Position numbers and translations under genes: made by a program. Of a stretch of DNA of 57,301 bases, positions 1 to 57,301 are shown piece after piece. Location: assembly GCA_036273715.1 (NCBI GenBank), contig DASUHB010000052.1, positions 1 through 57,301 on the forward strand. The letters run 5' to 3'. Within the stretch, counting starts at the first letter, position 1; every line of letters starts with the position of its first letter. The notes under the pieces are model-generated. The model searched no databases and had not been told where the DNA came from. It saw only the letters and a list, made by a program, of their open reading frames with translations. The stretch comes from Gemmatimonadaceae bacterium. Its GTDB lineage: Bacteria > Gemmatimonadota > Gemmatimonadetes > Gemmatimonadales > Gemmatimonadaceae.

Positions 1-172
1 TGTCGAGGTCCCAAAGTGCACCGCTGGGCCTCGACGCCCGAACTATGATGGAAACCCCGACCGCCTAACCGCCTAACCGACGACGCCACGGTCACTTCCC
101 ACCCATCGATCAGACGGAGGCAACGGAAGGAGTCAGTTCACGCAGGAAGACCCGTTAGGACTCGCGGGCGGG

Positions 173-700
173 ATGAATACGTACGGCTTTGCCAGCGGCG
201 ATCCTGTCAACTTTAGCGACCCGTTTGGACTCAGTTGTCTGGTCCGGGGCAACTGTACGCAGTCAAATGGGGGGGTCGAGGAAGCCGATGCGCATGAAAG
301 GTGGGTCAGGAGCGCTCAGGGAGTAGTCGACGATGCTGGATTCGGCGATCCTATCGCTCTGTTATCTGGAGGCGAAGAGGTAGAAGAGGGTAAGGCTGCG
401 GTCACTGCAGTAGAAGAGGGCACCGTAGTAATCGGTGAGAACATGAAAGACCGCGTTATACCATATGCCGAAAAGATCGGAGCCAAGTATTATAACGCGG
501 TGGGGAAGCGTGCCGAAAACTGGATGGCGAACAACAGGCGCTGGATTGAGAGAGCGATGAAGGCGGGGAAGAAGGTCGTGGACATCGGCGAGGATGCGTC
601 GCGCACAAAGCGCAGCGACGCCTACCAGATGGAAACGCGCACCCTGCAACGCAACAACTATCCGGTGACCAAGGATCCTCAACCGCCTTCTGAACCGTAG
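173..700 (+). CDS. Orphan Rhs C-terminal toxin tip, 5'-truncated
   Basis: The frame is open from base 77, just after an in-frame TAA, and begins with only the last part of an Rhs core: FTQEDPLGL, then GFASGDPVNFSDPFGL. In Rhs polymorphic toxins the DPxGL motif marks the end of the conserved shell and the start of the variable toxic tip. Here about 135 unrelated, charged residues follow, including GENMKDRVIPYAEKIG and a final segment with DIGEDASR and YQMET. I cannot name the toxin fold. The YD-repeat shell and the secretion signals are missing, so this is a displaced tip of the kind that recombines with a full-length rhs gene elsewhere. ATG 173 lies inside the core motif and may not be a real start. 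A likely immunity gene follows 31 bp downstream. It could equally be a dead remnant. Confidence 0.6.
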   Translation: MNTYGFASGDPVNFSDPFGLSCLVRGNCTQSNGGVEEADAHERWVRSAQGVVDDAGFGDPIALLSGGEEVEEGKAAVTAVEEGTVVIGENMKDRVIPYAEKIGAKYYNAVGKRAENWMANNRRWIERAMKAGKKVVDIGEDASRTKRSDAYQMETRTLQRNNYPVTKDPQPPSEP

Positions 701-731
701 CGGTATGTGTACTCGGACCAAATATCCCACA

Positions 732-1256
732 ATGAGCATCGACTTTCGATCTACCGTTGAAAAATCGTTTGCACCTGTCACTGCAGCTCATGCGCTTCGG
801 CTCTTGAGAGAGGACTCTGATCGCTTTGGATCGGAAGTCGTTATGGGGAACATGACCACAGCGTTGAGGTTTCGCTTGGAGCCGCGCGAAGGGCTTTTTG
901 TTTCCCTTCTCCGCCTTCACGACTCAGGGATTCCCAGTCGCGACCTTGACGACAGGATGCGCGATCCCATCAACGGCTTTGACGTAGATGACCTAATTCA
1001 GCTGCGGGCGCCGCGGTGCGCTGTTTCTTCCAAAGCGCCTTTAGGTGACGAAGCGCTCCAGGCAGCACTACGTGGCTATGCATTTTTCCTCAGCGAGAAC
1101 GGGCAGGACGTCCTTTCCGGTGACTTCTCGGTCTTTTCTGACCTGGCACGGTGCGTCGCAATGAGAATCAGACACTCTCGGCGCGAGGGTTACAGTCTAG
1201 GTCCGGACTCCCTGCGTTTCCTCGAAGCCGCTGATCTTCTTGAGGGATCAGACTAA
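732..1256 (+). CDS. Putative immunity protein paired with Rhs tip
   Basis: This is a 174-residue acidic cytosolic protein with no signal peptide or membrane segment. I chose ATG 732 because its product starts MSIDFRSTVEKSF; an upstream start at 705 adds nine unconvincing residues. The middle (about residues 35-95) has a beta-strand-like pattern with LRFRLEPREGLFVSLLRL, then a helix-rich C-terminus. Small immunity proteins often look like this, but I recognise no named family. The functional call rests on position: it directly follows, on the same strand, an Rhs tip, which is where the cognate immunity gene sits in polymorphic-toxin loci. Confidence 0.5.
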   Translation: MSIDFRSTVEKSFAPVTAAHALRLLREDSDRFGSEVVMGNMTTALRFRLEPREGLFVSLLRLHDSGIPSRDLDDRMRDPINGFDVDDLIQLRAPRCAVSSKAPLGDEALQAALRGYAFFLSENGQDVLSGDFSVFSDLARCVAMRIRHSRREGYSLGPDSLRFLEAADLLEGSD

Positions 1257-1430
1257 CTGCAGTCGCCGCGTTGCAGCATGCGTCAATGCTTAGCGCAGAT
1301 CCGATCGAGTGAATTTTGGTGCGAGCTGTTTCTCGAAGGCCTACGCGGGAAACTGCGATCGAGAAGCTTCGGAACCATTTCAACGATATGCCGAGCGAAG
1401 CATCAAGTGTGCGCGGGACTATCTCACGGC

Positions 1431-1910
1431 CTACCGACGTCCGGCGAGATTCACGTAGGTGATGTCCACGTGCCACTGCTCGTGCGTGCGGAGTGGCTGC
1501 ACGAAGCCCGTGCCCTTGCGCGAGGGTCGGTGGTTCCAGCGATCGAGCACGCCCGCCGCGCGCAGCACGCGATACACGGTCGCCGGGCTCACTGCCACCA
1601 CATCGGCATCGAGCATCATGAACGTCAGGCGGCGATAGCCTTCCGGCGCGTGCGTGTCGTGGTAGACGAGAATCGCCTGGCGCTCCGCCGGCGTGAGCCA
1701 GTGATTGCGCGGCGTCTGCCCGTTGTGCGTGTGTTCACGCGGCCGTAGCGCTCCGCCCAGCGATAGAACTGCGTGGGCCGAATGCCTAACTGCCCGAGGA
1801 CCACCGCGTGAGAGACTCGGTTCGGGCGCTGAACTGGCGCAGGAAGTCGACGGGCGTATCGCGGAGATCGGGAGGCACCCATCGCTGTCTCAGCTCTCCC
1901 CAAGTTTTTT
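1431..1910 (-). pseudogene. IS3-family transposase OrfB, frameshifted and truncated
   Basis: Joining two frames on the minus strand recovers a normal N-terminal half of OrfB. It has an HTH region (QLGIRPTQFYRWAERYG), the segment TPAERQAILVYHDTHAPEG, the HTH_21 region (SPATVYRVLRAAGVLDRW) and the start of the rve integrase core (EQWHVDITYVNLAG). The frame breaks near 1810, and the gene stops right after the first catalytic Asp (in VDITY), so the second Asp and the Glu are missing. It cannot encode an active transposase. Confidence 0.85.
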
Positions 1911-2282
1911 TTTCAACGCGAGATACTCTTCCGACACCTCGGCGATGACGGCGTCCTTCTTCGCGAGCTTGGCCTCGAGCGCGGCGATCCGCGCGCGCTC
2001 CCCGGCCGCCGTCTGCGCCTCGCCCCGCCGCGTCCGGCCATCCTGGAGCGCCGCGCTCAGGTGCTCGAGCGCCTGGCGCTGCCAGAGATAGAACAGCGTG
2101 GGCTGGATGCGGTACTCGTCGCAGAGGTCCGACACCGGGATCTTGTCCACCAGATCGCGGCGCAGGATCGTCGCCTTCTCCTCCGGCGTGAACGACCGGC
2201 GACGCGCTCCATTCTCTCCAGGCTCTCGACTCACCGACTCCTCCGTGGTCGCAGTGCATGGTGTGGGGCCGGTCGGAGTCAC
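1890..2282 (-). CDS. IS3-family transposase OrfA
   Basis: The 130-residue product has the IS3 OrfA layout. A helix-turn-helix of the HTH_Tnp_1 type (about residues 29-75, with RRRSFTPEEKATILRR and a second helix PVSDLCDEYRIQPTLFYLWQ) binds the IS ends. A leucine-zipper-like coiled coil follows to the C-terminus (ARIAALEAKLAKKDAVIAEV). The frame ends KKKLGES beside the A9 slippery run. A -1 slip there would enter orfB at WGELRQRWV, the usual way IS3 elements make the OrfAB fusion. This gene looks intact, but the element it belongs to is broken. Confidence 0.85.
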   Translation of the reverse strand: MTPTGPTPCTATTEESVSREPGENGARRRSFTPEEKATILRRDLVDKIPVSDLCDEYRIQPTLFYLWQRQALEHLSAALQDGRTRRGEAQTAAGERARIAALEAKLAKKDAVIAEVSEEYLALKKKLGES

Positions 2283-2318
2283 ATTTCAGCTGAGGCCGGA
2301 CGTGACAATGGAACAGAT

Positions 2319-2349
2319 AACTCGCCTAACTACTGCGGTTAGGCGAGTT
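2319..2349. repeat. Perfect 12-bp inverted repeat built on GCCTAAC
   Basis: AACTCGCCTAAC, a 7-nt loop, then GTTAGGCGAGTT. The arms are perfectly complementary and each contains one copy of the window-wide 7-mer. It lies just upstream of the IS3 orfA start, outside any gene. It could act as a terminator-like hairpin, but no T-run follows on either strand. Confidence 0.9.
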
Positions 2350-2462
2350 CCGAGGCGTCTGCGCAGCGCGGCCTGGCCCTACCTGGCAACCTCAACTATA
2401 CAATAGTAGTTCGGTGTATGTTTGGCTCTACGGCGACGGACGTTTCCAATCGGCGAATGCCG

Positions 2463-2702
2463 CTACCGATCGCCCCGCCGCTCGGCCGCCTCGGGATTCG
2501 CGTCGCGCTTGGCTAAAGACGCAGGCGGTTTCCCCGCCCGACAGTCCACGCACATCGCGGCCGCTCCCAAATCCACCGCCATCCGCCGCAACCACGATCC
2601 ATGAAGATGTTCGGGGCACAGGATGCGCTGACACCGCGCGCACACGCCGCCCGCGCCGGGCTCGAAACGAGCGCGGCATGCGTCGCAGTCGATCGTCCAC
2701 AT
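2463..2702 (-). CDS. Small zinc-ribbon protein
   Basis: This is a 79-residue protein with four zinc-ligand pairs in order: CDAC, CARC, CPEH and CVDC. The spacing suggests two interleaved zinc knuckles. I chose the ATG at 2702 (MWTIDCDACRARF) because the metal-binding region starts at once; a GTG at 2759 would add 19 residues with no domain character. No family name is recognised. The next gene upstream on the same strand is also a zinc-ribbon protein, so both could act in nucleic-acid or protein binding, but no function can be assigned. Confidence 0.6.
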   Translation of the reverse strand: MWTIDCDACRARFEPGAGGVCARCQRILCPEHLHGSWLRRMAVDLGAAAMCVDCRAGKPPASLAKRDANPEAAERRGDR

Positions 2703-2861
2703 CGACTTATGAAAGATGCGAAGCCCAAGCATTGGCTGAACGATTGATCCGTCGCCCACACGGAGACAGGGGCCCCGCCGCCGTCAGTCGACGATACATG
2801 GCGAAAGATAACCCCGCAGCGCCCGCCGCAGAGTGAACCGGGCTGCCCCGCGTACCGATGC

Positions 2862-3281
2862 CTAACTCTGGGCCGACGACTGCACCGCCCCGCACTCCCG
2901 GCATTGGTCCGCCCCCACGTGCCGCAGCGCCTTTCCGCACTTCACACACGGCGCACCGTATTGCGACACCACGTGATGCCACACGAGGTTCGGGTCGGAC
3001 TCCGCCACGCCCGTGAACATCTCGTAGCCCACCGCGAGATGCCGGAGCTTCCGTTGGGCAGGCGTCGCATCGGCGCGCAACGGCAGCGGCGCCGGCAGCC
3101 CGCGCCGCACGCGCTCACGCTCGATTACGGCCATCCGGTTCGCCTCACCGCCGCCCGACCGATGCGACTCGACCAGCACGGCCCACTCATCATCGTCCAG
3201 CATCGGGAGGTCGCGCCGACACCGCCAACACCAGAGCGTTTTCACGAGACGTGCACTCGGAAGAGGAAACCTGCGCTGCAT
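2862..3281 (-). CDS. Zinc-ribbon protein of unknown function
   Basis: This is a 139-residue protein with a metal-binding pair at each end. The N-terminus has CWRCRRDLPMLDDDEW and the C-terminus has CVKCGKALR followed by CRECG. Between them is a helical segment with HLAVGYEMFTGVAESDPNLVWHH. Two CxxC pairs near the C-terminus suggest one complete zinc ribbon there, while the N-terminal CxxC may need a partner. I recall similar conserved hypotheticals in GC-rich soil bacteria but no function. It is a monocistronic-looking minus-strand gene just downstream of tag. Confidence 0.7.
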   Translation of the reverse strand: MQRRFPLPSARLVKTLWCWRCRRDLPMLDDDEWAVLVESHRSGGGEANRMAVIERERVRRGLPAPLPLRADATPAQRKLRHLAVGYEMFTGVAESDPNLVWHHVVSQYGAPCVKCGKALRHVGADQCRECGAVQSSAQS

Positions 3282-3319
3282 CGGTCCGTCATCGCATCCG
3301 CCCGCTCCCTCCTAACGCC

Positions 3320-3928
3320 TCACGCGCGAGTCCGCAACCGCCGGCCGCCGGCCGTCGCCTCGCCGCCGACCTCGCTGCGCCGGAAGCACCCGACCAGATG
3401 GTCGTTCACCAACCCAACGGCCTGCATGAACGAGTAGCAGATCGTCGTGCCGACGAAGTTGAAGCCGCGGCGCTTGAGATCGGCGCTCAAGGCGTCGGAC
3501 ATGGCGGTGCGCGGCGGCACCTCGTTCTGCCGGCGCCACTGCCCAACGATCGGCGCACCTTCGACGACGCCCCACACGTACGCGTCGAAACTGCCGGCCT
3601 CGTTCTGCACGGCCAACATCGCCCGCGCGTTGCGCACCGCGCTCTCGATCTTGAGTCGATTGCGCACGAGACCGGGATCCTCGAGCAACCGGCGCTGCCT
3701 GGCCGGCGTGAACCGCGCCACACGCTCAGCCTCGAAGCCCTCGAACGCCTCGCGATACCGGTCCCGCTTGCGCAGGATGGTCTCCCAGCTCAACCCGGCC
3801 TGCGCACCCTCGAGCACCAGGAACTCGAGCAACGTCCGGTCCTCGTGCACCGGCACGCCCCATTCGGCGTCGTGATACGCGATGCCTAACGGCGTGGCGG
3901 CCCACGCGCATCGCGTCCGCTCGGTCAT
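3320..3928 (-). CDS. tag: DNA-3-methyladenine glycosylase I
   Basis: The product cuts N3-methyladenine from alkylated DNA, starting base-excision repair in the cytosol. The 202-residue length is normal for Tag. Family motifs run in order: CAWAATPLGIAYHDAEWG at the N-terminus, with the conserved Cys and Trp that help form the pocket; LEGAQAGLSWETILRKR, the helix-hairpin region; and GFNFVGTTICYSFMQAVGLVNDH near the C-terminus. Tag proteins bind zinc through Cys and His ligands near both ends; candidates here are Cys7, His19 and a C-terminal His/Cys (VNDHLVGCF). Its start overlaps the stop of the upstream gene (ATGA), so the two are co-translated. Confidence 0.95.
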   Translation of the reverse strand: MTERTRCAWAATPLGIAYHDAEWGVPVHEDRTLLEFLVLEGAQAGLSWETILRKRDRYREAFEGFEAERVARFTPARQRRLLEDPGLVRNRLKIESAVRNARAMLAVQNEAGSFDAYVWGVVEGAPIVGQWRRQNEVPPRTAMSDALSADLKRRGFNFVGTTICYSFMQAVGLVNDHLVGCFRRSEVGGEATAGGRRLRTRA

Positions 3929-4167
3929 GGCGCGTTGCGGGGGCCGGCACGCATGGCGCGCCAGGCCGAGCGCACCAGGAAACCGCCCACGATCACGGCC
4001 GCGGCCGCGATGATGGCGGTCATGCGACAGCGCGTACAGGTCCCGCCGCCGATCTGTGCGACCAGGATGCAGATGCCGGCGACGATGAGCACCATGCCTA
4101 ACGCACCGCCGAACACGCGCAGCGCGTGCGCTGTCGGATGCGGGTCGCCGCGCGGCTCAACAGGCAT
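3925..4167 (-). CDS. Small two-helix membrane protein
   Basis: This is an 80-residue protein with two predicted membrane helices, about residues 17-39 (FGGALGMVLIVAGICILVAQIG) and 49-68 (MTAIIAAAAVIVGGFLV). The short loop between them holds a CTRC pair that could form a disulfide or bind metal. No family is recognised. It sits between a secreted hypothetical and tag and overlaps tag by four bases. Confidence 0.6.
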   Translation of the reverse strand: MPVEPRGDPHPTAHALRVFGGALGMVLIVAGICILVAQIGGGTCTRCRMTAIIAAAAVIVGGFLVRSAWRAMRAGPRNAP

Positions 4168-4179
4168 CGCGCCGCCGCG

Positions 4180-4563
4180 TCATCGTGTCGCGACCACGCC
4201 GATCAGTCCGCCGAGCGCGGCGCCGATCCAGAACACACCCTGCTTGTACCAGGGCACCACCGGCCGCTCGATGAGTGCCACGTGGTCGGTGGTCACGCGC
4301 GTCGTCTGCCCGGTGATGAGCGCCGTAGCCTCGCCGCTGTCCACGCGCACCACCTGGAATCGGGCCACCATCGAATCGTGGTCCCGCGGGTCGACGGCAA
4401 TGCCGCGCGTGCCGCGCTTCACCCAGCCGGCGCTGTCGGTCGGGATCGTGATGGTGCTGTCGGTGGCGGTCACGATCTCGAAGCGATACGCGCCGCGCTG
4501 CGCCTGGGCGGGCCGGGCGATGCCTAACGCAGCGGCGAGAAGCGCGATGGTCAGCGCCCGCAT
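4180..4563 (-). CDS. Secreted hypothetical protein with C-terminal anchor
   Basis: This is a 127-residue protein starting with a clear Sec signal peptide (RALTIALLAAALGIARPAQAQ, cleavage after AQA). A compact domain rich in Thr, Asp and Val follows (about residues 23-95, including RTRGIAVDPRD-like and TTRVTTDHVALIE segments). A single hydrophobic helix near the C-terminus (FWIGAALGGLIGVVA) could anchor it in a membrane. The start lies one base past the rseP stop, so it is probably the next gene of that operon. Its envelope location fits a neighbour of the site-2 protease; the function is unknown. Confidence 0.6.
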   Translation of the reverse strand: MRALTIALLAAALGIARPAQAQRGAYRFEIVTATDSTITIPTDSAGWVKRGTRGIAVDPRDHDSMVARFQVVRVDSGEATALITGQTTRVTTDHVALIERPVVPWYKQGVFWIGAALGGLIGVVATR

Positions 4564-4564
4564 C

Positions 4565-5998
4565 CTAGAGGCCGAGGAGATTTTTCACCAGCCGCGTGAT
4601 GTCGTTGTACATGACGATCACGAACAGGAGCGCGATCACCGCCAACCCGAACCGCATGAGATATTCGCGCGTCCGCAGACTCAGCGCACTCCCCTTCACC
4701 GCTTCGGCTACGTTCACGAGAATCTGGCCCCCGTCCAGGATCGGCACCGGCAAGAGATTGAACACCGCGAGGTTGATGCTGATGATCGCGATCAGCCGGA
4801 GCACCATCGCCCAACCGGCCTGTGCAGCGACGTAGCTCGCGTGCCCGATCTCCACCGGTCCGCTGAGCGAGCGCACCGACAACGTCCCGTTGAGCAGCCG
4901 CCGCAGCGCCGTGACCACCGAGCCGGCGATGCCCCACGTCTCTTGCCAACCGGAGCCGAGCGCCTGCCCAACGGAAATCGGCAGATGCTCGATGTCCGAC
5001 CGCTGGTAGGCACCGATGATCCCGGTCGGCGGACCGCCATCCTCCGCGGGCACCGAGTCCGGTCGCACCGTGATCGTCTTCCTCGCGCCCTGCCGGATCA
5101 CAACGAACTCGACTTTCTTCCCCGGCGACTGCTGCACGTGCGACGTCATCTCGTACCACGTGTGCACCGTATCGCCCGCCACGGTGACCACGCTGTCGCC
5201 GGCCGCGAGCCCGCCGCGCGCCGCGGGCATGCCGCCCACGACCTTCCCGATCACCGGCGCCAGATAGGGCACGATGGCTGACGCCACCGAATCGCGTGTC
5301 GCGCTGTTCGGCGCGCCGACCGGAATCGAAACCGTGCCGCGATTGGTGGTGAGCGTAACCGTCGGCCCCGTGGCCGAGTCGAAGCGCCGATCGATGTCGT
5401 TCCAGGATGACACGGTCCGTCCATCGATCGCACGCACCGTGTCGCCGGCATGCAGCTGGGAGAGCGACGGTGCCGATGCCACCTCGCGCACGTCACCAAT
5501 CACGTGCGTCCGTAGCAGAGGAATGCCCTCGCTGTACGCCATGGCGCAGTAGATCACAAACGCCAGCAGCATGTTCATCGTCACGCCGGCGAGCATGATG
5601 ACGAGACGCGCCGGGAGCGTCTTCGACTCGAACAGCCGGTTCTCGGGAATCGGCTTGGGACCGAACGGCGCCATCGCCTCCGGGTCGTACCAGCGCGGCA
5701 GCGCCTCGCCCTCCGTCGGACTCTCGGGCGCCGGGTGCTCCGTCCCGCCCTCGAGAATCGCCATCGACGAGTCGTCCCGCGACGCCATCCGCACGTAGCC
5801 GCCTAACGGTACCGACGCGAGCACGTATTCCGTCTCGCCCCACTTGCGGCTCCAGATCGCCGGTCCGAACCCGATCGAGAAGCGCGGCGCGTACACGCCG
5901 GTCGCCTTGGCGGCCAGGAAATGCCCCAGCTCGTGCACGAAGATCACGACGCCGAAGACGAAGATGATCGCGAGCCAGGGCAGGATGCCGCTCAGCAC
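4565..5998 (-). CDS. rseP: Site-2 zinc metalloprotease RseP
   Basis: An inner-membrane S2P protease that cleaves membrane-spanning anti-sigma factors and remnant signal peptides. At 477 residues it is slightly longer than the usual 450. The catalytic HELGH sits at residues 22-26 in the first membrane helix. Two PDZ domains follow, around residues 160-235 (LHAGDTVRAIDG) and 245-320 (LAAGDSVVTVAGD), then the second active-site motif NLLPVPILDGG in a late helix, with the Asp as third zinc ligand. The gene overlaps the end of dxr by seven bases, matching the dxr-rseP order seen in many bacteria. Confidence 0.96.
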   Translation of the reverse strand: MLSGILPWLAIIFVFGVVIFVHELGHFLAAKATGVYAPRFSIGFGPAIWSRKWGETEYVLASVPLGGYVRMASRDDSSMAILEGGTEHPAPESPTEGEALPRWYDPEAMAPFGPKPIPENRLFESKTLPARLVIMLAGVTMNMLLAFVIYCAMAYSEGIPLLRTHVIGDVREVASAPSLSQLHAGDTVRAIDGRTVSSWNDIDRRFDSATGPTVTLTTNRGTVSIPVGAPNSATRDSVASAIVPYLAPVIGKVVGGMPAARGGLAAGDSVVTVAGDTVHTWYEMTSHVQQSPGKKVEFVVIRQGARKTITVRPDSVPAEDGGPPTGIIGAYQRSDIEHLPISVGQALGSGWQETWGIAGSVVTALRRLLNGTLSVRSLSGPVEIGHASYVAAQAGWAMVLRLIAIISINLAVFNLLPVPILDGGQILVNVAEAVKGSALSLRTREYLMRFGLAVIALLFVIVMYNDITRLVKNLLGL

Positions 5999-7137
5999 GG
6001 GAACATCTCCCGCACGTGCGTGCGCGCCGCGAGGTCGGCGGCGACGAGGGCGTCGCGCGTGTCGCCGGCCGCTCCGCCCAACGCGTCGAGCGCCGAGGCG
6101 ATGGCGCGCGGCACGTCGCCGAAGGCGATGCGGCCGTCCAGGAACAACGCCACCGCCTGCTCGTTGGCGGCGTTGAACACGGCCGGCGCGGCGCCGTCGC
6201 GGCGGCCCGCCGCCAGGCCTAACTGCAACGCCGGAAAGTCCGCCGCCCGCACGCGCTCGAACGTCAACGGCGACAGCTCCACCGGGTCGAACGGCGGCAC
6301 GCCCGTGTCCGTTAGGCGCGCGGGATGCGTGAGCGCGTACAGCACCGGCAGCTCCATGCTCGGCACGCCGACCTGCGCCAGCACGCTGCCATCGACGAAC
6401 TCGACGAACGAATGCACGACGCTCTGTGGATGCACGACCACCTCGATCTGATCGTACTCGAGCCCGAACAGGAAGTGTGCCTCGATCACCTCGAGCGCCT
6501 TGTTCGCCAACGTCGCGCTGTCGATCGTGATCTTGCGACCCATCCGCCAGGTTGGATGCTGCAGCGCATCGGCCACCGTCGCCCGCGCCACCCGTTCACC
6601 GGGCCACGCGCGGAACGGACCGCCCGATGCCGTAATGATGAGACGGCGAACGTCGCCTGCGTCCCGACCTGCCAAGCACTGCAAGATCGCGCTGTGCTCG
6701 CTGTCCACCGGCACCACCTCGCCGCCGCCCCGGCGGCAGGCCTCCTGCACTAACGAGCCGGCCATGACCAGGGTTTCTTTGTTGGCCAGCGCCACGCGCT
6801 TGCCTGCGCTCACCGCGGCCAATGTCGCATCCAGGCCGGCCGCGCCGACCACCGCGTTGATCACGATGTCGACGTCGCTCCGCTGCGCGGCCGTCACCAG
6901 GCAGTCGGCGCCGCACGCCCACTCGCTCTCGGGATCCACACCGTTGCAGACCAGCCCGACGAACGTCGGCCCGAACAACGCGACCTGCTCACGCAGCAGC
7001 GCGGCATTGCGGAAGGCCGTCAGGGCGCGCACGCGAAACCGCTCGGGATGACGCTGCAGCACACGCAGCGCCGTCGTCCCGATGGAACCGGTCGACCCCA
7101 AAATGGCGACGCCGAGCGGACCGGCTGCGGCAGTCAT
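5992..7137 (-). CDS. dxr: 1-deoxy-D-xylulose 5-phosphate reductoisomerase
   Basis: Converts DXP to MEP with NADPH, the second step of the MEP isoprenoid pathway. The 381-residue product starts with the dinucleotide-binding motif GVAILGSTGSIGTTALRVL. NKETLVMAG and the metal/substrate-binding VPVDSEHSAI follow, then the catalytic-loop region with ASGGPFR and the helix HPTWRMGRKITIDSATLANK. dxs, the preceding step, is at 46208-48100 in a separate operon. It overlaps cdsA by four bases and rseP by seven, so all three are translationally coupled. Confidence 0.96.
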   Translation of the reverse strand: MTAAAGPLGVAILGSTGSIGTTALRVLQRHPERFRVRALTAFRNAALLREQVALFGPTFVGLVCNGVDPESEWACGADCLVTAAQRSDVDIVINAVVGAAGLDATLAAVSAGKRVALANKETLVMAGSLVQEACRRGGGEVVPVDSEHSAILQCLAGRDAGDVRRLIITASGGPFRAWPGERVARATVADALQHPTWRMGRKITIDSATLANKALEVIEAHFLFGLEYDQIEVVVHPQSVVHSFVEFVDGSVLAQVGVPSMELPVLYALTHPARLTDTGVPPFDPVELSPLTFERVRAADFPALQLGLAAGRRDGAAPAVFNAANEQAVALFLDGRIAFGDVPRAIASALDALGGAAGDTRDALVAADLAARTHVREMFPC

Positions 7138-8006
7138 TGGATGGCGGGGAGCAGCACGTGCGGAAACGTGAACACAAGGTACGCGACGGGCAGCGCGAAG
7201 AGCAGGCCGTCGATCCGATCCAACACGCCGCCGTGGCCGGGGATCAGGTGCGAGCTGTCCTTCATGCCCGCTTCCCGTTTGATGAGCGACTCGGCGAGGT
7301 CGCCCAAGTGGACGGCCACGCTGATCACGATGCCGAACAGAACCGCGATCGATGGCCGCATGGCGAGCAGGGCGCCGTTAGGCAGCGCCCATTTCGCGTA
7401 CGCCCAGCTCGCCACCGCGCACACCACCAAGGCGCCGAGCGCGCCTTCCACGGTTTTGCCCGGGCTCACCGATGCAATCAACTTGTGCCGTCCCATCGAC
7501 CGCCCGACGACGAACCCCGCCGTGTCCGAGATCCAGGTGAGCACGAGCGGATAGACGAGCAGCACCGCGCCGGCCTCGCGGCCCACCGCGTAGTTGTGAT
7601 AGCGCAGCCCGTAGGCGAAGCTCAGAAAGCCCGCGCCGTACACGAGGCCGAACATGGTGACGGCCGCCGCCCCGATGGGCCGGCCGCCCGGTCCGCGCGC
7701 GAAGATCGCGAGCGCGAACACCGCCAGCGTGATCACCGCGCCTAACGTGAGCACGGGAGGCGTGAACCGCCCGACGTGGTAGCCGAACACGCCGATGGGC
7801 AGCATGAACGCGAGCGGAACACCCACCACCTCCATCGGTTCGTACGACCCGGCGCGCGCCACCTGATAGTACTCGGCGGTGGCCAGGGCGCCGGCCACGG
7901 CGAGGAGCGATGCGAGCACGAATCCGCCGGCCCAGATGATCGCGAGCACCACGGGGATGGCGACGACCGCGAACACCACGCGGGCCGTCAGATTCGAGAC
8001 CGCCAC
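7134..8006 (-). CDS. cdsA: Phosphatidate cytidylyltransferase
   Basis: Makes CDP-diacylglycerol from phosphatidic acid and CTP in the inner membrane. The 290-residue protein is a string of membrane helices. Near the C-terminus is the CDP-alcohol synthase signature, SPGKTVEGALGALV followed by GDLAESLIKREAGMKDSS and PGHGGVLDRIDGL, which carries the metal-binding Asp residues. It sits between uppS (six bases upstream) and dxr (four-base overlap), the classic frr-uppS-cdsA-dxr-rseP order. Confidence 0.95.
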   Translation of the reverse strand: MAVSNLTARVVFAVVAIPVVLAIIWAGGFVLASLLAVAGALATAEYYQVARAGSYEPMEVVGVPLAFMLPIGVFGYHVGRFTPPVLTLGAVITLAVFALAIFARGPGGRPIGAAAVTMFGLVYGAGFLSFAYGLRYHNYAVGREAGAVLLVYPLVLTWISDTAGFVVGRSMGRHKLIASVSPGKTVEGALGALVVCAVASWAYAKWALPNGALLAMRPSIAVLFGIVISVAVHLGDLAESLIKREAGMKDSSHLIPGHGGVLDRIDGLLFALPVAYLVFTFPHVLLPAIQ

Positions 8007-8012
8007 GTTCTG

Positions 8013-8756
8013 TCAGGCCGTGACGCGGCCGAATCGCCGGTCCCGGTTCTGGTACGCCATGATCGCTTCGTACAGGTGGCGCCGCGAGAAGTCAGGCCAC
8101 AACACCGGCGACATGTACAGCTCCGCGTACGCGCACTGCCACAGGAGAAAGTTCGAAATCCGCTGTTCGCCCGACGTGCGGATGAGCAGGTCGGGATCCG
8201 GACAGTCGCTCGTGTACAGGCGGCTGCGCAGCGCCTCTTCGTCCACCGCCTCGAGGTCGAGCCGTCCGTCGCGCACGTCGCGTGCAATGAGCTTGGCGGC
8301 GCGCACGAGCTCGGCCCGGCTGCCGTACGAGATGAAGAGATTGAGCGTGAGGCGCGAGTTCTCCGCCGTCAACGCCACGAGTTGTTCGGCGGCGCTGGCC
8401 GCGCTCGGCGTTAGGCGGGAGAGGTCGCCCAACACGCGGACGCGCACGCCCTGCTCGTTCAGTTCCCGGGCTTCGCGGGCGATGTATTCCTGGAGCAGCG
8501 ACATCAGCGCCTTGATCTCGGCCGGCGGGCGCTGCCAGTTCTCCTGCGAGAACGCGAACAGCGACAGCACCTCGACGCCCGCCGCCAGCGAGCCCTCGAC
8601 CACCGCCCGCACCGATTTCATCCCCGACCTGTGGCCTAACGGACGCGGCAGGTTGCGCTCGCGCGCCCACCGCCCGTTGCCGTCCATGATGATCGCGACG
8701 TGCCGCGGCACCTGGCCGTTCACGCGGATCTGCGCCAGCAGATCGTCCGCTTTCAT
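8013..8756 (-). CDS. uppS: Undecaprenyl diphosphate synthase
   Basis: A cis-prenyltransferase that extends farnesyl diphosphate with IPP to the C55 carrier used for cell-wall synthesis. The 247-residue length is typical. The catalytic motif IIMDGNGRWARERNLPRPLGH contains the essential Asp in MDGNGRWA, and the SFAFSQENW-type motif appears as LFAFSQENWQRP. The C-terminal R-x-S/G-x-x-R region (DLLIRTSGEQRISNFLLWQ) binds the diphosphate of IPP. It is followed within six bases by cdsA. Confidence 0.95.
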   Translation of the reverse strand: MKADDLLAQIRVNGQVPRHVAIIMDGNGRWARERNLPRPLGHRSGMKSVRAVVEGSLAAGVEVLSLFAFSQENWQRPPAEIKALMSLLQEYIAREARELNEQGVRVRVLGDLSRLTPSAASAAEQLVALTAENSRLTLNLFISYGSRAELVRAAKLIARDVRDGRLDLEAVDEEALRSRLYTSDCPDPDLLIRTSGEQRISNFLLWQCAYAELYMSPVLWPDFSRRHLYEAIMAYQNRDRRFGRVTA

Positions 8757-8787
8757 TGCGCCCGCGCGCCCAGCGATGCCACGGCCG

Positions 8788-9342
8788 TCAGACCTCCATG
8801 ATCTCGGCTTCTTTCACCTTGAGCAGTTCTTCCAGCTTCGCCATGTGATCGTCGTGCAGCTTCTGGAGATCCTTGTCCGCGTGCTTCTTGTCGTCCTCCG
8901 ACACGCCGTCGAGCTTCTTCGTCTGCTCGCGTGCGTGCGTGCGCGCGTGCCGGATTGCGATGCGCCCTTCTTCGGCGAGCTTGTGCACGACCTTCACCAG
9001 CTCCTTGCGCCGCTCCTCGTTGAGCGCCGGCAACGGCACGCGAATCACGCCGGTCTGCGTCGCCGGATTCAAGCCGAGGTCCGAGTCTCTGATCGCCTTC
9101 TCGATGGCCGACGTCAGACCTTTGTCCCACGGTGTCACCGTGAGCAACCGTGGTTCGGGCGCCGACACGTTGGCCACCTGCGTGATCGGCATCTGTTGTC
9201 CGTACGCTTCCACGCGCACGGTGTCGAGCAACGACACGGTCGCCTTGCCGCTGCGGATGGACCCGAACTCGCGCTTCGAGTTCTCGAGCACCTTGTCCAT
9301 GCCCGCGCGCGTGTCTTTCAGAATTTGCGCAATGGAGCTCAT
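8788..9342 (-). CDS. frr: Ribosome recycling factor
   Basis: Splits the post-termination ribosome together with EF-G. The 184-residue product has the RRF three-helix-bundle pattern: [17 protein letters not shown] early, [19 protein letters not shown] in the beta domain, and a C-terminal helix with [22 protein letters not shown]. The ATG at 9342 ([10 protein letters not shown]) is right because it overlaps the pyrH stop as ATGA; an upstream start at 9441 would lie inside pyrH. A 31-bp gap separates it from uppS. Confidence 0.96.
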
Positions 9343-10058
9343 TGGACGATGGTCCCGACGCGCGCGCCGCACACTGCATCCGCGACGGCGCCCCGGCGTT
9401 GAATGTTGAGCACGATGAGCGGCAGATGGTTCTCCGAGCACAGCGTGATCGCGGTCTGATCCATCACGCCCAGATTCTGGACGATGACATCGCGATAACT
9501 CAGCTTCTCGTACAGCGTCGCTGCGCGGTCCTTCTTCGGATCGGCCGTGTAGATGCCATCGACGCTCGTTGCTTTGATGATGACGTCGGCCTTCATCTGA
9601 ATGGCGCGCAGCGCCGCGGCGGTGTCAGTGGAAAAATACGGGTTGCCCGTGCCGCCCGCAAAGATGACGGTCCTGCCCTTCTCGAAGTGGCGCAGCGCGC
9701 GCCGACGGATGTACGGCTCGGCAACTTCTTCCATGCGAATCGCCGTCATCACGCGCGTCACCACGCTTTTCTTCTCGAGCACATCCTGCATCGCGAGCGC
9801 GTTGATCACGGTGCCGAGCATACCCATGTAGTCGGCGCCGACCCGATCCATACCCATCTTCGAGAGCTGCGCCCCGCGGACGATGTTGCCGCCGCCGATC
9901 ACGAGTCCGACGTTCACGCCCATGGCAACGACGGCTTTGACTTCGTCCGCCAACCGGTCGAGCACATCGAAATCGAATCCGATGCCCCGCTCTCCGGCGA
10001 GTGCTTCACCGGAGAGCTTGAGCAGGATTTTGGAGTAGCACGGTTTCGCGGTCGTCAC
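9339..10058 (-). CDS. pyrH: UMP kinase
   Basis: Phosphorylates UMP to UDP at the head of pyrimidine nucleotide synthesis. The 239-residue protein has the amino-acid-kinase fold: [20 protein letters not shown] at the N-terminus, the GGGNIVRG motif for phosphate binding, [17 protein letters not shown], and the ATP-site region with [20 protein letters not shown]. Its stop overlaps frr and it starts six bases after tsf, the widely conserved rpsB-tsf-pyrH-frr order. Confidence 0.96.
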
Positions 10059-10064
10059 CGCGTG

Positions 10065-10670
10065 CTACTCCTGGCCCATCTGGAAGCGCGCAAAGCGGCG
10101 CACGACGATGTTTTCGCCCATCTTCGCCGACACCTCCTTCACGAGATCGCCGATCGTCTTCTTCGGATCGCGGATCCACTCCTGCGACATGAGAACGACC
10201 TGCTTGTAGTACGCCTCGACCTTGCCATCCACGATCTTGCCGATCAAGTGCTCGGGCTTGCCGCTCTCGCGCACCTGCTGCTCGTAGATCCGTCGCTCTT
10301 TCTCGATCGCTTGGGCCGGAACACCGCTCTTGTCCACAGAGACCGGTGCGGCACTGGCGATGTGCAGCGCGATCTCTTTCACGAGCTCCTTAAACTCAGG
10401 ATTTCGCGCGACGAAGTCGGTCTCGCAATTCACTTCGACGAGTACGCCGACCTTGCCGTTGTGGTGGATGTAGCTGCCGATCTGTCCTTCCGTCGCGGCG
10501 CGTCCGGCGCGCTTTTCGGCTTTTGCGATGCCCTTGGCGCGCAAGAATTCGGCGGCCTTGTCCATGTTGCCGGCGTTTTCCTCGAGGGCTTTCTTGCAAT
10601 CCATCATGCCCGCACCGGTGCGCTGGCGGAGCTCCTGGACGTCCTTGGCCGTGAATGAAGTCGTGGTCAT
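10065..10670 (-). CDS. tsf: Elongation factor Ts
   Basis: Guanine-nucleotide exchange factor for EF-Tu. The 201-residue protein is the short form found in many bacteria. The N-terminal UBA-like domain has LRQRTGAGMMDCKKALEE; the core has EVNCETDFVARNPEFKELV. The C-terminus ends with GENIVVRRFARFQMGQE. A good ribosome-binding site, AAGGAA, lies nine bases before the ATG. A strong terminator-like hairpin separates it from rpsB, so part of its expression may depend on read-through. Confidence 0.96.
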   Translation of the reverse strand: MTTTSFTAKDVQELRQRTGAGMMDCKKALEENAGNMDKAAEFLRAKGIAKAEKRAGRAATEGQIGSYIHHNGKVGVLVEVNCETDFVARNPEFKELVKEIALHIASAAPVSVDKSGVPAQAIEKERRIYEQQVRESGKPEHLIGKIVDGKVEAYYKQVVLMSQEWIRDPKKTIGDLVKEVSAKMGENIVVRRFARFQMGQE

Positions 10671-10705
10671 GAGTCAGTTCCTTCGAGCAAGTGATTCGCT
10701 GTCGT

Positions 10706-10735
10706 AAAAACGCCGCCGGCACCGGGCCGGCGGCG
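10706..10735 (-). terminator. Intrinsic terminator between rpsB and tsf
   Basis: On the minus strand a perfect 10-bp stem (CGCCGCCGGC with GCCGGCGGCG) and a 5-nt loop are followed directly by TTTTT. It lies 50-80 bases past the rpsB stop and before the tsf start. It probably lowers tsf transcription relative to rpsB. Confidence 0.85.
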
Positions 10736-10787
10736 TATGAATTCTATCACGCCGTCTATCGACAGCGTTGGCCGAGTGGCCGGCTCG

Positions 10788-11711
10788 TCACTCGGGTTGC
10801 TCCTCGGCGCTCTCGCCGGCTTCTTCGGGCGCCTCTGCGGCTTCGCCCGGTGCTTCCTCGCCGCCAGTCTTGAGTCGGGCGGCAATTGCCTCAGGCTTGG
10901 CCCGGCGACGACGCGTGCGACGGCGGCGGCGGCGCTCGCCTTCATCGGCGGGCTCGGATCCGCGATCGCTGCTGTACGTGGTCATGCCGCCTTCGGTCTC
11001 CTCTTCTGCCTCCTGGCGTTTGGGCGCTTCGCGCCGGGCTTCGGCGATGGAATCGGCGACGGCCTGGGTGATGAGCTCGACCGAGCGAATTGCGTCGTCG
11101 TTGCCGGCGATGGGCACGGAGATGAGATCGGGATCGGCGTTGGTATCGACGATCGCGATGAGCGGAATGCCGAGTTTGTTCGCTTCGGTGACCGCGATGC
11201 GCTCTTTCTTGGAATCGATCACGAAGATGAGACCGGGCAGGCGCTTCATTTTCTTGATGCCCGCCAGGTATTTGTTCAGCTTGTCGCGCTCACGAGACAT
11301 CATGAGCTGCTCTTTCTTCGTGTAGTCCTGGAACGCGCCGCCTTCTTCGGTGCCGGCTTCGAGGTCTTCGAGGCGCTTGATCTGGCGCTTCACCGTCTGG
11401 AAATTGGTGAGCAGTCCGCCTAACCAGCGTTCGGTGACGTACATCGCGCCGCAGCGCTCGGCCTCGCTCTGCACGATGGCCTTGAGCTGGCGCTTGGTGC
11501 AGACGAACAGGACGTTCTCGCCGCGCATGATGACATCGCGGGCGAGTTTCTGCGCGAGCTCGAGCTGGCGCAGCGTCTTCTGGAGGTCGATGATGTGGAT
11601 CCCGTTCCGCTCGGCGAAGATGAAACGGCGCATCTTCGGATTCCAGCGGCGGGTTTGGTGTCCGAAGTGGACACCGGCTTCGAGGAGCTGCTCGAGATTC
11701 GGTTGTGTCAT
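10788..11711 (-). CDS. rpsB: 30S ribosomal protein S2 with long low-complexity tail
   Basis: Small-subunit protein S2. The first ~240 residues are standard: LLEAGVHFGHQTRRWNPKM, the IHIIDLQKTLRQLE segment, YVTERWLGGLLTNF, and DTNADPDLISVPIAGNDDAI. I chose ATG 11711 (MTQPNLEQLLEAG), with a purine-rich GGGGA just before it, over a GTG nine codons earlier. About 65 residues follow the usual end: an Arg run (ERRRRRRTRRRR) and then an acidic Ala/Glu-rich end. Such tails vary between phyla; here it may add RNA binding. The gene lies downstream of rplM-rpsI with a hairpin between. Confidence 0.96.
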   Translation of the reverse strand: MTQPNLEQLLEAGVHFGHQTRRWNPKMRRFIFAERNGIHIIDLQKTLRQLELAQKLARDVIMRGENVLFVCTKRQLKAIVQSEAERCGAMYVTERWLGGLLTNFQTVKRQIKRLEDLEAGTEEGGAFQDYTKKEQLMMSRERDKLNKYLAGIKKMKRLPGLIFVIDSKKERIAVTEANKLGIPLIAIVDTNADPDLISVPIAGNDDAIRSVELITQAVADSIAEARREAPKRQEAEEETEGGMTTYSSDRGSEPADEGERRRRRRTRRRRAKPEAIAARLKTGGEEAPGEAAEAPEEAGESAEEQPE

Positions 11712-11808
11712 TCCCCTGTCCTGTTTGGTTGTGTCCACCGCGTCCGTCGTTGCCAGCGCACCACCGGGAGACCCGGCACCAGTGCCCGACTCGGGGCGCG
11801 TGAGAGAT

Positions 11809-11834
11809 ACCGGCCGCCCAACGGGGCAGCCGGT
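11809..11834 (-). terminator. Strong hairpin between rpsI and rpsB
   Basis: On the minus strand ACCGGCTGCCC pairs with GGGCGGCCGGT around a CGTT loop: 11 pairs including one G-U. It starts 11 bases after the rpsI stop. No T-run follows, so it may be a Rho-dependent or processing hairpin rather than a full intrinsic terminator. Confidence 0.55.
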
Positions 11835-11844
11835 TGCCTAACAA

Positions 11845-12237
11845 CTACCGCTTGCTGAACTGGAACCGCTTTCTCGCCTTCGGGCGGCCCGGCTTCTTGC
11901 GCTCCACGGCGCGCGCGTCGCGCGTGAGGAGTCCCAGGTCGCGGAGCTTCCGACGGTGCGCTTCATCCACTTTGACGAGGGCGCGGGCGACGGCGAGGCG
12001 CAGCGCGCCGGCCTGTCCGCTCTGTCCGCCGCCCTGCAAGCTGGCCTTCACATCGAAGCGGCCGAGCGTGTCGGTGGCGGTGAACGCCTGCTGAATGGAC
12101 GACACGAGGGTCGCACGCGGGAAGTAGTCGCCCAACGTGCGGCCGTTGACGTCCCACTTGCCCGATCCCGGCTGCACGTAGACGCGGCAGACGCTTTCCT
12201 TGCGGCGTCCGATGGTGTGAATGGTGCCCTCGGCCAT
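11845..12237 (-). CDS. rpsI: 30S ribosomal protein S9
   Basis: The 130-residue S9 has TIGRRKESVCRVYV at the start, GRTLGDYFPR, the conserved QAGALRLAVARALVK, and the basic C-terminal tail ending KARKRFQFSKR, which reaches the P-site tRNA. I took the ATG at 12237 because it overlaps the rplM stop as TGATG; a GTG one codon earlier is also possible. The rplM-rpsI pair is universal in bacteria. Confidence 0.97.
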   Translation of the reverse strand: MAEGTIHTIGRRKESVCRVYVQPGSGKWDVNGRTLGDYFPRATLVSSIQQAFTATDTLGRFDVKASLQGGGQSGQAGALRLAVARALVKVDEAHRRKLRDLGLLTRDARAVERKKPGRPKARKRFQFSKR

Positions 12238-12683
12238 CACTCGGTCTCGCTCTTGAGGTTGAGCACGACCGGCTGTTGGGCGGCGTGCGGGTGTTGCGCA
12301 TCGGGGTACACGCGCAGCTTGAGCCGGAGCTTCTGGCGGCCCAACGCATTTTTAGGCAGCATGCCGAACACGGCTTTCTCGACGACGCGCTCGGGGTGTT
12401 TGGCGAGCATGGCGGCGAAGGGCGTATAGCGTTCGTGGCCCATGTAGCCGGTGTGCCGGAAGTAGCGTTTCTGCTCGGCTTTGCGGCCGGTGACGCGCAC
12501 CTTGGATGCGTTGATCACGATGACATTGTCGCCGGTGTCCATGTGCGGCGTGAACATCGGCTTGTGCTTGCCGCGGATGATTTTCGCGACTTCGGACGCC
12601 AGGCGTCCGAGCACGAGTCCGTCGGCGTCGACGACGAACCAGCGGTGCTCGATGTCGGACGGAGTTGCGGAGTACGTTTTCAT
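12237..12683 (-). CDS. rplM: 50S ribosomal protein L13
   Basis: The 148-residue L13 has the expected HRWFVVDADGLVLGRLASEVAKIIRGK, then DNVIVINASKVRVTG, the HTGYMGHERYT segment and AVFGMLPKNALGRQ. It is the first gene of the ribosomal run, and a sigma-70-like promoter lies 45-75 bases upstream. Confidence 0.97.
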   Translation of the reverse strand: MKTYSATPSDIEHRWFVVDADGLVLGRLASEVAKIIRGKHKPMFTPHMDTGDNVIVINASKVRVTGRKAEQKRYFRHTGYMGHERYTPFAAMLAKHPERVVEKAVFGMLPKNALGRQKLRLKLRVYPDAQHPHAAQQPVVLNLKSETE

Positions 12684-12727
12684 GCGTGTCGGAATTGAGT
12701 GCGCCAGTCTGGGAAATACAGACTCGT

Positions 12728-12756
12728 AAGCTACGCAAGCACTTACGCTTTGTCAA
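12728..12756 (-). promoter_or_regulatory. Sigma-70-type promoter for rplM-rpsI
   Basis: On the minus strand a perfect -35 box TTGACA (12751-12756) is followed after exactly 17 bases by TAGCTT (12728-12733), a moderate -10 box. The -10 box lies 45 bases before the rplM ATG. Confidence 0.65.
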
Positions 12757-12790
12757 CGTAAAGCGGACCGAAGAACCGGGTCTGGCCGAG

Positions 12791-13076
12791 TGAGAGAAAG
12801 ACTCGCGCGCGTGGTGGGCTTCCTCGCTTCTTGAAAGACGGATTAGACGGATAACAGCTCGGATTTAACGGATCGCTCGGCTGCGGGGGAGAAATCATCG
12901 CTCGACGTCAATAACAACAGAGTTTTTTTGTTTACAAGCAGCGGCTTGACGGCAGGCGAGACGAACCCGCTCCCGCAGCCGAGCGATCCGTTAAATCCGA
13001 GCTGTTATCCGTCTAATCCGTCTTTAAGAGCGAGGAAGCCAACCACGCGGGCGGGCGGGGCGGGCCCGTCTCTCAA
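12791..13076. repeat. 286-bp palindromic MITE-like element
   Basis: The arms, about 12808-12887 and 12972-13050, are nearly perfect inverted repeats of some 80 bases (sharing GGATTAGACGGATAACAG, GCTCGGATTTAACGGATCGC and a GAGGAAGCC end) around an 84-bp centre. The outer ends TGAGAGA (12791) and TCTCTCA (13070) also match as inverted repeats. No ORF lies inside. The structure fits a MITE or a very large hairpin element. It fills the gap between rplM and the PIN toxin gene. Confidence 0.8.
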
Positions 13077-13097
13077 TGATCACGGACGCGATGCGCT

Positions 13098-13532
13098 CTA
13101 ACTCAGCGCCCGGGGAAGCAACTCGAAGCGACGGCCACGTGGTGGGCGGTACGCGCGGAATCCGCGGCGGTCGGTGGTGAAGGCCGTGGTGATCAGCAAC
13201 GCCTCGGCGAGCGCGACGAGGCAGGCGTCGGCGAAATCCATGGGCGTTCGCCGGTATTGCCGCATGAGCGACGACGCGCGCCGGTGGCCGCCGGTCTCGA
13301 GGCCGACGATCGGGATGCCGGCGGCCAGGAGGAAGTCCAACGGCGCATGCGGCGGCCCACCGCCCCGTGCGACCAGATGGCAGGCCTCGGTGACCACGGC
13401 TTCGACCGTTAGGCAACGCCGGATGACGGCGGGCAGCCCGGCCGCGCACTCGGCGTGCCATTGATCGCGACGGTCCAGCACCGCGACGAGCGGGCCCGTG
13501 TCCAACAGCACATCGCGTTCGACCGGACTCAC
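13098..13532 (-). CDS. PIN-domain toxin, VapC-like
   Basis: A 144-residue PIN-fold ribonuclease, probably the toxin of a type II toxin-antitoxin pair that cuts RNA when not bound by its antitoxin. Acidic metal-binding positions are visible: Asp in LLDTGPLVAVLD, Glu in VVTEACHLV, and Asp in MDFADACLVALAE, plus the late TTDRRGF. I chose the GTG at 13532 (VSPVERDVLLDTG) because the fold starts eight residues later and the RHH antitoxin gene ends ten bases upstream. A longer reading frame to 13742 would run through the antitoxin gene. Confidence 0.8.
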   Translation of the reverse strand: MSPVERDVLLDTGPLVAVLDRRDQWHAECAAGLPAVIRRCLTVEAVVTEACHLVARGGGPPHAPLDFLLAAGIPIVGLETGGHRRASSLMRQYRRTPMDFADACLVALAEALLITTAFTTDRRGFRAYRPPRGRRFELLPRALS

Positions 13533-13542
13533 GCGCGGACGG

Positions 13543-13803
13543 CTACGGGCGCCAATTGTGGCGGCGTACGCGGGCGGCGATCTCGTTGCGTTCGATCGAC
13601 TGCGGGTCGAGGGCCAGCGAGCCAATGAGTGCCGACACGGCCTGCAATGGAGCCGCCGGGTCCGATTCGGCGGGCGCCGCAAGATAGGCCGCAAGCGCTT
13701 CGCGAACGACCTGGGCCTTGGGCACGCCGAGGGCTCGCGCACGACGGTCGATGTCGCGGAGCAGCTCGTGGGGCAGGCGCAGGGTCAACTGTTCGTCTCT
13801 CAT
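13543..13803 (-). CDS. Ribbon-helix-helix antitoxin
   Basis: An 86-residue protein whose first half is a ribbon-helix-helix DNA-binding domain: a beta strand (EQLTLRLPHELL) and two helices (DIDRRARALGV, KAQVVREALAAYL). The C-terminal half would wrap the PIN toxin. I chose the ATG at 13803 (MRDEQLTLRL) rather than 13839, as the strand starts at residue 4. It lies ten bases upstream of the toxin gene, the normal antitoxin-first order, and probably represses its own promoter. Confidence 0.8.
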   Translation of the reverse strand: MRDEQLTLRLPHELLRDIDRRARALGVPKAQVVREALAAYLAAPAESDPAAPLQAVSALIGSLALDPQSIERNEIAARVRRHNWRP

Positions 13804-13854
13804 GCAGTGCAATGTATTGCAAATGAACTGCAAGGGCAATACGCGTCGCCGCCG

Positions 13855-14355
13855 TCACTCCAGCTCGATGAGGATCGCGCCCTTTTCGACTGCCGCGCCG
13901 GGCGTCACCGCCACGCGCGTCACCCGGCCCGCGCCGCTCGAGCGCAGCTCGTTCTCCATCTTCATCGCTTCCATCACGACGAGCCCCTGCCCCTCCTGCA
14001 CCGCGTCGCCCGGCCCGACCAGCACGCGCACGATGAGCCCCGGCATTGGCGCGACGAGCGGCCGCGGCCCCGTTGGGCCGGTGGCTTCGGCGGTCAGGTC
14101 GCGAATGGTGCGCGTGCGCTCATCGAGCGCTTCGACATCGTAGGTGTATCCGTCGATCCAGAGGACGTAGTGCCCCTTGGATTCGCGGCGTCGCACGACG
14201 ACGCGGTGCACGCGGTCGCCGATCGTGACCATGCGGACCGGCGTCCCCTCGATGTCGGCTAACGATGCCGGAATGCGCCGGCCCGTGACCGTCACGGCAT
14301 CCGGCTCGACGTCCACGGTGACGCGCGTCTCGCCCATGGCGACGATGTATTTCAC
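13855..14355 (-). CDS. Biotin carboxyl carrier subunit of acyl-CoA carboxylase
   Basis: Carries biotin between the carboxylase and carboxyltransferase subunits. The last 75 residues are a biotinyl domain with MEAMKMEN, whose central Lys is biotinylated. A Pro-rich hinge (ATGPTGPRPLVAPMPG) precedes it. The first ~90 residues form a small beta-rich domain (VTVDVEPDAVTVTG, HYVLWIDGYTYDVE), like the N-terminal part of carrier regions in propionyl- or methylcrotonyl-CoA carboxylases. It follows the RlmD-like gene with no gap and is the last gene of the carboxylase operon. Confidence 0.9.
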   Translation of the reverse strand: MKYIVAMGETRVTVDVEPDAVTVTGRRIPASLADIEGTPVRMVTIGDRVHRVVVRRRESKGHYVLWIDGYTYDVEALDERTRTIRDLTAEATGPTGPRPLVAPMPGLIVRVLVGPGDAVQEGQGLVVMEAMKMENELRSSGAGRVTRVAVTPGAAVEKGAILIELE

Positions 14356-15591
14356 TCAGCGCTCCGGGATCAGCTCGCACACGGTCTCGACGTGCGCGGT
14401 GTGCGGGAACATGTCGAACGATTCGAGCGACGCGACGCGCCAGCCGGCGAGCCGGCCCACATCGCGGGCGAGCGTCGCCGGGTCGCAGCTCACGTACATG
14501 ATCGCCCGCGTGGACGCGCGCGCTGCCTCGAGTGCGGCCGTCACCCGCGCGTCGACGCCCGCGCGCGGCGGGTTGAGGATCACGACGTCGGCGGGTAGCG
14601 CCGCCGGGAGCGCATCCTCGACGGCCGCGGCCACGGCGCGCGATCCGTTAGGCAGCCGCGCCGCGCACCACGCCGAGGCGTCGGCATCGAGCTCGATGGC
14701 GGTGACGCGGCGCGCCGCCGATGCGAGCGCGAGCGCCGTGAGGCCTGTGCCGGCGTACGCATCGATCACGTGCGCCGGGTCGTAGGACGCGACGCGCTCG
14801 ACCACCCACGCCTGGAGCGCCGTGGCCACCGCCGCGTTCACCTGGGCGAACGACGCGGCCGGGGACGCGCGGTCATCGCGCGACGCCGCGGGCAGCGCGC
14901 GCGGCGCGCCGGCGGGCTTCCACCAGATCGATCCCAGTGCCGGCGCCTGCTCGAGCAGACGCTGGGCGCCGGTCCAGCGGTCGCCGCCTTCGATCACCAG
15001 CGACGTCGCGTCCGCATCGTCGAACCGGACAGCCCCGCGCAGCTGGGCGGCGTTAGGCAGCGCGTCGGACGCCGCCAGCACCTCGCGCCACGCCGCGAGC
15101 ACGCGATCTTCCGTAATCGGGCACTCGCGGAGCGGGAACACGCGGGCCGGTTGGTCGTAGGGGTGCAGGCCGGCCGTCCACCGTCGCCCGCGCGAGCGGA
15201 GCGCGAGCGTGAGCTTGCGCCGATAGCGCCACGGCGAGGGCGCAGGGCGCACCGCCGGAGGCGCGGTGTCGGCGCGCCGAGCGATGCGAACCATCGCGTC
15301 GCGGACGATGTCGGCTTTGGCGCGGCGTTGGGCATCGTAGGTCAGGTGCTGCAACTGGCACCCGCCACAGCGGTCGCCCTCGTAATGCGCGCACGCCGGT
15401 GCGACGCGATCGGGCGAGCCGCTCTCGAGCGCGATCAGCGTCCCGCGCGCAAACCGTCCCTTGGGCTCGTACGACACGCGCGCCACGTCGCCGGGCGCGG
15501 TGCGCGGCACGAACACCACCATCCCATCGGCGCGCGCAACGCCATCGCCGCCGGCGGCGATCGAGTCGATGCGCAGCGATGCGACCGGCAT
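14356..15591 (-). CDS. TrmA/RlmD-family rRNA uracil-C5 methyltransferase
   Basis: A SAM-dependent RNA uracil-5-methyltransferase of 411 residues. Domains in order: a TRAM RNA-binding domain (about 1-58), an iron-sulfur cluster site with three Cys in CAHYEGDRCGGCQ and a fourth probably in LRECPITED, then the Rossmann domain with VIDAYAGTGLTALALA, the NPPRAGVD motif, the catalytic-Cys motif YVSCDPATLARD, and the closing FDMFPHTAHVE. This matches RlmD-type enzymes acting on 23S rRNA, though the exact target is not certain. The ATG at 15591 overlaps the upstream stop (TGATG). Its place inside a carboxylase operon is unexpected. Confidence 0.88.
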   Translation of the reverse strand: MPVASLRIDSIAAGGDGVARADGMVVFVPRTAPGDVARVSYEPKGRFARGTLIALESGSPDRVAPACAHYEGDRCGGCQLQHLTYDAQRRAKADIVRDAMVRIARRADTAPPAVRPAPSPWRYRRKLTLALRSRGRRWTAGLHPYDQPARVFPLRECPITEDRVLAAWREVLAASDALPNAAQLRGAVRFDDADATSLVIEGGDRWTGAQRLLEQAPALGSIWWKPAGAPRALPAASRDDRASPAASFAQVNAAVATALQAWVVERVASYDPAHVIDAYAGTGLTALALASAARRVTAIELDADASAWCAARLPNGSRAVAAAVEDALPAALPADVVILNPPRAGVDARVTAALEAARASTRAIMYVSCDPATLARDVGRLAGWRVASLESFDMFPHTAHVETVCELIPER

Positions 15592-17117
15592 CAGCCTTCC
15601 ACCAACCCCTCGCGGCGCGCCGCCAGGCGCCACGCCGCGCGGTCGTCGACTGCCGCTCCGTTAGGCGCACCCGCGTGCACCGATGGCGCGCGGCGCACCC
15701 GCTCCTGCTCGGCCAACAGCGCGGCGGCGATGATCGCCGCCATCTCGCCCTCGGCCGGCGGCCGGCCGTTGGTAAGCGACGCCAGCCGCCGCTCCAACCA
15801 CTGGATGTCGATCGCGCCGCGGCGGAACTCGTCGTCTTCCATCACCCGCAGATGAAAGTCGCGCGACGTCTCCACACCCTGGATCGTGAGCTCGAGCAGC
15901 GCGCGGTGCATCCGGGCAATCGCCGCGTCGCGCGTCGGCGCGTGCACGATGAGCTTGGCGAGCATCGGATCGTAGTGGAGGCCGACTTCGCTGCCCGCGC
16001 CGATGCCCCCGTCCCAGCGCACGCCCGGTCCGGACGGCAGCCGCAGGAACGAGATCCGGCCCGTCCCCGGCAGGAACCCGTTGGCCGGATCTTCGCTCGT
16101 GATCCGGCATTCGATCGCCCATCCGTTAGGCGAAATGTCCTCTTGCCGGAACGGCAGGCGCTCGCCGGCCGCGATGCGGATCTGCCACTGCACGATGTCG
16201 ATGCCGGTGACGAGCTCGGTGACCGGGTGCTCCACCTGGAGCCGCGTGTTCATCTCCAGGAAATAGAACGCGCCCTGGGCGTCGAGCAGGAATTCGCACG
16301 TGCCGGCGTTGACGTAACCCGCCGCCTGCGCGGCGCGCACCGCGGTCTCACCCATGCGCCGCCGGAGCTCGGGGGTCACCGCGACGCTCGGCGCTTCCTC
16401 GAGCATCTTCTGATGGCGTCGCTGCACCGAGCACTCGCGCTCGCCTAACGAGAGCATGGTGCCGTGCGCGTCGCCCAGCACCTGGATCTCCACGTGGCGC
16501 GGCCCAGCGATGTATTTCTCGACGTACACCGCGTCGTCGCCGAAGGCGTTCTTCGCTTCGCGGCGTGCCGCGTCGAGCGCTGACGCCAGCTCGCCGGCCT
16601 CGCGCACCACGCGCATGCCCTTCCCCCCTCCGCCCGCCGCGGCCTTGAGCAGCACCGGGAACCCGAACCGCTCCGCGATCTCGCGTGCTTCGCGGGCATC
16701 GCGCAACGACTCGGTCGTGCCCGGCACCACCGGGACATTGGCGGCGATGGCGAGGCGGCGCGCTTCGGTCTTGCTGCCCATCGCCGCGATCGCTTCGGCG
16801 GACGGTCCGATGAACACGAGCCCCGCATCGCGTACCGCGCGCGCGAAGTGCTCGCGCTCGGCCAGGAATCCGTATCCGGGGTGGATGGCCTGCGCGCCCG
16901 TGCGTTGGGCGGCCGCGACGAGGAGGTCGGCGCGCAGATAGCTCTCCGCCGACGGCGGCGGCCCGAGCCGCACGGCCTCATCGGCCTCGAGCACGTGCGG
17001 GGCATGGGCATCGGCGTCCGAGTACACGGCCACCGAGGCGACGCCGAGCTCGCGGCACGCCCGCACGATGCGCAGCGCGATCTCGCCGCGGTTGGCGATC
17101 AGAATCGTGTCGAACAC
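15591..17117 (-). CDS. accC: Biotin carboxylase subunit of acyl-CoA carboxylase
   Basis: ATP-dependent carboxylation of biotin. The ~508-residue product shows ILIANRGEIALRIVRACRELG at the N-terminus, the ATP-grasp glycine loop KAAAGGGGKGMRVV, the ERECSVQRRHQKMLEEAPS motif and FLEMNTRLQVEHPVTELVTG. I chose the GTG at 17117 (VFDTILIANRG) because the domain starts there and the upstream gene ends 20 bases away. About 40 extra residues follow the usual end. The context (pccB-like beta subunit and separate biotin carrier) points to propionyl- or general acyl-CoA carboxylase rather than a dedicated AccC. Confidence 0.93.
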   Translation of the reverse strand: MFDTILIANRGEIALRIVRACRELGVASVAVYSDADAHAPHVLEADEAVRLGPPPSAESYLRADLLVAAAQRTGAQAIHPGYGFLAEREHFARAVRDAGLVFIGPSAEAIAAMGSKTEARRLAIAANVPVVPGTTESLRDAREAREIAERFGFPVLLKAAAGGGGKGMRVVREAGELASALDAARREAKNAFGDDAVYVEKYIAGPRHVEIQVLGDAHGTMLSLGERECSVQRRHQKMLEEAPSVAVTPELRRRMGETAVRAAQAAGYVNAGTCEFLLDAQGAFYFLEMNTRLQVEHPVTELVTGIDIVQWQIRIAAGERLPFRQEDISPNGWAIECRITSEDPANGFLPGTGRISFLRLPSGPGVRWDGGIGAGSEVGLHYDPMLAKLIVHAPTRDAAIARMHRALLELTIQGVETSRDFHLRVMEDDEFRRGAIDIQWLERRLASLTNGRPPAEGEMAAIIAAALLAEQERVRRAPSVHAGAPNGAAVDDRAAWRLAARREGLVEG

Positions 17118-17136
17118 AGGCGGCGGATGGTGTCGG

Positions 17137-17649
17137 TTAGGCAGCTGATCCGGACTGCGCCGCGGCGACCGCCACCAGCGCATCGAGCGGCGCCCGCGCG
17201 AACTGCGTGCTGCCCACGAACGCGTACCGGATGCGCCGCTCGGCGGCGTCGATGAGGAACGAGGCCGGGTGCGCGGTATTGAACGACGCGATGCCCACCG
17301 GATGCCACACGCCGTACCGCTTGATCACGCGCCGGTCGGGATCGCCCAACAGCGGGAACGGATAGGTGACACCGAAGCGCGCGAGCGCGCCGGCGATCCT
17401 GTCGCACGCCTGTGCGAGGACGACCGCCACGGCAAACCGTTGGGCATCGAATCGCGGCATCTGGTCGCGCAGCTCCCCGAGCTGCCCGCGGCAGTTGGGT
17501 CACCACATCCCGCGGTGGAACACCAACAGCGCACCGCGACGATGTTCGAGCAGCGCATCGAGCGTGACCGGCGTATTTGCGGCCGCATCGCAGAGCGAAA
17601 ACTCGGGGGCGCGATCCCCCAGGCGCAGCGTGCTGCTCGGACGCGGCAT
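17137..17649 (-). CDS. Candidate selenoprotein: peroxiredoxin-like, UxxC (in-frame TGA)
   Basis: Read through one TGA, this is a 170-residue AhpC/TSA-type thioredoxin-fold protein. It starts [19 protein letters not shown] and runs to LLVFHRGMW, then TGA (17500-17502, codon 50), then PNCRGQLGELRDQMPRFD. Relatives have Trp-Cys-Pro-Asn-Cys here, so the TGA replaces exactly the first Cys of the CxxC motif. The rest (FPLLGDPDRRVIKRYGVW, ASFNTAHPASFLID) is intact with no other stop. The ATG overlaps the pccB-like stop (TGATG). A SECIS-like hairpin follows the TGA. The simplest reading is selenocysteine in a UxxC redox centre; a Cys-to-stop mutation or sequencing error is the alternative. The segment after the TGA alone (17460-17137) would be annotated as a truncated redoxin. 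Confidence 0.7.
17469..17485 (-). promoter_or_regulatory. Candidate bacterial SECIS hairpin
   Basis: On the coding strand, 14 bases after the TGA, GCAGCT pairs perfectly with AGCTGC around the loop CGGGG. A lower CGC/GCG stem may extend it past a two-base bulge. The second loop base is G, 22 bases from the TGA, inside the 16-37-base window and the G-in-first-two-loop-bases rule used for bacterial SECIS elements. Confidence 0.6.
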
Positions 17650-19199
17650 CAGAGTGGAATGTTGCCGTGTTTCTTCGGCGGATTGCGATCGCGTTTCGTG
17701 CGCAGCGTCTCGAGCGCATCGATCAGCCGGGGACGCGTGTCGCGCGGGTCGATGATGTCGTCCACGTAGCCGCGGCCGGCGGCGATGTACGGGTGCGCGA
17801 ACTTCTCGCGATATTCGTCGATCTTCTTGTCGGTCGCATCGCGCGGATCGCTCGCCGCGGCGATCTCACGGCGAAAGAGAATCTCGACCGCGCCGGTGGG
17901 CCCCATGACGGCGATTTCCGCCGTCGGCCAGGCGACGTTGTAGTCGCCGCGGATGTGCTTGGAGCTCATGACGTCGTAGGCGCCGCCGTATGCCTTGCGC
18001 GTGATGACGGTGAGCTTGGGCACGGTCGCTTCGCAATAGGCGAACAACAATTTGGCGCCGTGCTTGATGATGCCGCCGTGCTCCTGCGCGGTCCCCGGCA
18101 GAAATCCCGGCACATCCTCGAACGTCACGAGCGGAATGTTGAACGCGTCGCAAAAGCGAATGAAGCGCGCGGCCTTGAGCGAGGCGGCGATGTCGAGCAC
18201 GCCGGCGAGGACTGCGGGCTGATTGGCCACCACGCCGACGCTGAAGCCGCCCAGATGCGCGAAGCCGCAGATGATGTTCTGCGCATAGTCGCGCTGCACT
18301 TCGTAGAACTCGCCGTCGTCGACGACGCGCTTCACGACTTCGTGCATGTCGTACGGCTTGTTCGGATTTTCCGGAACGATGCCCAACAACGCATCGTCGC
18401 GGCGGTCGCGCCGATCGGTGCCGGCGCCGCGCGGCGGGTCGTCGAGATTGTTGGACGGGACGAAGCGGAACAGATCGCGGATCGCGCCCAGGCATGCGAG
18501 CTCGGAGTCGAACGTGAAGTGCGACACCCCCGACGCGGCGGCGTGCGTATCGGCGCCGCCTAACTGTTCCATGGTGACGTCCTCGTGCGTCACCGTCTTC
18601 ACCACGTTGGGCCCGGTGACGAACATGTACGAGGTCCCGCGCACCATGTAGATGAAGTCGGTGATGGCGGGCGAATACACGGCGCCGCCGGCGCACGGCC
18701 CGAGAATCGCGGAAATCTGGGGCACCACGCCCGAGGCCAGCGTGTTGCGCAGAAAGATGTCGGCGTAGCCGCCTAACGAAACGACGCCTTCCTGGATGCG
18801 CGCGCCGCCCGAGTCGTTGAGCCCGACCACCGGCGCGCCGTTCCGCACCGCGAGATCCATGATCTTGCAGATCTTCTCGGCGTGCGCTTCGGACAACGAG
18901 CCGCCGAACACGGTGAAGTCCTGCGAGAAGACGTACACGAGCCGTCCCGCGATGCGTCCGTAGCCCGTCACCACGCCGTCACCGTAGACGCGCTGGCCGT
19001 CCAACCCGAAATCGGACGAGCGGTGGGTGACGAAGCGGTCGAGCTCGACAAAGGTACCTTCGTCGAGCAGCACGTCGAGCCGTTCGCGCGCCGAGAGCTT
19101 GCCCTTCTTGTGCTGCGCGGCCAGCCGGTCGGCGCCGCCGCCCTGCTCCGCTTCCGCGCTCCGCCGCTCGAGCAGCTCCAGCTTCTCTTTCATGCTCAT
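17649..19199 (-). CDS. pccB: Acyl-CoA (propionyl-CoA) carboxylase beta subunit
   Basis: Carboxyltransferase subunit that moves CO2 from carboxybiotin to propionyl-CoA or a related acyl-CoA. The 516 residues contain the two crotonase-fold halves of the family: [15 protein letters not shown], the N-half oxyanion region [14 protein letters not shown], and [20 protein letters not shown]; then in the C-half the [17 protein letters not shown] segment and [24 protein letters not shown]. Substrate choice between propionyl- and other acyl-CoAs cannot be read by eye. It is the first gene of the operon; an ATG two codons in (19193) is a possible alternative start. Confidence 0.93.
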
Positions 19200-19589
19200 A
19201 GGAGCCGCAAGTTAGTGCCCACACGAACGCGCATCCAGTCGAGGCACAGAACCGCGGCGGTCAGCGTACGCGTGCCGGGCGCCTGGTGCTGGGTGCCTCC
19301 GTCGCGTGGTGGCTCCTCGGTAGAAGTCGCAAGGGATAACGAAAAGGATGCGAGAGATGAGGTGGATCGTCGCGCGGCGAGGGCGAGCACTTTTCGAACG
19401 CACTTGGACACGTTGGTGCACGGTTGAGCTAGGATGCGCAACGGCTGCGATCCACTCCGTCTCTCGAATCCCTTCGTTATCTCCTGAGACGAATATGGGG
19501 GGAGCGCACCCGGCGACACGTTGCAACAGAAAGACCCGGCCGCGATCAAATGGTGCGCGCCCTCTCACTTGTTCGTGTACTGTGGTGGC
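19200..19589. other. Gene-free spacer between divergent pccB and GxxExxY
   Basis: This 390-bp stretch should hold the promoters of both flanking, divergently read genes. No clear coding sequence is seen. A diverged palindromic repeat (19323-19490) occupies the middle. Confidence 0.6.
19323..19490. repeat. Palindromic repeat, diverged copy (element A)
   Basis: The left arm carries GGGATAACGAAAAGGATGC (from 19333) and the right arm the imperfect complement with CCCTTCGTTATCTCCTGAGAC near 19470-19490; GAGGTGGATCG pairs with CGATCCACTCC inside. The core matches the two elements at 20080 and 20374. It is the most degraded of the three. Confidence 0.6.
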
Positions 19590-20000
19590 ATGACCGGCGA
19601 GGATTCTCAGTCGGGAATAGCGCTGACGCACTCCGTCATTGGCGCATTCTTCGAAGTCTACAAATCCCTGGGCTACGGGTTTCTCGAGCACGTCTACGCA
19701 TCTGCTCTGGAGCAAGAACTTGCTGAGCGCGGGCATCGCGTTGGGCGCGAAGTGTCAGTCACGATTTCTTATAAGGGTCGTGAGATCGCACGACAACGAC
19801 TCGACATGATCGTCGACGACATCCTCGTCGTGGAGCTCAAGGCCGGCGATGCACTCCCTCCTGCTTCGCTTCGCCAGCTCTTCAACTATTTGCGAGCGAC
19901 ACGGCTGCAAGTCGGGCTGCTCTTTCATTTCGGGCCAAAGCCGACCGTCAAGCGTGCCGAGCGCCGAGGCGTCGCGTTGCGCAACGTGTCTGTTTTCTGA
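19590..20000 (+). CDS. GxxExxY protein (PD-(D/E)xK nuclease-like)
   Basis: The 136-residue protein has the name-giving motif in GFLEHVY (G, E and Y in place), after THSVIGAFFEVYKSLGYG. The core resembles the PD-(D/E)xK nuclease fold: RLDMIVDD supplies the Asp and VVELKAGD the E-x-K. FNYLRATRLQVGLLFHFG follows. The biological role of this family is not established. I chose ATG 19590 since the family usually begins about there. A second family member lies at 22692. Palindromic repeats flank this copy on both sides, which suggests mobility or repeat-linked spread. Confidence 0.85.
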   Translation: MTGEDSQSGIALTHSVIGAFFEVYKSLGYGFLEHVYASALEQELAERGHRVGREVSVTISYKGREIARQRLDMIVDDILVVELKAGDALPPASLRQLFNYLRATRLQVGLLFHFGPKPTVKRAERRGVALRNVSVF

Positions 20001-20079
20001 GTGCCTCTAACTGAGTTCTTGTCAATTGGCGCTCATCGCGCGATGACCGGGTCTCCTCGACGAAGGGTCCAAGGACTAG

Positions 20080-20281
20080 GTCTCCTCGACGAAGGGCTCA
20101 AAGGATAACGAAAAGGATGCAAGGAATGGGGAAGATCGCATCCGTGCACGTCCAAACATCATCGTTCACGTATCTGGTGTAAGCCACGCGCGCGAACAAC
20201 GCACCTTATGTCGCCTGGCAGCGATCTTCCCCATTCCTAGCATCCTTTTCGTTATCCTTTGGACCCTTCGTCGTGGGGACC
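20080..20281. repeat. Palindromic repeat element B
   Basis: The left arm 20080-20139 (with CTCCTCGACGAAGGG, GGATAACGAAAAGGATGC and ATGGGGAAGATCGC) is the inverted repeat of 20221-20281. The 80-bp centre is the reverse complement of the centre of element C. A partial extra arm end (CTCCTCGACGAAGGGTCC) lies at 20052-20070. No gene lies inside. Confidence 0.85.
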
Positions 20282-20284
20282 CAG

Positions 20285-20350
20285 CCACGCGCGCACTTTG
20301 AGCGGTCGACAAAACACGACGCCCTCCGGGCAGATCCGGCGGGGCGTTGC
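20285..20350. repeat. Duplicate of the rpsA terminator segment
   Basis: CACGCGCGCACTTTGAGC and the following GGTCGAC, CGACGCCC and GGCGGGGCGTTGCGA match 20583-20655 with few differences. The copy includes the GC hairpin that ends rpsA, so the terminator plus flanking element arms appear to have been duplicated in tandem. Confidence 0.75.
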
Positions 20351-20373
20351 GAGAATTGATCGCGCGAGGACCA

Positions 20374-20578
20374 GGTCTCCTCGACGAAGGGTTCAAAGGA
20401 TAACAAAAAAGGATGCAGGGTGATGGGGAAGATCGCTGACACGCGATATGAGGTGCGTTGTTCGCGCGCGTGGCCTACACCGGGTACGTGAACGATGATG
20501 CTTGGACGTGCACGGTTACGATCTTCCCCATCCCTAGCATCCTTTTCGTTATCCTTTGAACCTTTCGTCGTGGAGACC
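20374..20578. repeat. Palindromic repeat element C (inverted relative to B)
   Basis: Arms 20374-20436 and 20519-20578 are inverted repeats carrying the same GGATAAC, AAGGATGC and GGGGAAGATCG cores as element B. The centre (GGTGCGTTGTTCGCGCGCGT, then GTACGTGAACGATGATG) is the reverse complement of element B's centre, so the two copies lie in opposite orientations. Confidence 0.85.
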
Positions 20579-20613
20579 CGGCCACGCGCTCACTTTGAGC
20601 GGTCGACAGAACA

Positions 20614-20652
20614 CAACGCCCCCCCGGGCAGATGCTCCGGCGGGGCGTTGCG
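20614..20652 (-). terminator. Terminator hairpin downstream of rpsA
   Basis: On the minus strand CAACGCCCCGCCGG pairs with CCGGGGGGGCGTTG around an 8-9-nt loop, ending in a weakly T-rich TGTTCTGT. It starts about 22 bases past the rpsA stop. A second copy is at 20317-20349. Confidence 0.65.
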
Positions 20653-20674
20653 ACAATCGACCAGCCAGGACGAT

Positions 20675-22459
20675 TTAGACCATTGGATCGGCTGGCACCG
20701 AGCCGTGAGACGTGGGTTCCTCGCTCTCCATTGGGATCACCTTGGACGGCGTCTCGGGGCGAGGCGGCTGCTCTTCCGGCACGTTCGTCACCGCGAGCAC
20801 GATGCGCCGGTGAATCGGGTCGACCTCGAGGATGCGCAGGTCGAGATTCATCCCCTCGTACACGACGTCGGCCGGACTGACCACGGTCTTGCCCATGTTC
20901 AGCTGGCTGATCGGCACGAAGCCCTCGATGTCGTTGCCGATGTCGACCACGACGCCCTTGTCCATGAGCCGTGCAACCTTGCCGCGCATCTCCATGCCCA
21001 CGGGGTACGTCTCGCCGATGCGCAGCCACGGATCTTCGGTGGCCTGCTTGAGTCCGAGCGAAATCCGCTTGTTCTCGGCGTCGATGTTCAAGATCACGAC
21101 GTCCACCGTGTCGCCCTTTTTCACGACTTCCGACGGATGCTGGACGCGCTTGGTCCAGGACATGTCGGAGATGTGAATGAGGCCATCGATGCCCGGTTCG
21201 ATCTCGACGAACGCGCCGAACGACGTGAGGTTGCGCACCTTGCCCGAGATCCGGGTGCCCACCGGATACTTGTACGGCAGCACGACCCAGGGATCCTGCT
21301 CCGTCTGCTTCATGCCTAACGAGATCTTCTCTTCGTTCGGATCGACCTTGAGCACGACGGCTTCGATCACTTCGCCGATCGACACGAGTTTGGACGGATG
21401 CCGCACGTTGCGCGTCCAGCTCATCTCGCTGATGTGCACCAGTCCTTCGATGCCCGGCTCGAGCTCGATGAACGCGCCGTAGTTGGTGATCGACACCACC
21501 TTGCCGTGGACGCGCGTGCCGACCGGATACTTCTCGGCGACGTCCTTCCACGGATAGCTCTGGAGCTGCTTGAGGCCGAGCGAGATGCGCTCGCGCTCCC
21601 AGTCGATGTCGAGGATTTTGACTTCGAGCTCCTGGCCGATGTGCACGAGCTCGGAGGGATGCGAGATGCGGCCCCACGACATGTCGGTGATGTGGAGGAG
21701 ACCGTCCACGCCGCCCAGGTCGATGAACGCCCCGAAGTCGGTGATGTTCTTGACGACACCTTTGCGAATCTGGTCCTTCTGCAGCTCCTTCATCAGCTTC
21801 TCGCGCTTGCCGGCCCGCTCGACTTCGAGGATCACCCGACGCGAGACGACGATGTTGCGGCGGCGCTTGTTGAGCTTAATGATCTTGAACTCGTACTTCT
21901 GGCCTAACAACTCGTCAATGTTAGGCACGCGGCGCAAGGCGATCTGCGAGCCGGGGAGGAACGCGTCGACGCCCATGAGGTCGACCACCACGCCGCCCTT
22001 GATCTTCTTGACGAGGGTGCCTTCCACGGGCTGGTCGTTCTCGTATGCCTGACGGATGCGCTCCCAGACGCGCATGAAGTCGGCTTTCTTCTTGGAGAGA
22101 ACGACGGAGCCTTCCTGGTCCTCGAGGTGCTCGAGCAGGACTTCGACTTCGTCGCCCGGTTTCAATTCCGGATGGTCCTTGAACTCCTCGAGCGGCACGG
22201 CGCCTTCGGATTTGAATCCGATGTCGAGGATGACCATGTTGTCCCGGATCTCCAGGACCTTGCTCTTGACAATCTCGCCCTCGTCGATGGACGCAAGCGT
22301 CCCGGCGTAGAGCTCGATCATGCGCGCTTCTTCTTCCGGCGAGTACTCGTCCTCGTCCCAGCGGTTGTCGCCGTGGGCTAAGAGGCGGAGGGCTCCGCGG
22401 TCGTGATCGCGCCGGATGGTAGCGGTGTCGTGCGTGTCGTCGGTTTCGAGTTCAGGCAT
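20675..22459 (-). CDS. rpsA: 30S ribosomal protein S1
   Basis: The 594-residue protein contains six S1 (OB-fold) repeats. The first two are the ribosome-binding, less conserved ones (EGEIVKSKVLEIRDNMVILDIG near residue 60 and VEGTLVKKIKGGVVVDLMGVDAFLPGS near 145). The last four are strongly alike, each with GKV..ITNYGAFIELEPGI-type strands followed by GLVHISEMSWT and a KVLSIGQ-like linker. It helps load mRNA onto the 30S subunit. A good AGGAG lies ahead of the ATG. cmk and rpsA are neighbours in many genomes; here a GxxExxY gene and repeats separate them. A close inverted pair of the window-wide 7-mer (21902 and 21920) lies in the coding sequence. Confidence 0.96.
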   Translation of the reverse strand: MPELETDDTHDTATIRRDHDRGALRLLAHGDNRWDEDEYSPEEEARMIELYAGTLASIDEGEIVKSKVLEIRDNMVILDIGFKSEGAVPLEEFKDHPELKPGDEVEVLLEHLEDQEGSVVLSKKKADFMRVWERIRQAYENDQPVEGTLVKKIKGGVVVDLMGVDAFLPGSQIALRRVPNIDELLGQKYEFKIIKLNKRRRNIVVSRRVILEVERAGKREKLMKELQKDQIRKGVVKNITDFGAFIDLGGVDGLLHITDMSWGRISHPSELVHIGQELEVKILDIDWERERISLGLKQLQSYPWKDVAEKYPVGTRVHGKVVSITNYGAFIELEPGIEGLVHISEMSWTRNVRHPSKLVSIGEVIEAVVLKVDPNEEKISLGMKQTEQDPWVVLPYKYPVGTRISGKVRNLTSFGAFVEIEPGIDGLIHISDMSWTKRVQHPSEVVKKGDTVDVVILNIDAENKRISLGLKQATEDPWLRIGETYPVGMEMRGKVARLMDKGVVVDIGNDIEGFVPISQLNMGKTVVSPADVVYEGMNLDLRILEVDPIHRRIVLAVTNVPEEQPPRPETPSKVIPMESEEPTSHGSVPADPMV

Positions 22460-22599
22460 ACCGGACTGATTCTCCTGATCGCGGATCGGTTCGCTCGCCG
22501 CGCCGAGGTTTGAGTGGACGATAAGTGGCCCGGTGCCTAGCGCGCCGGGCAGGAACCCTCAAACCTAGTGGTCAAGAGTTGGACAGGCAAGTCGCGGCA

Positions 22600-22740
22600 G
22601 CACGCACACTTGGACAGGCGGACAAAACGGACAGGGCCGGACAAAGCCGGACGTCCGCCCGGTCGACTAGCGCTCGACTCTTGCCAGGTGTTCAGCCGTA
22701 TCCGCCTGTCCGGTCGTGCCCGGCCTTGTCCGCCTTTAAG
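22600..22740. repeat. GGACAGG/GTCCGGC-rich repeat cluster
   Basis: Two clusters, about 22606-22660 and 22705-22740, consist of short near-copies of GGACAGGCGGACAAA and GGCCTTGTCCGCC. They resemble the 59-bp array at 23251 and the repeats around 53222-53450. The second cluster forms the last codons of the GxxExxY gene at 22692. Confidence 0.7.
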
Positions 22741-23120
22741 GCGTTCCGGCACACGACGCGCTTGAAGATTGGTTTCGCGCCGAAGCTGAAAAGAAGGCCT
22801 ACTTCGAATCGCGTCGCCCGCAGATAACTGAACAACTGCTTGCTGCCGTAGTCTAACGCAGACTCCGCAGCTTTGACTTCGACGACTACCTGCTGGTCGA
22901 CAACCATGTCGAGGCGTTGAAGCCCGATCCGCTCCCCTCGGAAGAACACTGGCACACTGGTCTCCCGCGCCACGTCGTGGCCGCGCCGGCACAACTCGCA
23001 CTGGAGCGCCGCAACGTAAATGTGCTCGAGAAACCCTGACCCCAATTCATCATACACTGCGTAGAACGCGCCAATCGCCGATCCGGTCAACGTTTCGCTG
23101 ATGAGGCCGATGTGTTTCAT
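22692..23120 (-). CDS. GxxExxY protein, C-terminus formed by repeat DNA
   Basis: A second family member of about 142 residues. The motif is in GFLEHIY, preceded by GSAIGAFYAVYDELGSG. The nuclease-like core is RLDMVVDQQ followed by VVEVKAAE, with LFSYLRATRFEVGLLFSFG after it. Start taken at ATG 23120 (MKHIGLISETLTG); ATG 23135 is possible. The last ~14 residues (KADKAGHDRTGGYG) are encoded by the GTCCGGC-type repeat rather than by family sequence, so the repeat overlaps or has replaced the native 3' end. It lies between rpsA and cmk. Confidence 0.85.
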   Translation of the reverse strand: MKHIGLISETLTGSAIGAFYAVYDELGSGFLEHIYVAALQCELCRRGHDVARETSVPVFFRGERIGLQRLDMVVDQQVVVEVKAAESALDYGSKQLFSYLRATRFEVGLLFSFGAKPIFKRVVCRNALKADKAGHDRTGGYG

Positions 23121-23250
23121 GACTGACGTGTACAACGAAAACCACGGGACAACATCAGCACTCTATGTTTGCGTTGGGCTCTTTCGTTGCGCGCCTCCCT
23201 CGAAACCCGAGAGGAAGGCGCTGGCCCTCGAGCTGCCGACTTTGTCCGGC

Positions 23251-23507
23251 CTTGTCCGCCTGTAGTCCGCCCTTCGCTGTTAATCCGGCTTTGTCTGGCA
23301 CTGTCCGGCCTTGTCCGCCTGTAGTCCGCCCTTCGCTGTTAATCCGGCTTTGTCCGGCACTGTCCGGCCTTGTCCGCCTGTAGTCCGCCCTTCGCTGTTA
23401 ATCCGGCTTTGTCCGGCACTGTCCGGCCTTGTCCGCCTGTTGTCCGCCCTTCGCTGTTAATCCGGCTTTGTCCGGCACTGTCCGGCCTTGTCCGCCTGTT
23501 GTCCGCC
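23251..23507. repeat. 59-bp tandem repeat array, 4 full copies plus a partial
   Basis: Units start at 23251, 23310, 23369, 23428 and 23487 (partial), exactly 59 bp apart. Each unit contains CTTGTCCGCCTG, a T/A variable base, GTCCGCCCTTCGCTGTTAA, then CCGGCTTTGTCCGGCACTG. The first three units read TGTAGTCC and the last two TGTTGTCC; one unit has TGTCTGGC. The array ends at the cmk stop codon. There are no spacers, so it is a minisatellite, not a CRISPR. Confidence 0.95.
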
Positions 23508-24212
23508 CTACCGGAGCACCTTCACGAGCGCCACGATGCGCTCGACCTGTTCTTCCTGCGTCAGGTAGGTGGTGTCGATGAGCACGGCGTCTTTGGATTG
23601 GACCGTCTGCGTGGAATCGCGCGCGTCGCGTTGCACGAGGCGCTCGGTTTCTTCCGCGATTTCCTGATCGGCCGGCGAGCGGCCTAACCGTTGGATGAGT
23701 CGCCGGCGGGCGCGCTCCCACGGATCGGCAATGAGAAAAATTTTGAGATGCGCCTCGGGGAAGACCACCGTGCCGATATCGCGCCCGTCGACGACGACGC
23801 TCCGGCCGTTGGCGAGCGTGCGCACCTGCCCGTTCACCCAGTCGCGCACGCCGCGCATCTGTGCGACTCGCGACACGTGCTGCGTCACCGCGCCGCCTCG
23901 CATGTCCTGCTCGAGCTCGACGCCATCCACGAGCAGGACGAATGCGCGGCCTTCGTCGCGAGCCGACACGCGTCGGGCGGCACGGAGCACATCGGACTCG
24001 TCCCACTGATAGCCATCGGGCGACGCGCGCAGCACGGCGGCGGTCGCGGCACGGTAGAGTGCGCCGGAGTCGATGTGGTAGAAGCCTAACCGCTCCGACA
24101 CCCAGCGCGCCGTGGACGACTTGCCCGCCGCGGCCGGACCATCGATGGCGACGATGATCGGCGTGTGAGGATCGCGGATCCGCGGAACGTACGGCGGCGT
24201 CGGATGGCTCAT
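23508..24212 (-). CDS. cmk: Cytidylate kinase
   Basis: Phosphorylates CMP and dCMP. The 234-residue protein has the P-loop IVAIDGPAAAGKSSTARWVSERLGF, the HIDSGALYRAAT substrate region, the VVVDGRDIGTVVFPEA motif and the lid region with DPWERARRR and RDARDSTQT. I chose ATG 24212 (MSHPTPPYVPRI) since a start further upstream would enter aroA. It is the last gene of the dapE-to-cmk operon; its stop codon directly abuts the 59-bp tandem array. Confidence 0.95.
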   Translation of the reverse strand: MSHPTPPYVPRIRDPHTPIIVAIDGPAAAGKSSTARWVSERLGFYHIDSGALYRAATAAVLRASPDGYQWDESDVLRAARRVSARDEGRAFVLLVDGVELEQDMRGGAVTQHVSRVAQMRGVRDWVNGQVRTLANGRSVVVDGRDIGTVVFPEAHLKIFLIADPWERARRRLIQRLGRSPADQEIAEETERLVQRDARDSTQTVQSKDAVLIDTTYLTQEEQVERIVALVKVLR

Positions 24213-24240
24213 CGATCGACTCGGGGCGTGTCGTGTGCGG

Positions 24241-25500
24241 TCACGAGACGATCGCGCGGGCGATGTCGTCCCAGAATTGCGGATACGACACGGCGACGCA
24301 CGCGGTGTCATCGATGTCGATGGCGCTGTTGGGCAGCGCGCGCAGGACGCCGAACGCCATCGCAATGCGGTGATCGCCGTGCGTGACGACGCGCCCGCGC
24401 AGCGCCCGGTCGGAGCCCTCGATGCACATACCATCCGGCAGCTCGTCGGCGTTCACGCCGAGCGCGCGAAGATTGGCGACGACGGTGGCGATCCGGTCGC
24501 TCTCTTTGACGCGCAACTCTTCCGCGCCGCGGATGGTCGTGACGCCGCGCGCGCGCGACGCGAGACATGCGACGAGCGGAAGCTCATCGATCATCGCCGG
24601 CACATCGTCGCGGCCGAGCTCGATCGCCGCGAGCTCCGACGGACGGGCGACGATCGTGCCGACCGGCTCCCCGCCCTGCGCCTCGCCCGGATCGAGCGTG
24701 ACGTTCGCGTCCATGCGCGAGAGCGCGCCGTAGAAACCGGTGCGAGTCGGGTTGAGACACACATCCGGCAGCTTGATCTCGCCCTCTGATGCGAGCACGG
24801 CCAACGCCGTGAGAAACGCGGCCGAGCTGGGATCGGCCGGAATGCGCATGTGGAGCGGTGCGAGACGGCCGGCGGGCGCGAGGCGGACACTCGTCCCCCG
24901 CACGTCGACGGTCGCGCCTAACGCAGCCAGCATGCGCTCGGTATGATCGCGGGACCGCGCGGGCTCGTGCACCGTGACCGCGACGCCGGCGGCCACGCCG
25001 GCGAGCAGAATGGCGCTCTTTACTTGCGCGCTCGCTGTTTCCGAGCGCCACTCGATGCTCCGGAGATTCCCTCCGCGCACCGTCATGGGCAGCCCATCGG
25101 CGGGTGCGACATCGACCGTCGCGCCCATTTCGCGCAAGGGCTGGGCGATGCGGCGCATCGGTCGCCGGCTCAGGCTCGCGTCGCCGACGAAGCGGCTCGT
25201 GAACGGCAGCGCGGCCGCGACACCGGCGACGAGCCGCGTGGTCGTGCCGCTGTTTCCACACTCGAGATCGGCGACCGGCGCGGTGAGACGGCGCGGGCCG
25301 CGCCCAACGATTGTCACGTCGGCCGACAGCGGCGGGATGGGCACGCCGAGCGCGCCTAACACGCTGGCCGTGCTGTGGACGTCGGCGGAGGGCAGAATGT
25401 CCCGGATCCTCGATGCGCCCTCGCCGAGCGCGGCGAAAATCAACGCGCGGTGGGACAGCGATTTATCTCCGGGAACACGGATAACGCCGCCGACTTTCAT
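24241..25500 (-). CDS. aroA: EPSP synthase
   Basis: Makes 5-enolpyruvylshikimate-3-phosphate from shikimate-3-phosphate and PEP. The 419-residue protein starts MKVGGVIRVPGDKSLSHRAL, the S3P/PEP-binding motif. LECGNSGTTTRLVAGV (PEP-binding) follows, then PADPSSAAFLTALAVLASEG and the late segment with RVKESDRIATVVANLRALG. In the PEP loop, GNSGTT has no Ala after GN, so it resembles class II-like enzymes; sensitivity to inhibitors cannot be judged. It overlaps the tyrA stop by four bases. Confidence 0.95.
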   Translation of the reverse strand: MKVGGVIRVPGDKSLSHRALIFAALGEGASRIRDILPSADVHSTASVLGALGVPIPPLSADVTIVGRGPRRLTAPVADLECGNSGTTTRLVAGVAAALPFTSRFVGDASLSRRPMRRIAQPLREMGATVDVAPADGLPMTVRGGNLRSIEWRSETASAQVKSAILLAGVAAGVAVTVHEPARSRDHTERMLAALGATVDVRGTSVRLAPAGRLAPLHMRIPADPSSAAFLTALAVLASEGEIKLPDVCLNPTRTGFYGALSRMDANVTLDPGEAQGGEPVGTIVARPSELAAIELGRDDVPAMIDELPLVACLASRARGVTTIRGAEELRVKESDRIATVVANLRALGVNADELPDGMCIEGSDRALRGRVVTHGDHRIAMAFGVLRALPNSAIDIDDTACVAVSYPQFWDDIARAIVS

Positions 25501-26372
25501 GCGCGGCGCTCTCCGCCGTTGCCTCCAGCGGCCTCGCGCCGCCAGTTCATCGCGCGCTCCCAGATTGCGGCCAGCTCCTTCTCGTCGCCGGCGTCGAGCG
25601 TCCGCCGGAGCGTCGCGATGGCCGCTTCGAGCTGGGTCAACGCCGCACGCAGCTCATCCGGCGCGCCGCGGAGCAGCAGCGGCCAGGCGCCTAACGGAGT
25701 CGCGGCCAGGCGCGTCGTGTCGCGCGCGCCCGAGCCCGTGGACGCCGGGGCGACATCGGCGGCGGCCATCGTGTGCGCGAGCGCGGTCGCGGTAAGCTGC
25801 GGCAGGTGGCTCACCCACGCCATCAACCGGTCGTGGTCGGGCGCGGGGCGATAGTCGATCCGATGCGCCCCCGCCGTGCGCCACAGCCACTCGGCCGCCC
25901 GGCGCCCGCGCAGGTCGAGCCGATCTTCGATGCAGACGGTGGCGCCCACGAACATGTTGGCGCGCGACGCCGCAAACCCGTGGTCGTGCGACCCGGAGAG
26001 CGGATGCGTGCCCACGACGCCGTGCCAAGTCGCCTCGTCCGTGCCTAACGCTTCGCGGCGCTGGAGGCCGCCGACGTGAAAGATGCGCGTCGGAGGCAGC
26101 GCCACCTCGAGCACGGCGCTCGCCACCTCGGCGATCCGCCCGAACGGTACCGCGAGCACCACCGACGTCGTGCCCTCGCACAGCTCCGCGAGCGGCGACG
26201 CGCCGCCCGCAACGCGAATGCCCGCCTCCGCGGCCAGCTCGCGATCGCTGGTCGACGTGCTCCACCCCCGCACATCCACGCCTTGCGCCGTGAGCGCCCG
26301 TGCGAGCGAGCCGCCTATGCAGCCGAGTCCGACGATCGCAACCGGCCGTCGCGCACGCGTCGCCGATGTCAT
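25497..26372 (-). CDS. tyrA: Prephenate dehydrogenase
   Basis: NAD(P)-dependent oxidative decarboxylation of prephenate toward tyrosine. The 291-residue protein has the Rossmann motif VAIVGLGCIGGSLARALTAQG, VVLAVPFGRIAEV, the catalytic GVVGTHPLSGSHDHG, then a helical dimerisation half with DHDRLMAWVSHLPQLTATAL and STGSGARDTTRLA. There is no chorismate-mutase or ACT domain. Start at ATG 26372 overlaps the dapD stop by four bases. It links the lysine genes to aroA in one operon. Confidence 0.93.
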   Translation of the reverse strand: MTSATRARRPVAIVGLGCIGGSLARALTAQGVDVRGWSTSTSDRELAAEAGIRVAGGASPLAELCEGTTSVVLAVPFGRIAEVASAVLEVALPPTRIFHVGGLQRREALGTDEATWHGVVGTHPLSGSHDHGFAASRANMFVGATVCIEDRLDLRGRRAAEWLWRTAGAHRIDYRPAPDHDRLMAWVSHLPQLTATALAHTMAAADVAPASTGSGARDTTRLAATPLGAWPLLLRGAPDELRAALTQLEAAIATLRRTLDAGDEKELAAIWERAMNWRREAAGGNGGERRA

Positions 26373-27241
26373 CGCAGCAACTGCTCGAGCGCGGTGGAGG
26401 CGTCGGTTCCCGCGTCGCGATATTTCACGATCACCGGCGCCTGCACCGACAGGCCGAGGGCCTTGGCCCATTCGCCGGCCATGGGGCGGGTGCCCGGCAC
26501 GACGACGGCGCCGGCGGGAATCTCGAGCGGCGCGTCTCCGTTAGACCGATAGGTCGTTTTGCGCACGGCGTCGAACACCGGCACGCCGCGCGTGAGCACG
26601 ACGCCGGCGGCGAGCACGGCGCCCTCCCGGACCACGGTGCCTTCGTACACACCCGTGTTGCCGCCCACGAACACGTCGTCTTCGATGACCACCGGCGCGG
26701 CGTTCACCGGTTCGAGCACGCCGCCGATCTGGGCCGCGGCGCTCAAATGGACGCGCGCGCCGATCTGCGCGCAGGAACCAACCAACGCGTGCGAGTCGAT
26801 CATCGTGTTGGTCCCGACCCAGGCGCCGACATTGACGTACATCGGCGGCATGCAGACGACTCCCTTGGCGAGAAACGCGCCGCGCCTCACGGTCGAGCCG
26901 CCGGGCACGATGCGGACGCCCTGCGACTGCTGGATCGCCTGCGCCGGATAGAGGTGCTTGTCGAAAAAGCGAAACGACGACTTGCCGCCTAACGACATGT
27001 CCACGACGTGGCCGACGCGAAAGCCGAGGAGGATGCCCTGCTTCACCCAGGCGACGGCGCGCCACACGCCATCCTCGCCGCGCTCCGCCGCGCGCACTTC
27101 GCCCCGCTCGAGCGCGCCGAGCAGCGCGGTGACGGTTCGTTCCACGTCATCGACCGGCATGTCGGCGGCGGGCGTCTCGGCGAATTCGCCGATGCGCTGG
27201 CGCACGACTGCCAGGTCGGGGAACGGCATCGCATAGCTCAT
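26369..27241 (-). CDS. dapD: Tetrahydrodipicolinate N-succinyltransferase
   Basis: Uses succinyl-CoA to succinylate tetrahydrodipicolinate in the succinylase branch of the DAP pathway. The 290-residue protein has an N-terminal helical domain and a left-handed parallel beta-helix of hexapeptide repeats (about residues 110-240), with VCMPPMYVNVGAWVGTNTMIDSHALVGSCAQIG and GGNTGVYEGTVVREGAVLA as clear turns. The start MSYAMPFPDL overlaps the dapA stop (ATGA). Its presence implies the succinylated route, fitting a dapE-like gene at the head of the operon. Confidence 0.95.
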   Translation of the reverse strand: MSYAMPFPDLAVVRQRIGEFAETPAADMPVDDVERTVTALLGALERGEVRAAERGEDGVWRAVAWVKQGILLGFRVGHVVDMSLGGKSSFRFFDKHLYPAQAIQQSQGVRIVPGGSTVRRGAFLAKGVVCMPPMYVNVGAWVGTNTMIDSHALVGSCAQIGARVHLSAAAQIGGVLEPVNAAPVVIEDDVFVGGNTGVYEGTVVREGAVLAAGVVLTRGVPVFDAVRKTTYRSNGDAPLEIPAGAVVVPGTRPMAGEWAKALGLSVQAPVIVKYRDAGTDASTALEQLLR

Positions 27242-28131
27242 GCGAGCGCCCCCGCGGTCACGAGCGCCGCGCGCACATCGGGCGCGAGCTCCTCGCGGAG
27301 CGGGACTAACGGAAGCCGCAGCACGTTGCGCGCGCGGCCGAGCATCGCCAGGGCCGCCTTGACCGGAATCGGGTTCGACTCGATGAAGGCCGCCCGCATC
27401 CATGGCGTGAGCTGCTCGTGGAGGGCGCGCGCCGCGGCGAAGTCGCCGGAGCGGCAGCATTCGACGAGTCTCGCCATCGGCTTCGGCGTCGCGTTCGACA
27501 CCACGGAGATGATGCCGTCTCCGCCGGCGGCCATCACCGCCAGGGTGAGCGAGTCGTCGCCCGACAACACCGAGAAACGCTCCGGCCGATCGCGGATGAT
27601 GTCCATGATCTGCCCGAGATTCCCCGAGGCTTCTTTCACCGCGATGATCGAAGGAATCTCGGCCAGCGCGAGAGTCGTCCGCGCGTCGATGTTGCTCCCC
27701 GTGCGGCCGGGCACGTTGTACACGATCAGCGGCAGGTCGGTGGAGTCGGCGATCGCGCGGAAATGGGCGATGATGCCGCGCTGCGGCGGCTTGTTGTACA
27801 TCGGGCTCACGTGCAGCAGGTGCGTCGCACCCGCCTTGCGCATCTCGGCGGAGAGCGCGATGGCCTTGTGCGTGTCGTTCGACCCCGCGCCCGCGACGAC
27901 CGGAACGCGACCGCGCGCTTGGTCGACCACGATCTCGACCACGCGACGGTGCTCGGCCACGCTCATCGTGGCGGCCTCGCCGGTCGATCCGCACGGCACG
28001 AGGAAGTGTACGCCTTCGTCGATTTGCCAATCGACGATCGCCCGTAAGGCGCCTTCATCGATCGCGCCATCGGCGGCGAACGGCGTGGCGAGCGCAGTGC
28101 CGCAGCCGAAGAATCGCGTCGCAGGCGTCAT
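27238..28131 (-). CDS. dapA: 4-hydroxy-tetrahydrodipicolinate synthase
   Basis: Condenses pyruvate with aspartate semialdehyde. The 297-residue TIM barrel shows GCGTALATPF at the start, VPCGSTGEAATMSVAEH, the YNVPGRTGSNI motif with the proton-relay Tyr, and the Schiff-base Lys in IIAVKEASGNLGQ. The late GGDGIISVVSNATP completes the signature. Coupled by four-base overlaps to dapB upstream and dapD downstream. Confidence 0.96.
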   Translation of the reverse strand: MTPATRFFGCGTALATPFAADGAIDEGALRAIVDWQIDEGVHFLVPCGSTGEAATMSVAEHRRVVEIVVDQARGRVPVVAGAGSNDTHKAIALSAEMRKAGATHLLHVSPMYNKPPQRGIIAHFRAIADSTDLPLIVYNVPGRTGSNIDARTTLALAEIPSIIAVKEASGNLGQIMDIIRDRPERFSVLSGDDSLTLAVMAAGGDGIISVVSNATPKPMARLVECCRSGDFAAARALHEQLTPWMRAAFIESNPIPVKAALAMLGRARNVLRLPLVPLREELAPDVRAALVTAGALA

Positions 28132-28838
28132 GCTGATGGTCCCTCGGACAGAAGAAAGTCGCGCATCGTGTACACGCCGCGGCGGCCGACGAGCCAGCGC
28201 GCGGCCAGGAGCGCGCCTTGCGCGAACACCCGGCGATCGCGCGCCTCGTGGACCACGCGAATCTGTTCGAAGGCGGCGTCGAGCAGCAGCTCGTGCGTGC
28301 CGGGGACGGCGCCGACGCGCACGCTGCTCACCGGAATGTCGCTTCCGAAGGCCGTCGACGCGAGGCGCTGGAGGGCGAGTGCGGTGCCGGACGGCGCATC
28401 GCGTTTCGCCGCGTGGTGCATCTCGACGATGTGGGCGTCGAACGATTTCGCGCGGCCGGCGAGCCGCGCGGCCAGCTCGGCCACCTGCCAGAAGAGGTTG
28501 ACGCCGATGGCAAAGTTAGGCGACCACAGCATCGCGCCGTTGCCGGCGAGCACGTCTTCCTCGACCCGGGGCCGCTCCGCATCCCAGCCCGTGGTGCCGG
28601 AGACCACCGGGCACCCGGCGCGCACACACGCGCGCACGTTGGCGGGCGCGGCGCCGCCGGTGGTGAACTCGATGGCGGCGTCGGCGTTGCCCAACGAGCG
28701 CGCGGTGATGCCGGCACCGTCGTGGTTCGCGCCCGCATCGATCACGGCGGTGACCGTCCAGCCGTGCGCCGCCGCCAGGTCCTCGATGGCGCGCCCCATC
28801 CGGCCGTGGCCGATGACCGCCAGCCGCGCGGTGCTCAC
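28128..28838 (-). CDS. dapB: 4-hydroxy-tetrahydrodipicolinate reductase
   Basis: Reduces the DapA product with NAD(P)H. The 236-residue protein has a Rossmann N-terminus (LAVIGHGRMGRAIEDLA), EFTTGGAAPANVRACV, SGTTGWDAE, then SPNFAIGVNLFWQVAE and the catalytic MHHAAKRDAPSGTAL. It is shorter than the usual ~265 residues. The missing part lies between the Rossmann end and the catalytic domain, like the compact forms in some phyla. Overlaps lysC by four bases. Confidence 0.94.
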   Translation of the reverse strand: MSTARLAVIGHGRMGRAIEDLAAAHGWTVTAVIDAGANHDGAGITARSLGNADAAIEFTTGGAAPANVRACVRAGCPVVSGTTGWDAERPRVEEDVLAGNGAMLWSPNFAIGVNLFWQVAELAARLAGRAKSFDAHIVEMHHAAKRDAPSGTALALQRLASTAFGSDIPVSSVRVGAVPGTHELLLDAAFEQIRVVHEARDRRVFAQGALLAARWLVGRRGVYTMRDFLLSEGPSA

Positions 28839-30199
28839 GCGGCCTCCGGGCGGCGGTCGAAAAACTCGGCGTGGAGGGCGCGCATGGCGTCGCCTAACCG
28901 CTCGGCGTCGATGATGATGGTGAGGTTGATCTCGGTGGCGCTGAGCGAGATCATGTGCACGCGCATGCCGTGGAGAGCGGCCAGCGCGCGCGCCATGGTG
29001 GTGCTGTCGCCGCCCAGGCCGGCGCCGACGATCGCCACCACCGCGCGCTGGCGCTCGATCGACACGTCGCCTAACGCGCGCAGGTCGACGAGCAGCGCGT
29101 CCAGCCGCGCGGGATCATCCACGGTGACCGACACCGACACCTCCGACGTGGCCACGACATCCACCGACGTATGGTGGCGCTCGAACACCTCGAACAGGGT
29201 GCGCAGAAATCCGGGCGCAAGCAACATCCGCGAGGAGTTGACTCTGATCACCGTGACGTTGCCCTTGCCGGCGATCGCGCTCACGGCGCGGCGGGGCGCG
29301 TCGGCGGTGATGCGCGTGCCCCGCCCTTCCGGCCGTCGCGAATTGAAGATGAACACCGGGATGCCGCGTTGCACGGCCGGGGCGATCGTGCTCGGGTGCA
29401 GCACTTTCGCGCCGAACGTGGCGAGCTCCGCCGCTTCGTCGAACCGGATCTCCTGGATCAGGCGCGCACCCGGCACGATCCGCGGATCGGCGGTGAGCAT
29501 GCCGTCGACATCGGTCCAGATCTCGATGGCGTCCGCGCCTAACGCCGCGCCGAGGAGCGCGGCGCTGAAATCGCCGCCGCCGCGGCCGATCGTGGTCGTG
29601 ACGCCGGCCGGCGACCGGCCGATGAACCCGCCCACCACCGGCACGCGGCCGTGCGACAACATAGGTGCCAGTACCCGACGGGCGCTCTCGGTGATCGCGT
29701 CGAAATCGGGCACGGCGCGCGTATGCAATTCGTCGGTCACCATCACGTCGCGCGCGTCGACGAGCTCGACGGGCAGATCGTAGCGCCGGAACGCGGCGTG
29801 GACGAGCGCCGCCGACAGCAGCTCCCCGTAGGCGGCGATGGCGTCGAGGCTGCGCGGCGTGAGGTGGCCGAGCACCGACAGCGCCTCCGAAAGGCTGGCG
29901 AGCTCGTCGCACATCGCGCTCAGCTCGCCCCGCACATCGTCGGCGTCGCCGCCGTCGCCTAACAGCGCCTCCGCTTCGGCGAGGTGCCGCTCCCGCAAGC
30001 CCTCGATGCCGCGCAGCGCGACGATCAACTGCCCCTGCGCCGCCTGCTCGGCGGCGGCGAGCAGCTCGTTGGTCGCACGCGCGAGCGCGGACACGACGAC
30101 CACCGGCTGGCGCGGCGCGCGGCTGCGCGTGATGGCCGCGGCGCGGGCGATCGCCGCCGCGTCGGCCACCGACGTGCCGCCGAACTTGACGACGATCAC
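28835..30199 (-). CDS. lysC: Aspartate kinase
   Basis: Phosphorylates aspartate, the first step toward lysine, threonine and methionine. The 454-residue protein has [20 protein letters not shown] at the N-terminus and GGFIGRSPAGVTTTIGRGGGDFSAALLGAA with IEIWTDVDGMLTADPRIV in the catalytic half. Two ACT regulatory domains follow (about residues 300-450; VTVIRVNSSRMLLAPGFL and RAVVAIVGAGLGGDSTTMARAL), which normally bind lysine or threonine. I chose GTG 30199, which overlaps the asd stop as GTGA. Confidence 0.95.
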   Translation of the reverse strand: MIVVKFGGTSVADAAAIARAAAITRSRAPRQPVVVVSALARATNELLAAAEQAAQGQLIVALRGIEGLRERHLAEAEALLGDGGDADDVRGELSAMCDELASLSEALSVLGHLTPRSLDAIAAYGELLSAALVHAAFRRYDLPVELVDARDVMVTDELHTRAVPDFDAITESARRVLAPMLSHGRVPVVGGFIGRSPAGVTTTIGRGGGDFSAALLGAALGADAIEIWTDVDGMLTADPRIVPGARLIQEIRFDEAAELATFGAKVLHPSTIAPAVQRGIPVFIFNSRRPEGRGTRITADAPRRAVSAIAGKGNVTVIRVNSSRMLLAPGFLRTLFEVFERHHTSVDVVATSEVSVSVTVDDPARLDALLVDLRALGDVSIERQRAVVAIVGAGLGGDSTTMARALAALHGMRVHMISLSATEINLTIIIDAERLGDAMRALHAEFFDRRPEAA

Positions 30200-31284
30200 G
30201 CGCCGAGGAGTCCGCGCGCCACGAGCAACTCGGCGTTGAGCACCGACGCGCCGGCGGCGCCGCGGATCGTGTTGTGGCCTAACGCAACCAGCCGCAGATC
30301 GAGAATCGGGTCGCGGCGGACCCGGCCGATCGTGATCCGCATGCCGGCGCCGGCATCGGCGTCGCGCCGCGGCTGCGGACGGTCGACGTCGCGCGTCACC
30401 ACGATCGGCGGCACCGGCGCCGACGGCAGGCCCAGCGAGACGACGGCGCCGCGCCATCCCTCGTAGACCGCAACCGCCGCGTCGGGATCAGCCGATCGTG
30501 CGAGCCCGACGGCGAGGCAGACCGTGTGTCCGTGCTCCACCGGCACGCGCGTCACCTGCGCACTGACCACCATCGGCGCCGGCACGACGCCGTCCCCGCC
30601 TAACGAACCCAGCAGCTTGAGCGTCTCCGTCTCGATCTTCTCTTCCTCACCCCCGCCGATGTACGGAATCACGTTGCCGAGGATGTCGAGCGACGGCACG
30701 CCGGGATACCCGGCGCCGGATACCGCCTGGAGCGTCGTCACGAACACCCTGGAGACGCCGAATGCCTGATGGAGCGGCGCCAGCGCCATCGCCGCGACCA
30801 TCGTCGAACAATTCGAGTTCGTGATGATCGCGCCGGACCAACCGCGGCGAGCGCGCTGGCGGTCGATGAGCGCGAGGTGATCGGGATTCACCTCGGGGAT
30901 GAGCAGCGGAACATCGGGCTCGAGGCGATAGGTGCGCGCGTTGCTCAGCACGAACCGTCCGGCGCGGGCAAACGCGGCTTCCACATCGGCCGCCGCCGCG
31001 GCGTCGAGCGCGGAGAAGACGAGGGGCGCGTCGACGCACGCGGGATCGCACGGCGCCATGGGGAGCGATGCGACGCGCGCCGGCATCTCGCCGCCTAACC
31101 AGTGGGCCGCCTCGGCGTACGGTTTACCGGCCGAGCGCTCGGACGCGGCAAGCGAGCGCACCTCGAACCAGGGATGGTTCTGCAGCAGCCGCACGAACGT
31201 CTGCCCGACGGCACCGGTCGCGCCTAACACGGCAACCGGAATGCGCCGGTCTCGGGGCAGCGCGCCCTGCGCGGCGCTCGTCAC
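30196..31284 (-). CDS. asd: Aspartate-semialdehyde dehydrogenase, archaeal/fungal type
   Basis: Reduces aspartyl phosphate to the semialdehyde. The 362-residue sequence belongs to the archaeal/fungal subfamily: [25 protein letters not shown], the active-site Cys in [14 protein letters not shown], and the diagnostic [34 protein letters not shown]. The C-terminus has [15 protein letters not shown] and [12 protein letters not shown]. Start at GTG 31284 overlaps the dapE stop (GTGA). A reading frame runs on upstream to 31536 but overlaps the peptidase gene. Confidence 0.93.
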
Positions 31285-32273
31285 GCGAGGAGCGCGCGCA
31301 CGATGCGCACATAGGCATCGACGGCCGCGCGCAACTCGCGCACGTCGATGAATTCGCGCGGCGTATGCGCGACGTGGATGGAGCCGGGCCCGAACAACAG
31401 CGGCGTGCCCCAGCGCGGCAACAACGGAATGTCGGTCGTGAACGCGACCGGCGCGGAGCGAAACCCGGGAAGGGTGTGAAAGCGCATCGCCGGAATGTGC
31501 GAGCCGTATTGGATCTCGGCACGGCCGTCCGCCCATCGTTCGATCATGCGCTTGATGGGCTCGACGTCTCCCACCAGGCGAAACATGAGCTCGCAGTCCG
31601 CGCGATCCGGAATGATGTTCGCCTCGGTGCCGCCGCGGAGCGTTCCGATGTTGACCGTCGTCTCGCCCAACACTGGATCGCGCGGCAGGTCGAGCGTACG
31701 CAACGTTGGAAGCAGATCGAGCATCGGCTCGATGGCCGACCGGCCGAGCTCCGGATACGCGGAGTGTGCGGGAATTCCAGAGGTCCTGAGATAAATGCGC
31801 AACGATCCCTTCGCCCCGGACGCGAGCGTGCTCTCGGTAGGCTCGCCATTGATCAGAAAGCGGCTCGTCGCGGGGAGCTGGTTGGCGGCGCGAGCCCCGT
31901 CGGAGCCCCGCTCTTCGCCGACTACGAACAGCAGATCGACCCGATGCTCATCATCGGCGGCGAGTTGATCGGCAGCCACAAGCATGGCGGCGGCGATGCC
32001 CTTCGCATCGCAGGCGCCGCGACCCTGGAGATGGTCTCCCTCGAGCGTCGGGCGGATGAAGGGCGGAACGGTGTCGAGGTGGGTCGAGAGGGTGACGCCA
32101 CCGCCGGCGCGCGAGGCCCAAACGTTTCCGCGGCCCTTGGTCACCTCCTGAACGGTGACGTTCCATCCCCGCGCGACGAGCCATCGGGCGACGAAATCGA
32201 CGGCGCGTCCCTCGTCGCCGGACGGCGACTCGATTGCCATGAGCTCGGCGGCGAGCGCGACGACGTCGGTCAT
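31281..32273 (-). CDS. M20 deacylase, probable succinyl-DAP desuccinylase
   Basis: A zinc amidohydrolase of the ArgE/DapE family, 330 residues. The metal ligands and catalytic acids are in THLDTVPP, GACDAKGIAAAML, FVVGEERGSDGA and the C-terminal IHVAHTPREFIDV. A dimerisation lid domain lies between (about residues 155-265). Family members deacylate acetylornithine, succinyl-DAP, acetyl-lysine or similar. The operon (asd-lysC-dapB-dapA-dapD) favours succinyl-DAP. It is the first gene of the nine-gene operon, so its promoter must lie in the 32274-32958 spacer. Confidence 0.85.
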   Translation of the reverse strand: MTDVVALAAELMAIESPSGDEGRAVDFVARWLVARGWNVTVQEVTKGRGNVWASRAGGGVTLSTHLDTVPPFIRPTLEGDHLQGRGACDAKGIAAAMLVAADQLAADDEHRVDLLFVVGEERGSDGARAANQLPATSRFLINGEPTESTLASGAKGSLRIYLRTSGIPAHSAYPELGRSAIEPMLDLLPTLRTLDLPRDPVLGETTVNIGTLRGGTEANIIPDRADCELMFRLVGDVEPIKRMIERWADGRAEIQYGSHIPAMRFHTLPGFRSAPVAFTTDIPLLPRWGTPLLFGPGSIHVAHTPREFIDVRELRAAVDAYVRIVRALLA

Positions 32274-32958
32274 GGCGCAACAAACTAGTCCGACGTGCAA
32301 TGCTATGCTACGGCGCTCTCGTGCACGTGGCGTTACCCTGTGCACGCCATCGATTCACGCTCGGCGATGACGGAGTTCTGACAAGTGCACGAGGCGGCTG
32401 CGTTGACAGCCGGAGGAAAAGTTCGTATGGTTGCAAGAGCCGAAGAGATGCCGAAGCTAACCAGTAATCAACATTCAGGTTGCACTTGATCTCTATATAT
32501 ACAACACATTGGCACTACAGCACTTCCTAATGAATATCAACATACTTCACCTGGAAGATGGTTACGTCGCTTTACGATACCATTTCGTCGTCGTTAGTCC
32601 ACGTCTGCTGCGGGGCCCGTAAGGCATTGCGTGAGGCACCGCCCTCGCATGCCGGCGTATCGCCGCACGCTCGTGTGAGTGCTGCACTGCCCTCGAGGGC
32701 GAGCGATTCTCCCTCTGACGGTGCCTCGTGTACGAGGCTCATGCGCATGTGGACGCCGGACGAGTGCGCGTCCAACGGGCGCGTCACGAATCTGTTGCGG
32801 TTGTATCTCGTCGAGCGGTTTGAGGCGCACGGCGAGTGCACACATGTCGTGTCGCTCGACGCGAGCGGGTGGCGATGTACGCGATCCGACCAGTGCGGCG
32901 CGGTACAATTCGCGAGAGCGGAGCACGAGCGGATGGAGACTCTGCACGGAGAATCACC
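32274..32958. other. Spacer with AT-rich patch upstream of dapE operon
   Basis: The first 50 bases should carry the dapE-operon promoter on the minus strand, but no textbook boxes stand out. Bases 32450-32560 are clearly AT-rich (CTCTATATATACAACAC near 32488) compared with their surroundings, hinting at a promoter or inserted DNA. A weak + strand frame (32558-32962, ending VVSLDASGWRCTRSDQCG and then HERMETLHGES) overlaps the DUF488 start and could be the end of a small Cys-containing protein; evidence for it is thin. Confidence 0.4.
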
Positions 32959-33339
32959 ATGATCGTGACGAAACGGATCTACGAGCCGGTGGGCGAGCGT
33001 GACGGTTATCGGGTGCTGATCGATCGCCTATGGCCGCGCGGTGTGAGTAAGACCGCGGCACATCTGGACGAGTGGGCGAAGGCTATCGCGCCGTCGAACG
33101 AGCTTCGGCACTGGTACGACCACGATCCTGCGAAGTGGGAGGAATTTCAGCGTCGCTATCGGCAGGAGCTCGACAACGCAGAGGCGCAGGCTGTGCTCGA
33201 TGCGCTGGCGAAGCGGGCGCGGCGAGGTCGCGTCACGCTGCTCTACGGTGCGAAAAGCGGCGAGATCAGCAACGCGGAGGCGCTCGCCCACATCCTCGAG
33301 CATGTCGGCAGCCACACCAACGCGGCGGTCCAGCGTTAG
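32959..33339 (+). CDS. DUF488 family protein
   Basis: A 126-residue DUF488 protein of unknown biochemical role. Family features are clear: IVTKRIYEPVGERDGYRVLIDRLWPRGVSK, the WAKAIAPSNELRHWYDHDPAKWEEFQRRY segment and LLYGAKSGEISNAEALAH near the end. A ribosome-binding site GGAGAA lies seven bases before the ATG. The stop is inside the window-wide 7-mer (CGTTAGGC). Confidence 0.9.
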   Translation: MIVTKRIYEPVGERDGYRVLIDRLWPRGVSKTAAHLDEWAKAIAPSNELRHWYDHDPAKWEEFQRRYRQELDNAEAQAVLDALAKRARRGRVTLLYGAKSGEISNAEALAHILEHVGSHTNAAVQR

Positions 33340-33588
33340 GCTGCGCCGCCACACATCCCTCCATCCCGCGGCGAGCACACCAAGCGCCAAGCGTATTGCG
33401 ATTCCTGGTTGTTGTAGCACGGCATGTGCCATCGGAGCGGACAACCGTCGAAATCAGTGGGTCGGCCTCCAAGTCTCAACCACGGCGTCGGCGACTCGCG
33501 ACGTTCGGTAACGTGCCTGACTGAGATCAGCAGCGAGGCGCGAACTTTACTGATGACGGTCAGGTCAGGTTCCGGCTGCTGAAGCTCC
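33340..33588. other. Spacer between DUF488 and esterase pseudogene
   Basis: No gene, repeat or clear promoter is recognisable in these 249 bases. Base composition is mixed, with somewhat lower GC than the neighbours. Confidence 0.5.
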
Positions 33589-34590
33589 ATGACGACTCGC
33601 GCCACCGGCTCGCTCGCTCGGCTCATACTCGATGCCGCGCATCCGCTCACGGGCGCGGAAGTCGACTTCGAGCCAATCCTGTCCCTCGTCGGCGGCGCTC
33701 GCGTGGTCCTCATTGGCGAAGCGTCGCACGGGACGCACAAGTTCTACCGCACTCGCGCCGAGATCACGAAGCGCCTCATTCGCGACCGTGGCTTTGCCGC
33801 CGTCGCGGCCGAGGCCGACTGGCCCGACGCCTATCGCGTGAATCGCTACGTGCGCGGCACCGGCGGCGATGTCGACGCGACCGAGGCCCTGAGGGGCTTC
33901 GAGCGTTTCCCGCAGTGGATGTGGCGGAACGCCGATGTGCTCGACTTCATCGGCTGGCTTCGCGGTTCAACGACGAGCAACCGGATGAGGCGAGACGCGT
34001 CGGCTTTTACGGACTCGACCTGTACAGTCTGCATGCATCGATGGCCGCGGTGCTGGACTACCTGCGCGTCGTCGATCCCGAGGCGGCCCGGCGCGCGCGG
34101 TACCGCTACGCGTGCTTCGACCAGTTCGGCGAGGACCCGCAAGCCTACGGCTACGCGGCGACCTACGGCCTAACGCAATCGTGCGAGAACGCGGTGGTGG
34201 CCCAGCTCGTCGACCTCCGCCGCTCGGCGGCCGACTACGCGCGCCACGACGGAGGTGTGTCGCCGGATAGTCTCTTTTTCACGGAGCAGAACGCCCGTGT
34301 AGTGCGGAACGCCGAGCGGTATTATCGCGCGATGTTCGGCAGCCGGGTCTCATCGTGGAATCTGCGCGACCAACACATGAGTGACACGCTGAACGAGCTG
34401 GCGTCGTTCCTGGGCCGGTCGGGCGGTCGGTCGAAGGTGGTGGTTTGGGCGCACAACTCACATGTCGGCGATGCGCGCGCGACGGAGCTCGGTTCGGGCG
34501 GCGAGCTCAACGTGGGCCAGTTAGTCGGCCAACACTTTGGGGCCGAGGCCGTCGTTCTCGGATTCACGACACACCATGCCCGAGACCTTC
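33589..34590 (+). pseudogene. Erythromycin-esterase family protein, frameshifted and truncated
   Basis: The N-terminal part reads [29 protein letters not shown] and [18 protein letters not shown], the hallmark of erythromycin-esterase-like hydrolases (catalytic His/Glu region). At about 33964 one base has been lost in CTTCGC-GGTTCAACG. Shifting by one restores [45 protein letters not shown] and VVVWAHNSHVGDARATE. The gene then stops matching after VVLGFTT, so the last ~60 residues are missing. Two separate lesions indicate a dead gene. The shifted frame runs on by chance into the next gene. Confidence 0.85.
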
Positions 34591-34775
34591 CCGACGTCGC
34601 TCTGAGCCGCCGCGAACGGGTCGCGATACGCTCGACACGCCTCGTGTCGCGTGAAGGAAATCACGGGGAATTTGCGCAACGTGGGGAGAGCGCGGTGCCG
34701 CGGCGTGCCGCTCCCGGGGCAATGGGGCCTCGAGACCGGCTGTCGCGCTGCACACGCGACCCGAGGAGACCTTCC

Positions 34776-35126
34776 ATGCACCGCACAACCGGCAGCACCC
34801 ACGCAGCACGCCTCGGTCGGTTCGCGTCGTTGTCCGTTCTGCTGTTGGCAGCAACGACGGCGTCGACGGGGCAGCACGAACACATGCTCAAAATCATGAA
34901 CAGCGGCGAGCACACGATCATCGAGGCGCACATCAGCGGCGTCGACCGCGACACGTGGGGGCCGGATCTGCTCGGCGACGACGCGACGATTACGCCGGGG
35001 GAGACGGAACAATTCACGATCCGGGAAGGCTGCGCCGAGGACATCAAGCTGATTTTCAAGCACTCGATCGTGCGGGTCTCGCGCAACTTCGACACCTGCA
35101 CGTACGATCTCCGGTCGTCGTACTGA
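34776..35126 (+). CDS. Secreted small protein of unknown function
   Basis: A 116-residue protein with a Sec signal peptide (residues 1-33, LGRFASLSVLLLAATTASTG) and an ~80-residue beta-rich domain: LKIMNSGEHTIIEAHISGVD, WGPDLLGDDATITPGETEQF and two Cys (EGCAED and FDTCTYD) that could form a disulfide. I recall similar short secreted proteins with the N-S...I pattern and W..DLLG motif in several phyla, with no known function. GAGGAG sits eight bases before the ATG. It is in frame with the broken esterase upstream but has its own start. Confidence 0.7.
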   Translation: MHRTTGSTHAARLGRFASLSVLLLAATTASTGQHEHMLKIMNSGEHTIIEAHISGVDRDTWGPDLLGDDATITPGETEQFTIREGCAEDIKLIFKHSIVRVSRNFDTCTYDLRSSY

Positions 35127-35187
35127 TGCGCGGGCTGCCTAACGGCGCGGCGAACGGCAGACCGACCGGCGCGCGTGGCGCGGCGTT

Positions 35188-35249
35188 GCATGCCCGGGGC
35201 GGGAATCGAACCCGCACTCCCCGCTAGGGGAAAGGGATTTTAAGTCCCT
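35188..35249 (-). repeat. Left attachment repeat (partial tRNA-Leu 3' end)
   Basis: The 62 bases are identical to 37389-37450 and cover the discriminator base, acceptor 3' strand, T arm, variable arm and half of the anticodon arm. It cannot fold as a tRNA. The following bases (35250 on) differ from the real tRNA at once. Confidence 0.9.
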
Positions 35250-35311
35250 TTGTCTATCTCTAGCTATTTTAGCCATCCCGCAGCCAGTTTCACCGGGATC
35301 GTTCGCGTAAA

Positions 35312-35328
35312 GTAACTAAAAGTGTTAC
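35312..35328. promoter_or_regulatory. Possible AbiEi operator
   Basis: GTAAC, seven bases, GTTAC: a short inverted repeat ten bases upstream of the abiEi start codon. AbiEi antitoxins repress their own operon by binding inverted repeats near the promoter. Confidence 0.35.
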
Positions 35329-35337
35329 CTTAGGAGA

Positions 35338-36141
35338 ATGAAACCGGCAGCAGCCAAGCCCAACGCTCGTGATTTTCTAGACCGCCTGTCAGCCAGCAGC
35401 CGGTACAGCTTTAGCACGTCAGAAGCTCTTCAAGCACTCGGTATCTCTCCGCCTGCTTTGAAGGTAGCGCTGGGCCGCCTCGCCCGTCAAAAACGCGTCG
35501 TTTCGCCAGCGCGGGGCTTCTACCTCATCCTTCCGCCTGAGTATCGATCCCTGGGGTGCCTGCCCGCGGATCAATTCATTCCTGACCTGATGAGGCGTCT
35601 CAAGCTCCCTTACTACGCGGGGCTTCTGACGGCGGCGCAATTCCACGGCGCCGCGCACCAGCGTCCGATGGAGTTTCAGGTGTTCGTCAAAAAACCGAGG
35701 CGGCGGATCGCCTGCGGCAGCGTGCGGGTCAAGTTCATTGTTAGGAAAGAAATCGCCGGTGTGCCCGTGCAGAAACTCAACACGCCGCGCGGTTCCGTCG
35801 CGGTTTCGACGCCCGAAGCGACGGCGATCGATCTCATTGGCTATCAGCGCCAGGCCGGCGGCCTCAGTCAGGTAGCGACGGTGCTGGCAGAACTCGCAGA
35901 ACGGATCGACTCAAAGAAGCTCCCGCTGGCCGCAGCGACGGCTCCCGTCCCCTGGCTTCAACGTCTTGGCTATGTGCTCGATCAGGTCGGTGCTGCGGAC
36001 AAGACGGAGAACTTAAAGAAACTCGTGCGCGCGCGCGCGCATGAGCCGGTTCCTCTCTTGCCTGGCGCACCGTACAGCAAAGCATCGAGAAACGTCGACT
36101 GGAAGGTCTACGTCAACGCACGGGCGGAGGTCGATCTGTGA
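35338..36141 (+). CDS. abiEi: AbiEi-family antitoxin (type IV TA)
   Basis: A 267-residue antitoxin and autorepressor. The N-terminal winged helix (about residues 20-70; SFSTSEALQALGISPPALKVALGRLARQKRVV and GFYLILPPEY) is typical, followed by the AbiEi C-terminal domain with YYAGLLTAAQFHGAAHQRPMEFQVFV and the late STPEATAIDLIGYQRQAGG. It counteracts AbiEii at the activity level rather than by a stable complex. Its stop overlaps the toxin start (ATGA-type, four bases). It lies inside the tRNA-Leu island. Confidence 0.9.
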   Translation: MKPAAAKPNARDFLDRLSASSRYSFSTSEALQALGISPPALKVALGRLARQKRVVSPARGFYLILPPEYRSLGCLPADQFIPDLMRRLKLPYYAGLLTAAQFHGAAHQRPMEFQVFVKKPRRRIACGSVRVKFIVRKEIAGVPVQKLNTPRGSVAVSTPEATAIDLIGYQRQAGGLSQVATVLAELAERIDSKKLPLAAATAPVPWLQRLGYVLDQVGAADKTENLKKLVRARAHEPVPLLPGAPYSKASRNVDWKVYVNARAEVDL

Positions 36142-36965
36142 TCCCGCGCGACTTCATCCTTGAATGGCGCGAACACGCGCCATGGCCGCAGGATTTTCAG
36201 GTCGAGCAGGACCTCATCATCAGTCGAGCCCTGGTCGAGATTTTCTCGAATCCTCTGTTGCACGATGCTCTCGCGTTCCGTGGCGGAACCGCCCTGTACA
36301 AGCTTCACCTGAAACCGGCAGCGCGATATTCAGAGGACATCGATCTCGTTCAGACCCGGCGCGAGGCGGCTGGACCGATGATGGATGCCCTGCGCGATGT
36401 GCTCAATCCGTGGCTGGGTAAACCGCAATGGAAGCAGACGGACGGACGCATCACGTTCGTCTACAGAATAAACTCCGAGGATGCCCCGCCAATTCCGCTG
36501 CGACTGAAAGTCGAAACGAACACGCGTGAGCATTTTTCCGTATTCGGTCTGGAGGAAATTCCCTTCGCGGTGAATTCACGCTGGTATGAAGGCGCCTGCA
36601 GCATTCACACGTACGAACTCGACGAATTGCTCGGCACGAAGATGCGGGCGCACTATCAACGGAAACAGGGGCGCGATCTTTTCGACTTGGCAGTCGCGCT
36701 AAAACATTCTGCGGTGGATCCACGCCGCATCGTCGCCGCCTTCTCTGAATACCTGCGGCAGCAAGACAAGAGTGTTACCCGCGCGCAATTTCAAGAGAAT
36801 CTCTTCCTGAAGCTTCGTGATCCCGAGTTTCACGCGGATATCGGACCATTGCTCGCTCTTCAAGAAAGTCCTTGGGACACCGCCGGAGAGGCCGCTATCG
36901 TTTCTTCGCGTCTCATCGAGCTGTTGCCCGGCGAGCCGTGGAAAGGCGAGGCCGTCAACCAGTAA
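36138..36965 (+). CDS. abiEii: AbiEii-family nucleotidyltransferase toxin
   Basis: The 275-residue toxin has the DNA polymerase beta-like nucleotidyltransferase core: the GS-type motif LAFRGGTALYKLHL, then ARYSEDIDLVQTR with the paired Asp that bind metal. A further helical segment contains ELDELLGTKMRAHYQRKQGRDLFDLAVAL. AbiEii-type enzymes use NTPs, in some cases to modify tRNA, and arrest growth, for example during phage attack. The antitoxin is encoded just upstream with a four-base overlap. No inactivating change is visible. Confidence 0.92.
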   Translation: MIPRDFILEWREHAPWPQDFQVEQDLIISRALVEIFSNPLLHDALAFRGGTALYKLHLKPAARYSEDIDLVQTRREAAGPMMDALRDVLNPWLGKPQWKQTDGRITFVYRINSEDAPPIPLRLKVETNTREHFSVFGLEEIPFAVNSRWYEGACSIHTYELDELLGTKMRAHYQRKQGRDLFDLAVALKHSAVDPRRIVAAFSEYLRQQDKSVTRAQFQENLFLKLRDPEFHADIGPLLALQESPWDTAGEAAIVSSRLIELLPGEPWKGEAVNQ

Positions 36966-37001
36966 GAATGGCAACCCAGATCCCGACCAATCGCCTTGCT
37001 G

Positions 37002-37319
37002 TCAGCAGAAATTCGATCGCAAGCAAGGGGCTTGGATCCGCACGGGACAGACCAACAGCAGCCGCTTGTTGGCCCTGCTGAGTGCAACGTAAAGGAGGCA
37101 CGTTGCATCTCGCTTGTCGGGAAACGTCATGGCGTCGCAGGGCATGACAATAACGCTGTCGTACTCCAACCACTTCGCCTCGTGAATATTGCGTATCGCC
37201 TTCGCTGGTGGCCTGGGCCTCGCATGGGCGCGGCGTGTGTGATTTGTGCTAGACTCTCGTCGGCAGTAACAAAGTCGTCGAGCCGGATCGCATGTTGAAA
37301 CTCCTTTCTCGCGATCAGC
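37002..37319 (-). pseudogene. Helicase C-terminal fragment, frameshifted
   Basis: On the minus strand, near 37199-37002, the frame reads NIHEAKWLEYDSVIVMPCDA, DKRDATCLLYVALSRANKRLLLV: the motif V-VI end of a UvrD/Rep-type helicase (LYVALSRA is the conserved piece). It ends at a TGA at 37002. Further right (37319-37230), in another frame, ARKEFQHAIRLDDFVTADE looks like the preceding part, so at least one frameshift separates them. Everything upstream is missing. Perhaps it is the remnant of a defence or mobile-element helicase in the island. Confidence 0.7.
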
Positions 37320-37391
37320 CTCTTTGGAGCGGCTCAGATCCTAAGGCCCCCGGCCTTGCCGGCGATAATTACTTCGCCTAACGTGGAAGCA

Positions 37392-37476
37392 TGCCCGGGG
37401 CGGGAATCGAACCCGCACTCCCCGCTAGGGGAAAGGGATTTTAAGTCCCTCGCGTCTGCCGTTTCGCCACCCGGGC
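37392..37476 (-). tRNA. tRNA-Leu (TAA)
   Basis: The 85-nt minus-strand gene folds as a class II tRNA: acceptor stem GCCCGGG with CCCGGGC, anticodon arm AGGGA-CTTAAAA-TCCCT (anticodon TAA) and a long variable arm (CCCC TAGC GGGG). CCA is not encoded. The 3' end is the insertion site of the AbiE island. This tRNA reads TTA, the rare codon supplied again and again by the window-wide GTTAGGC motif. Confidence 0.95.
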
Positions 37477-37564
37477 CAAGGGCTCGCTCGAGCACCCTGG
37501 AACAACACAGGGACACCGGCTGGGCGCCGCATGTCCCTGTGATCAAGTCGCACGAATCGTGGAG

Positions 37565-37637
37565 AGCGGGAAACGGGACTCGAACCCGCGACCCCAACCT
37601 TGGCAAGGTTGTGCTCTACCAACTGAGCTATTCCCGC
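37565..37637 (-). tRNA. tRNA-Gly (GCC)
   Basis: A 73-nt cloverleaf: acceptor GCGGGAA with TTCCCGC, anticodon loop CTTGCCAAG (anticodon GCC), and T arm with GGTTCGAGTCC. It lies 88 bp from tRNA-Leu on the same strand; CCA is not encoded. Confidence 0.95.
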
Positions 37638-37719
37638 AGTCGCCACAAAGCTAGCCCAAGCCTCGCGGTCGAACAAGAGGACGCGGCGGCGCGCCGCCTG
37701 TGCGCGAGAGCGCCGTCCG

Positions 37720-38949
37720 TCACGGCGATGGCAGTGTCGGAATCGTCGTGCTGTACTGCGTGTTGATCGCTTGAATCATCAGGTTGGCCAACACGACGTG
37801 CGCGGCCGCGGCCGGGTGGATGCCATCGAGCGAGATGAAATCGCCGAACGCTTTCGTGGGTTGCGTGACATCGGGCAGCACGGGAATCTGTCCGCTCTCG
37901 CGCAGCTGCTCGAGCGTGGGATTCGGATCGAAGTATGCCCAACCCTTGTTCGCGGCGGTCTGCTGAATGAATGCGTTGTATCCGGCGACGGCCTGCGTCA
38001 CGGCGGCGATTTCGGTCGCGTCTAACACAAACACCTCGCCGAGGCCGTTCGCGTGATTGGCGAGCGCGTGGCAGGCGATGGTGTCGGGCGCCGTGCCCGC
38101 TCGCATCGACTCGAGCAGCTCGAAGTTGATCACCGACTGGGTGGTCGGCGTGCAGCTCGTATCGACGGTGATCGAATGGCCGACCGCCGCCTCGAGCTCC
38201 GGCAGCACGCCGGGCGCGAACAGCGCCGGCGCCGGGAAGAAGATCGGTGCGTTAGACACGTTCACCACGCCGATCAGGATGCCGCCCTTGATCGTCGTCC
38301 CGGCGGCGAGGCCGGTCATCATCGCGTTGTAGTTCTGCTCGAACGCCGCCTCGGTCGTCACGCCCGGCGACACACCAGGCACCGAGTCGAGGATGCCGCT
38401 CAGCGCGGCGGGGAGGACATCGTTGTTGCCGATCCAGATGCTCACGAACGTCGGCTTTGCGTCTAACGCGCGCTGCACCTGCGTCTTGCCGCCGAGGATG
38501 AACGTCGTCAGCGGACCGCCGCCGCCGGTGCCGATCGGACTCGCCGGATCGAACGAGGCGGCGCCGGGCACGGCCACGTTGTTCAGCACGGCGACTCCGG
38601 CAACCTGCGATCGGAACGAACACGTGGTCGACGTGCCGCCGCCGACGCGCGTGCCTTCCGGAAAACTGTCGATCGGCGGCGGGCAGCCGGGGTTGGCAAG
38701 GCTGGCCACCGTGAAGGGCGTGTTCATCTGCCGCGCGAGCAACACCGGGTAGGCTTGCCGCTGCGTGGAGTCGTTGATGCCGCCCGACTGAAATCCGGCG
38801 GTGAGGCTGTTGCCGAGCGAGACGTAGCTCGCGAACAACGGATCGACCGGGGGCTTGGGTACGACGAGGTCTTTGGTGGTGTTGCAGGCGGCGCCTGCGG
38901 CGACCAGGAGTGCGACCGCGCCGGCGACGAGATTCCGCTCTCGAGACAT
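37720..38949 (-). CDS. SGNH/GDSL-hydrolase lipoprotein
   Basis: A 409-residue predicted lipoprotein. The signal peptide ends in the lipobox VAAGAAC, so Cys22 should be acylated. The SGNH blocks are visible: the nucleophile Ser in SYVSLGNSLTAGFQSGG (block I), the oxyanion Gly/Asn in WIGNNDVL (block III), and the catalytic Asp/His in SLDGIHPAAAAH (block V). It probably acts on esters or lipids at the outer membrane. GGGAGAA lies ahead of the ATG. It is downstream of a FadL-type porin by 29 bp, suggesting uptake and hydrolysis of a hydrophobic ester as a unit; the substrate is unknown. Confidence 0.88.
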   Translation of the reverse strand: MSRERNLVAGAVALLVAAGAACNTTKDLVVPKPPVDPLFASYVSLGNSLTAGFQSGGINDSTQRQAYPVLLARQMNTPFTVASLANPGCPPPIDSFPEGTRVGGGTSTTCSFRSQVAGVAVLNNVAVPGAASFDPASPIGTGGGGPLTTFILGGKTQVQRALDAKPTFVSIWIGNNDVLPAALSGILDSVPGVSPGVTTEAAFEQNYNAMMTGLAAGTTIKGGILIGVVNVSNAPIFFPAPALFAPGVLPELEAAVGHSITVDTSCTPTTQSVINFELLESMRAGTAPDTIACHALANHANGLGEVFVLDATEIAAVTQAVAGYNAFIQQTAANKGWAYFDPNPTLEQLRESGQIPVLPDVTQPTKAFGDFISLDGIHPAAAAHVVLANLMIQAINTQYSTTIPTLPSP

Positions 38950-38978
38950 GGATGATTCTCCCGTGTGCGTGGTCGGCG

Positions 38979-40367
38979 TCAGAAGTTGGCGCGGATGCTG
39001 AGCGACAGCACGTTCGCCTCGAGCGTGTAGAAACCCGAGTTCAGGTCTAACGTAGGCACGGCGATGCCGGCGGGATCCACGATGCGGCCGCGGCGCCCGC
39101 TCGTGTCGACGTGGAGGTACGCGGCGTCGAGCGTGTATCGCGGCGACAGCGGGACGCCGAGGCCGAGCGAGTAGTTCCGGCGATTCATGTCGGGCAGCAA
39201 CGGCGTCACCGTGACATCGGGCGCCGGCGTCTTCACGTATGAGAAGCCTAACCGGCCTTTGATGCCGACCGGGAACGCGTGCTCGGCGCCGAGACGGATC
39301 GACCAGGAGTTCTCGTAGTTCTCGATCAGCGTGCGGTCTTCTCCGCTCGCCGGCCCGCTGAACGTGATCGGCAGCCGGTCGAAATCCGAGAACTGCGTCC
39401 ACTCGACGTCGCCCTCGAGGCGCGTCGTCACCAAGCCTGAATAGGCGATGCCGGCCTGGAACTGCGCGGGATGCTTGATGCGCGTCGACACTTTCTGCGC
39501 ACTGAGCGGCTGGCCGGGAGCGAACTCCGTGGCGAGGATGGCGTCGACCGGCGTACCCGGCGGCGCATTGAGCGGGTTGCCCGCGGCGAGCACGAGGTGG
39601 GTCGGCACCTGCGAGAACGTCGCGTCGGCGTTGTCATAGTGGAAGTCGAGCCGCGAGAGGTAGCGGGCGCCGACGTCCCAATCGGCGCCAATGGAGCCGT
39701 GCACGCCGACGTTGAAGCCGACTGCCGTGCCGCTGCCCGACAGCTTGGCGCGCGCGAATTCCGTCTGCGCCGCGACGCCCAGCTGCCCGAACGTGAGGCC
39801 GGGCGCGGCGAATTGTTGGGCGAGGTCGAGCGACTGCCGCAGCTCGACGTGCGAGTAGCCGAACACGGGGCCGCCGCCCACCTCCCAACCGGGCGCAAAG
39901 TGGTAGGCAACGTTAGGCTGAAAATAAACGGACATGAGCGACGCCTTGAGCGCCTCGAAGCGGCCCGAGAAGTCCCCAGGCCACTGCGACGTGAGTCCGT
40001 AGGGCACGTACACACCGATGCCGGCTGCCCAACGATCGTCTTTCGAGCCGTAGTTCACGAACAGGTGCGGCGCCAGGGCAATCGGGGCATCGCTCTTCGA
40101 CACGCGCCGCGACGTGTCGGCTGTGAACTCGCCGCCAAGCTGCACCGCCGCGGCGCCGGCGTAGATCGTCCATCCTTCCAGCGATGCCGTCGCCGCCGGG
40201 TTCCAGTAAATGCTCGATGGATCCTTGCACGGCGACGCGGCCACGGCGAATCCGCGCGCGACCGAGCAACTGCCGATTTCATTGAGTTGAAAGCCCTGGG
40301 CGTGCGCGGCGGATGCGATGCCGCATGCAAGCAGCGCGACGAACGTTGGAGCACGGAGCACTTTCAT
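38979..40367 (-). CDS. FadL/TodX-type outer membrane channel
   Basis: A 462-residue beta-barrel for hydrophobic compounds such as fatty acids or aromatics. The signal peptide ends ASAAHAQ. The mature N-terminus GFQLNEIGSCSVARGFAVA is the FadL plug/hatch, with the S3-like DPSSIYWNPAATASLEGW. The barrel ends in a terminal Phe (SIRANF), as needed for BAM assembly. GGAGG lies eight bases before the ATG. A Cys pair in the plug (GSCSV and SPCKD) could form a disulfide. Its partner downstream is the SGNH lipoprotein. Confidence 0.9.
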   Translation of the reverse strand: MKVLRAPTFVALLACGIASAAHAQGFQLNEIGSCSVARGFAVAASPCKDPSSIYWNPAATASLEGWTIYAGAAAVQLGGEFTADTSRRVSKSDAPIALAPHLFVNYGSKDDRWAAGIGVYVPYGLTSQWPGDFSGRFEALKASLMSVYFQPNVAYHFAPGWEVGGGPVFGYSHVELRQSLDLAQQFAAPGLTFGQLGVAAQTEFARAKLSGSGTAVGFNVGVHGSIGADWDVGARYLSRLDFHYDNADATFSQVPTHLVLAAGNPLNAPPGTPVDAILATEFAPGQPLSAQKVSTRIKHPAQFQAGIAYSGLVTTRLEGDVEWTQFSDFDRLPITFSGPASGEDRTLIENYENSWSIRLGAEHAFPVGIKGRLGFSYVKTPAPDVTVTPLLPDMNRRNYSLGLGVPLSPRYTLDAAYLHVDTSGRRGRIVDPAGIAVPTLDLNSGFYTLEANVLSLSIRANF

Positions 40368-40487
40368 GGGGCGTCCTCCATCGTGGGAGTGGCGGCGCCC
40401 GCGGTGGGTCGCGCGCGCCTCAAGAGTACGAAGACGAGCGGCGTCGGGAAAGGTGCCTGGGTTGGGCGGCGCGAGGCGCGCCGGCGA

Positions 40488-42272
40488 TCAGGGCCGCACG
40501 CCGAGCGCGTGCACGGCGTACCAGGTCGACCAGGCGAGCAGTCCGGCGAGCGCCGCATCGCCGCCGTTACCGGTGGCGCGGCCCTCGGCATCCACGAGCT
40601 CGGCCGCGATCCCGTTGTCCAACGGCGCGCGCCGCAGCCACTGCAGCACCGCGGCGGCATCCGGGCCTAACAAACGCGCGCATTGCTCGGCCAGCGCGTG
40701 CGGCTCGGCGCCTAACCCGCGCACGGTGCGCCGGTACACCGAATCGAAGCGCTCCACCGCATCGTAGAGCGGCAGCCAGTACGGTGAGGCGTTCGGATCG
40801 CCATCCATGCCGGAGTTGCCCGACAGATCGATCGAGGTCGCGAACAGCACTTTGCCCTCGCGCTCGATCGAAAAATGGCGGCGCAGCGCGGCACGCACGG
40901 CCTCGGGATCTTCCACCGAGCGCGCGCTCTCTTCGTCCAACGTGCGCTTGAGGACGTCGAGCGCCTGGGCCACCACGGCGTTGCCGTGCAGCGTAAAGGG
41001 ATGCCCGGCCGGTGCGCCCGAGAGCGTGACCTCCGTACTGTAGAGCGGGACGTGCTCGTCGCGGCGACCCGACAGGTCGTCCCACGACGCATAGAGCGCG
41101 TCGGCAACGGCGGGCTCATCGACGATCTGATCGTCGCCGGTCTCGCGGATGTACCGGTCGGTGGCGATCGCGAACGACGCGACGCCCTCGAGCGAAAAGC
41201 CCGGCTCGAACATCGTCCCGTCGAGATAATGCACGCCGCTGCCCGGCGCGTAGCCGTGCAGCTCGCAGGCGCGCAGCAGCAGCTCGCGCGCCAGCGACGC
41301 ATCGGCCAACTGAATCGCGGGAAGCGTCCAGCCTAACGCATCCCAATCGCGCGTCGTGATGCCGCGGCCGTTCCACGGCGCTCTCGAGCGCACGAAGTAG
41401 AAGTGCGCGTCGTCCAACGCGCGTCCGGCGCCGTAGAAATATGCGAACAGGAGATTGCGATTGATGATCCGGTCGATCCCGTCATGCCCAACGGTCTGCT
41501 CCAGCTCCTGCAGCGCGTCGCGGGTCATGGTGAGCAGCTCGCTCCAGCCGCGGCGGCGCATCACGGCCACCGTGGCTTCCGCGCCATCGCGCTCGGGACC
41601 GGCGGCGATGTAAAACGCGGCGCCGGTGCGTCCGCCGGCCTCGAGGCGAAGCGCGCGGCGAACGGCAAAGCGCGGCACGTCGCCGCCCTGCACTTCGGTC
41701 ACGCTCTCGCCATCCGCCGCGACGGCGAGCGCCGCCAGCCCCGGTTGGGCACTGCCCTCGAGCACCACCACGCCTTCGTCGCCGAGCGCGATGCGATGGG
41801 CATCGTCCGTTGGGCGCGCGGTGCGCACACGCAGCTGCCGGTGTCCGAGCACCCCGTCGAGCGCCAGATCGATGGTGAGCTCGCGCGCCGTCCGGTTTTC
41901 CAGCGCAAATGCGTACACCGCGCCCGCGATGTCGGCATCGCGGCCGTAGGGCGCGAACAACGTCCCGCGAATGACGAGCCCGTCGATCGAGCACGTGAAC
42001 GTGGGCAGCCAATTCATGGCGCGCTCCCACGCCAGCCCCTGTTCGCCGAGCTCCCGCGCCACACCGTCGATGCGCAACGATGGCTTGAGCAGCGGCGGCC
42101 CGCCGCCCGACAGAAAATCAGCGCCGCCGGCAAACTCCACCGCCGCGCGTGCCCCGCGATGCAGCACGCCGAGCGCGTGCAGCGCGCCGTCGGCCGGATG
42201 GATGCACGGCAGCGTGAGCCAGTGATTGCCGGTCAACTGCCACGGAACGACGGACTTGGGAGTCGAATTCAC
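40488..42272 (-). CDS. Putative six-hairpin glycosidase
   Basis: About 594 residues. The first ~270 form a beta-sandwich-like domain (PWQLTGNHWLTLPCIHPADGAL, WLPTFTCSIDGLVIRGTLFAPYG). The rest is helical with motifs of (alpha/alpha)6-barrel glycosidases: NRNLLFAYFYGAGRALDD, SRAPWNGRGITTRDWDALGWTLPAIQLAD, GTMFEPGFSLEGVASFAIATDRYI, and DLSGNSGMDGDPNASPYWLP. I cannot place it in a numbered GH family. There is no signal peptide. I used GTG 42272 since the region before it has no domain character; it could start later. It may act on a storage glucan or disaccharide. Confidence 0.65.
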   Translation of the reverse strand: MNSTPKSVVPWQLTGNHWLTLPCIHPADGALHALGVLHRGARAAVEFAGGADFLSGGGPPLLKPSLRIDGVARELGEQGLAWERAMNWLPTFTCSIDGLVIRGTLFAPYGRDADIAGAVYAFALENRTARELTIDLALDGVLGHRQLRVRTARPTDDAHRIALGDEGVVVLEGSAQPGLAALAVAADGESVTEVQGGDVPRFAVRRALRLEAGGRTGAAFYIAAGPERDGAEATVAVMRRRGWSELLTMTRDALQELEQTVGHDGIDRIINRNLLFAYFYGAGRALDDAHFYFVRSRAPWNGRGITTRDWDALGWTLPAIQLADASLARELLLRACELHGYAPGSGVHYLDGTMFEPGFSLEGVASFAIATDRYIRETGDDQIVDEPAVADALYASWDDLSGRRDEHVPLYSTEVTLSGAPAGHPFTLHGNAVVAQALDVLKRTLDEESARSVEDPEAVRAALRRHFSIEREGKVLFATSIDLSGNSGMDGDPNASPYWLPLYDAVERFDSVYRRTVRGLGAEPHALAEQCARLLGPDAAAVLQWLRRAPLDNGIAAELVDAEGRATGNGGDAALAGLLAWSTWYAVHALGVRP

Positions 42273-42541
42273 GCGCCACGCATTGCAAGTGATCAGCGCC
42301 CGTGCGGCGTGCACAGGCGTTGCGATGCGTGCAATATACGAGACGGCGGCAGGTCGCGACGAACGCGCCGAACGTTGACAATGCTGGAGTGTAATGACAG
42401 ACTTGCGCGCGCACGCCGCCTGTCCACCCAATCGCCCCTCCGTCACTGACTGACGCACCACTTCGCCACCGCATTTCGTCTCGCTCGCGTCGTCGCGCGT
42501 GTCCGCGTCGGCACGTTGCGCTGGTCCTGGCGGCGACGGCG

Positions 42542-43639
42542 ATGGTCGCAGCGGCGCCGCTAGGCGCGCAATCGGTGTTGGGCTACGGCGACGATGCGAC
42601 GACCGTTCCCGGCGGCACGCTGCGTCTCGGGCTCTTGAATACGTGGTCGCGGTGGTATCAGGAGTACGATGCCGCGCCGGGCGTGCTCATTCAGACTCGG
42701 TCGCAAGCGCGGATCACGCCGTTGTCGATTGACCTCGGCATCACGGGCCGGTTGATGTTCACTGCGTCGGTCCCATCGGTGGGCACCACAGAGTCCGCGT
42801 TGTATTTCTCCGATCCGGAGCACGGCGATGTCGCGGATTCGATGCGCTCGTTTGACCGGAGCGGCATTGGCGAGACGATGGCAACGCTCAAGTTCGTGTG
42901 GCTGGGACAACAGAGCGAACGCGACCGCATCGCCGAGCACGGGCTGCACGTGCGCAGCGCACTCACGGCGAGCGCGGTGATCGGCACCGGCGCCCCGCAA
43001 CGGCCCAACCAGCAATTCGGCGTCGGGACCGGCGAGGGCGCATCAGGCGTCCAGGCCGGATCGTTCTGGGATTTCATGCTCGGCCACACGTTCTGGACCA
43101 GCGTTGGGCTCCGCTTCGAGCACCATCTGCAGGACACGCGCGCGCTGCGCGTGGGTGCGGGCGCGCCGGGCGATCCGTTCGACGCGACGGCGACGCCGAT
43201 CCAGGTCACGCGCCAGTTAGGCGACGCGTATTCGATCGACGTGACGCCGCGCTTTTCGTTCGGCGAATACCTGTCCATCGGCGCGCGCTATCAGTACGAG
43301 CACGAGCAGGCCGGCACGTTTGCCGGCACGCTCGACGTCGTCGATTCAGCGGGCAACGTGACGCACCTCGATGCGGCGGCGCTCGGGCCGGCATCCGAGT
43401 TCACGAACCAATGGGTCGGCATCGGTGCGGTCTACTCGACCGTGGCCGCGAGCGAGAACGGGCACGGCAACTATCCATTCGAGATCACGCTCCAGTACCG
43501 CCGGTCCGTGTCCCTCTCCAACAACCGGCCAGAGCGCGGCGAGTGGGCTGCGGGACTGCGCTTCTATCAGCGGCTGTGGGCGCTCGGGCTGGTGAACCGC
43601 AACGTGCCCGACTCGACTCAGCGGCGGCGAGAACCCTGA
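42542..43639 (+). CDS. Outer-membrane beta-barrel-like protein
   Basis: A predicted secreted protein of at least 365 residues with alternating amphipathic strands (LRLGLLNTWSRWYQEYD, FMLGHTFWTSVGLRFEHHLQ, FSFGEYLSIGARYQYEHEQ, FEITLQYRRSVSLS), typical of a membrane barrel. No named family is recognised. The ATG at 42542 falls inside the signal peptide: in-frame codons before it encode HVALVLAATA, so the true start is upstream, probably a CTG (42446 or 42521), or a frameshift hides it. It is divergent from the glycosidase gene and overlaps the recN end by 22 bases on opposite strands. Confidence 0.65.
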   Translation: MVAAAPLGAQSVLGYGDDATTVPGGTLRLGLLNTWSRWYQEYDAAPGVLIQTRSQARITPLSIDLGITGRLMFTASVPSVGTTESALYFSDPEHGDVADSMRSFDRSGIGETMATLKFVWLGQQSERDRIAEHGLHVRSALTASAVIGTGAPQRPNQQFGVGTGEGASGVQAGSFWDFMLGHTFWTSVGLRFEHHLQDTRALRVGAGAPGDPFDATATPIQVTRQLGDAYSIDVTPRFSFGEYLSIGARYQYEHEQAGTFAGTLDVVDSAGNVTHLDAAALGPASEFTNQWVGIGAVYSTVAASENGHGNYPFEITLQYRRSVSLSNNRPERGEWAAGLRFYQRLWALGLVNRNVPDSTQRRREP

Positions 43640-45351
43640 CGCCGGGCGGCAGCCCGCGCCGGCGCCGGCGCGGCGGCAACCGGCACCGTGGCCGCATCGG
43701 CGAGCAGCTCGCGCGCGTGGGCGAGCGCGGTATCGCTGTCTTCGTTTCCGCCTAACATGCGCGCGATCTCGTGCACGCGCTCCTCGTTGGCGACGATGCG
43801 CGTGTCGGCCGTGGTGATGCCGCCGCGCGCCCCCTTGCTCACCACCACGTGATGGTGCGCCCGCGCGGCGATCTGGGCGAGGTGTGTAATGGCGAGCACC
43901 TGGTGGTGCGCGGCCACGCGGCGCATGGTGTCGCCCACCTGCAGTCCGACGCGGCCTCCGATGCCGGCGTCGACCTCGTCGAAGATGAGCGTCGCAACGC
44001 GATCGACGCGCGCGAGAATCGTTTTGAGTGCGAGCATGATGCGCGAGAGCTCGCCGCCGGACGCGACGCGCGCCAGCGGGCGCGCATCGTGGCCCACATT
44101 GAGCGCGACGAGAAACTCGACGTCCTCGGCGCCGCTCGCCGCGGGCGCAGCGCGGGGCACGAGGCGCGCACCGAACGTCCCGTCCGCGATGCCTAACTCG
44201 GGCAGCAGCGCGTCGACCTCGGCGCCGAGTCGCCGCGTGCCGTCGCGGCGCCGCGCGGTGAGCTCGCGGGCGGCGGCGGTGAACGCCTCGCGCGCCGCGG
44301 CGTGCCGCTGTTCGAGCTGGCGGATGTCGAGCGACGCGGTGTCCACGAGATCGAGCTCGGCGCGCGCCGCCCGTCCGGCCTCGAGGACATCGGCCGCCGT
44401 GGGCCCGTACTTTTTCGTTAGGCGAAAGATCACGTCCCGGCGGCGCTCGACGTCCGCCAGCCGCGCGGGATCCAGATCGACGGCGCCGGCGTAGTCGTCC
44501 AGCGCGCGCGCGAGCTCCTCGAGCGCGTAATACCCGTTGTCGAACAGCTCCTGAAGACGCGACAGCGCGGGATCGATGCGCTGGATGGCGGCCAGCGACC
44601 GCTGCAACTGGGCGAGGCCCGGCAGCACGCCGCCCTCCGACTGTTGAAGGAGATCGGCCATGCGCTGTGCGAGCGAGCGCAGCTCATCTGCGTGCTCGAG
44701 TCGGCGCGCCTCTTCTTCGAGCGACTCGGCTTCGCCGGACGAGAGCTTCGCTCCTTCGATTTCGTGCGCCACGTGGCGCAGGTAGTCGGCGCGGCGCTCG
44801 GCGTCGGCCGCGCGGCGGCGCAGCGCCTCGATCTCCGATGCCAGCCCGTGCATGGCGTCGAAACGCTCGCGCACCGCCGCGGCGGCGGCAGTCGCGCCGG
44901 CAAACGCATCGAGGAGATCGCGCTGCGAGTCGGAATCGAGCAGCGACTGCGCCTCGTGCTGTCCGTGCAGATTGATGAGCGCGCGGCCGACATCGGCCAG
45001 CACACCGGCCGTCGTGGCCGCATCGTTGATCCAGGCCCGCGTGCGGCCGGACGCCGCGATCTCCCGGCGCAGCACGACCATTCCATCGTCGGTGTCGATG
45101 CCGTGCGCGTCGAGCAGCGCGCGCACGCCGCCCTGCGTGCCCGCGTCGAAGACGCCCTCGACCGTCGCCTTGTCGGCGCCGGTGCGGATCACGTCGGCAC
45201 TGGCGCGCTCGCCTAACAAAAGCGCCAGCGCGCCGACGACGATGGACTTCCCCGCCCCCGTCTCGCCGGTGAGCACGTTGAACCCCGGTTCGAGCGGCAG
45301 CGTGAGACTCTCGATGATCGCGAAATTGCGAATACGCAGCTCGGTCAGCAC
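43618..45351 (-). CDS. recN: DNA repair protein RecN
   Basis: An SMC-like ATPase for double-strand-break repair. The 577-residue protein has Walker A GFNVLTGETGAGKSIVVGALALLLG, two long coiled coils (about residues 160-370, e.g. EIEALRRRAADAERRADYLR), the signature region LARVASGGELSRIMLALK, and Walker B TLIFDEVDAGIGGR followed by VLAITHLAQIAAR. Start GTG 45351 overlaps the nadK stop by seven bases. The C-terminus is Ala/Pro/Arg-rich beyond the family core. Confidence 0.95.
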   Translation of the reverse strand: MLTELRIRNFAIIESLTLPLEPGFNVLTGETGAGKSIVVGALALLLGERASADVIRTGADKATVEGVFDAGTQGGVRALLDAHGIDTDDGMVVLRREIAASGRTRAWINDAATTAGVLADVGRALINLHGQHEAQSLLDSDSQRDLLDAFAGATAAAAAVRERFDAMHGLASEIEALRRRAADAERRADYLRHVAHEIEGAKLSSGEAESLEEEARRLEHADELRSLAQRMADLLQQSEGGVLPGLAQLQRSLAAIQRIDPALSRLQELFDNGYYALEELARALDDYAGAVDLDPARLADVERRRDVIFRLTKKYGPTAADVLEAGRAARAELDLVDTASLDIRQLEQRHAAAREAFTAAARELTARRRDGTRRLGAEVDALLPELGIADGTFGARLVPRAAPAASGAEDVEFLVALNVGHDARPLARVASGGELSRIMLALKTILARVDRVATLIFDEVDAGIGGRVGLQVGDTMRRVAAHHQVLAITHLAQIAARAHHHVVVSKGARGGITTADTRIVANEERVHEIARMLGGNEDSDTALAHARELLADAATVPVAAAPAPARAAARRQGSRRR

Positions 45352-46211
45352 CTGTCGTTCTCGTCGCGCTCCCGTAATCCGCCCCACGTCAGCTTGCGCC
45401 GCATGCGGCTGAAGAACGTTGCGCCACGGAAAGTCACCAAGAGCACCGGCCGATCCGCTCGCCGCACGGTGAGCGTGTCGCCGGTGCCGAATGTCGTACC
45501 GGTCTGGCCGTCGATCGTCACCAAAAGCTCTTCGGGCCCATCTTCTACTTGCACGACCACCTCGGCCGACGGAGGCAGCACGACGGGTCGGACCGCGAGC
45601 GTGTGCGGCGAGATCGGCGTGAGCACGATGGACTCGACGGTCGGCACGACGACGGGACCGCCGGCAGACAGGCTGTACGCCGTTGATCCGGTTGGCGTGG
45701 AAACGATGAGGCCATCGGCGACGAACGCGCCTATCGTTTCCCCGTTCACGGAGACGCGCAGGTGCACGACGCGTGCGAATCCGCCCTTGTGCAGCACCAC
45801 ATCGTTGAGCGCGCGCCGCCGGTCGTTCTGCGCGCGCGACGTGCGCGCTTCGAGCGCCATGCGGTGCTGCACGGTATAGTCGCCCTGGGAGAACCGCTCG
45901 AGCGCGCTCTCGAGCTCTCCACCTGCGCAGGCCGTGAGAAACCCAAGCCGCCCGAGGTTGACGCCAAGGATGGGGATTTGTCGGCCCGCAACGAGACGGG
46001 CGCCGCGGAGCATCGTGCCGTCGCCGCCCAGGGTGAGCAAGGCGTCGATGCGTGTGGGGTCGTCGAGCAGCTCGCCGTCCGCGCCGGCGTCGAGGAGCTC
46101 GTTCTCGTAGAACAGCGTCATGCCGAGGTCGGGGCCGCGCCGCTTGAGCGTGAGCAGCACGTCGTGCAGCCGTTCGTAGCGGCGATTGCCTACCACGCCG
46201 AGGCGCGTCAC
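45345..46211 (-). CDS. nadK: NAD kinase
   Basis: Makes NADP from NAD and ATP. The 288-residue protein shows LLTLGGDGTMLRGARLVAG (the GGDG active-site motif), GVNLGRLGFLTA and the NE/D-like ADGLIVSTPTGSTAYSLSAGGPVV. Start GTG 46211 overlaps the dxs stop as GTGA. It is one gene in the dxs-nadK-recN chain, where DXS, NADPH-requiring DXR and prenyl synthase genes occur close together. Confidence 0.95.
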   Translation of the reverse strand: MTRLGVVGNRRYERLHDVLLTLKRRGPDLGMTLFYENELLDAGADGELLDDPTRIDALLTLGGDGTMLRGARLVAGRQIPILGVNLGRLGFLTACAGGELESALERFSQGDYTVQHRMALEARTSRAQNDRRRALNDVVLHKGGFARVVHLRVSVNGETIGAFVADGLIVSTPTGSTAYSLSAGGPVVVPTVESIVLTPISPHTLAVRPVVLPPSAEVVVQVEDGPEELLVTIDGQTGTTFGTGDTLTVRRADRPVLLVTFRGATFFSRMRRKLTWGGLRERDENDRC

Positions 46212-48100
46212 CCGGTGACCGCCTCGGTCTCGTGGAGCGCGCGAATGCGGCGAGCGATCCCGGCCGCATCGAGTCCCGTCATCTCGAGCTGGCGCTGGCG
46301 CGGCGCCTGGTCGATGAGACGGTCCGGCACACCGTGGACGGCAACACGCACGGCCGGGTCGAGCCGTTCGATGACGGTCGACATGAACGCGCCGAAGCCA
46401 TTGATCACCGTGCCTTCCTCGACCACGAGCACGCGCTTGTGGTGCGCGAGGATCGCGTTGAGCGTGACTTCGTCGTACGGCTTGAGGTAGCGGCAGTTGA
46501 CCACGGTGCACTCGATTCCGTCGGCGGCCACCTGTTCGGCGGCGGCGAGTGCCGGGAGCACCATGGTGCCGACGGCGAAGACGGCGTAGTCGCCGCCCTG
46601 GCGCAGCACATCCCAGGTGCCTAACGGAGCGGCCGGGATGCCGGACGCGGCGGGCACGGCGTCGGGCGCCGCGTCGCGCGGGTAGCGGATCGAGAACGGC
46701 CCGGCCGTGTGGTCGAGCGCCGCCTTGAGCAGCGCGATCATCTCGGCGCCGTTCTTGGGCGCGGTGACCACCATGCCGGGCACGGCGAGCAGGTACGCGA
46801 TGTCGTAAAGTCCCATGTGGGTGGGGCCGTCCTCGCCGACGAGGCCCGCCCGATCCATGCAGAAAATCACCGGCAGATGCTGGAGCGCGACATCGTGGAT
46901 GAGATTGTCGTACGCACGTTGGAGAAACGTCGAGTAGATGGCGCACACGGGCCGGGTGCCGCGCGTCGCCATGCCTGCCGCGAACGTGACCGCGTGTCCC
47001 TCGGCGATGCCGACATCGAAATGCCGGGCGGGAAAGCTCTTGGCGAAGACGCCGGTGCCGGTGCCGGCCGGCATGGCGGCGGTGATGGCCACGATGTCGC
47101 GGCGCTCTCCGCCCAACTCAGTTAGTCCCTTGCCGAACACGGCGGTGTAGGCGGGATTGGCCGTCGATGCGCGCCGCGGCTTGCCCGTGGCCGGGTCATG
47201 GCCCGGGGGCAGCGCGTGCCACTTTTCCGAGTGGTCGCCGGCCGGAAACCCCTTCCCTTTCTGCGTGATCACGTGCACGAGGCGCGGCGTGCGCATGCCC
47301 TTCACCGCCTCGAGCGTGTCGCAGAGCACGTTGATGTCGTGGCCGTCCACCGGGCCGAAATAGCGAAAGCCCAGCTCCTCGAACAACACGCCGGGCGTGA
47401 GAAGGCTCTTCATGCTCTCCTCCCAGCGCCGCACGAGCGTGCCAATGGCGGAGAGCGGGCCGGGCAGCTCGTCGACGACGAAGCCGATGGCGCCGCGCAC
47501 CCGATTGTAGATCGGATTGCGCTGGATCGAGCCCAGATATTTCGAGATGGCGCCGACGTTGGGCGCGATCGACATCTCGTTGTCATTCAGGATGACCAGG
47601 ATGTCGCGGTCCGATGCGCCCGCGTTGTTGAGGCCCTCGTAGGCCAGCCCGCTCGTGAGCGCACCGTCCCCGACGACGGCGGCGACGCGGAAGTCCTCGC
47701 CGCGGAGGTCGCGCGCCGTCGCGATGCCTAACGCGGCCGAAATCGCGGTGGCGGCGTGTCCGGCGCCGAAGGCGTCGTAGGGGCTCTCGTCGCGCTTGAG
47801 GAATCCCGAGATGCCCGCTTCCTGGCGCAGCGTCTCGAAGCGGTCCTTGCGGCCCGTGAGCATCTTGTGCGGGTAGCCCTGGTGCCCGACGTCCCAGACG
47901 ATCTGGTCGTGCGGCGTGTCGAGCACGTAATGGAGCGCCACCGTCAACTCCACCACGCCCAGGCCGGCGCCGATGTGTCCGCCGGTGCGCGAACAGCTGT
48001 CGATCAGCGCGGCGCGGATTTCCGCCGCCAGGGTGCGCAGCTGGTCGCGCGTCAGCGTCTTGAGATCCGCGGGTGTATCGATGCGATCGAGAATGGACAT
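46208..48100 (-). CDS. dxs: 1-deoxy-D-xylulose-5-phosphate synthase
   Basis: Thiamin-diphosphate enzyme that joins pyruvate and glyceraldehyde-3-phosphate, the entry step of the MEP pathway. The 630 residues contain GHQGYPHKMLTGR, the ThDP motif GDGALTSGLAYEGLNNAG then LNDNEMSIAPNVGA, the second domain with FDVGIAEGHAVTFAAGMA, and the C-terminal transketolase domain. dxr lies at 5992-7137. It follows ispA by about 27 bases and overlaps nadK by four. Confidence 0.96.
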   Translation of the reverse strand: MSILDRIDTPADLKTLTRDQLRTLAAEIRAALIDSCSRTGGHIGAGLGVVELTVALHYVLDTPHDQIVWDVGHQGYPHKMLTGRKDRFETLRQEAGISGFLKRDESPYDAFGAGHAATAISAALGIATARDLRGEDFRVAAVVGDGALTSGLAYEGLNNAGASDRDILVILNDNEMSIAPNVGAISKYLGSIQRNPIYNRVRGAIGFVVDELPGPLSAIGTLVRRWEESMKSLLTPGVLFEELGFRYFGPVDGHDINVLCDTLEAVKGMRTPRLVHVITQKGKGFPAGDHSEKWHALPPGHDPATGKPRRASTANPAYTAVFGKGLTELGGERRDIVAITAAMPAGTGTGVFAKSFPARHFDVGIAEGHAVTFAAGMATRGTRPVCAIYSTFLQRAYDNLIHDVALQHLPVIFCMDRAGLVGEDGPTHMGLYDIAYLLAVPGMVVTAPKNGAEMIALLKAALDHTAGPFSIRYPRDAAPDAVPAASGIPAAPLGTWDVLRQGGDYAVFAVGTMVLPALAAAEQVAADGIECTVVNCRYLKPYDEVTLNAILAHHKRVLVVEEGTVINGFGAFMSTVIERLDPAVRVAVHGVPDRLIDQAPRQRQLEMTGLDAAGIARRIRALHETEAVTG

Positions 48101-48127
48101 GCCTGAATTGTCAGAGATTGCGAGAGA

Positions 48128-49051
48128 CTACGAGGTACGCAACACGACGAATCGCGCCAGGCGCTCGAGCGACGGCGTCAGCAGGTCCCGCTCGCGCAGC
48201 GCATCGCACGCCTGGCGCGTGAGCGCGTCCGCCCGCGCGACCGCGCCCGGGATGCCGAGCAGCGCCGGATACGTGCTCTTGCCCAACGCTGCGTCGCGGC
48301 CGGCCGTCTTGCCTAACTGGGCGGTGGTGGCGGTCACGTCCAACACGTCGTCGGCGATCTGGAACGCCAGACCCACTGCGCGCCCGTAGCGGTCCAGCGC
48401 CTCGGCCCGCTCACGCGTCGCGCGCGCCGCGATCCCGCCGATGCGTACCGACGCCGCAATGAGCGCTCCCGTCTTCGCGCCGTGCACCCGCTCGAGGTCG
48501 GCGAGCGACAACGTGTGTCCCTCGCCTGCCAGATCGAGGAGTTGTCCACCCACCATGCCGCCCGCACCGGATGCACGCATCAGTTCTCGAACAATGGCGC
48601 CGCGGGCGCCCAGCGGCAACCCGAGCGCGGCCGCAGCATCGCACGCGGCGCGCGCGGCGAGTGGCACCATCGCGATGCCGGCCGTGGCGGCGACCACCGC
48701 GCCGTGCACCTTGTGCGTGGTCGGGCGCCCGCGCCGCACGTCGTCGTCGTCCATGCACGGGAGGTCGTCGTGGACCAGCGAGTACGCGTGGACGATCTCG
48801 ACGGCCGCCGCGAGCGCGCTCGCGTCGTCGGCGCCGCCGGATGCGCGATACGCCGCGAGCAGCAGCAGCGCGCGCAGCCGCTTCCCCTCGCCCAGCATGC
48901 TGTAGCGGATGGCCGCCGCCACAGCGTTAGGCACACCGTCGAGCTGGCGCTCGCACAGCTCGTGGAGCGCCGCGTCCACCGCGGCCCGGTCGGTCGCGAA
49001 CTGCCCGGCGACCGCGTCAGCCGTCGAACTCGCCAAGCTCGAACGTGCCAT
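48128..49051 (-). CDS. ispA: Short-chain polyprenyl diphosphate synthase (IspA-type)
   Basis: Condenses IPP with allylic diphosphates to farnesyl or geranylgeranyl diphosphate. The 307-residue protein has the first Asp-rich motif in SLVHDDLPCMDDDDVRRGRPTTH and the second in FQIADDVLDVTATTAQLGK, plus MLGEGKRLRALLLLAAY. Five residues before the first motif are Ala-Tyr-Ser, typical of short-chain synthases, but the exact chain length is not certain. I chose ATG 49051, which overlaps xseB by 35 bases; no start with a cleaner junction exists in frame. Confidence 0.9.
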   Translation of the reverse strand: MARSSLASSTADAVAGQFATDRAAVDAALHELCERQLDGVPNAVAAAIRYSMLGEGKRLRALLLLAAYRASGGADDASALAAAVEIVHAYSLVHDDLPCMDDDDVRRGRPTTHKVHGAVVAATAGIAMVPLAARAACDAAAALGLPLGARGAIVRELMRASGAGGMVGGQLLDLAGEGHTLSLADLERVHGAKTGALIAASVRIGGIAARATRERAEALDRYGRAVGLAFQIADDVLDVTATTAQLGKTAGRDAALGKSTYPALLGIPGAVARADALTRQACDALRERDLLTPSLERLARFVVLRTS

Positions 49052-49229
49052 CGGCGCGCTCGATGAGCACGCGGACCTGGGCCTCGGCGCGCTCGAGCGC
49101 CTTGGACGCCGAGCGCAATCGCTCGACGCCTTCCTCGAACAGGGCGAGCGCACGATCGAGCGCCACATCCTCGCGGCCAAGCTCGGCGACGATCGCCTCG
49201 ATGCGGGCGAGATCTTCCTCGTACGACAC
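49017..49229 (-). CDS. xseB: Exodeoxyribonuclease VII small subunit
   Basis: A 70-residue helical hairpin protein (EEDLARIEAIVAELGREDVALDRALALFEEGVERLR then AEAQVRVLIE) that binds XseA. It starts two bases after the xseA stop. The order xseA-xseB-ispA-dxs is common. Confidence 0.93.
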   Translation of the reverse strand: MSYEEDLARIEAIVAELGREDVALDRALALFEEGVERLRSASKALERAEAQVRVLIERADGTFELGEFDG

Positions 49230-49231
49230 GG

Positions 49232-50518
49232 TCAGCGCTCCGGCGGCGGCGGCGCGGCGTCGACCGTCGTTCGCTCGGTACGCGCATCGACCCGCCCGTC
49301 GCGCAGGCGAAGTCGAAACGCGCGCCCGCGCTCGAAGTGCGCCGCGTTGGTCAGCGCATGACCGCTCTCGTCGGTCGCCAGCGCGTAGCCCCTGCCTAAC
49401 GTAGCCAGAGGGCTCAACGCATCGAGGCGGCCGGCCGCGACCTCGAGCCGGGCACGACGCCGCACAGTCAGGCGGTCAAGCGCGCCGCGCATGTCGCGCG
49501 CCGTCTCGGCGAAGTGCCGGCGCGCGCGCACGGCACGCCGCTCGAGCGACACGCGCAGCTCCGCGGTTCGCCTGGCGACGAGCGCCCGGACGTCGGCCAG
49601 TACCGGCACCGCCGCTTCAGCGGCCGCCGACGGCGTCGCCGCGCGCAGGTCGGCGACGAGGTCGCAGAGCGAGGTGTCGATCTCGTGACCGACGGCCGAA
49701 ATGGTCGGTATCGGGCAGGCCGCGAGGGTGCGCGCCACGCGTTCGTCGTTGAACGCCCACAGATCCTCGCGCGAGCCCCCGCCGCGGCCGACGATCACCG
49801 TGTCGACGTCGCGCCATCGTCCCACACGGCGGATGGCGGCCACCAGCTCGCGCGCCGCGCCGTCGCCCTGCACGCTGGCCGGCACGACCACGATCTCCAC
49901 GATGGGACAGCGCCGCCTAACGACGGAGATGATGTCGTGCAGCGCGGCCCCATCCGGACTCGTCACCACCGCGATGCGCCGGGGATGCGGCGTGACGCGT
50001 CGCTTGCGCCGCGGGTCGAGGAGCCCTTCCGCCGTCAGTCGTTTGATCGATTGCTCGAGCGCCTTGCGCCACAAGCCGTCGCCCGATGCCTCGAGTGACG
50101 CCACCATGAGCTGCATTTCGCCCTGCGGCGCGTACACCGACAGGCGGCCGTACGCGCTGACCTGCATCCCGTCATCCGGCGGCGCCGGCACCCGGCGCGT
50201 GTCGGTTGCCCACATCACGCACCGTATGCGCGCGGTGGCGTCGCGGAGCGAAAAGTACCAGTGCCCGCTGCGATTCTGCGTGAAGTTGGCCACCTCGCCG
50301 CGCACCCAGAGCGGCGGAAACGCGCCCTCGACGATGTCCTTGGCCGCACGCGTGAGCTCCGTCACCGAAAACGCGCTCTCGATCGACGCGCCGCGATACG
50401 CGTTAGGCGCCGGCTCGCGCCCGCGAGCCGGGGGGCGCGGACGGGGCGGCGCGTCCGGCGCGTCGAACAGGTCGGGCGCGTCCGCCGCCCCGGAGCGCCG
50501 CGGACCGGGCCTGGTCAC
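49232..50518 (-). CDS. xseA: Exodeoxyribonuclease VII large subunit
   Basis: Catalytic subunit degrading single-stranded DNA. The 428-residue protein starts with a Pro-rich, disordered ~45-residue extension. Then come the OB-fold ([26 protein letters not shown] and GHWYFSLRD), the catalytic core ([77 protein letters not shown]), and a coiled coil at the end that carries XseB. Start GTG 50518 overlaps the folD stop as GTGA. Confidence 0.93.
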
Positions 50519-51396
50519 GCCGACCGCTCCGCGGCGCGCACCGTATTGCGCAGCAGCAGCGCGATGGTCATGGGCCCGACCCCGCCCGGCACCGGTGTGA
50601 TGAGCGAGGCGACCTCGCGCGCACTCTCGAAATCCACATCGCCGACCAGCCGGTATCCGCTCTTGGTCGACGCGTCGGCAATGCGATTGATACCCACATC
50701 GATCACCACGGCGCCCGGCCGGATCATGTCCCCAGTGACCATGCGCGGCCGACCCGCGGCGACGATGAGGATGTCGGCGCGCCGCGTGTGCGCCGCAAGA
50801 TCGCGCGTCGCGCTGTGGCACACGGTGACGGTCGCATTCGCGCCGGCCGCGTTCTGCACCATGAGCGCCATCATCGGCTTGCCGACGATGTTGCTGCGCC
50901 CAACGATCACACACTCGGCGCCGCGCGTCTCGACGCCGCTCCGCACCAGCAGCTCCTGCACGCCCGCCGGCGTGCAGGGCACGAATCCATCGCGCTCGCC
51001 GATCAGGTTCTTCCCCACGTTCACGGGATGAAATCCATCCACGTCCTTGTCGGGCCGGATTCGCCTAACGATTGCGTCGGCGTCGATCTGCCGGGGCAGA
51101 GGCATCTGCACCAGGATGCCGTGCACCGAGGGGTCGGCGTTGAGCGCGTCGACCCGCACGAGCAGGTCGGCCTGCGTGGTGTCGGCGGGCAGACGAATCG
51201 TGACGCTCTTCATGCCGGCCTCTTCCGTCGCCTTCCCCTTGCTGCGCACGTAGACCGCGCTCGCCGGGTCGTCACCCACCAGCACTACCGTTAGGCCGGG
51301 GACGATGCCCCGTTGGGCGAGCCGTTGGACGTCGCAGGCGACCTCGTCGCGGATCGCACGCGCCACCCCGACACCATCGATCAGCTCAGCGGGCAA
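50515..51396 (-). CDS. folD: Methylenetetrahydrofolate dehydrogenase/cyclohydrolase
   Basis: Bifunctional one-carbon enzyme. The 293 residues show [17 protein letters not shown] with the catalytic Lys, [34 protein letters not shown], the Rossmann motif [19 protein letters not shown] and [18 protein letters not shown]. The start overlaps the rny stop by 11 bases, so translation is probably coupled. Confidence 0.96.
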
Positions 51397-52972
51397 AGTC
51401 CACCGCCCGCTGCTCGCGAATGACCACTACCTTGATCTGCCCCGGATACTGCAGCTCGCCCTCGATGCGCCGCGCAATTTCCTCGCTCAACGACGTCATG
51501 CGTGTATCATCCACGTCGTCAGGATTGACGATCACGCGGATCTCCCGGCCCGCCTGAATCGCGAACACCTTGTCCACGCCGGTGTAACTCGCGGCAATCC
51601 GCTCCAGCCCCTCGAGACGCTTCACGTACGTCTCGAACGCCTCGCGCCGCGCACCCGGACGCGATCCCGATATCGCGTCCGCTGCCTGCACCAGCACGGA
51701 CACCTCGCTCTCGTGCGGCACATCGTCGTGGTGGGCCGCGATGCAATTCACGACGAGCGGATTCTCGCCGTACTTGGTCGCCACCTCGACGCCGAGCTGG
51801 ACATGCGTCCCTTCGTGCTCATGTGTGAGGACCTTGCCCACGTCGTGCAGCAGCGCGCCTCGCTTCGCCATCGTCACATCGAGACCGAGCTCGGCGGCCA
51901 TGATGCCGGCCAGGTGCGCCACTTCCTTGGAATGCTGCAGGATGTTCTGCCCGTAGCTCGTCCGATAGTGCATCCGCCCGACGAGCTTCACGAGCTCGGC
52001 GTGCAGGCCGTGCGCGCCCACTTCGTACGCGGCCTGCTCGCCCATCTCCTGGATGGCGGCCTCGACCTCCTTGCGCGACTTGGCCACGACTTCTTCGATG
52101 CGCCCCGGATGAATGCGTCCGTCGGCTACCAGCTTCTGGAGCGCCAACCGCGCGACCTCGCGGCGCACCGGATCGAAGCAGGAGACGACCACGGTGTCGG
52201 GCGTGTCATCGATGATGACGTCCACACCCGTGGCCAGCTCGAACGCGCGAATGTTGCGACCTTCGCGGCCAATGATGCGGCCCTTCATCTCGTCGTTGGG
52301 TAGCGACACCGATGACACGCTGATCTCCGACGTGTGCTCGGCGGCTATGCGCTGAACGGCCAACGCCACAATCTTTTTTGCTTCGCGCTCAGCATTTCGT
52401 CGCGCGCTCTCGCGAATCTCCCGGACAGTATTCGCCGCCTCGGCCTGTGCTTCCTCGGCGAGGCGGCTCATGAGCTCCGCTTTCGCATCGCGCGCGGACA
52501 TGCCCGCCAACTGCTCTAGACGTCGTCGCTCCTCGGCGACCAACTTGTCCAGCTCGCTCTCGCGCTCGCCTACGATTTTCTCACGGCGGCCCAGATCGCT
52601 GCCGCGACGCCCCAGCTCTTTGTCCCGCTGATCGAGAATGTCGTATTTGCGATCGAGGCCCGTCTCACGCTCCTGCATGCGACGCTCGGCGCGCTCGAGC
52701 TCCTCACGGCGCTTTCCGGCGTCGACTTCCCACGCCTCGCGGAGCTTGATCGTCTCCTCTTTGCCGGAGACTATCGCGGATTTTCTGAGGGTCTCAGCTT
52801 CGCGGCGCGCTTCTTCGGTGATGCGCGTTGCAGTCTCTTCCGCCGTCGACTTGGCCGCAATTTGCGCGCGATGTTCAGCTGCGCGTCCGGCCGCACGTCC
52901 GAGTACAAAAAAAACCGCGACGGCGAGGATGAGTACTACGCCAAACGCGGCATACAGCGCGGTTACGCTCAT
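51386..52972 (-). CDS. rny: Ribonuclease Y
   Basis: Membrane-bound endoribonuclease for mRNA decay. The 528-residue protein has an N-terminal membrane helix ([22 protein letters not shown]), a long Glu/Arg-rich coiled coil (about residues 30-195), a KH RNA-binding domain ([25 protein letters not shown]) and an HD nuclease domain with [21 protein letters not shown]. Start at ATG 52972 ([11 protein letters not shown]); an upstream ATG adds 24 hydrophilic residues before the membrane helix. Confidence 0.95.
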
Positions 52973-53128
52973 TGGATCTATGCTCCAACGCGACGCACGC
53001 GTCACGCGATCGTGGAAACGCCCCAGGGCGCCGCGGCCAATCACGTAGCTGCTGTCGGCCCAGCACCGACGTAGGGTGCGAGGCGGACAACGCTAACTGC
53101 AACCGGCACATGCGACTAGGAGAAAACC

Positions 53129-53170
53129 CTTGAGGACTTACACAAACTACGCGTCCAAGGTGTCCTCAAG
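53129..53170. repeat. 9-bp inverted repeat with 24-nt loop
   Basis: CTTGAGGAC at 53129-53137 is the perfect complement of GTCCTCAAG at 53162-53170. On the minus strand GGGTTTTC follows directly, which is mildly T-rich. It could be part of a leader or small RNA upstream of rny. Confidence 0.5.
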
Positions 53171-53221
53171 CAAGAGGTAAGACGGACTACAGCTGGTGAG
53201 CCCCCTGGAAAACGGCTAAAG

Positions 53222-53450
53222 GCGGACAGACGGACAGGGCCGGACACCACCGGACGGTGAAAGCGCACAAGCGAGCGGATCGTTAGGCAGCTCCCCGGAA
53301 TCGCTAGAAAAGACAGTGGTTAATGGGTGACAACAGCAGAAGTTGTCTCAACCTGTTTGCGCTCATGCCGCCTTCGTATCCGGCTGTGTCCGGCCCTGTC
53401 CGTGTTGTCCGCCTTTGAGGCTGTCTCCGGCCCTGTCCGCTGTAACCGCC
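53222..53450. repeat. GTCCGGC/GGACAGG repeat clusters downstream of zapA
   Basis: 53222-53260 carries GGCGGACAGACGGACAGG and GCCGGACACCACCGGACGG. 53379-53450 carries TGTCCGGCCCTGTCCG, TTGTCCGCCTTTGAGGC and TCTCCGGCCCTGTCCGC. These match the family at 22600-22740 and 23251-23507. The right cluster abuts the zapA stop. Confidence 0.75.
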
Positions 53451-53744
53451 TTACCGTTTTTGCGGCGGCAGCATGCGACGGACTTCAGACGAGATGTTTC
53501 GCATCCGCTCGGCGAGCTCCTCGGGGCCCTGTCTCGTCTTGAACAGCTCGGACGTGATCTGCATCGCCGCAAGGATGGCCGCTTTCTGCGATTCGACGAC
53601 GACCCCGGCGTTCATCAGCGCGCGAATCGTCGCGTCGACGTGCTCCGCGACCGCGCGAGTATGCTCCGGCGTTTCGTCGCTGCGAATCGCGTACTCCTCG
53701 CCCAGGATCGTGACTTTCACGGTCGACTTATGGGCGACGCTCAT
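53451..53744 (-). CDS. zapA: Cell division protein ZapA
   Basis: A 97-residue FtsZ-binding protein that bundles FtsZ filaments. The N-terminal beta part VKVTILGEEYAIRSDETPEHTRAVAEHVD and the helix with SQKAAILAAMQITSELFKTR fit the family. Its ATG overlaps the stop of the coiled-coil gene (ATGA). Confidence 0.9.
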   Translation of the reverse strand: MSVAHKSTVKVTILGEEYAIRSDETPEHTRAVAEHVDATIRALMNAGVVVESQKAAILAAMQITSELFKTRQGPEELAERMRNISSEVRRMLPPQKR

Positions 53745-54034
53745 CGATCTGCTCCGAGTTCGTGTTGCTGCCGAAGGAACCGCAGACGGTCCAGGAGTTG
53801 TTTGGTGCGTTGTTGTGCGCTGTCGAGACGCCGGCGAAGGTCTTCGTTCTCGCGTTCCAGGTCGGATCGCGCGCCGGATTTACTCGAGCCGCCCGATCCG
53901 TTGGACAGCGTACGCAAACGCGATTCCGCTTCGTGCGCCCGGCGTCGCCACGACGCCATTTCCTCTGCCAGCGCGTGGATGAGCTGTTCCAGCTCCTGAA
54001 ACGCGGCGAGATCAGGTCGTTCGTTGTCGGACAC
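53741..54034 (-). CDS. ZapB-like coiled-coil protein
   Basis: A 97-residue protein made almost entirely of heptad-like helices: FQELEQLIHALAEEMASWRRRAHEAESRLR, a short Gly/Ser break (NGSGGSSKSG), then RENEDLRRRLDSAQQRTKQLLDRLRFLRQQ. The length, coiled-coil content and tight coupling to zapA suggest a ZapB-type division factor, but sequence identity to E. coli ZapB is not evident. Its start overlaps the pheT end by 23 bases. Confidence 0.7.
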   Translation of the reverse strand: MSDNERPDLAAFQELEQLIHALAEEMASWRRRAHEAESRLRTLSNGSGGSSKSGARSDLERENEDLRRRLDSAQQRTKQLLDRLRFLRQQHELGADR

Positions 54035-56447
54035 CGAGTTCTCCTTCGAGAGTGCGCAGGAGCTTGTCGCGACGACCCGCTACCTCCTTGTCCCGTAGAG
54101 TGCGTTCCGGATGGCGGAACGTCAATCGCCACGCGAGACTTCGATATCCGTTGGGCACGCCGTCGCCCCGGTATTCATCAAAGATCGTGACCTGCTCGAG
54201 CAGTTCGCCGCTCGCGCCACGGATCACTTCCTCCACACGCGACGCCGGCATGTCGTTCGGCACGAGGAGCGCCAGGTCGAACTCCGCCGCCGGTGTGTCC
54301 GGCAGCGGCCGGTACCGCACGTGCCGCGGTTTCGACGCGGCCGGGGTCGAGTCGTACCGAGACGCTCCGGGCTGCGCGACGAAGTCGGACGGAACGGTGA
54401 GCAGCGTCAGTTCGACGCCGAACGCGGGCGCGGCCCAGACGGGCGCGTCGAGCGCCACGCGGCGAACGCCGCCTCGGGTCGCCCCATCGACGGTGATGGT
54501 CCAGAGCCAGTCCGTATCGCGATCGGACTCGAGGCCGATCTCTGCCGACGGGTAGGCCGAACGTGCCATTTCGACGGCGAGTCCTTTGGCGTCCCACTCA
54601 TCGAAATCGGGTGGCCGCGTCTCGGTCCAGTGCGGCGGCCGGCGGTGTCCCATGATAATGAGTGCGGCGTGAAGCTCTTCCAGGGGCAGCGCCTCGGACG
54701 ACGGCATGAACACCGACCCGATCTCGAACAGCCGCACGTCGCGCTGCATGCGGGCCAGGTTGTACTCGGTGCGCCGCGCGAGTGTATCGAGCAAGTCGCG
54801 CCGGAGATACGCTTCGTTCTCGGCAATTGGATTGGCCACGCGGACAAAGCCGATGTCCGCGCCTGTGACGAACGGGAGCGGACGGGCCTCGAGCAGGCCG
54901 CGCGCGACGAGCGCGTCGCGCACGCGGCGCGAGACGATCTCGAGCGGCGACTCGGGCACGGTGCCGGGGCGGAACGGCCGCAGCTCGCTCGAGAAGGTGT
55001 CGTAGCCGCGGCGGCGCGCCACTTCCTCGACGAGATCCACCTCGCGCACGACGTCGGGGCGCCACGAGGGCACGGTCACGTCGAGCGCGCCGGCGCGCGG
55101 ATCGACCTCGAAGCCTAACGGCGTGAGCAGCGGCACGATCTCGTCCTGCGGCACGGCCTCGCCTAACAGAGCGGTCACGCGCGCCGCACGAAGCGCGATG
55201 CGGCGGGGCGTATACGGCTCCGGGCGAAGATCGCCGGGCGCGCCATCCACGCGGCCGCCGGCCACCGCCGCCACGATCTCGACCACGCGCGCCAGCGCCC
55301 GCGGCGGCAGCTCGATGTCGACGTGCCGCTCGAACCGGTAGCTCGCATCGGTGGAGAGGCCGAGTGACCGGCGCGCGCGACGGACGCGCACCGCATCGAA
55401 GTGCGCCACTTCGATGAAGATCGCCGTGGTGGCCGCGGTGACCTCGCTGTCGGCGCCGCCCATCACGCCGGCCACCGCCTGGGCCCGGTCGCGGTCGGCG
55501 ATCACGGTCGTGGTCGCGTCGAGCGTTCGGGCGACGCCATCGAGCGTCGTGATCCGCTCTCCCGCGCGCGCGCGCCGCACGACGATTTCGCCGCCGCCTA
55601 ACTTCGCCAGGTCGAACGCGTGCACCGGCTGGCCCAGCTCGTGGAGGACGTAGTTGGTCGCATCGACCACGTTGTTGATCGACCGGCCGCCGATCGCCAC
55701 GATACGCTCGGCGAGCCACGACGGGCTCGGCCCGACGGCGATGTCGCGCATGACGACGCCCATGTAGCGCGGGCATCCCTCGGGATCGTCGAGGCGCACG
55801 CGCACGCCGCCCACGGTCGCCGCGTCGGCGGCGCGGGCGGCCGGCGGGATGTCGAGCGGCGCCGCGCCCGGCACCGGCGGCAGGCGCATCTGCGCGCCGA
55901 CCGCCGCCGCCAGCTCGCGCGCCAGGCCGGCGTGTGAGAGGAGATCGGGGCGGTTGGGCGTGACGTCGATCACGAGGCGCGTGTCGCCTAACGGAATTGC
56001 GTCGAGCAGCGGCGTGCCCGGCGCGGCCTCGGTGTCGAGCTCGAGGATGCCCTCGTGGTCGTCGCTCAGGCCCAGCTCGCGGCCGGAACACAGCATGCCG
56101 TTGGAGTACGCGCCGCGGATCTTGCGGCGTTCGAGCAACAGCCCGCCCGGCAGCGTCGTCCCCACGGGCGCGAACGGATAGACGCCGCCCGCTTTCACGT
56201 TAGGCGCGCCGCACACGACGTCGAGCAGCGTCCCGCGCCCCGCATCCACCCGGGTCACCCAGAGGTGGTCCGAGTCGGGATGGCGCGCCGCCTCGACCAC
56301 GCGGCCGATCACGACGCCGCGCAGATCCTCGCGCAGCCGCACCATCTCGTCGACCGTGCAGCAGTGCGCCGTGATGAGGTCGCGCATCCGCTCGGCCGAC
56401 AGGGGAACATCGAGGAGCGATTCGAGCCAGGCGTGTGACGCGTTCAT
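54012..56447 (-). CDS. pheT: Phenylalanyl-tRNA synthetase beta subunit
   Basis: The 811-residue beta chain has all usual domains: a tRNA-binding OB domain (about 40-150; VVIGRVVEAARHPDSDHLWVTRVD and YSNGMLCSGRELGL), the B3/B4 editing domain (SINNVVDATNYVLHELGQPVHAFD), the B5 DNA-binding-like domain (about 400-480), the catalytic-like core, and the C-terminal anticodon-binding FDX-ACB domain (ending GYRSLAWRLTFRHPERTLRDKEV). ATG 56447 overlaps the pheS stop by four bases. Confidence 0.95.
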   Translation of the reverse strand: MNASHAWLESLLDVPLSAERMRDLITAHCCTVDEMVRLREDLRGVVIGRVVEAARHPDSDHLWVTRVDAGRGTLLDVVCGAPNVKAGGVYPFAPVGTTLPGGLLLERRKIRGAYSNGMLCSGRELGLSDDHEGILELDTEAAPGTPLLDAIPLGDTRLVIDVTPNRPDLLSHAGLARELAAAVGAQMRLPPVPGAAPLDIPPAARAADAATVGGVRVRLDDPEGCPRYMGVVMRDIAVGPSPSWLAERIVAIGGRSINNVVDATNYVLHELGQPVHAFDLAKLGGGEIVVRRARAGERITTLDGVARTLDATTTVIADRDRAQAVAGVMGGADSEVTAATTAIFIEVAHFDAVRVRRARRSLGLSTDASYRFERHVDIELPPRALARVVEIVAAVAGGRVDGAPGDLRPEPYTPRRIALRAARVTALLGEAVPQDEIVPLLTPLGFEVDPRAGALDVTVPSWRPDVVREVDLVEEVARRRGYDTFSSELRPFRPGTVPESPLEIVSRRVRDALVARGLLEARPLPFVTGADIGFVRVANPIAENEAYLRRDLLDTLARRTEYNLARMQRDVRLFEIGSVFMPSSEALPLEELHAALIIMGHRRPPHWTETRPPDFDEWDAKGLAVEMARSAYPSAEIGLESDRDTDWLWTITVDGATRGGVRRVALDAPVWAAPAFGVELTLLTVPSDFVAQPGASRYDSTPAASKPRHVRYRPLPDTPAAEFDLALLVPNDMPASRVEEVIRGASGELLEQVTIFDEYRGDGVPNGYRSLAWRLTFRHPERTLRDKEVAGRRDKLLRTLEGELGVRQRTT

Positions 56448-57301
56448 GGCGCGAACTGTTCGAGGAATCGCACGTCCGAGTCGTACAGCAACCGGATGTC
56501 GGGAATGCCGTACCGCAAATCGGCAATGCGTCCCGGACCCATGCCGAACGCCCACCCCGTGAACTTCTCCGAATCGACGCCCGCCGACTCGAGCACCGCC
56601 GGATGGATCATGCCCGATCCCAGAATCTCCATCCATCCCGTGCCCTTGCACGACGCGCATCCGGATCCGCCGCAGATGGTGCAGCGCACATCCATTTCCG
56701 CCGACGGCTCGGTGAATGGGAAGTAGCTGGGCCGGAAACGCGTTGCCGTTGCGCCGAAGAAGCGCGTGGCGAAGTTGGTGAGCGTTGCCTTGAGATCGAC
56801 GAAGCTCACGCCTTCGTCCACCGCCATGCCTTCGATCTGCATGAACACCGGCGCATGCGAGGCATCGAAGAAGTCGCGTCGAAACGCGTTGCCGGGCGCG
56901 AGAATGCGAATGGGCGGCGGATACGACTGGAGCGTCCGCACCTGCACGGGCGACGTGTGCGTGCGGAGCAGCGCGCTCTTGCTCAGATAGAGGGTGTCGT
57001 GCAAGTCCATGGCCGGATGCTCGGGCGGAAAATTGAGCGCGCCGAAATTGTACCAGTCGTGTTCGGCTTCCGGACCGGTGGCCACGGTGAAGGACAGCTC
57101 GCGGAAGATCTCGATGATTTCTTCGACGACGAGCGTGACCGGATGCTTGGCGCCGCGCCACTGGTGGCGTGCCGGCATGCTGTGGTCGAGCGCGGGCGCG
57201 GCCGGTGCGGTCGCGGCGAGTGCGGCGCGGCGCTCCTCGAGCGCCGATTCGAGCGCGGTCTTGAGCCGGTTGACGGCGGCGCCGGCGTCGCGGCGCGCCT
57301 C
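56444..57301 (-). CDS. pheS: Phenylalanyl-tRNA synthetase alpha subunit (5' part missing)
   Basis: The frame is open to the window edge, so the N-terminal coiled coil is cut; what is left starts in helix sequence EARRDAGAAVNRLKTALESA. The class II catalytic core is complete: HPVTLVVEEIIEIFRELSFTVATGPE, the motif 2 region RILAPGNAFRRD with THTSPVQVRTL, and motif 3 GWAFGMGPGRIADLRYGIPDIR. A metal-binding-like CTICGGSGCASCKGTGW insertion is present, as in many bacterial PheS. Confidence 0.95.
   Translation of the reverse strand, partial: EARRDAGAAVNRLKTALESALEERRAALAATAPAAPALDHSMPARHQWRGAKHPVTLVVEEIIEIFRELSFTVATGPEAEHDWYNFGALNFPPEHPAMDLHDTLYLSKSALLRTHTSPVQVRTLQSYPPPIRILAPGNAFRRDFFDASHAPVFMQIEGMAVDEGVSFVDLKATLTNFATRFFGATATRFRPSYFPFTEPSAEMDVRCTICGGSGCASCKGTGWMEILGSGMIHPAVLESAGVDSEKFTGWAFGMGPGRIADLRYGIPDIRLLYDSDVRFLEQFAP

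Follow-up and report, generated by a model that had tools for sequence, protein, structure and literature searches.

The window analysed here is the whole stretch of 57,301 bases and corresponds to contig C52 of the 81-contig genome of a Gemmatimonadaceae bacterium. Its first positions hold the end of an Rhs core, an open C-terminal tip and a second small open reading frame (ORF) on the same strand. The features of this region are as follows.

1 to 133, plus strand: 5' junction block, specific to orphans and common to other orphan cassettes of the genome
62 to 69 and 70 to 77, plus strand: tandem CGCCTAAC inside the junction block
1 to 141: assembly overlap with contig C10
134 to 232, plus strand: end of the Rhs-associated core (TIGR03696 positions 44 to 76), ending in DPFGL
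173 to 700, plus strand: ORF that opens at the first available start codon (ATG) and runs through the tip, probably silent in its present state
233 to 415, plus strand: tip linker, whose first residues, SCLVRGNCTQS, resemble the orphan C66:1479-2126 and the Rhs frame of C49
416 to 697, plus strand: toxin-like domain (VIGE-M ... N..W ... M..G ... D-G ... S..Y..E ... Y), without a database name
705 to 1256, plus strand: candidate immunity ORF of 183 codons (174 from the ATG at 732)
1890 to 2282, minus strand: transposase remnant (HTH_Tnp_1, 33.7 bits) just 3' of the cassette

The core tail comprises the final 33 positions of the Rhs core and occupies residues 20-52 of the 77-700 translation. Its TIGR03696 score of 35 bits exceeds the cut-off of 32.5, so the Rhs tail is not a chance match. 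The frame 77-700 is open, and its first in-frame ATG, GTG or TTG is at position 173. Because no start codon precedes this position in the frame, the tip appears to be untranslated unless it is joined to upstream sequence. DPFGL forms residues 16-20 of ORF 173-700 and stands directly before the variable tip, which is 155 residues long and not ~135, as an earlier note on this DNA had estimated. The next ORF on the same strand follows the tip stop codon after 4 or 31 bases, depending on its start. The GC content of the tip (0.567) and of the downstream ORF (0.557) is low against that of the window (0.671), which fits a foreign origin. The locus is an orphan Rhs-CT with a candidate immunity gene, a finding that is real and ordinary in kind.

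Base 1 of the window is the end of the contig, and bases 1-141 are an exact reversed copy of bases 1-141 of contig C10. In the orientation found, the minus strand of C10 runs into the window, and the array therefore continues in C10; neither the contig edge nor this continuation was part of the earlier note. C10 carries orphan tips at 3389-2694 and 1847-1227 on its minus strand, and contig C66 carries three more, at 10-426, 1479-2126 and 2762-3379. The genome thus has six orphans over C10, C52 and C66, and every tip is different. The five further tips, together with the score of the core tail, bear out the earlier reading of the window tip as an orphan Rhs tip.

In five of the six orphans, the core tail is preceded by a common non-core block, and within this junction block the second C10 orphan is 84-87% identical to the window cassette over 231-345 bases. 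The sixth orphan, C10:3389-2694, keeps more of the core. The tip of C66:10-426 is short (87 residues), and a Pfam search with the five C10 and C66 orphan frames gave no match at cut-off. The block upstream of the orphans resembles a HicA remnant but is not claimed as one, since its Pfam score of 19.8 bits stays below the cut-off of 27. Longer cores are found in the Rhs genes of C76-C77, two contigs joined by an overlap of 141 bases, and in those of C49 and C71, whose first 141 bases are identical. Between the window core tail and the rhs sequences of C49, C71 and C77 and the tip at the end of C62, the longest exact match is 11-20 bases, so exchange by simple homology looks hard today in this genome; the long-core C10 orphan shares 26 bases. 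The window cassette is not a lone relic, and detached tips with likely antidote genes are kept in a row.

The tip has no match in Pfam, NCBIfam or PADLOC, where NCBIfam finds the core tail only; the profile search of the residues after DPFGL that had been proposed earlier thus returned no named family. In PHROGs, the best match is phrog_12873, a family of unknown function (E 0.014). No relatives were found in phages or viral contigs, and the window tip itself matched nothing when used as a plasmid query. A scan of species genomes found one relative, at the contig edge of the actinomycete sequence JANYCN010000044.1, with 38% identity over query residues 58-163 and no clear immunity ORF right after its tip. 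With this relative as the query, two Leptospira plasmids were found, and one of these led to a third; the plasmid relatives are just these three Leptospira records, even at E values up to 10. In all three, the tip ends an Rhs reading frame (two annotated RHS genes and one unannotated), and it is fused to longer Rhs proteins in FH586_RS21360 (627 codons with the stop) and MAL06_RS20840. The profile of the window and actinomycete tips against the three Leptospira tips gave 98.1% in hhalign (E 8.9e-14). The expectation that full-length Rhs proteins would end in the same kind of tip was therefore confirmed in Leptospira, in the form of related tips.

Across five rows from three lineages, 17 residues are invariant: V, I, G, E, M, A, Y, N, W, M, G, D, G, S, Y, E and Y. 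The family forms the C-terminal end of each protein and begins near VIGE, which leaves ~94 residues in the window. These last ~94 residues are a putative toxin-like family absent from Pfam, NCBIfam and PADLOC, and none of the libraries searched has a name for this tip family. Clear tip matches beyond the Rhs tail were limited to one of 179 genomes of the family Gemmatimonadaceae and one of 395 sampled genomes of the phylum Gemmatimonadota, in both cases the window's own. One weak hit in a family genome covers 38 positions with an internal stop (E 0.007). Eleven weak phylum hits (E 0.002-0.01) were dropped, as the tblastn rows shown did not have the conserved motif. In the Leptospira tips, the new domain is preceded by an N-terminal stretch matching positions 9-80 of the 193 of Ntox10 (L076:3758-3967 and L077:2755-2970), an arrangement that may reflect a swap inside a known toxin family.

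Against solved structures, the tip sequence gave nothing, and a four-row tip profile gave noise at E >= 0.18. The structure model of the tip, built from a two-row alignment, was too poor for use (mean pLDDT 47.8), which makes both fold and catalysis guesses. Strands and helices alternate in the model, a predicted beta-alpha alternation. Foldseek with this model returned no hit at E <= 0.001, and the best hits, at E 0.1, were generic alpha/beta proteins. We suggest only tentatively that the tip is an alpha/beta-fold enzyme active inside the target cell, with candidate active-site residues E, D and E from the invariant set.

The protein encoded downstream of the tip is acidic (pI 5.1-5.5), whereas the toxin domain is basic (pI 9.6). 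The earlier note had described an acidic protein of 174 residues, and this agrees with the product counted from the ATG at 732. No relatives were found in Pfam, NCBIfam, PHROGs, PADLOC, plasmids, viral contigs or solved structures, and the 179 family genomes gave just three weak partial hits (E 0.003-0.008). The model of this protein, predicted from a single sequence, was too poor for use (mean pLDDT 42.9). All three Leptospira loci have a gene for 161-167 residues directly after the tip; compared with these proteins, the window ORF has no detectable relation (hhalign 2%). The tips of L. weilii and L. noguchii share 76% identity, against 25% for the genes behind them, so a lack of similarity between ORFs at 30% tip identity says little. 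No other genome was found in which the downstream ORF occurs with the same tip, a search of low power for genes that diverge this fast. Because the ORF has no detectable relative, an immunity role rests on its position, size and charge, and by these it is likely to be the immunity gene. Of the proposed new toxin-immunity pair, the unnamed tip therefore stands, and the partner is supported by its placement and properties and not by joint occurrence elsewhere. Likewise, of the two observations on which the earlier note had made its reading depend, a match of the tip to an intact Rhs protein was found, and co-occurrence of the downstream gene was not.

Arrays of orphan tips also occur in sister genera; these arrays were reached by way of the window tip and were not sampled blindly. 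In array L054 of genome G138, which comprises 11 orphan tips, every cassette starts with the identical 17 bases GCCCCGCCACGCAGCGC, preceded by unrelated DNA, and in the core tail after this boundary the third codon positions are invariant at 8 of 28. A second G138 array of five copies has 13 invariant boundary bases and 10 of 28 invariant third positions, and an array of seven copies in G140 has 17 and 4 of 28; the width of the boundary was set after inspection of the alignment, so p values for these counts are optimistic and are not proof. A further G140 boundary, L058:6857, lies outside the counts. The arrays of G138 and G140 and two of the three G133 orphans have CCACGCAG where intact genes have TTCACGCAG. 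The TIGR03696 match begins at position 46 in 17 of 17 G138 orphan rows (21 rows, from which 4 long-core rows are excluded) and in 7 of 8 G140 rows (11 rows minus 3). The junction of the window is only in part like this boundary, being longer and keeping TTC. A short fixed 5' boundary with unrelated DNA before it is absent from the window's genome, which has the block of about 230-345 bases instead.

Of 10 tip sequences scanned from within the first G138 array and from its end, 6 have no match; an M23 peptidase (71.8 bits) and a DUF4329 protein score above their cut-offs, and a deaminase and Tox-URI2 score below theirs. A hairpin was seen by eye at the G138 boundary. Both G138 arrays (L054:1-6284 and L056:11282-14317) adjoin type II secretion genes (T2SSE, T2SSF and Secretin), and a link of these genes to delivery is a guess. 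In addition, the core tail of each G138 array matches a nearby rhs gene of the same genome (GGVNQYGYVGG / TQR in array 1, TQP in array 2; L054, L081 and L056), as if tails and the resident rhs gene were kept matched.

A Phage_integrase gene (L055:783-1718) adjoins the first G138 array, and close relatives are found in the second G138 array, G133 and G140. These recombinases score below every NCBIfam cut-off for XerC, XerD and IntI. They have invariant R, K, H, R, H and Y residues, which we take to be the catalytic ones. A search of 177 family genomes with a profile of these four recombinases returned six members at E < 1e-80, followed by a gap to E 5e-66. Rhs tails lie in the loci of 5 of these 6 members (clade A6) and of 0 of 24 weaker Xer hits, one weaker hit having no locus. 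As four of the six members had gone into the profile, the fresh tests are G009 and G134. In G009, the recombinase has an orphan tip and an Rhs gene as neighbours; that of G134 is on a 4,262-base contig with no Rhs tail. Among the 395 phylum genomes, the clade occurs in G138 and G133 only, at a limit of 1e-68. Two of the array recombinases carry an in-frame N-terminal extension of ~300 residues (L056:3461-5311 and L057:9666-11636), which in the G138 protein (L056:3461-4340) has no Pfam match. The window's genome has no clade member at 1e-60, only weaker hits on C15, C33 and C62, the last ~39 kb from the Rhs tip of that contig. For the window, a recombinase-served bank is therefore only a lead. 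For the sister genera, the fixed boundaries and adjacent recombinase suggest an integron-like bank of tips.

We consider it likely that window positions 134-1256 are one cassette of a multi-cassette rhs locus, namely a displaced Rhs-CT with its own rhsI. The observed basis is the core tail, the open tip, the adjacent ORF, the orphan cassettes with the same junction on C10 and C66, and the long-core Rhs genes elsewhere in the genome. In Dickeya, orphan Rhs-CT/RhsI modules work as functional toxin/immunity pairs, according to the accessible text of PMC3150448, and delivery by an Rhs shell and cognate protection are proposed here by analogy with that work. The tip, lacking a delivery part and start signal of its own, would stay silent until recombination in the conserved tail fused it to a full rhs core. 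Once delivered to the inside of a neighbouring bacterium and released, the fused tip would act there as an alpha/beta enzyme, with active-site residues best guessed as E (VIGE), D (D-G) and E (S..Y..E). Kin would be protected by the acidic downstream protein through binding to the basic toxin domain. Displaced tips as a reservoir for changing the warhead of an rhs gene, as put forward in the earlier note, are plausible.

The same observations could also describe a decayed relic, an old displaced tip beside a transposase remnant (1890-2282) that is no longer exchanged or expressed. The late start codon at 173, the short exact matches of the tail to the intact rhs genes and the 87-residue tip of C66:10-426 would agree with decay. 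However, the open frames of the tip and of the ORF behind it extend for 155 and 174-183 codons, and the window tip retains all 17 residues that are invariant across the three lineages, so we regard a relic as quite improbable. It is also unlikely that the downstream ORF is an unrelated or mismatched gene. Such a reading would draw on the finding of this ORF with the tip nowhere else and on its lack of similarity to the genes behind the Leptospira tips, but immunity genes drift so fast there that none would be expected at 30% tip identity, and the small gap, shared strand and complementary charge argue for a matched pair.

How the cassette reached its place is a related matter. Placement by site-specific recombination as in the sister genera, with the enzyme lost, located elsewhere or of another type, seems to us rather unlikely. 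It would be in keeping with the fixed 5' boundaries of the G138, G140 and G133 arrays, with the recombinase clade beside them and with a similar orphan junction (..AAGGGATCACTTCACGCAG) in G000, G018 and G009, less exact in G158. On the other hand, the window's genome has only the weaker Xer-like hits, its junction block is long enough that it could serve RecA, and C10:3389-2694 keeps a longer core, as homologous recombination would give. Broader still, and a doubtful possibility, is that the Rhs toxin-immunity modules of this bacterial family are true mobile cassettes made of a conserved 5' attachment sequence, the last ~30 rhs-core codons and the module. Several genomes would store them in arrays on which a dedicated tyrosine recombinase of Xer-like type acts, in some cases as a fusion with a large N-terminal part that has no name, for an integron-like reload of the resident rhs warhead. 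The window cassette would belong to that pool in a lineage with no adjacent enzyme, and its tip would be a new toxin family.

A displaced cassette with its own candidate immunity gene, the reading preferred here, has close counterparts. The orphan rhs-CT/rhsI and cdiA-CT/cdiI modules in the accessible text of PMC3150448 show the same truncated tip after DPxGL with no start signal, the same small gene behind it and several modules in a row. The window differs from them in a tip family unnamed in Pfam, NCBIfam and PADLOC and in the non-core junction block common to the orphans of its genome. The C-terminal displacement arrays of enterobacterial rhs genes (PMC2935791, as far as its accessible text goes) are the same strings of dissociated tips with a piece of core. 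Their core fragments vary in length, in contrast to the one fixed start codon in G138 and G140, and no integrase is known there to co-occur, whereas a recombinase is adjacent in G138, G140, G133 and G009. That text attributes detached-tip arrays to RecA-type recombination via circles, as rhs genes had no known integrase next to them. Similarly, a 2017 study of T6SS immunity arrays states, in its accessible part, that there was so far no evidence for integrase-aided insertion of effector-immunity genes (PMC5361080).

For the sister-genus arrays, the nearest precedent appears to be the rAID clusters of Bacteroidales, which in the accessible text of PMC12247911 have a tyrosine recombinase, small immunity genes and conserved intergenic motifs. 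The likeness lies in the tyrosine recombinase, the array of small genes and the conserved intergenic motifs; unlike rAID clusters as described there, the cassettes here carry a toxin tip and a candidate immunity gene, and the motif borders the Rhs core tail. Chromosomal integrons also have head-to-tail cassettes near a tyrosine recombinase. However, the sister recombinases fall far below the IntI cut-off (TIGR02249, 119 bits at best against 265), and the conserved site of the sister cassettes is at their 5' end, with none seen behind the last cassette of the first G138 array. In the titles and opening lines of abstracts of the open-licence papers listed, no description of Rhs tip arrays with a tyrosine recombinase was found. 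How rhs genes gain new warheads has been an open question since 2009, and the sister arrays offer a concrete recombinase and a boundary of 13-17 bases for testing. The window adds one unnamed toxin-like family, which an actinomycete contig and Leptospira also carry and which offers residues for mutation. Taken together, the evidence suggests that sister genera have a tip bank linked to a recombinase, a wider setting more interesting than the window.

The window is also rich in a short motif. GCCTAAC occurs at 75 sites, 54 of them on the plus strand, and CGCCTAAC occurs 39 times against 1.02 expected. Within 108.8 kb of the window's genome, GCCTAAC is found 149 times, and it is also frequent in the loci of G158 and G154; ~161 kb of loci from G138, G133, G140, G009 and G018 hold 2. 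GCCTAAC/GTTAGGC as the core of an attC site was rejected, since the motif runs throughout the window and five of the eight sampled genomes have almost none of it in their loci. It is a candidate chi-like or uptake motif. Inverted pairs of GCCTAAC at window positions 2324-2344 and 21902-21926 could form terminator hairpins.

Follow-up and report, generated by a model that had tools for sequence, protein, structure and literature searches.

An AbiE toxin-antitoxin pair retained in a probable decayed, CIME-like integrative element at tRNA-Leu(UAA) of a Gemmatimonadaceae bacterium

The 2.14-kb island at positions 35250-37388 of the window (the whole 57,301-nucleotide stretch that was analysed, contig C52 of a 4.34-Mb draft genome in 81 contigs) is very probably a decayed, CIME-like integrative element seated at the 3' end of the single tRNA-Leu(UAA) gene, from which the integrase and the greater part of a Gabija helicase are gone and in which AbiE persists. 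The island is a clear but fairly ordinary mobile-element remnant; its type is already known, and it adds one more case. It shows an outcome of tRNA-island decay in which a toxin-antitoxin pair stays intact while the neighbouring Gabija helicase is degraded. The features are listed in Table 1. The initial annotation placed the island at 35188-37450; the limits are corrected here, as those figures include both flanking repeats.

Table 1. Features of the island and its target tRNA gene, in window coordinates.
Feature	Position	Strand	Evidence
Distal attachment core, displaced native tRNA-Leu(UAA) 3' part, 62 bp	35188-35249	-	100% identity to 37389-37450; native chromosome joined on left; left flank of G005 continues into tRNA-Leu
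Element-borne arm beside distal core, weakly tRNA-like, no tRNA	35250-35291		No ARAGORN call; Rfam score below gathering threshold and mostly from core; homology to G112 abiE block begins only at 35292
Palindrome TAAAGTAAC-N7-GTTACCTTA, probable AbiEi operator/promoter	35308-35332		Similar palindromes upstream of abiEi in relatives
abiEi, predicted antitoxin/autorepressor, 267 aa, N-terminal AbiEi_4 and C-terminal AbiEi_1	35338-36141	+	PF09407 2.4e-49, PF13338 1.3e-5; PADLOC AbiEi 1.2e-92; dN/dS 0.13-0.17 vs G112
abiEii, predicted toxin, DUF1814 nucleotidyltransferase, 275 aa, GTG start	36138-36965	+	PF08843 4.5e-37; PADLOC AbiEii 3.4e-108; dN/dS 0.10-0.16 vs G112
Remnant of Gabija GajB (UvrD-like) helicase C-terminus, frameshifted pseudogene	37005-37303	-	tblastn with intact G011 homologue; intact homologues are GajB beside GajA
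About 85 bp of unassigned DNA at the place of the integrase gene in relatives	37304-37388		No integrase similarity; tyrosine integrase ORF of G026 ends 5 bp before tRNA-side repeat
tRNA-proximal attachment core inside intact tRNA	37389-37450	-	62-bp repeat identity
Intact tRNA-Leu(UAA), integration target	37392-37476	-	ARAGORN; Rfam RF00005 59.2 bits; synteny with tRNA-Gly in relatives

The two flanking copies of the tRNA-Leu(TAA) 3' part are identical at 62/62 positions, as first annotated, and stand 2201 bp apart from start to start. No third copy of this core occurs in the whole draft genome, and identity together with uniqueness excludes a chance origin of the repeat. The right copy spans the tRNA from position 27, in the anticodon stem (5' strand), and extends 3 nt beyond its 3' end. 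When the genome is searched with a pattern for the 3' part of tRNA-Leu(UAA), the two repeat copies are the only matches, so the target is apparently the sole tRNA-Leu(UAA) gene. Att sites in direct repeat flank the island, one of them within an intact tRNA, the arrangement by which a decayed tRNA-integrated element is recognised. The 5' part of this tRNA is taken to be native and its 3' part to derive from the element. A tRNA-Gly gene called by ARAGORN (37564-37637, minus strand) is adjacent. The GC content of the island, 58.3% against 67%, is the minimum along the contig. That the distal core might form part of another functional tRNA was considered and rejected, given the lack of an ARAGORN call and poor acceptor pairing.

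Five genomes of the same genus (G001-G005) each hold a single copy of the tRNA-Leu(UAA) core, and AbiEii was found in none of them. G005 presents the empty site: its left flank, 75% identical over 34791-35247, passes without a break into tRNA-Leu, followed by tRNA-Gly and then the right flank. In G001, which has one tRNA copy, both flanks are collinear with the window except for a difference at 33300-35190. G002 and G003 also have one copy, with other DNA to the left of the tRNA in G002. The single copy of G004 lies on a contig that is not collinear with the window, for which reason this genome was rejected as an empty site and retained for copy number only. In that genome the stretch from tRNA-Leu to tRNA-Gly (L038 6789-7036) is 97.6% identical to the window and adjoins a tRNA-Ala, and it reflects a rearrangement, a duplication, or a misassembly. 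The window segment unmatched in G001, 33300-35190, holds an erythromycin-esterase-like gene (33589-34760, PF05139) that is apparently broken across two frames near 33975, whether as a pseudogene or through faulty assembly.

Across the family, the 3'-part pattern finds matches in 40 of 179 genomes, and three of these carry two-copy cores: the window genome (2.2 kb between copies), G075 (2.7 kb), and G026 (43 kb). The repeat starts at the same tRNA nucleotide, in the anticodon stem, in all three. The G026 element has a tyrosine integrase at its tRNA-side end (Table 1), relatives of which adjoin tRNA-Leu(UAA) in G133 and G173 and mostly other tRNAs elsewhere. In G016 (JABAQJ010000003.1, Gemmatimonadaceae), a related abiE pair (AbiEii 71%) and a decayed 3' fragment of tRNA-Leu are separated by about 190 bp, and, seen from the conserved left flank, the two come in the same order as in the window. 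The larger G016 element reaches the contig end and encodes an OLD/GajA-like ATPase, a NikA/MobC-type protein, and an HsdR-like protein. tRNA-Leu(UAA) is thus documented as an integration hotspot in Gemmatimonadaceae; a limited search of the literature on genomic islands and toxin-antitoxin systems in Gemmatimonadota found nothing related. Comparison of relatives at this locus, which the initial annotation had proposed, yields both an empty site (G005) and a larger element with the same core boundary (G026). The G075 island (L108 6913-9707) contains two ORFs of unknown function, one weak HNH match, and no detected integrase; a stretch picked out by eye as an integrase remnant (L108:9203-9622) was dropped, having no Pfam, PHROG, or profile match.

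These comparisons bear on whether the 3' half of the tRNA might have been duplicated locally, with slippage or ectopic recombination capturing 2.2 kb and no site-specific integration taking place. The sequence inside the distal core is weakly tRNA-like, which speaks for such an origin. The low GC, the empty site, the core boundary shared by three genomes, and the integrases at the same tRNA nevertheless make this explanation, which had been named beforehand as one that would refute the island, barely credible.

Within the island, neither an integrase nor a scrap of one was found by tblastn or by a profile of 13 family integrases run at maximum sensitivity, in agreement with the initial annotation. 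No mobility gene was recognised at all; beyond abiEi and abiEii, the helicase remnant is the one other gene recognised. Elsewhere in the genome, PF00589 matches comprise XerC and XerD (named from sequence) and five others. Three of these five adjoin tRNA-Thr(cgt), tRNA-Ser(gga), and tRNA-Gln(ttg), and for the remaining two the surrounding stretches that were read hold no tRNA. The exact core is absent from viral contigs; a looser pattern matches four, each with complete tRNA-Leu genes.

The initial annotation also offered the idea that the island is a passenger, taken here as a minimal non-autonomous element mobilised in trans by a tRNA-Leu(UAA)-specific integrase such as that of an incoming G026-type element. 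Both cores are still identical, as excision requires, and suitable integrases are present in the family (G026, G133, and G173). Other small islands are also known, one at the same tRNA with no detected integrase (G075) and one with AbiE at tRNA-Val of Chlorobium ferrooxidans. The window genome itself, however, lends no positive support, having no third core and no non-Xer integrase seen at tRNA-Leu. The lack of recognised mobility genes and of the exact core in viral contigs likewise counts against mobilisation in trans, and a streamlined mobile unit would not be expected to hold a helicase scrap in decay. On balance a passenger is unlikely, though not a negligible prospect, and a decayed element remains the preferred reading.

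The helicase scrap of the initial annotation proves to be real and can be named. Positions 37047-37303 (minus strand) correspond to residues 410-495 of an intact 506-aa GajB-type helicase, with one frameshift: in tblastn with the G011 query, residues 431-495 align at 37247-37047 with 70% identity, and residues 410 onwards lie in another frame from 37303. In G010 and G011 another large gene precedes the intact homologue, and the one in G011 matches GajA. The island thus resembles the Gabija system (GajA-GajB) in holding the C-terminus of a GajB-type helicase, and differs from it in that this is a frameshifted fragment only and GajA is missing, so that neither gene is intact there. The scrap was also considered as a partner of the G016 ATPase and set aside, as the orientation differs. 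On plasmid p2 of Pararhizobium gei (L242), GajB-like helicase pieces adjoin genes for an ATP-binding protein, an AbiEii-type toxin, and an anti-phage dCTP deaminase, which makes Gabija-like and AbiE-like genes neighbours elsewhere too.

The abiEi-abiEii pair, recognised in the initial annotation and borne out by both Pfam and PADLOC, forms one operon with a 4-nt overlap. AbiEii keeps G49, R63, D67, and D69, K168/R175 of motif III, and R179-D180-x-x-D183 of motif IV, as matched by eye to published motifs (PMC3985639); these correspond to the residues on which toxicity depends in mutagenesis of the Streptococcus agalactiae AbiEii (PMC3985639). Over both genes, dN/dS is 0.10-0.17 between the window and G112, a two-lineage comparison that does not measure constraint since insertion. 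Judged from its coding sequence, the pair is intact and selectively constrained. The palindrome upstream begins 30 nt before abiEi, 58 bp inward of the distal core. Since similar palindromes recur upstream of abiEi in several relatives (G112, G016, L158, L160, L162, L163, L169, and L174), it is probably the AbiEi operator/promoter. Streptococcal AbiEi binds palindromes within its promoter (PMC11062541, PMC3985639).

The abiE block (35292-36980) is 85% identical in nucleotides to one in G112 (L112 6699-8387), where the 11.7-kb contig bears neither a tRNA nor a T-arm fragment. In this one genome the same genes do occur without the att repeat, which goes part of the way towards a finding that the initial annotation would have counted against the island. 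The G112 copy shows that the pair can also travel on its own; the att structure in the window stands unaffected. Other AbiEi-like and Fic-like genes, judged by eye, lie close to the G112 block.

The proposed course of events begins with a tyrosine recombinase of the ancestral element, whose crossover would have lain within the anticodon stem-loop (core AGGGACTTAAAATCCCT...). The element's copy of the tRNA 3' part would have restored a working tRNA and displaced the native 3' part to the far end. A later deletion at the tRNA-proximal end may then have removed the integrase and most of the Gabija-type helicase gene, the order of deletions being conjectural, and the abiE pair would have survived it. 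If a tyrosine recombinase specific for tRNA-Leu(UAA) inserted the element and such a deletion came later, everything observed directly would be explained: the duplication, the empty site, the common core boundaries, the absence of an integrase, the constraint on abiE, and the decay of the helicase. The proposal of the initial annotation that this is a reduced integrative element keeping its defence or stabilisation module draws its support from the G005 empty site, the integrase-bearing family elements at the same tRNA with a shared core boundary, and helicase decay beside abiE constraint. We infer the deletion rather than see it directly, the genomes compared at this locus being of the same genus or family and not of the same species. 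Two counterpoints should be kept in mind. The abiE pair could have entered an island already reduced, since the G112 block lies away from any tRNA, and no surviving integrase scrap points to the inserting enzyme, which is putatively a tyrosine recombinase.

By analogy with known AbiE systems, AbiEi is predicted to repress its own promoter and to neutralise the toxin, and AbiEii to be a GTP-binding nucleotidyltransferase that would arrest growth once the antitoxin drops. AbiE might thereby provide abortive phage defence and impose a penalty on losing the carrier DNA. AbiE has a stabilising effect on plasmids (PMC3985639) and plays a part in the stability of ICEs (PMC11062541), which may be why the pair was retained. 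The pair resembles type IV AbiE systems (COG5340-DUF1814) in its bicistronic, overlapping genes, two-domain antitoxin, DUF1814 motifs I-IV, and palindromic predicted operator (PMC3985639). It differs in that its activity is predicted and in that a search by sequence gave no credible PDB relative of AbiEi or AbiEii, hence no relative of solved structure.

A CIME, or cis-mobilizable element, is a decayed ICE or IME that has lost its integration and transfer genes and kept attL and attR (PMC5704250). The window island likewise has both att sites and no integration or transfer genes. It departs from a CIME in that its ancestor may have been an ICE, an IME, or a prophage, only one intact gene pair is left, and no tandem partner for CIME-type accretion was found beside it. 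Clues to the ancestor come from the NikA/MobC-type protein of the G016 element and from the neighbour of the G026 integrase, which matches phrog_3657; the 43-kb G026 element may be a prophage. ICESsuHN105 and the ICESa2603 family also carry AbiE on an integrative element, where it is linked to element stability, although there the ICE is complete and here a 2.2-kb remnant is left (PMC11062541). The tRNA-borne defence islands of E. coli similarly place defence genes, AbiEii included, at tRNA hotspots, some with unclear mobility, yet many that lack a recognisable mobile-element type still carry integrase or recombinase genes (PMC10121019).

The wider AbiEii subfamily was sampled at 80 loci with related AbiEii genes, T-arm fragments being counted outside intact tRNAs. 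In the 103 kb that lie no more than 700 bp from the pair there are seven fragments, and in the remaining 820 kb of these loci nine (Poisson P = 0.0002, or 0.001 without the L210 match, which was judged coding sequence), figures in which the 700-bp limit and the pattern were set after some cases had been seen, contig ends cut the flanks, one of the seven is G016, and one gene family is counted. An excess over expectation of tRNA-type att fragments close to this subfamily, seen across phyla, is accordingly a lead, not a result. It suggests a testable idea, that AbiE is a retention device at island edges.

A rival reading would make the window island minimal by design, AbiE plus att being a recurrent addiction-stabilised unit in which the AbiEi operator, so near the core, helps to block excision. 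The fragment enrichment and the effect of AbiEi on ICE excision in Streptococcus suis (PMC11062541) fit such a unit. However, in several of the enriched loci the att fragment lies at the abiEii end and not at the operator, most of the 80 loci have neither a tRNA nor a fragment, and S. suis AbiEi bound neither attL nor attR (PMC11062541). A design of this kind is highly improbable for the window island, for which decay of a larger element is preferred. For the subfamily as a whole, it is doubtful that AbiE pairs repeatedly form or anchor tiny integrase-free tRNA islands in unrelated phyla (at tRNA-Leu here and tRNA-Val in C. ferrooxidans) that are addiction-stabilised, move only when a same-site integrase enters, and have excision affected by AbiEi near the core.

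The C. ferrooxidans DSM 13031 island (L205 7023-11118), one of two clear cases of att repeats around AbiE, is an independent parallel to that of the window: a perfect 42-bp tRNA-Val(GAC) repeat surrounds 4.05 kb with abiEi-abiEii, a Fic-domain protein, and no evident integrase. In the second clear case, on a deltaproteobacterial contig (L192, JANXPS010000177.1, 63-5450), a 61-bp repeat with a tRNA 3' end, neither copy of which is a complete tRNA, surrounds 5.3 kb with abiE and, by eye, a VapC-like ORF.
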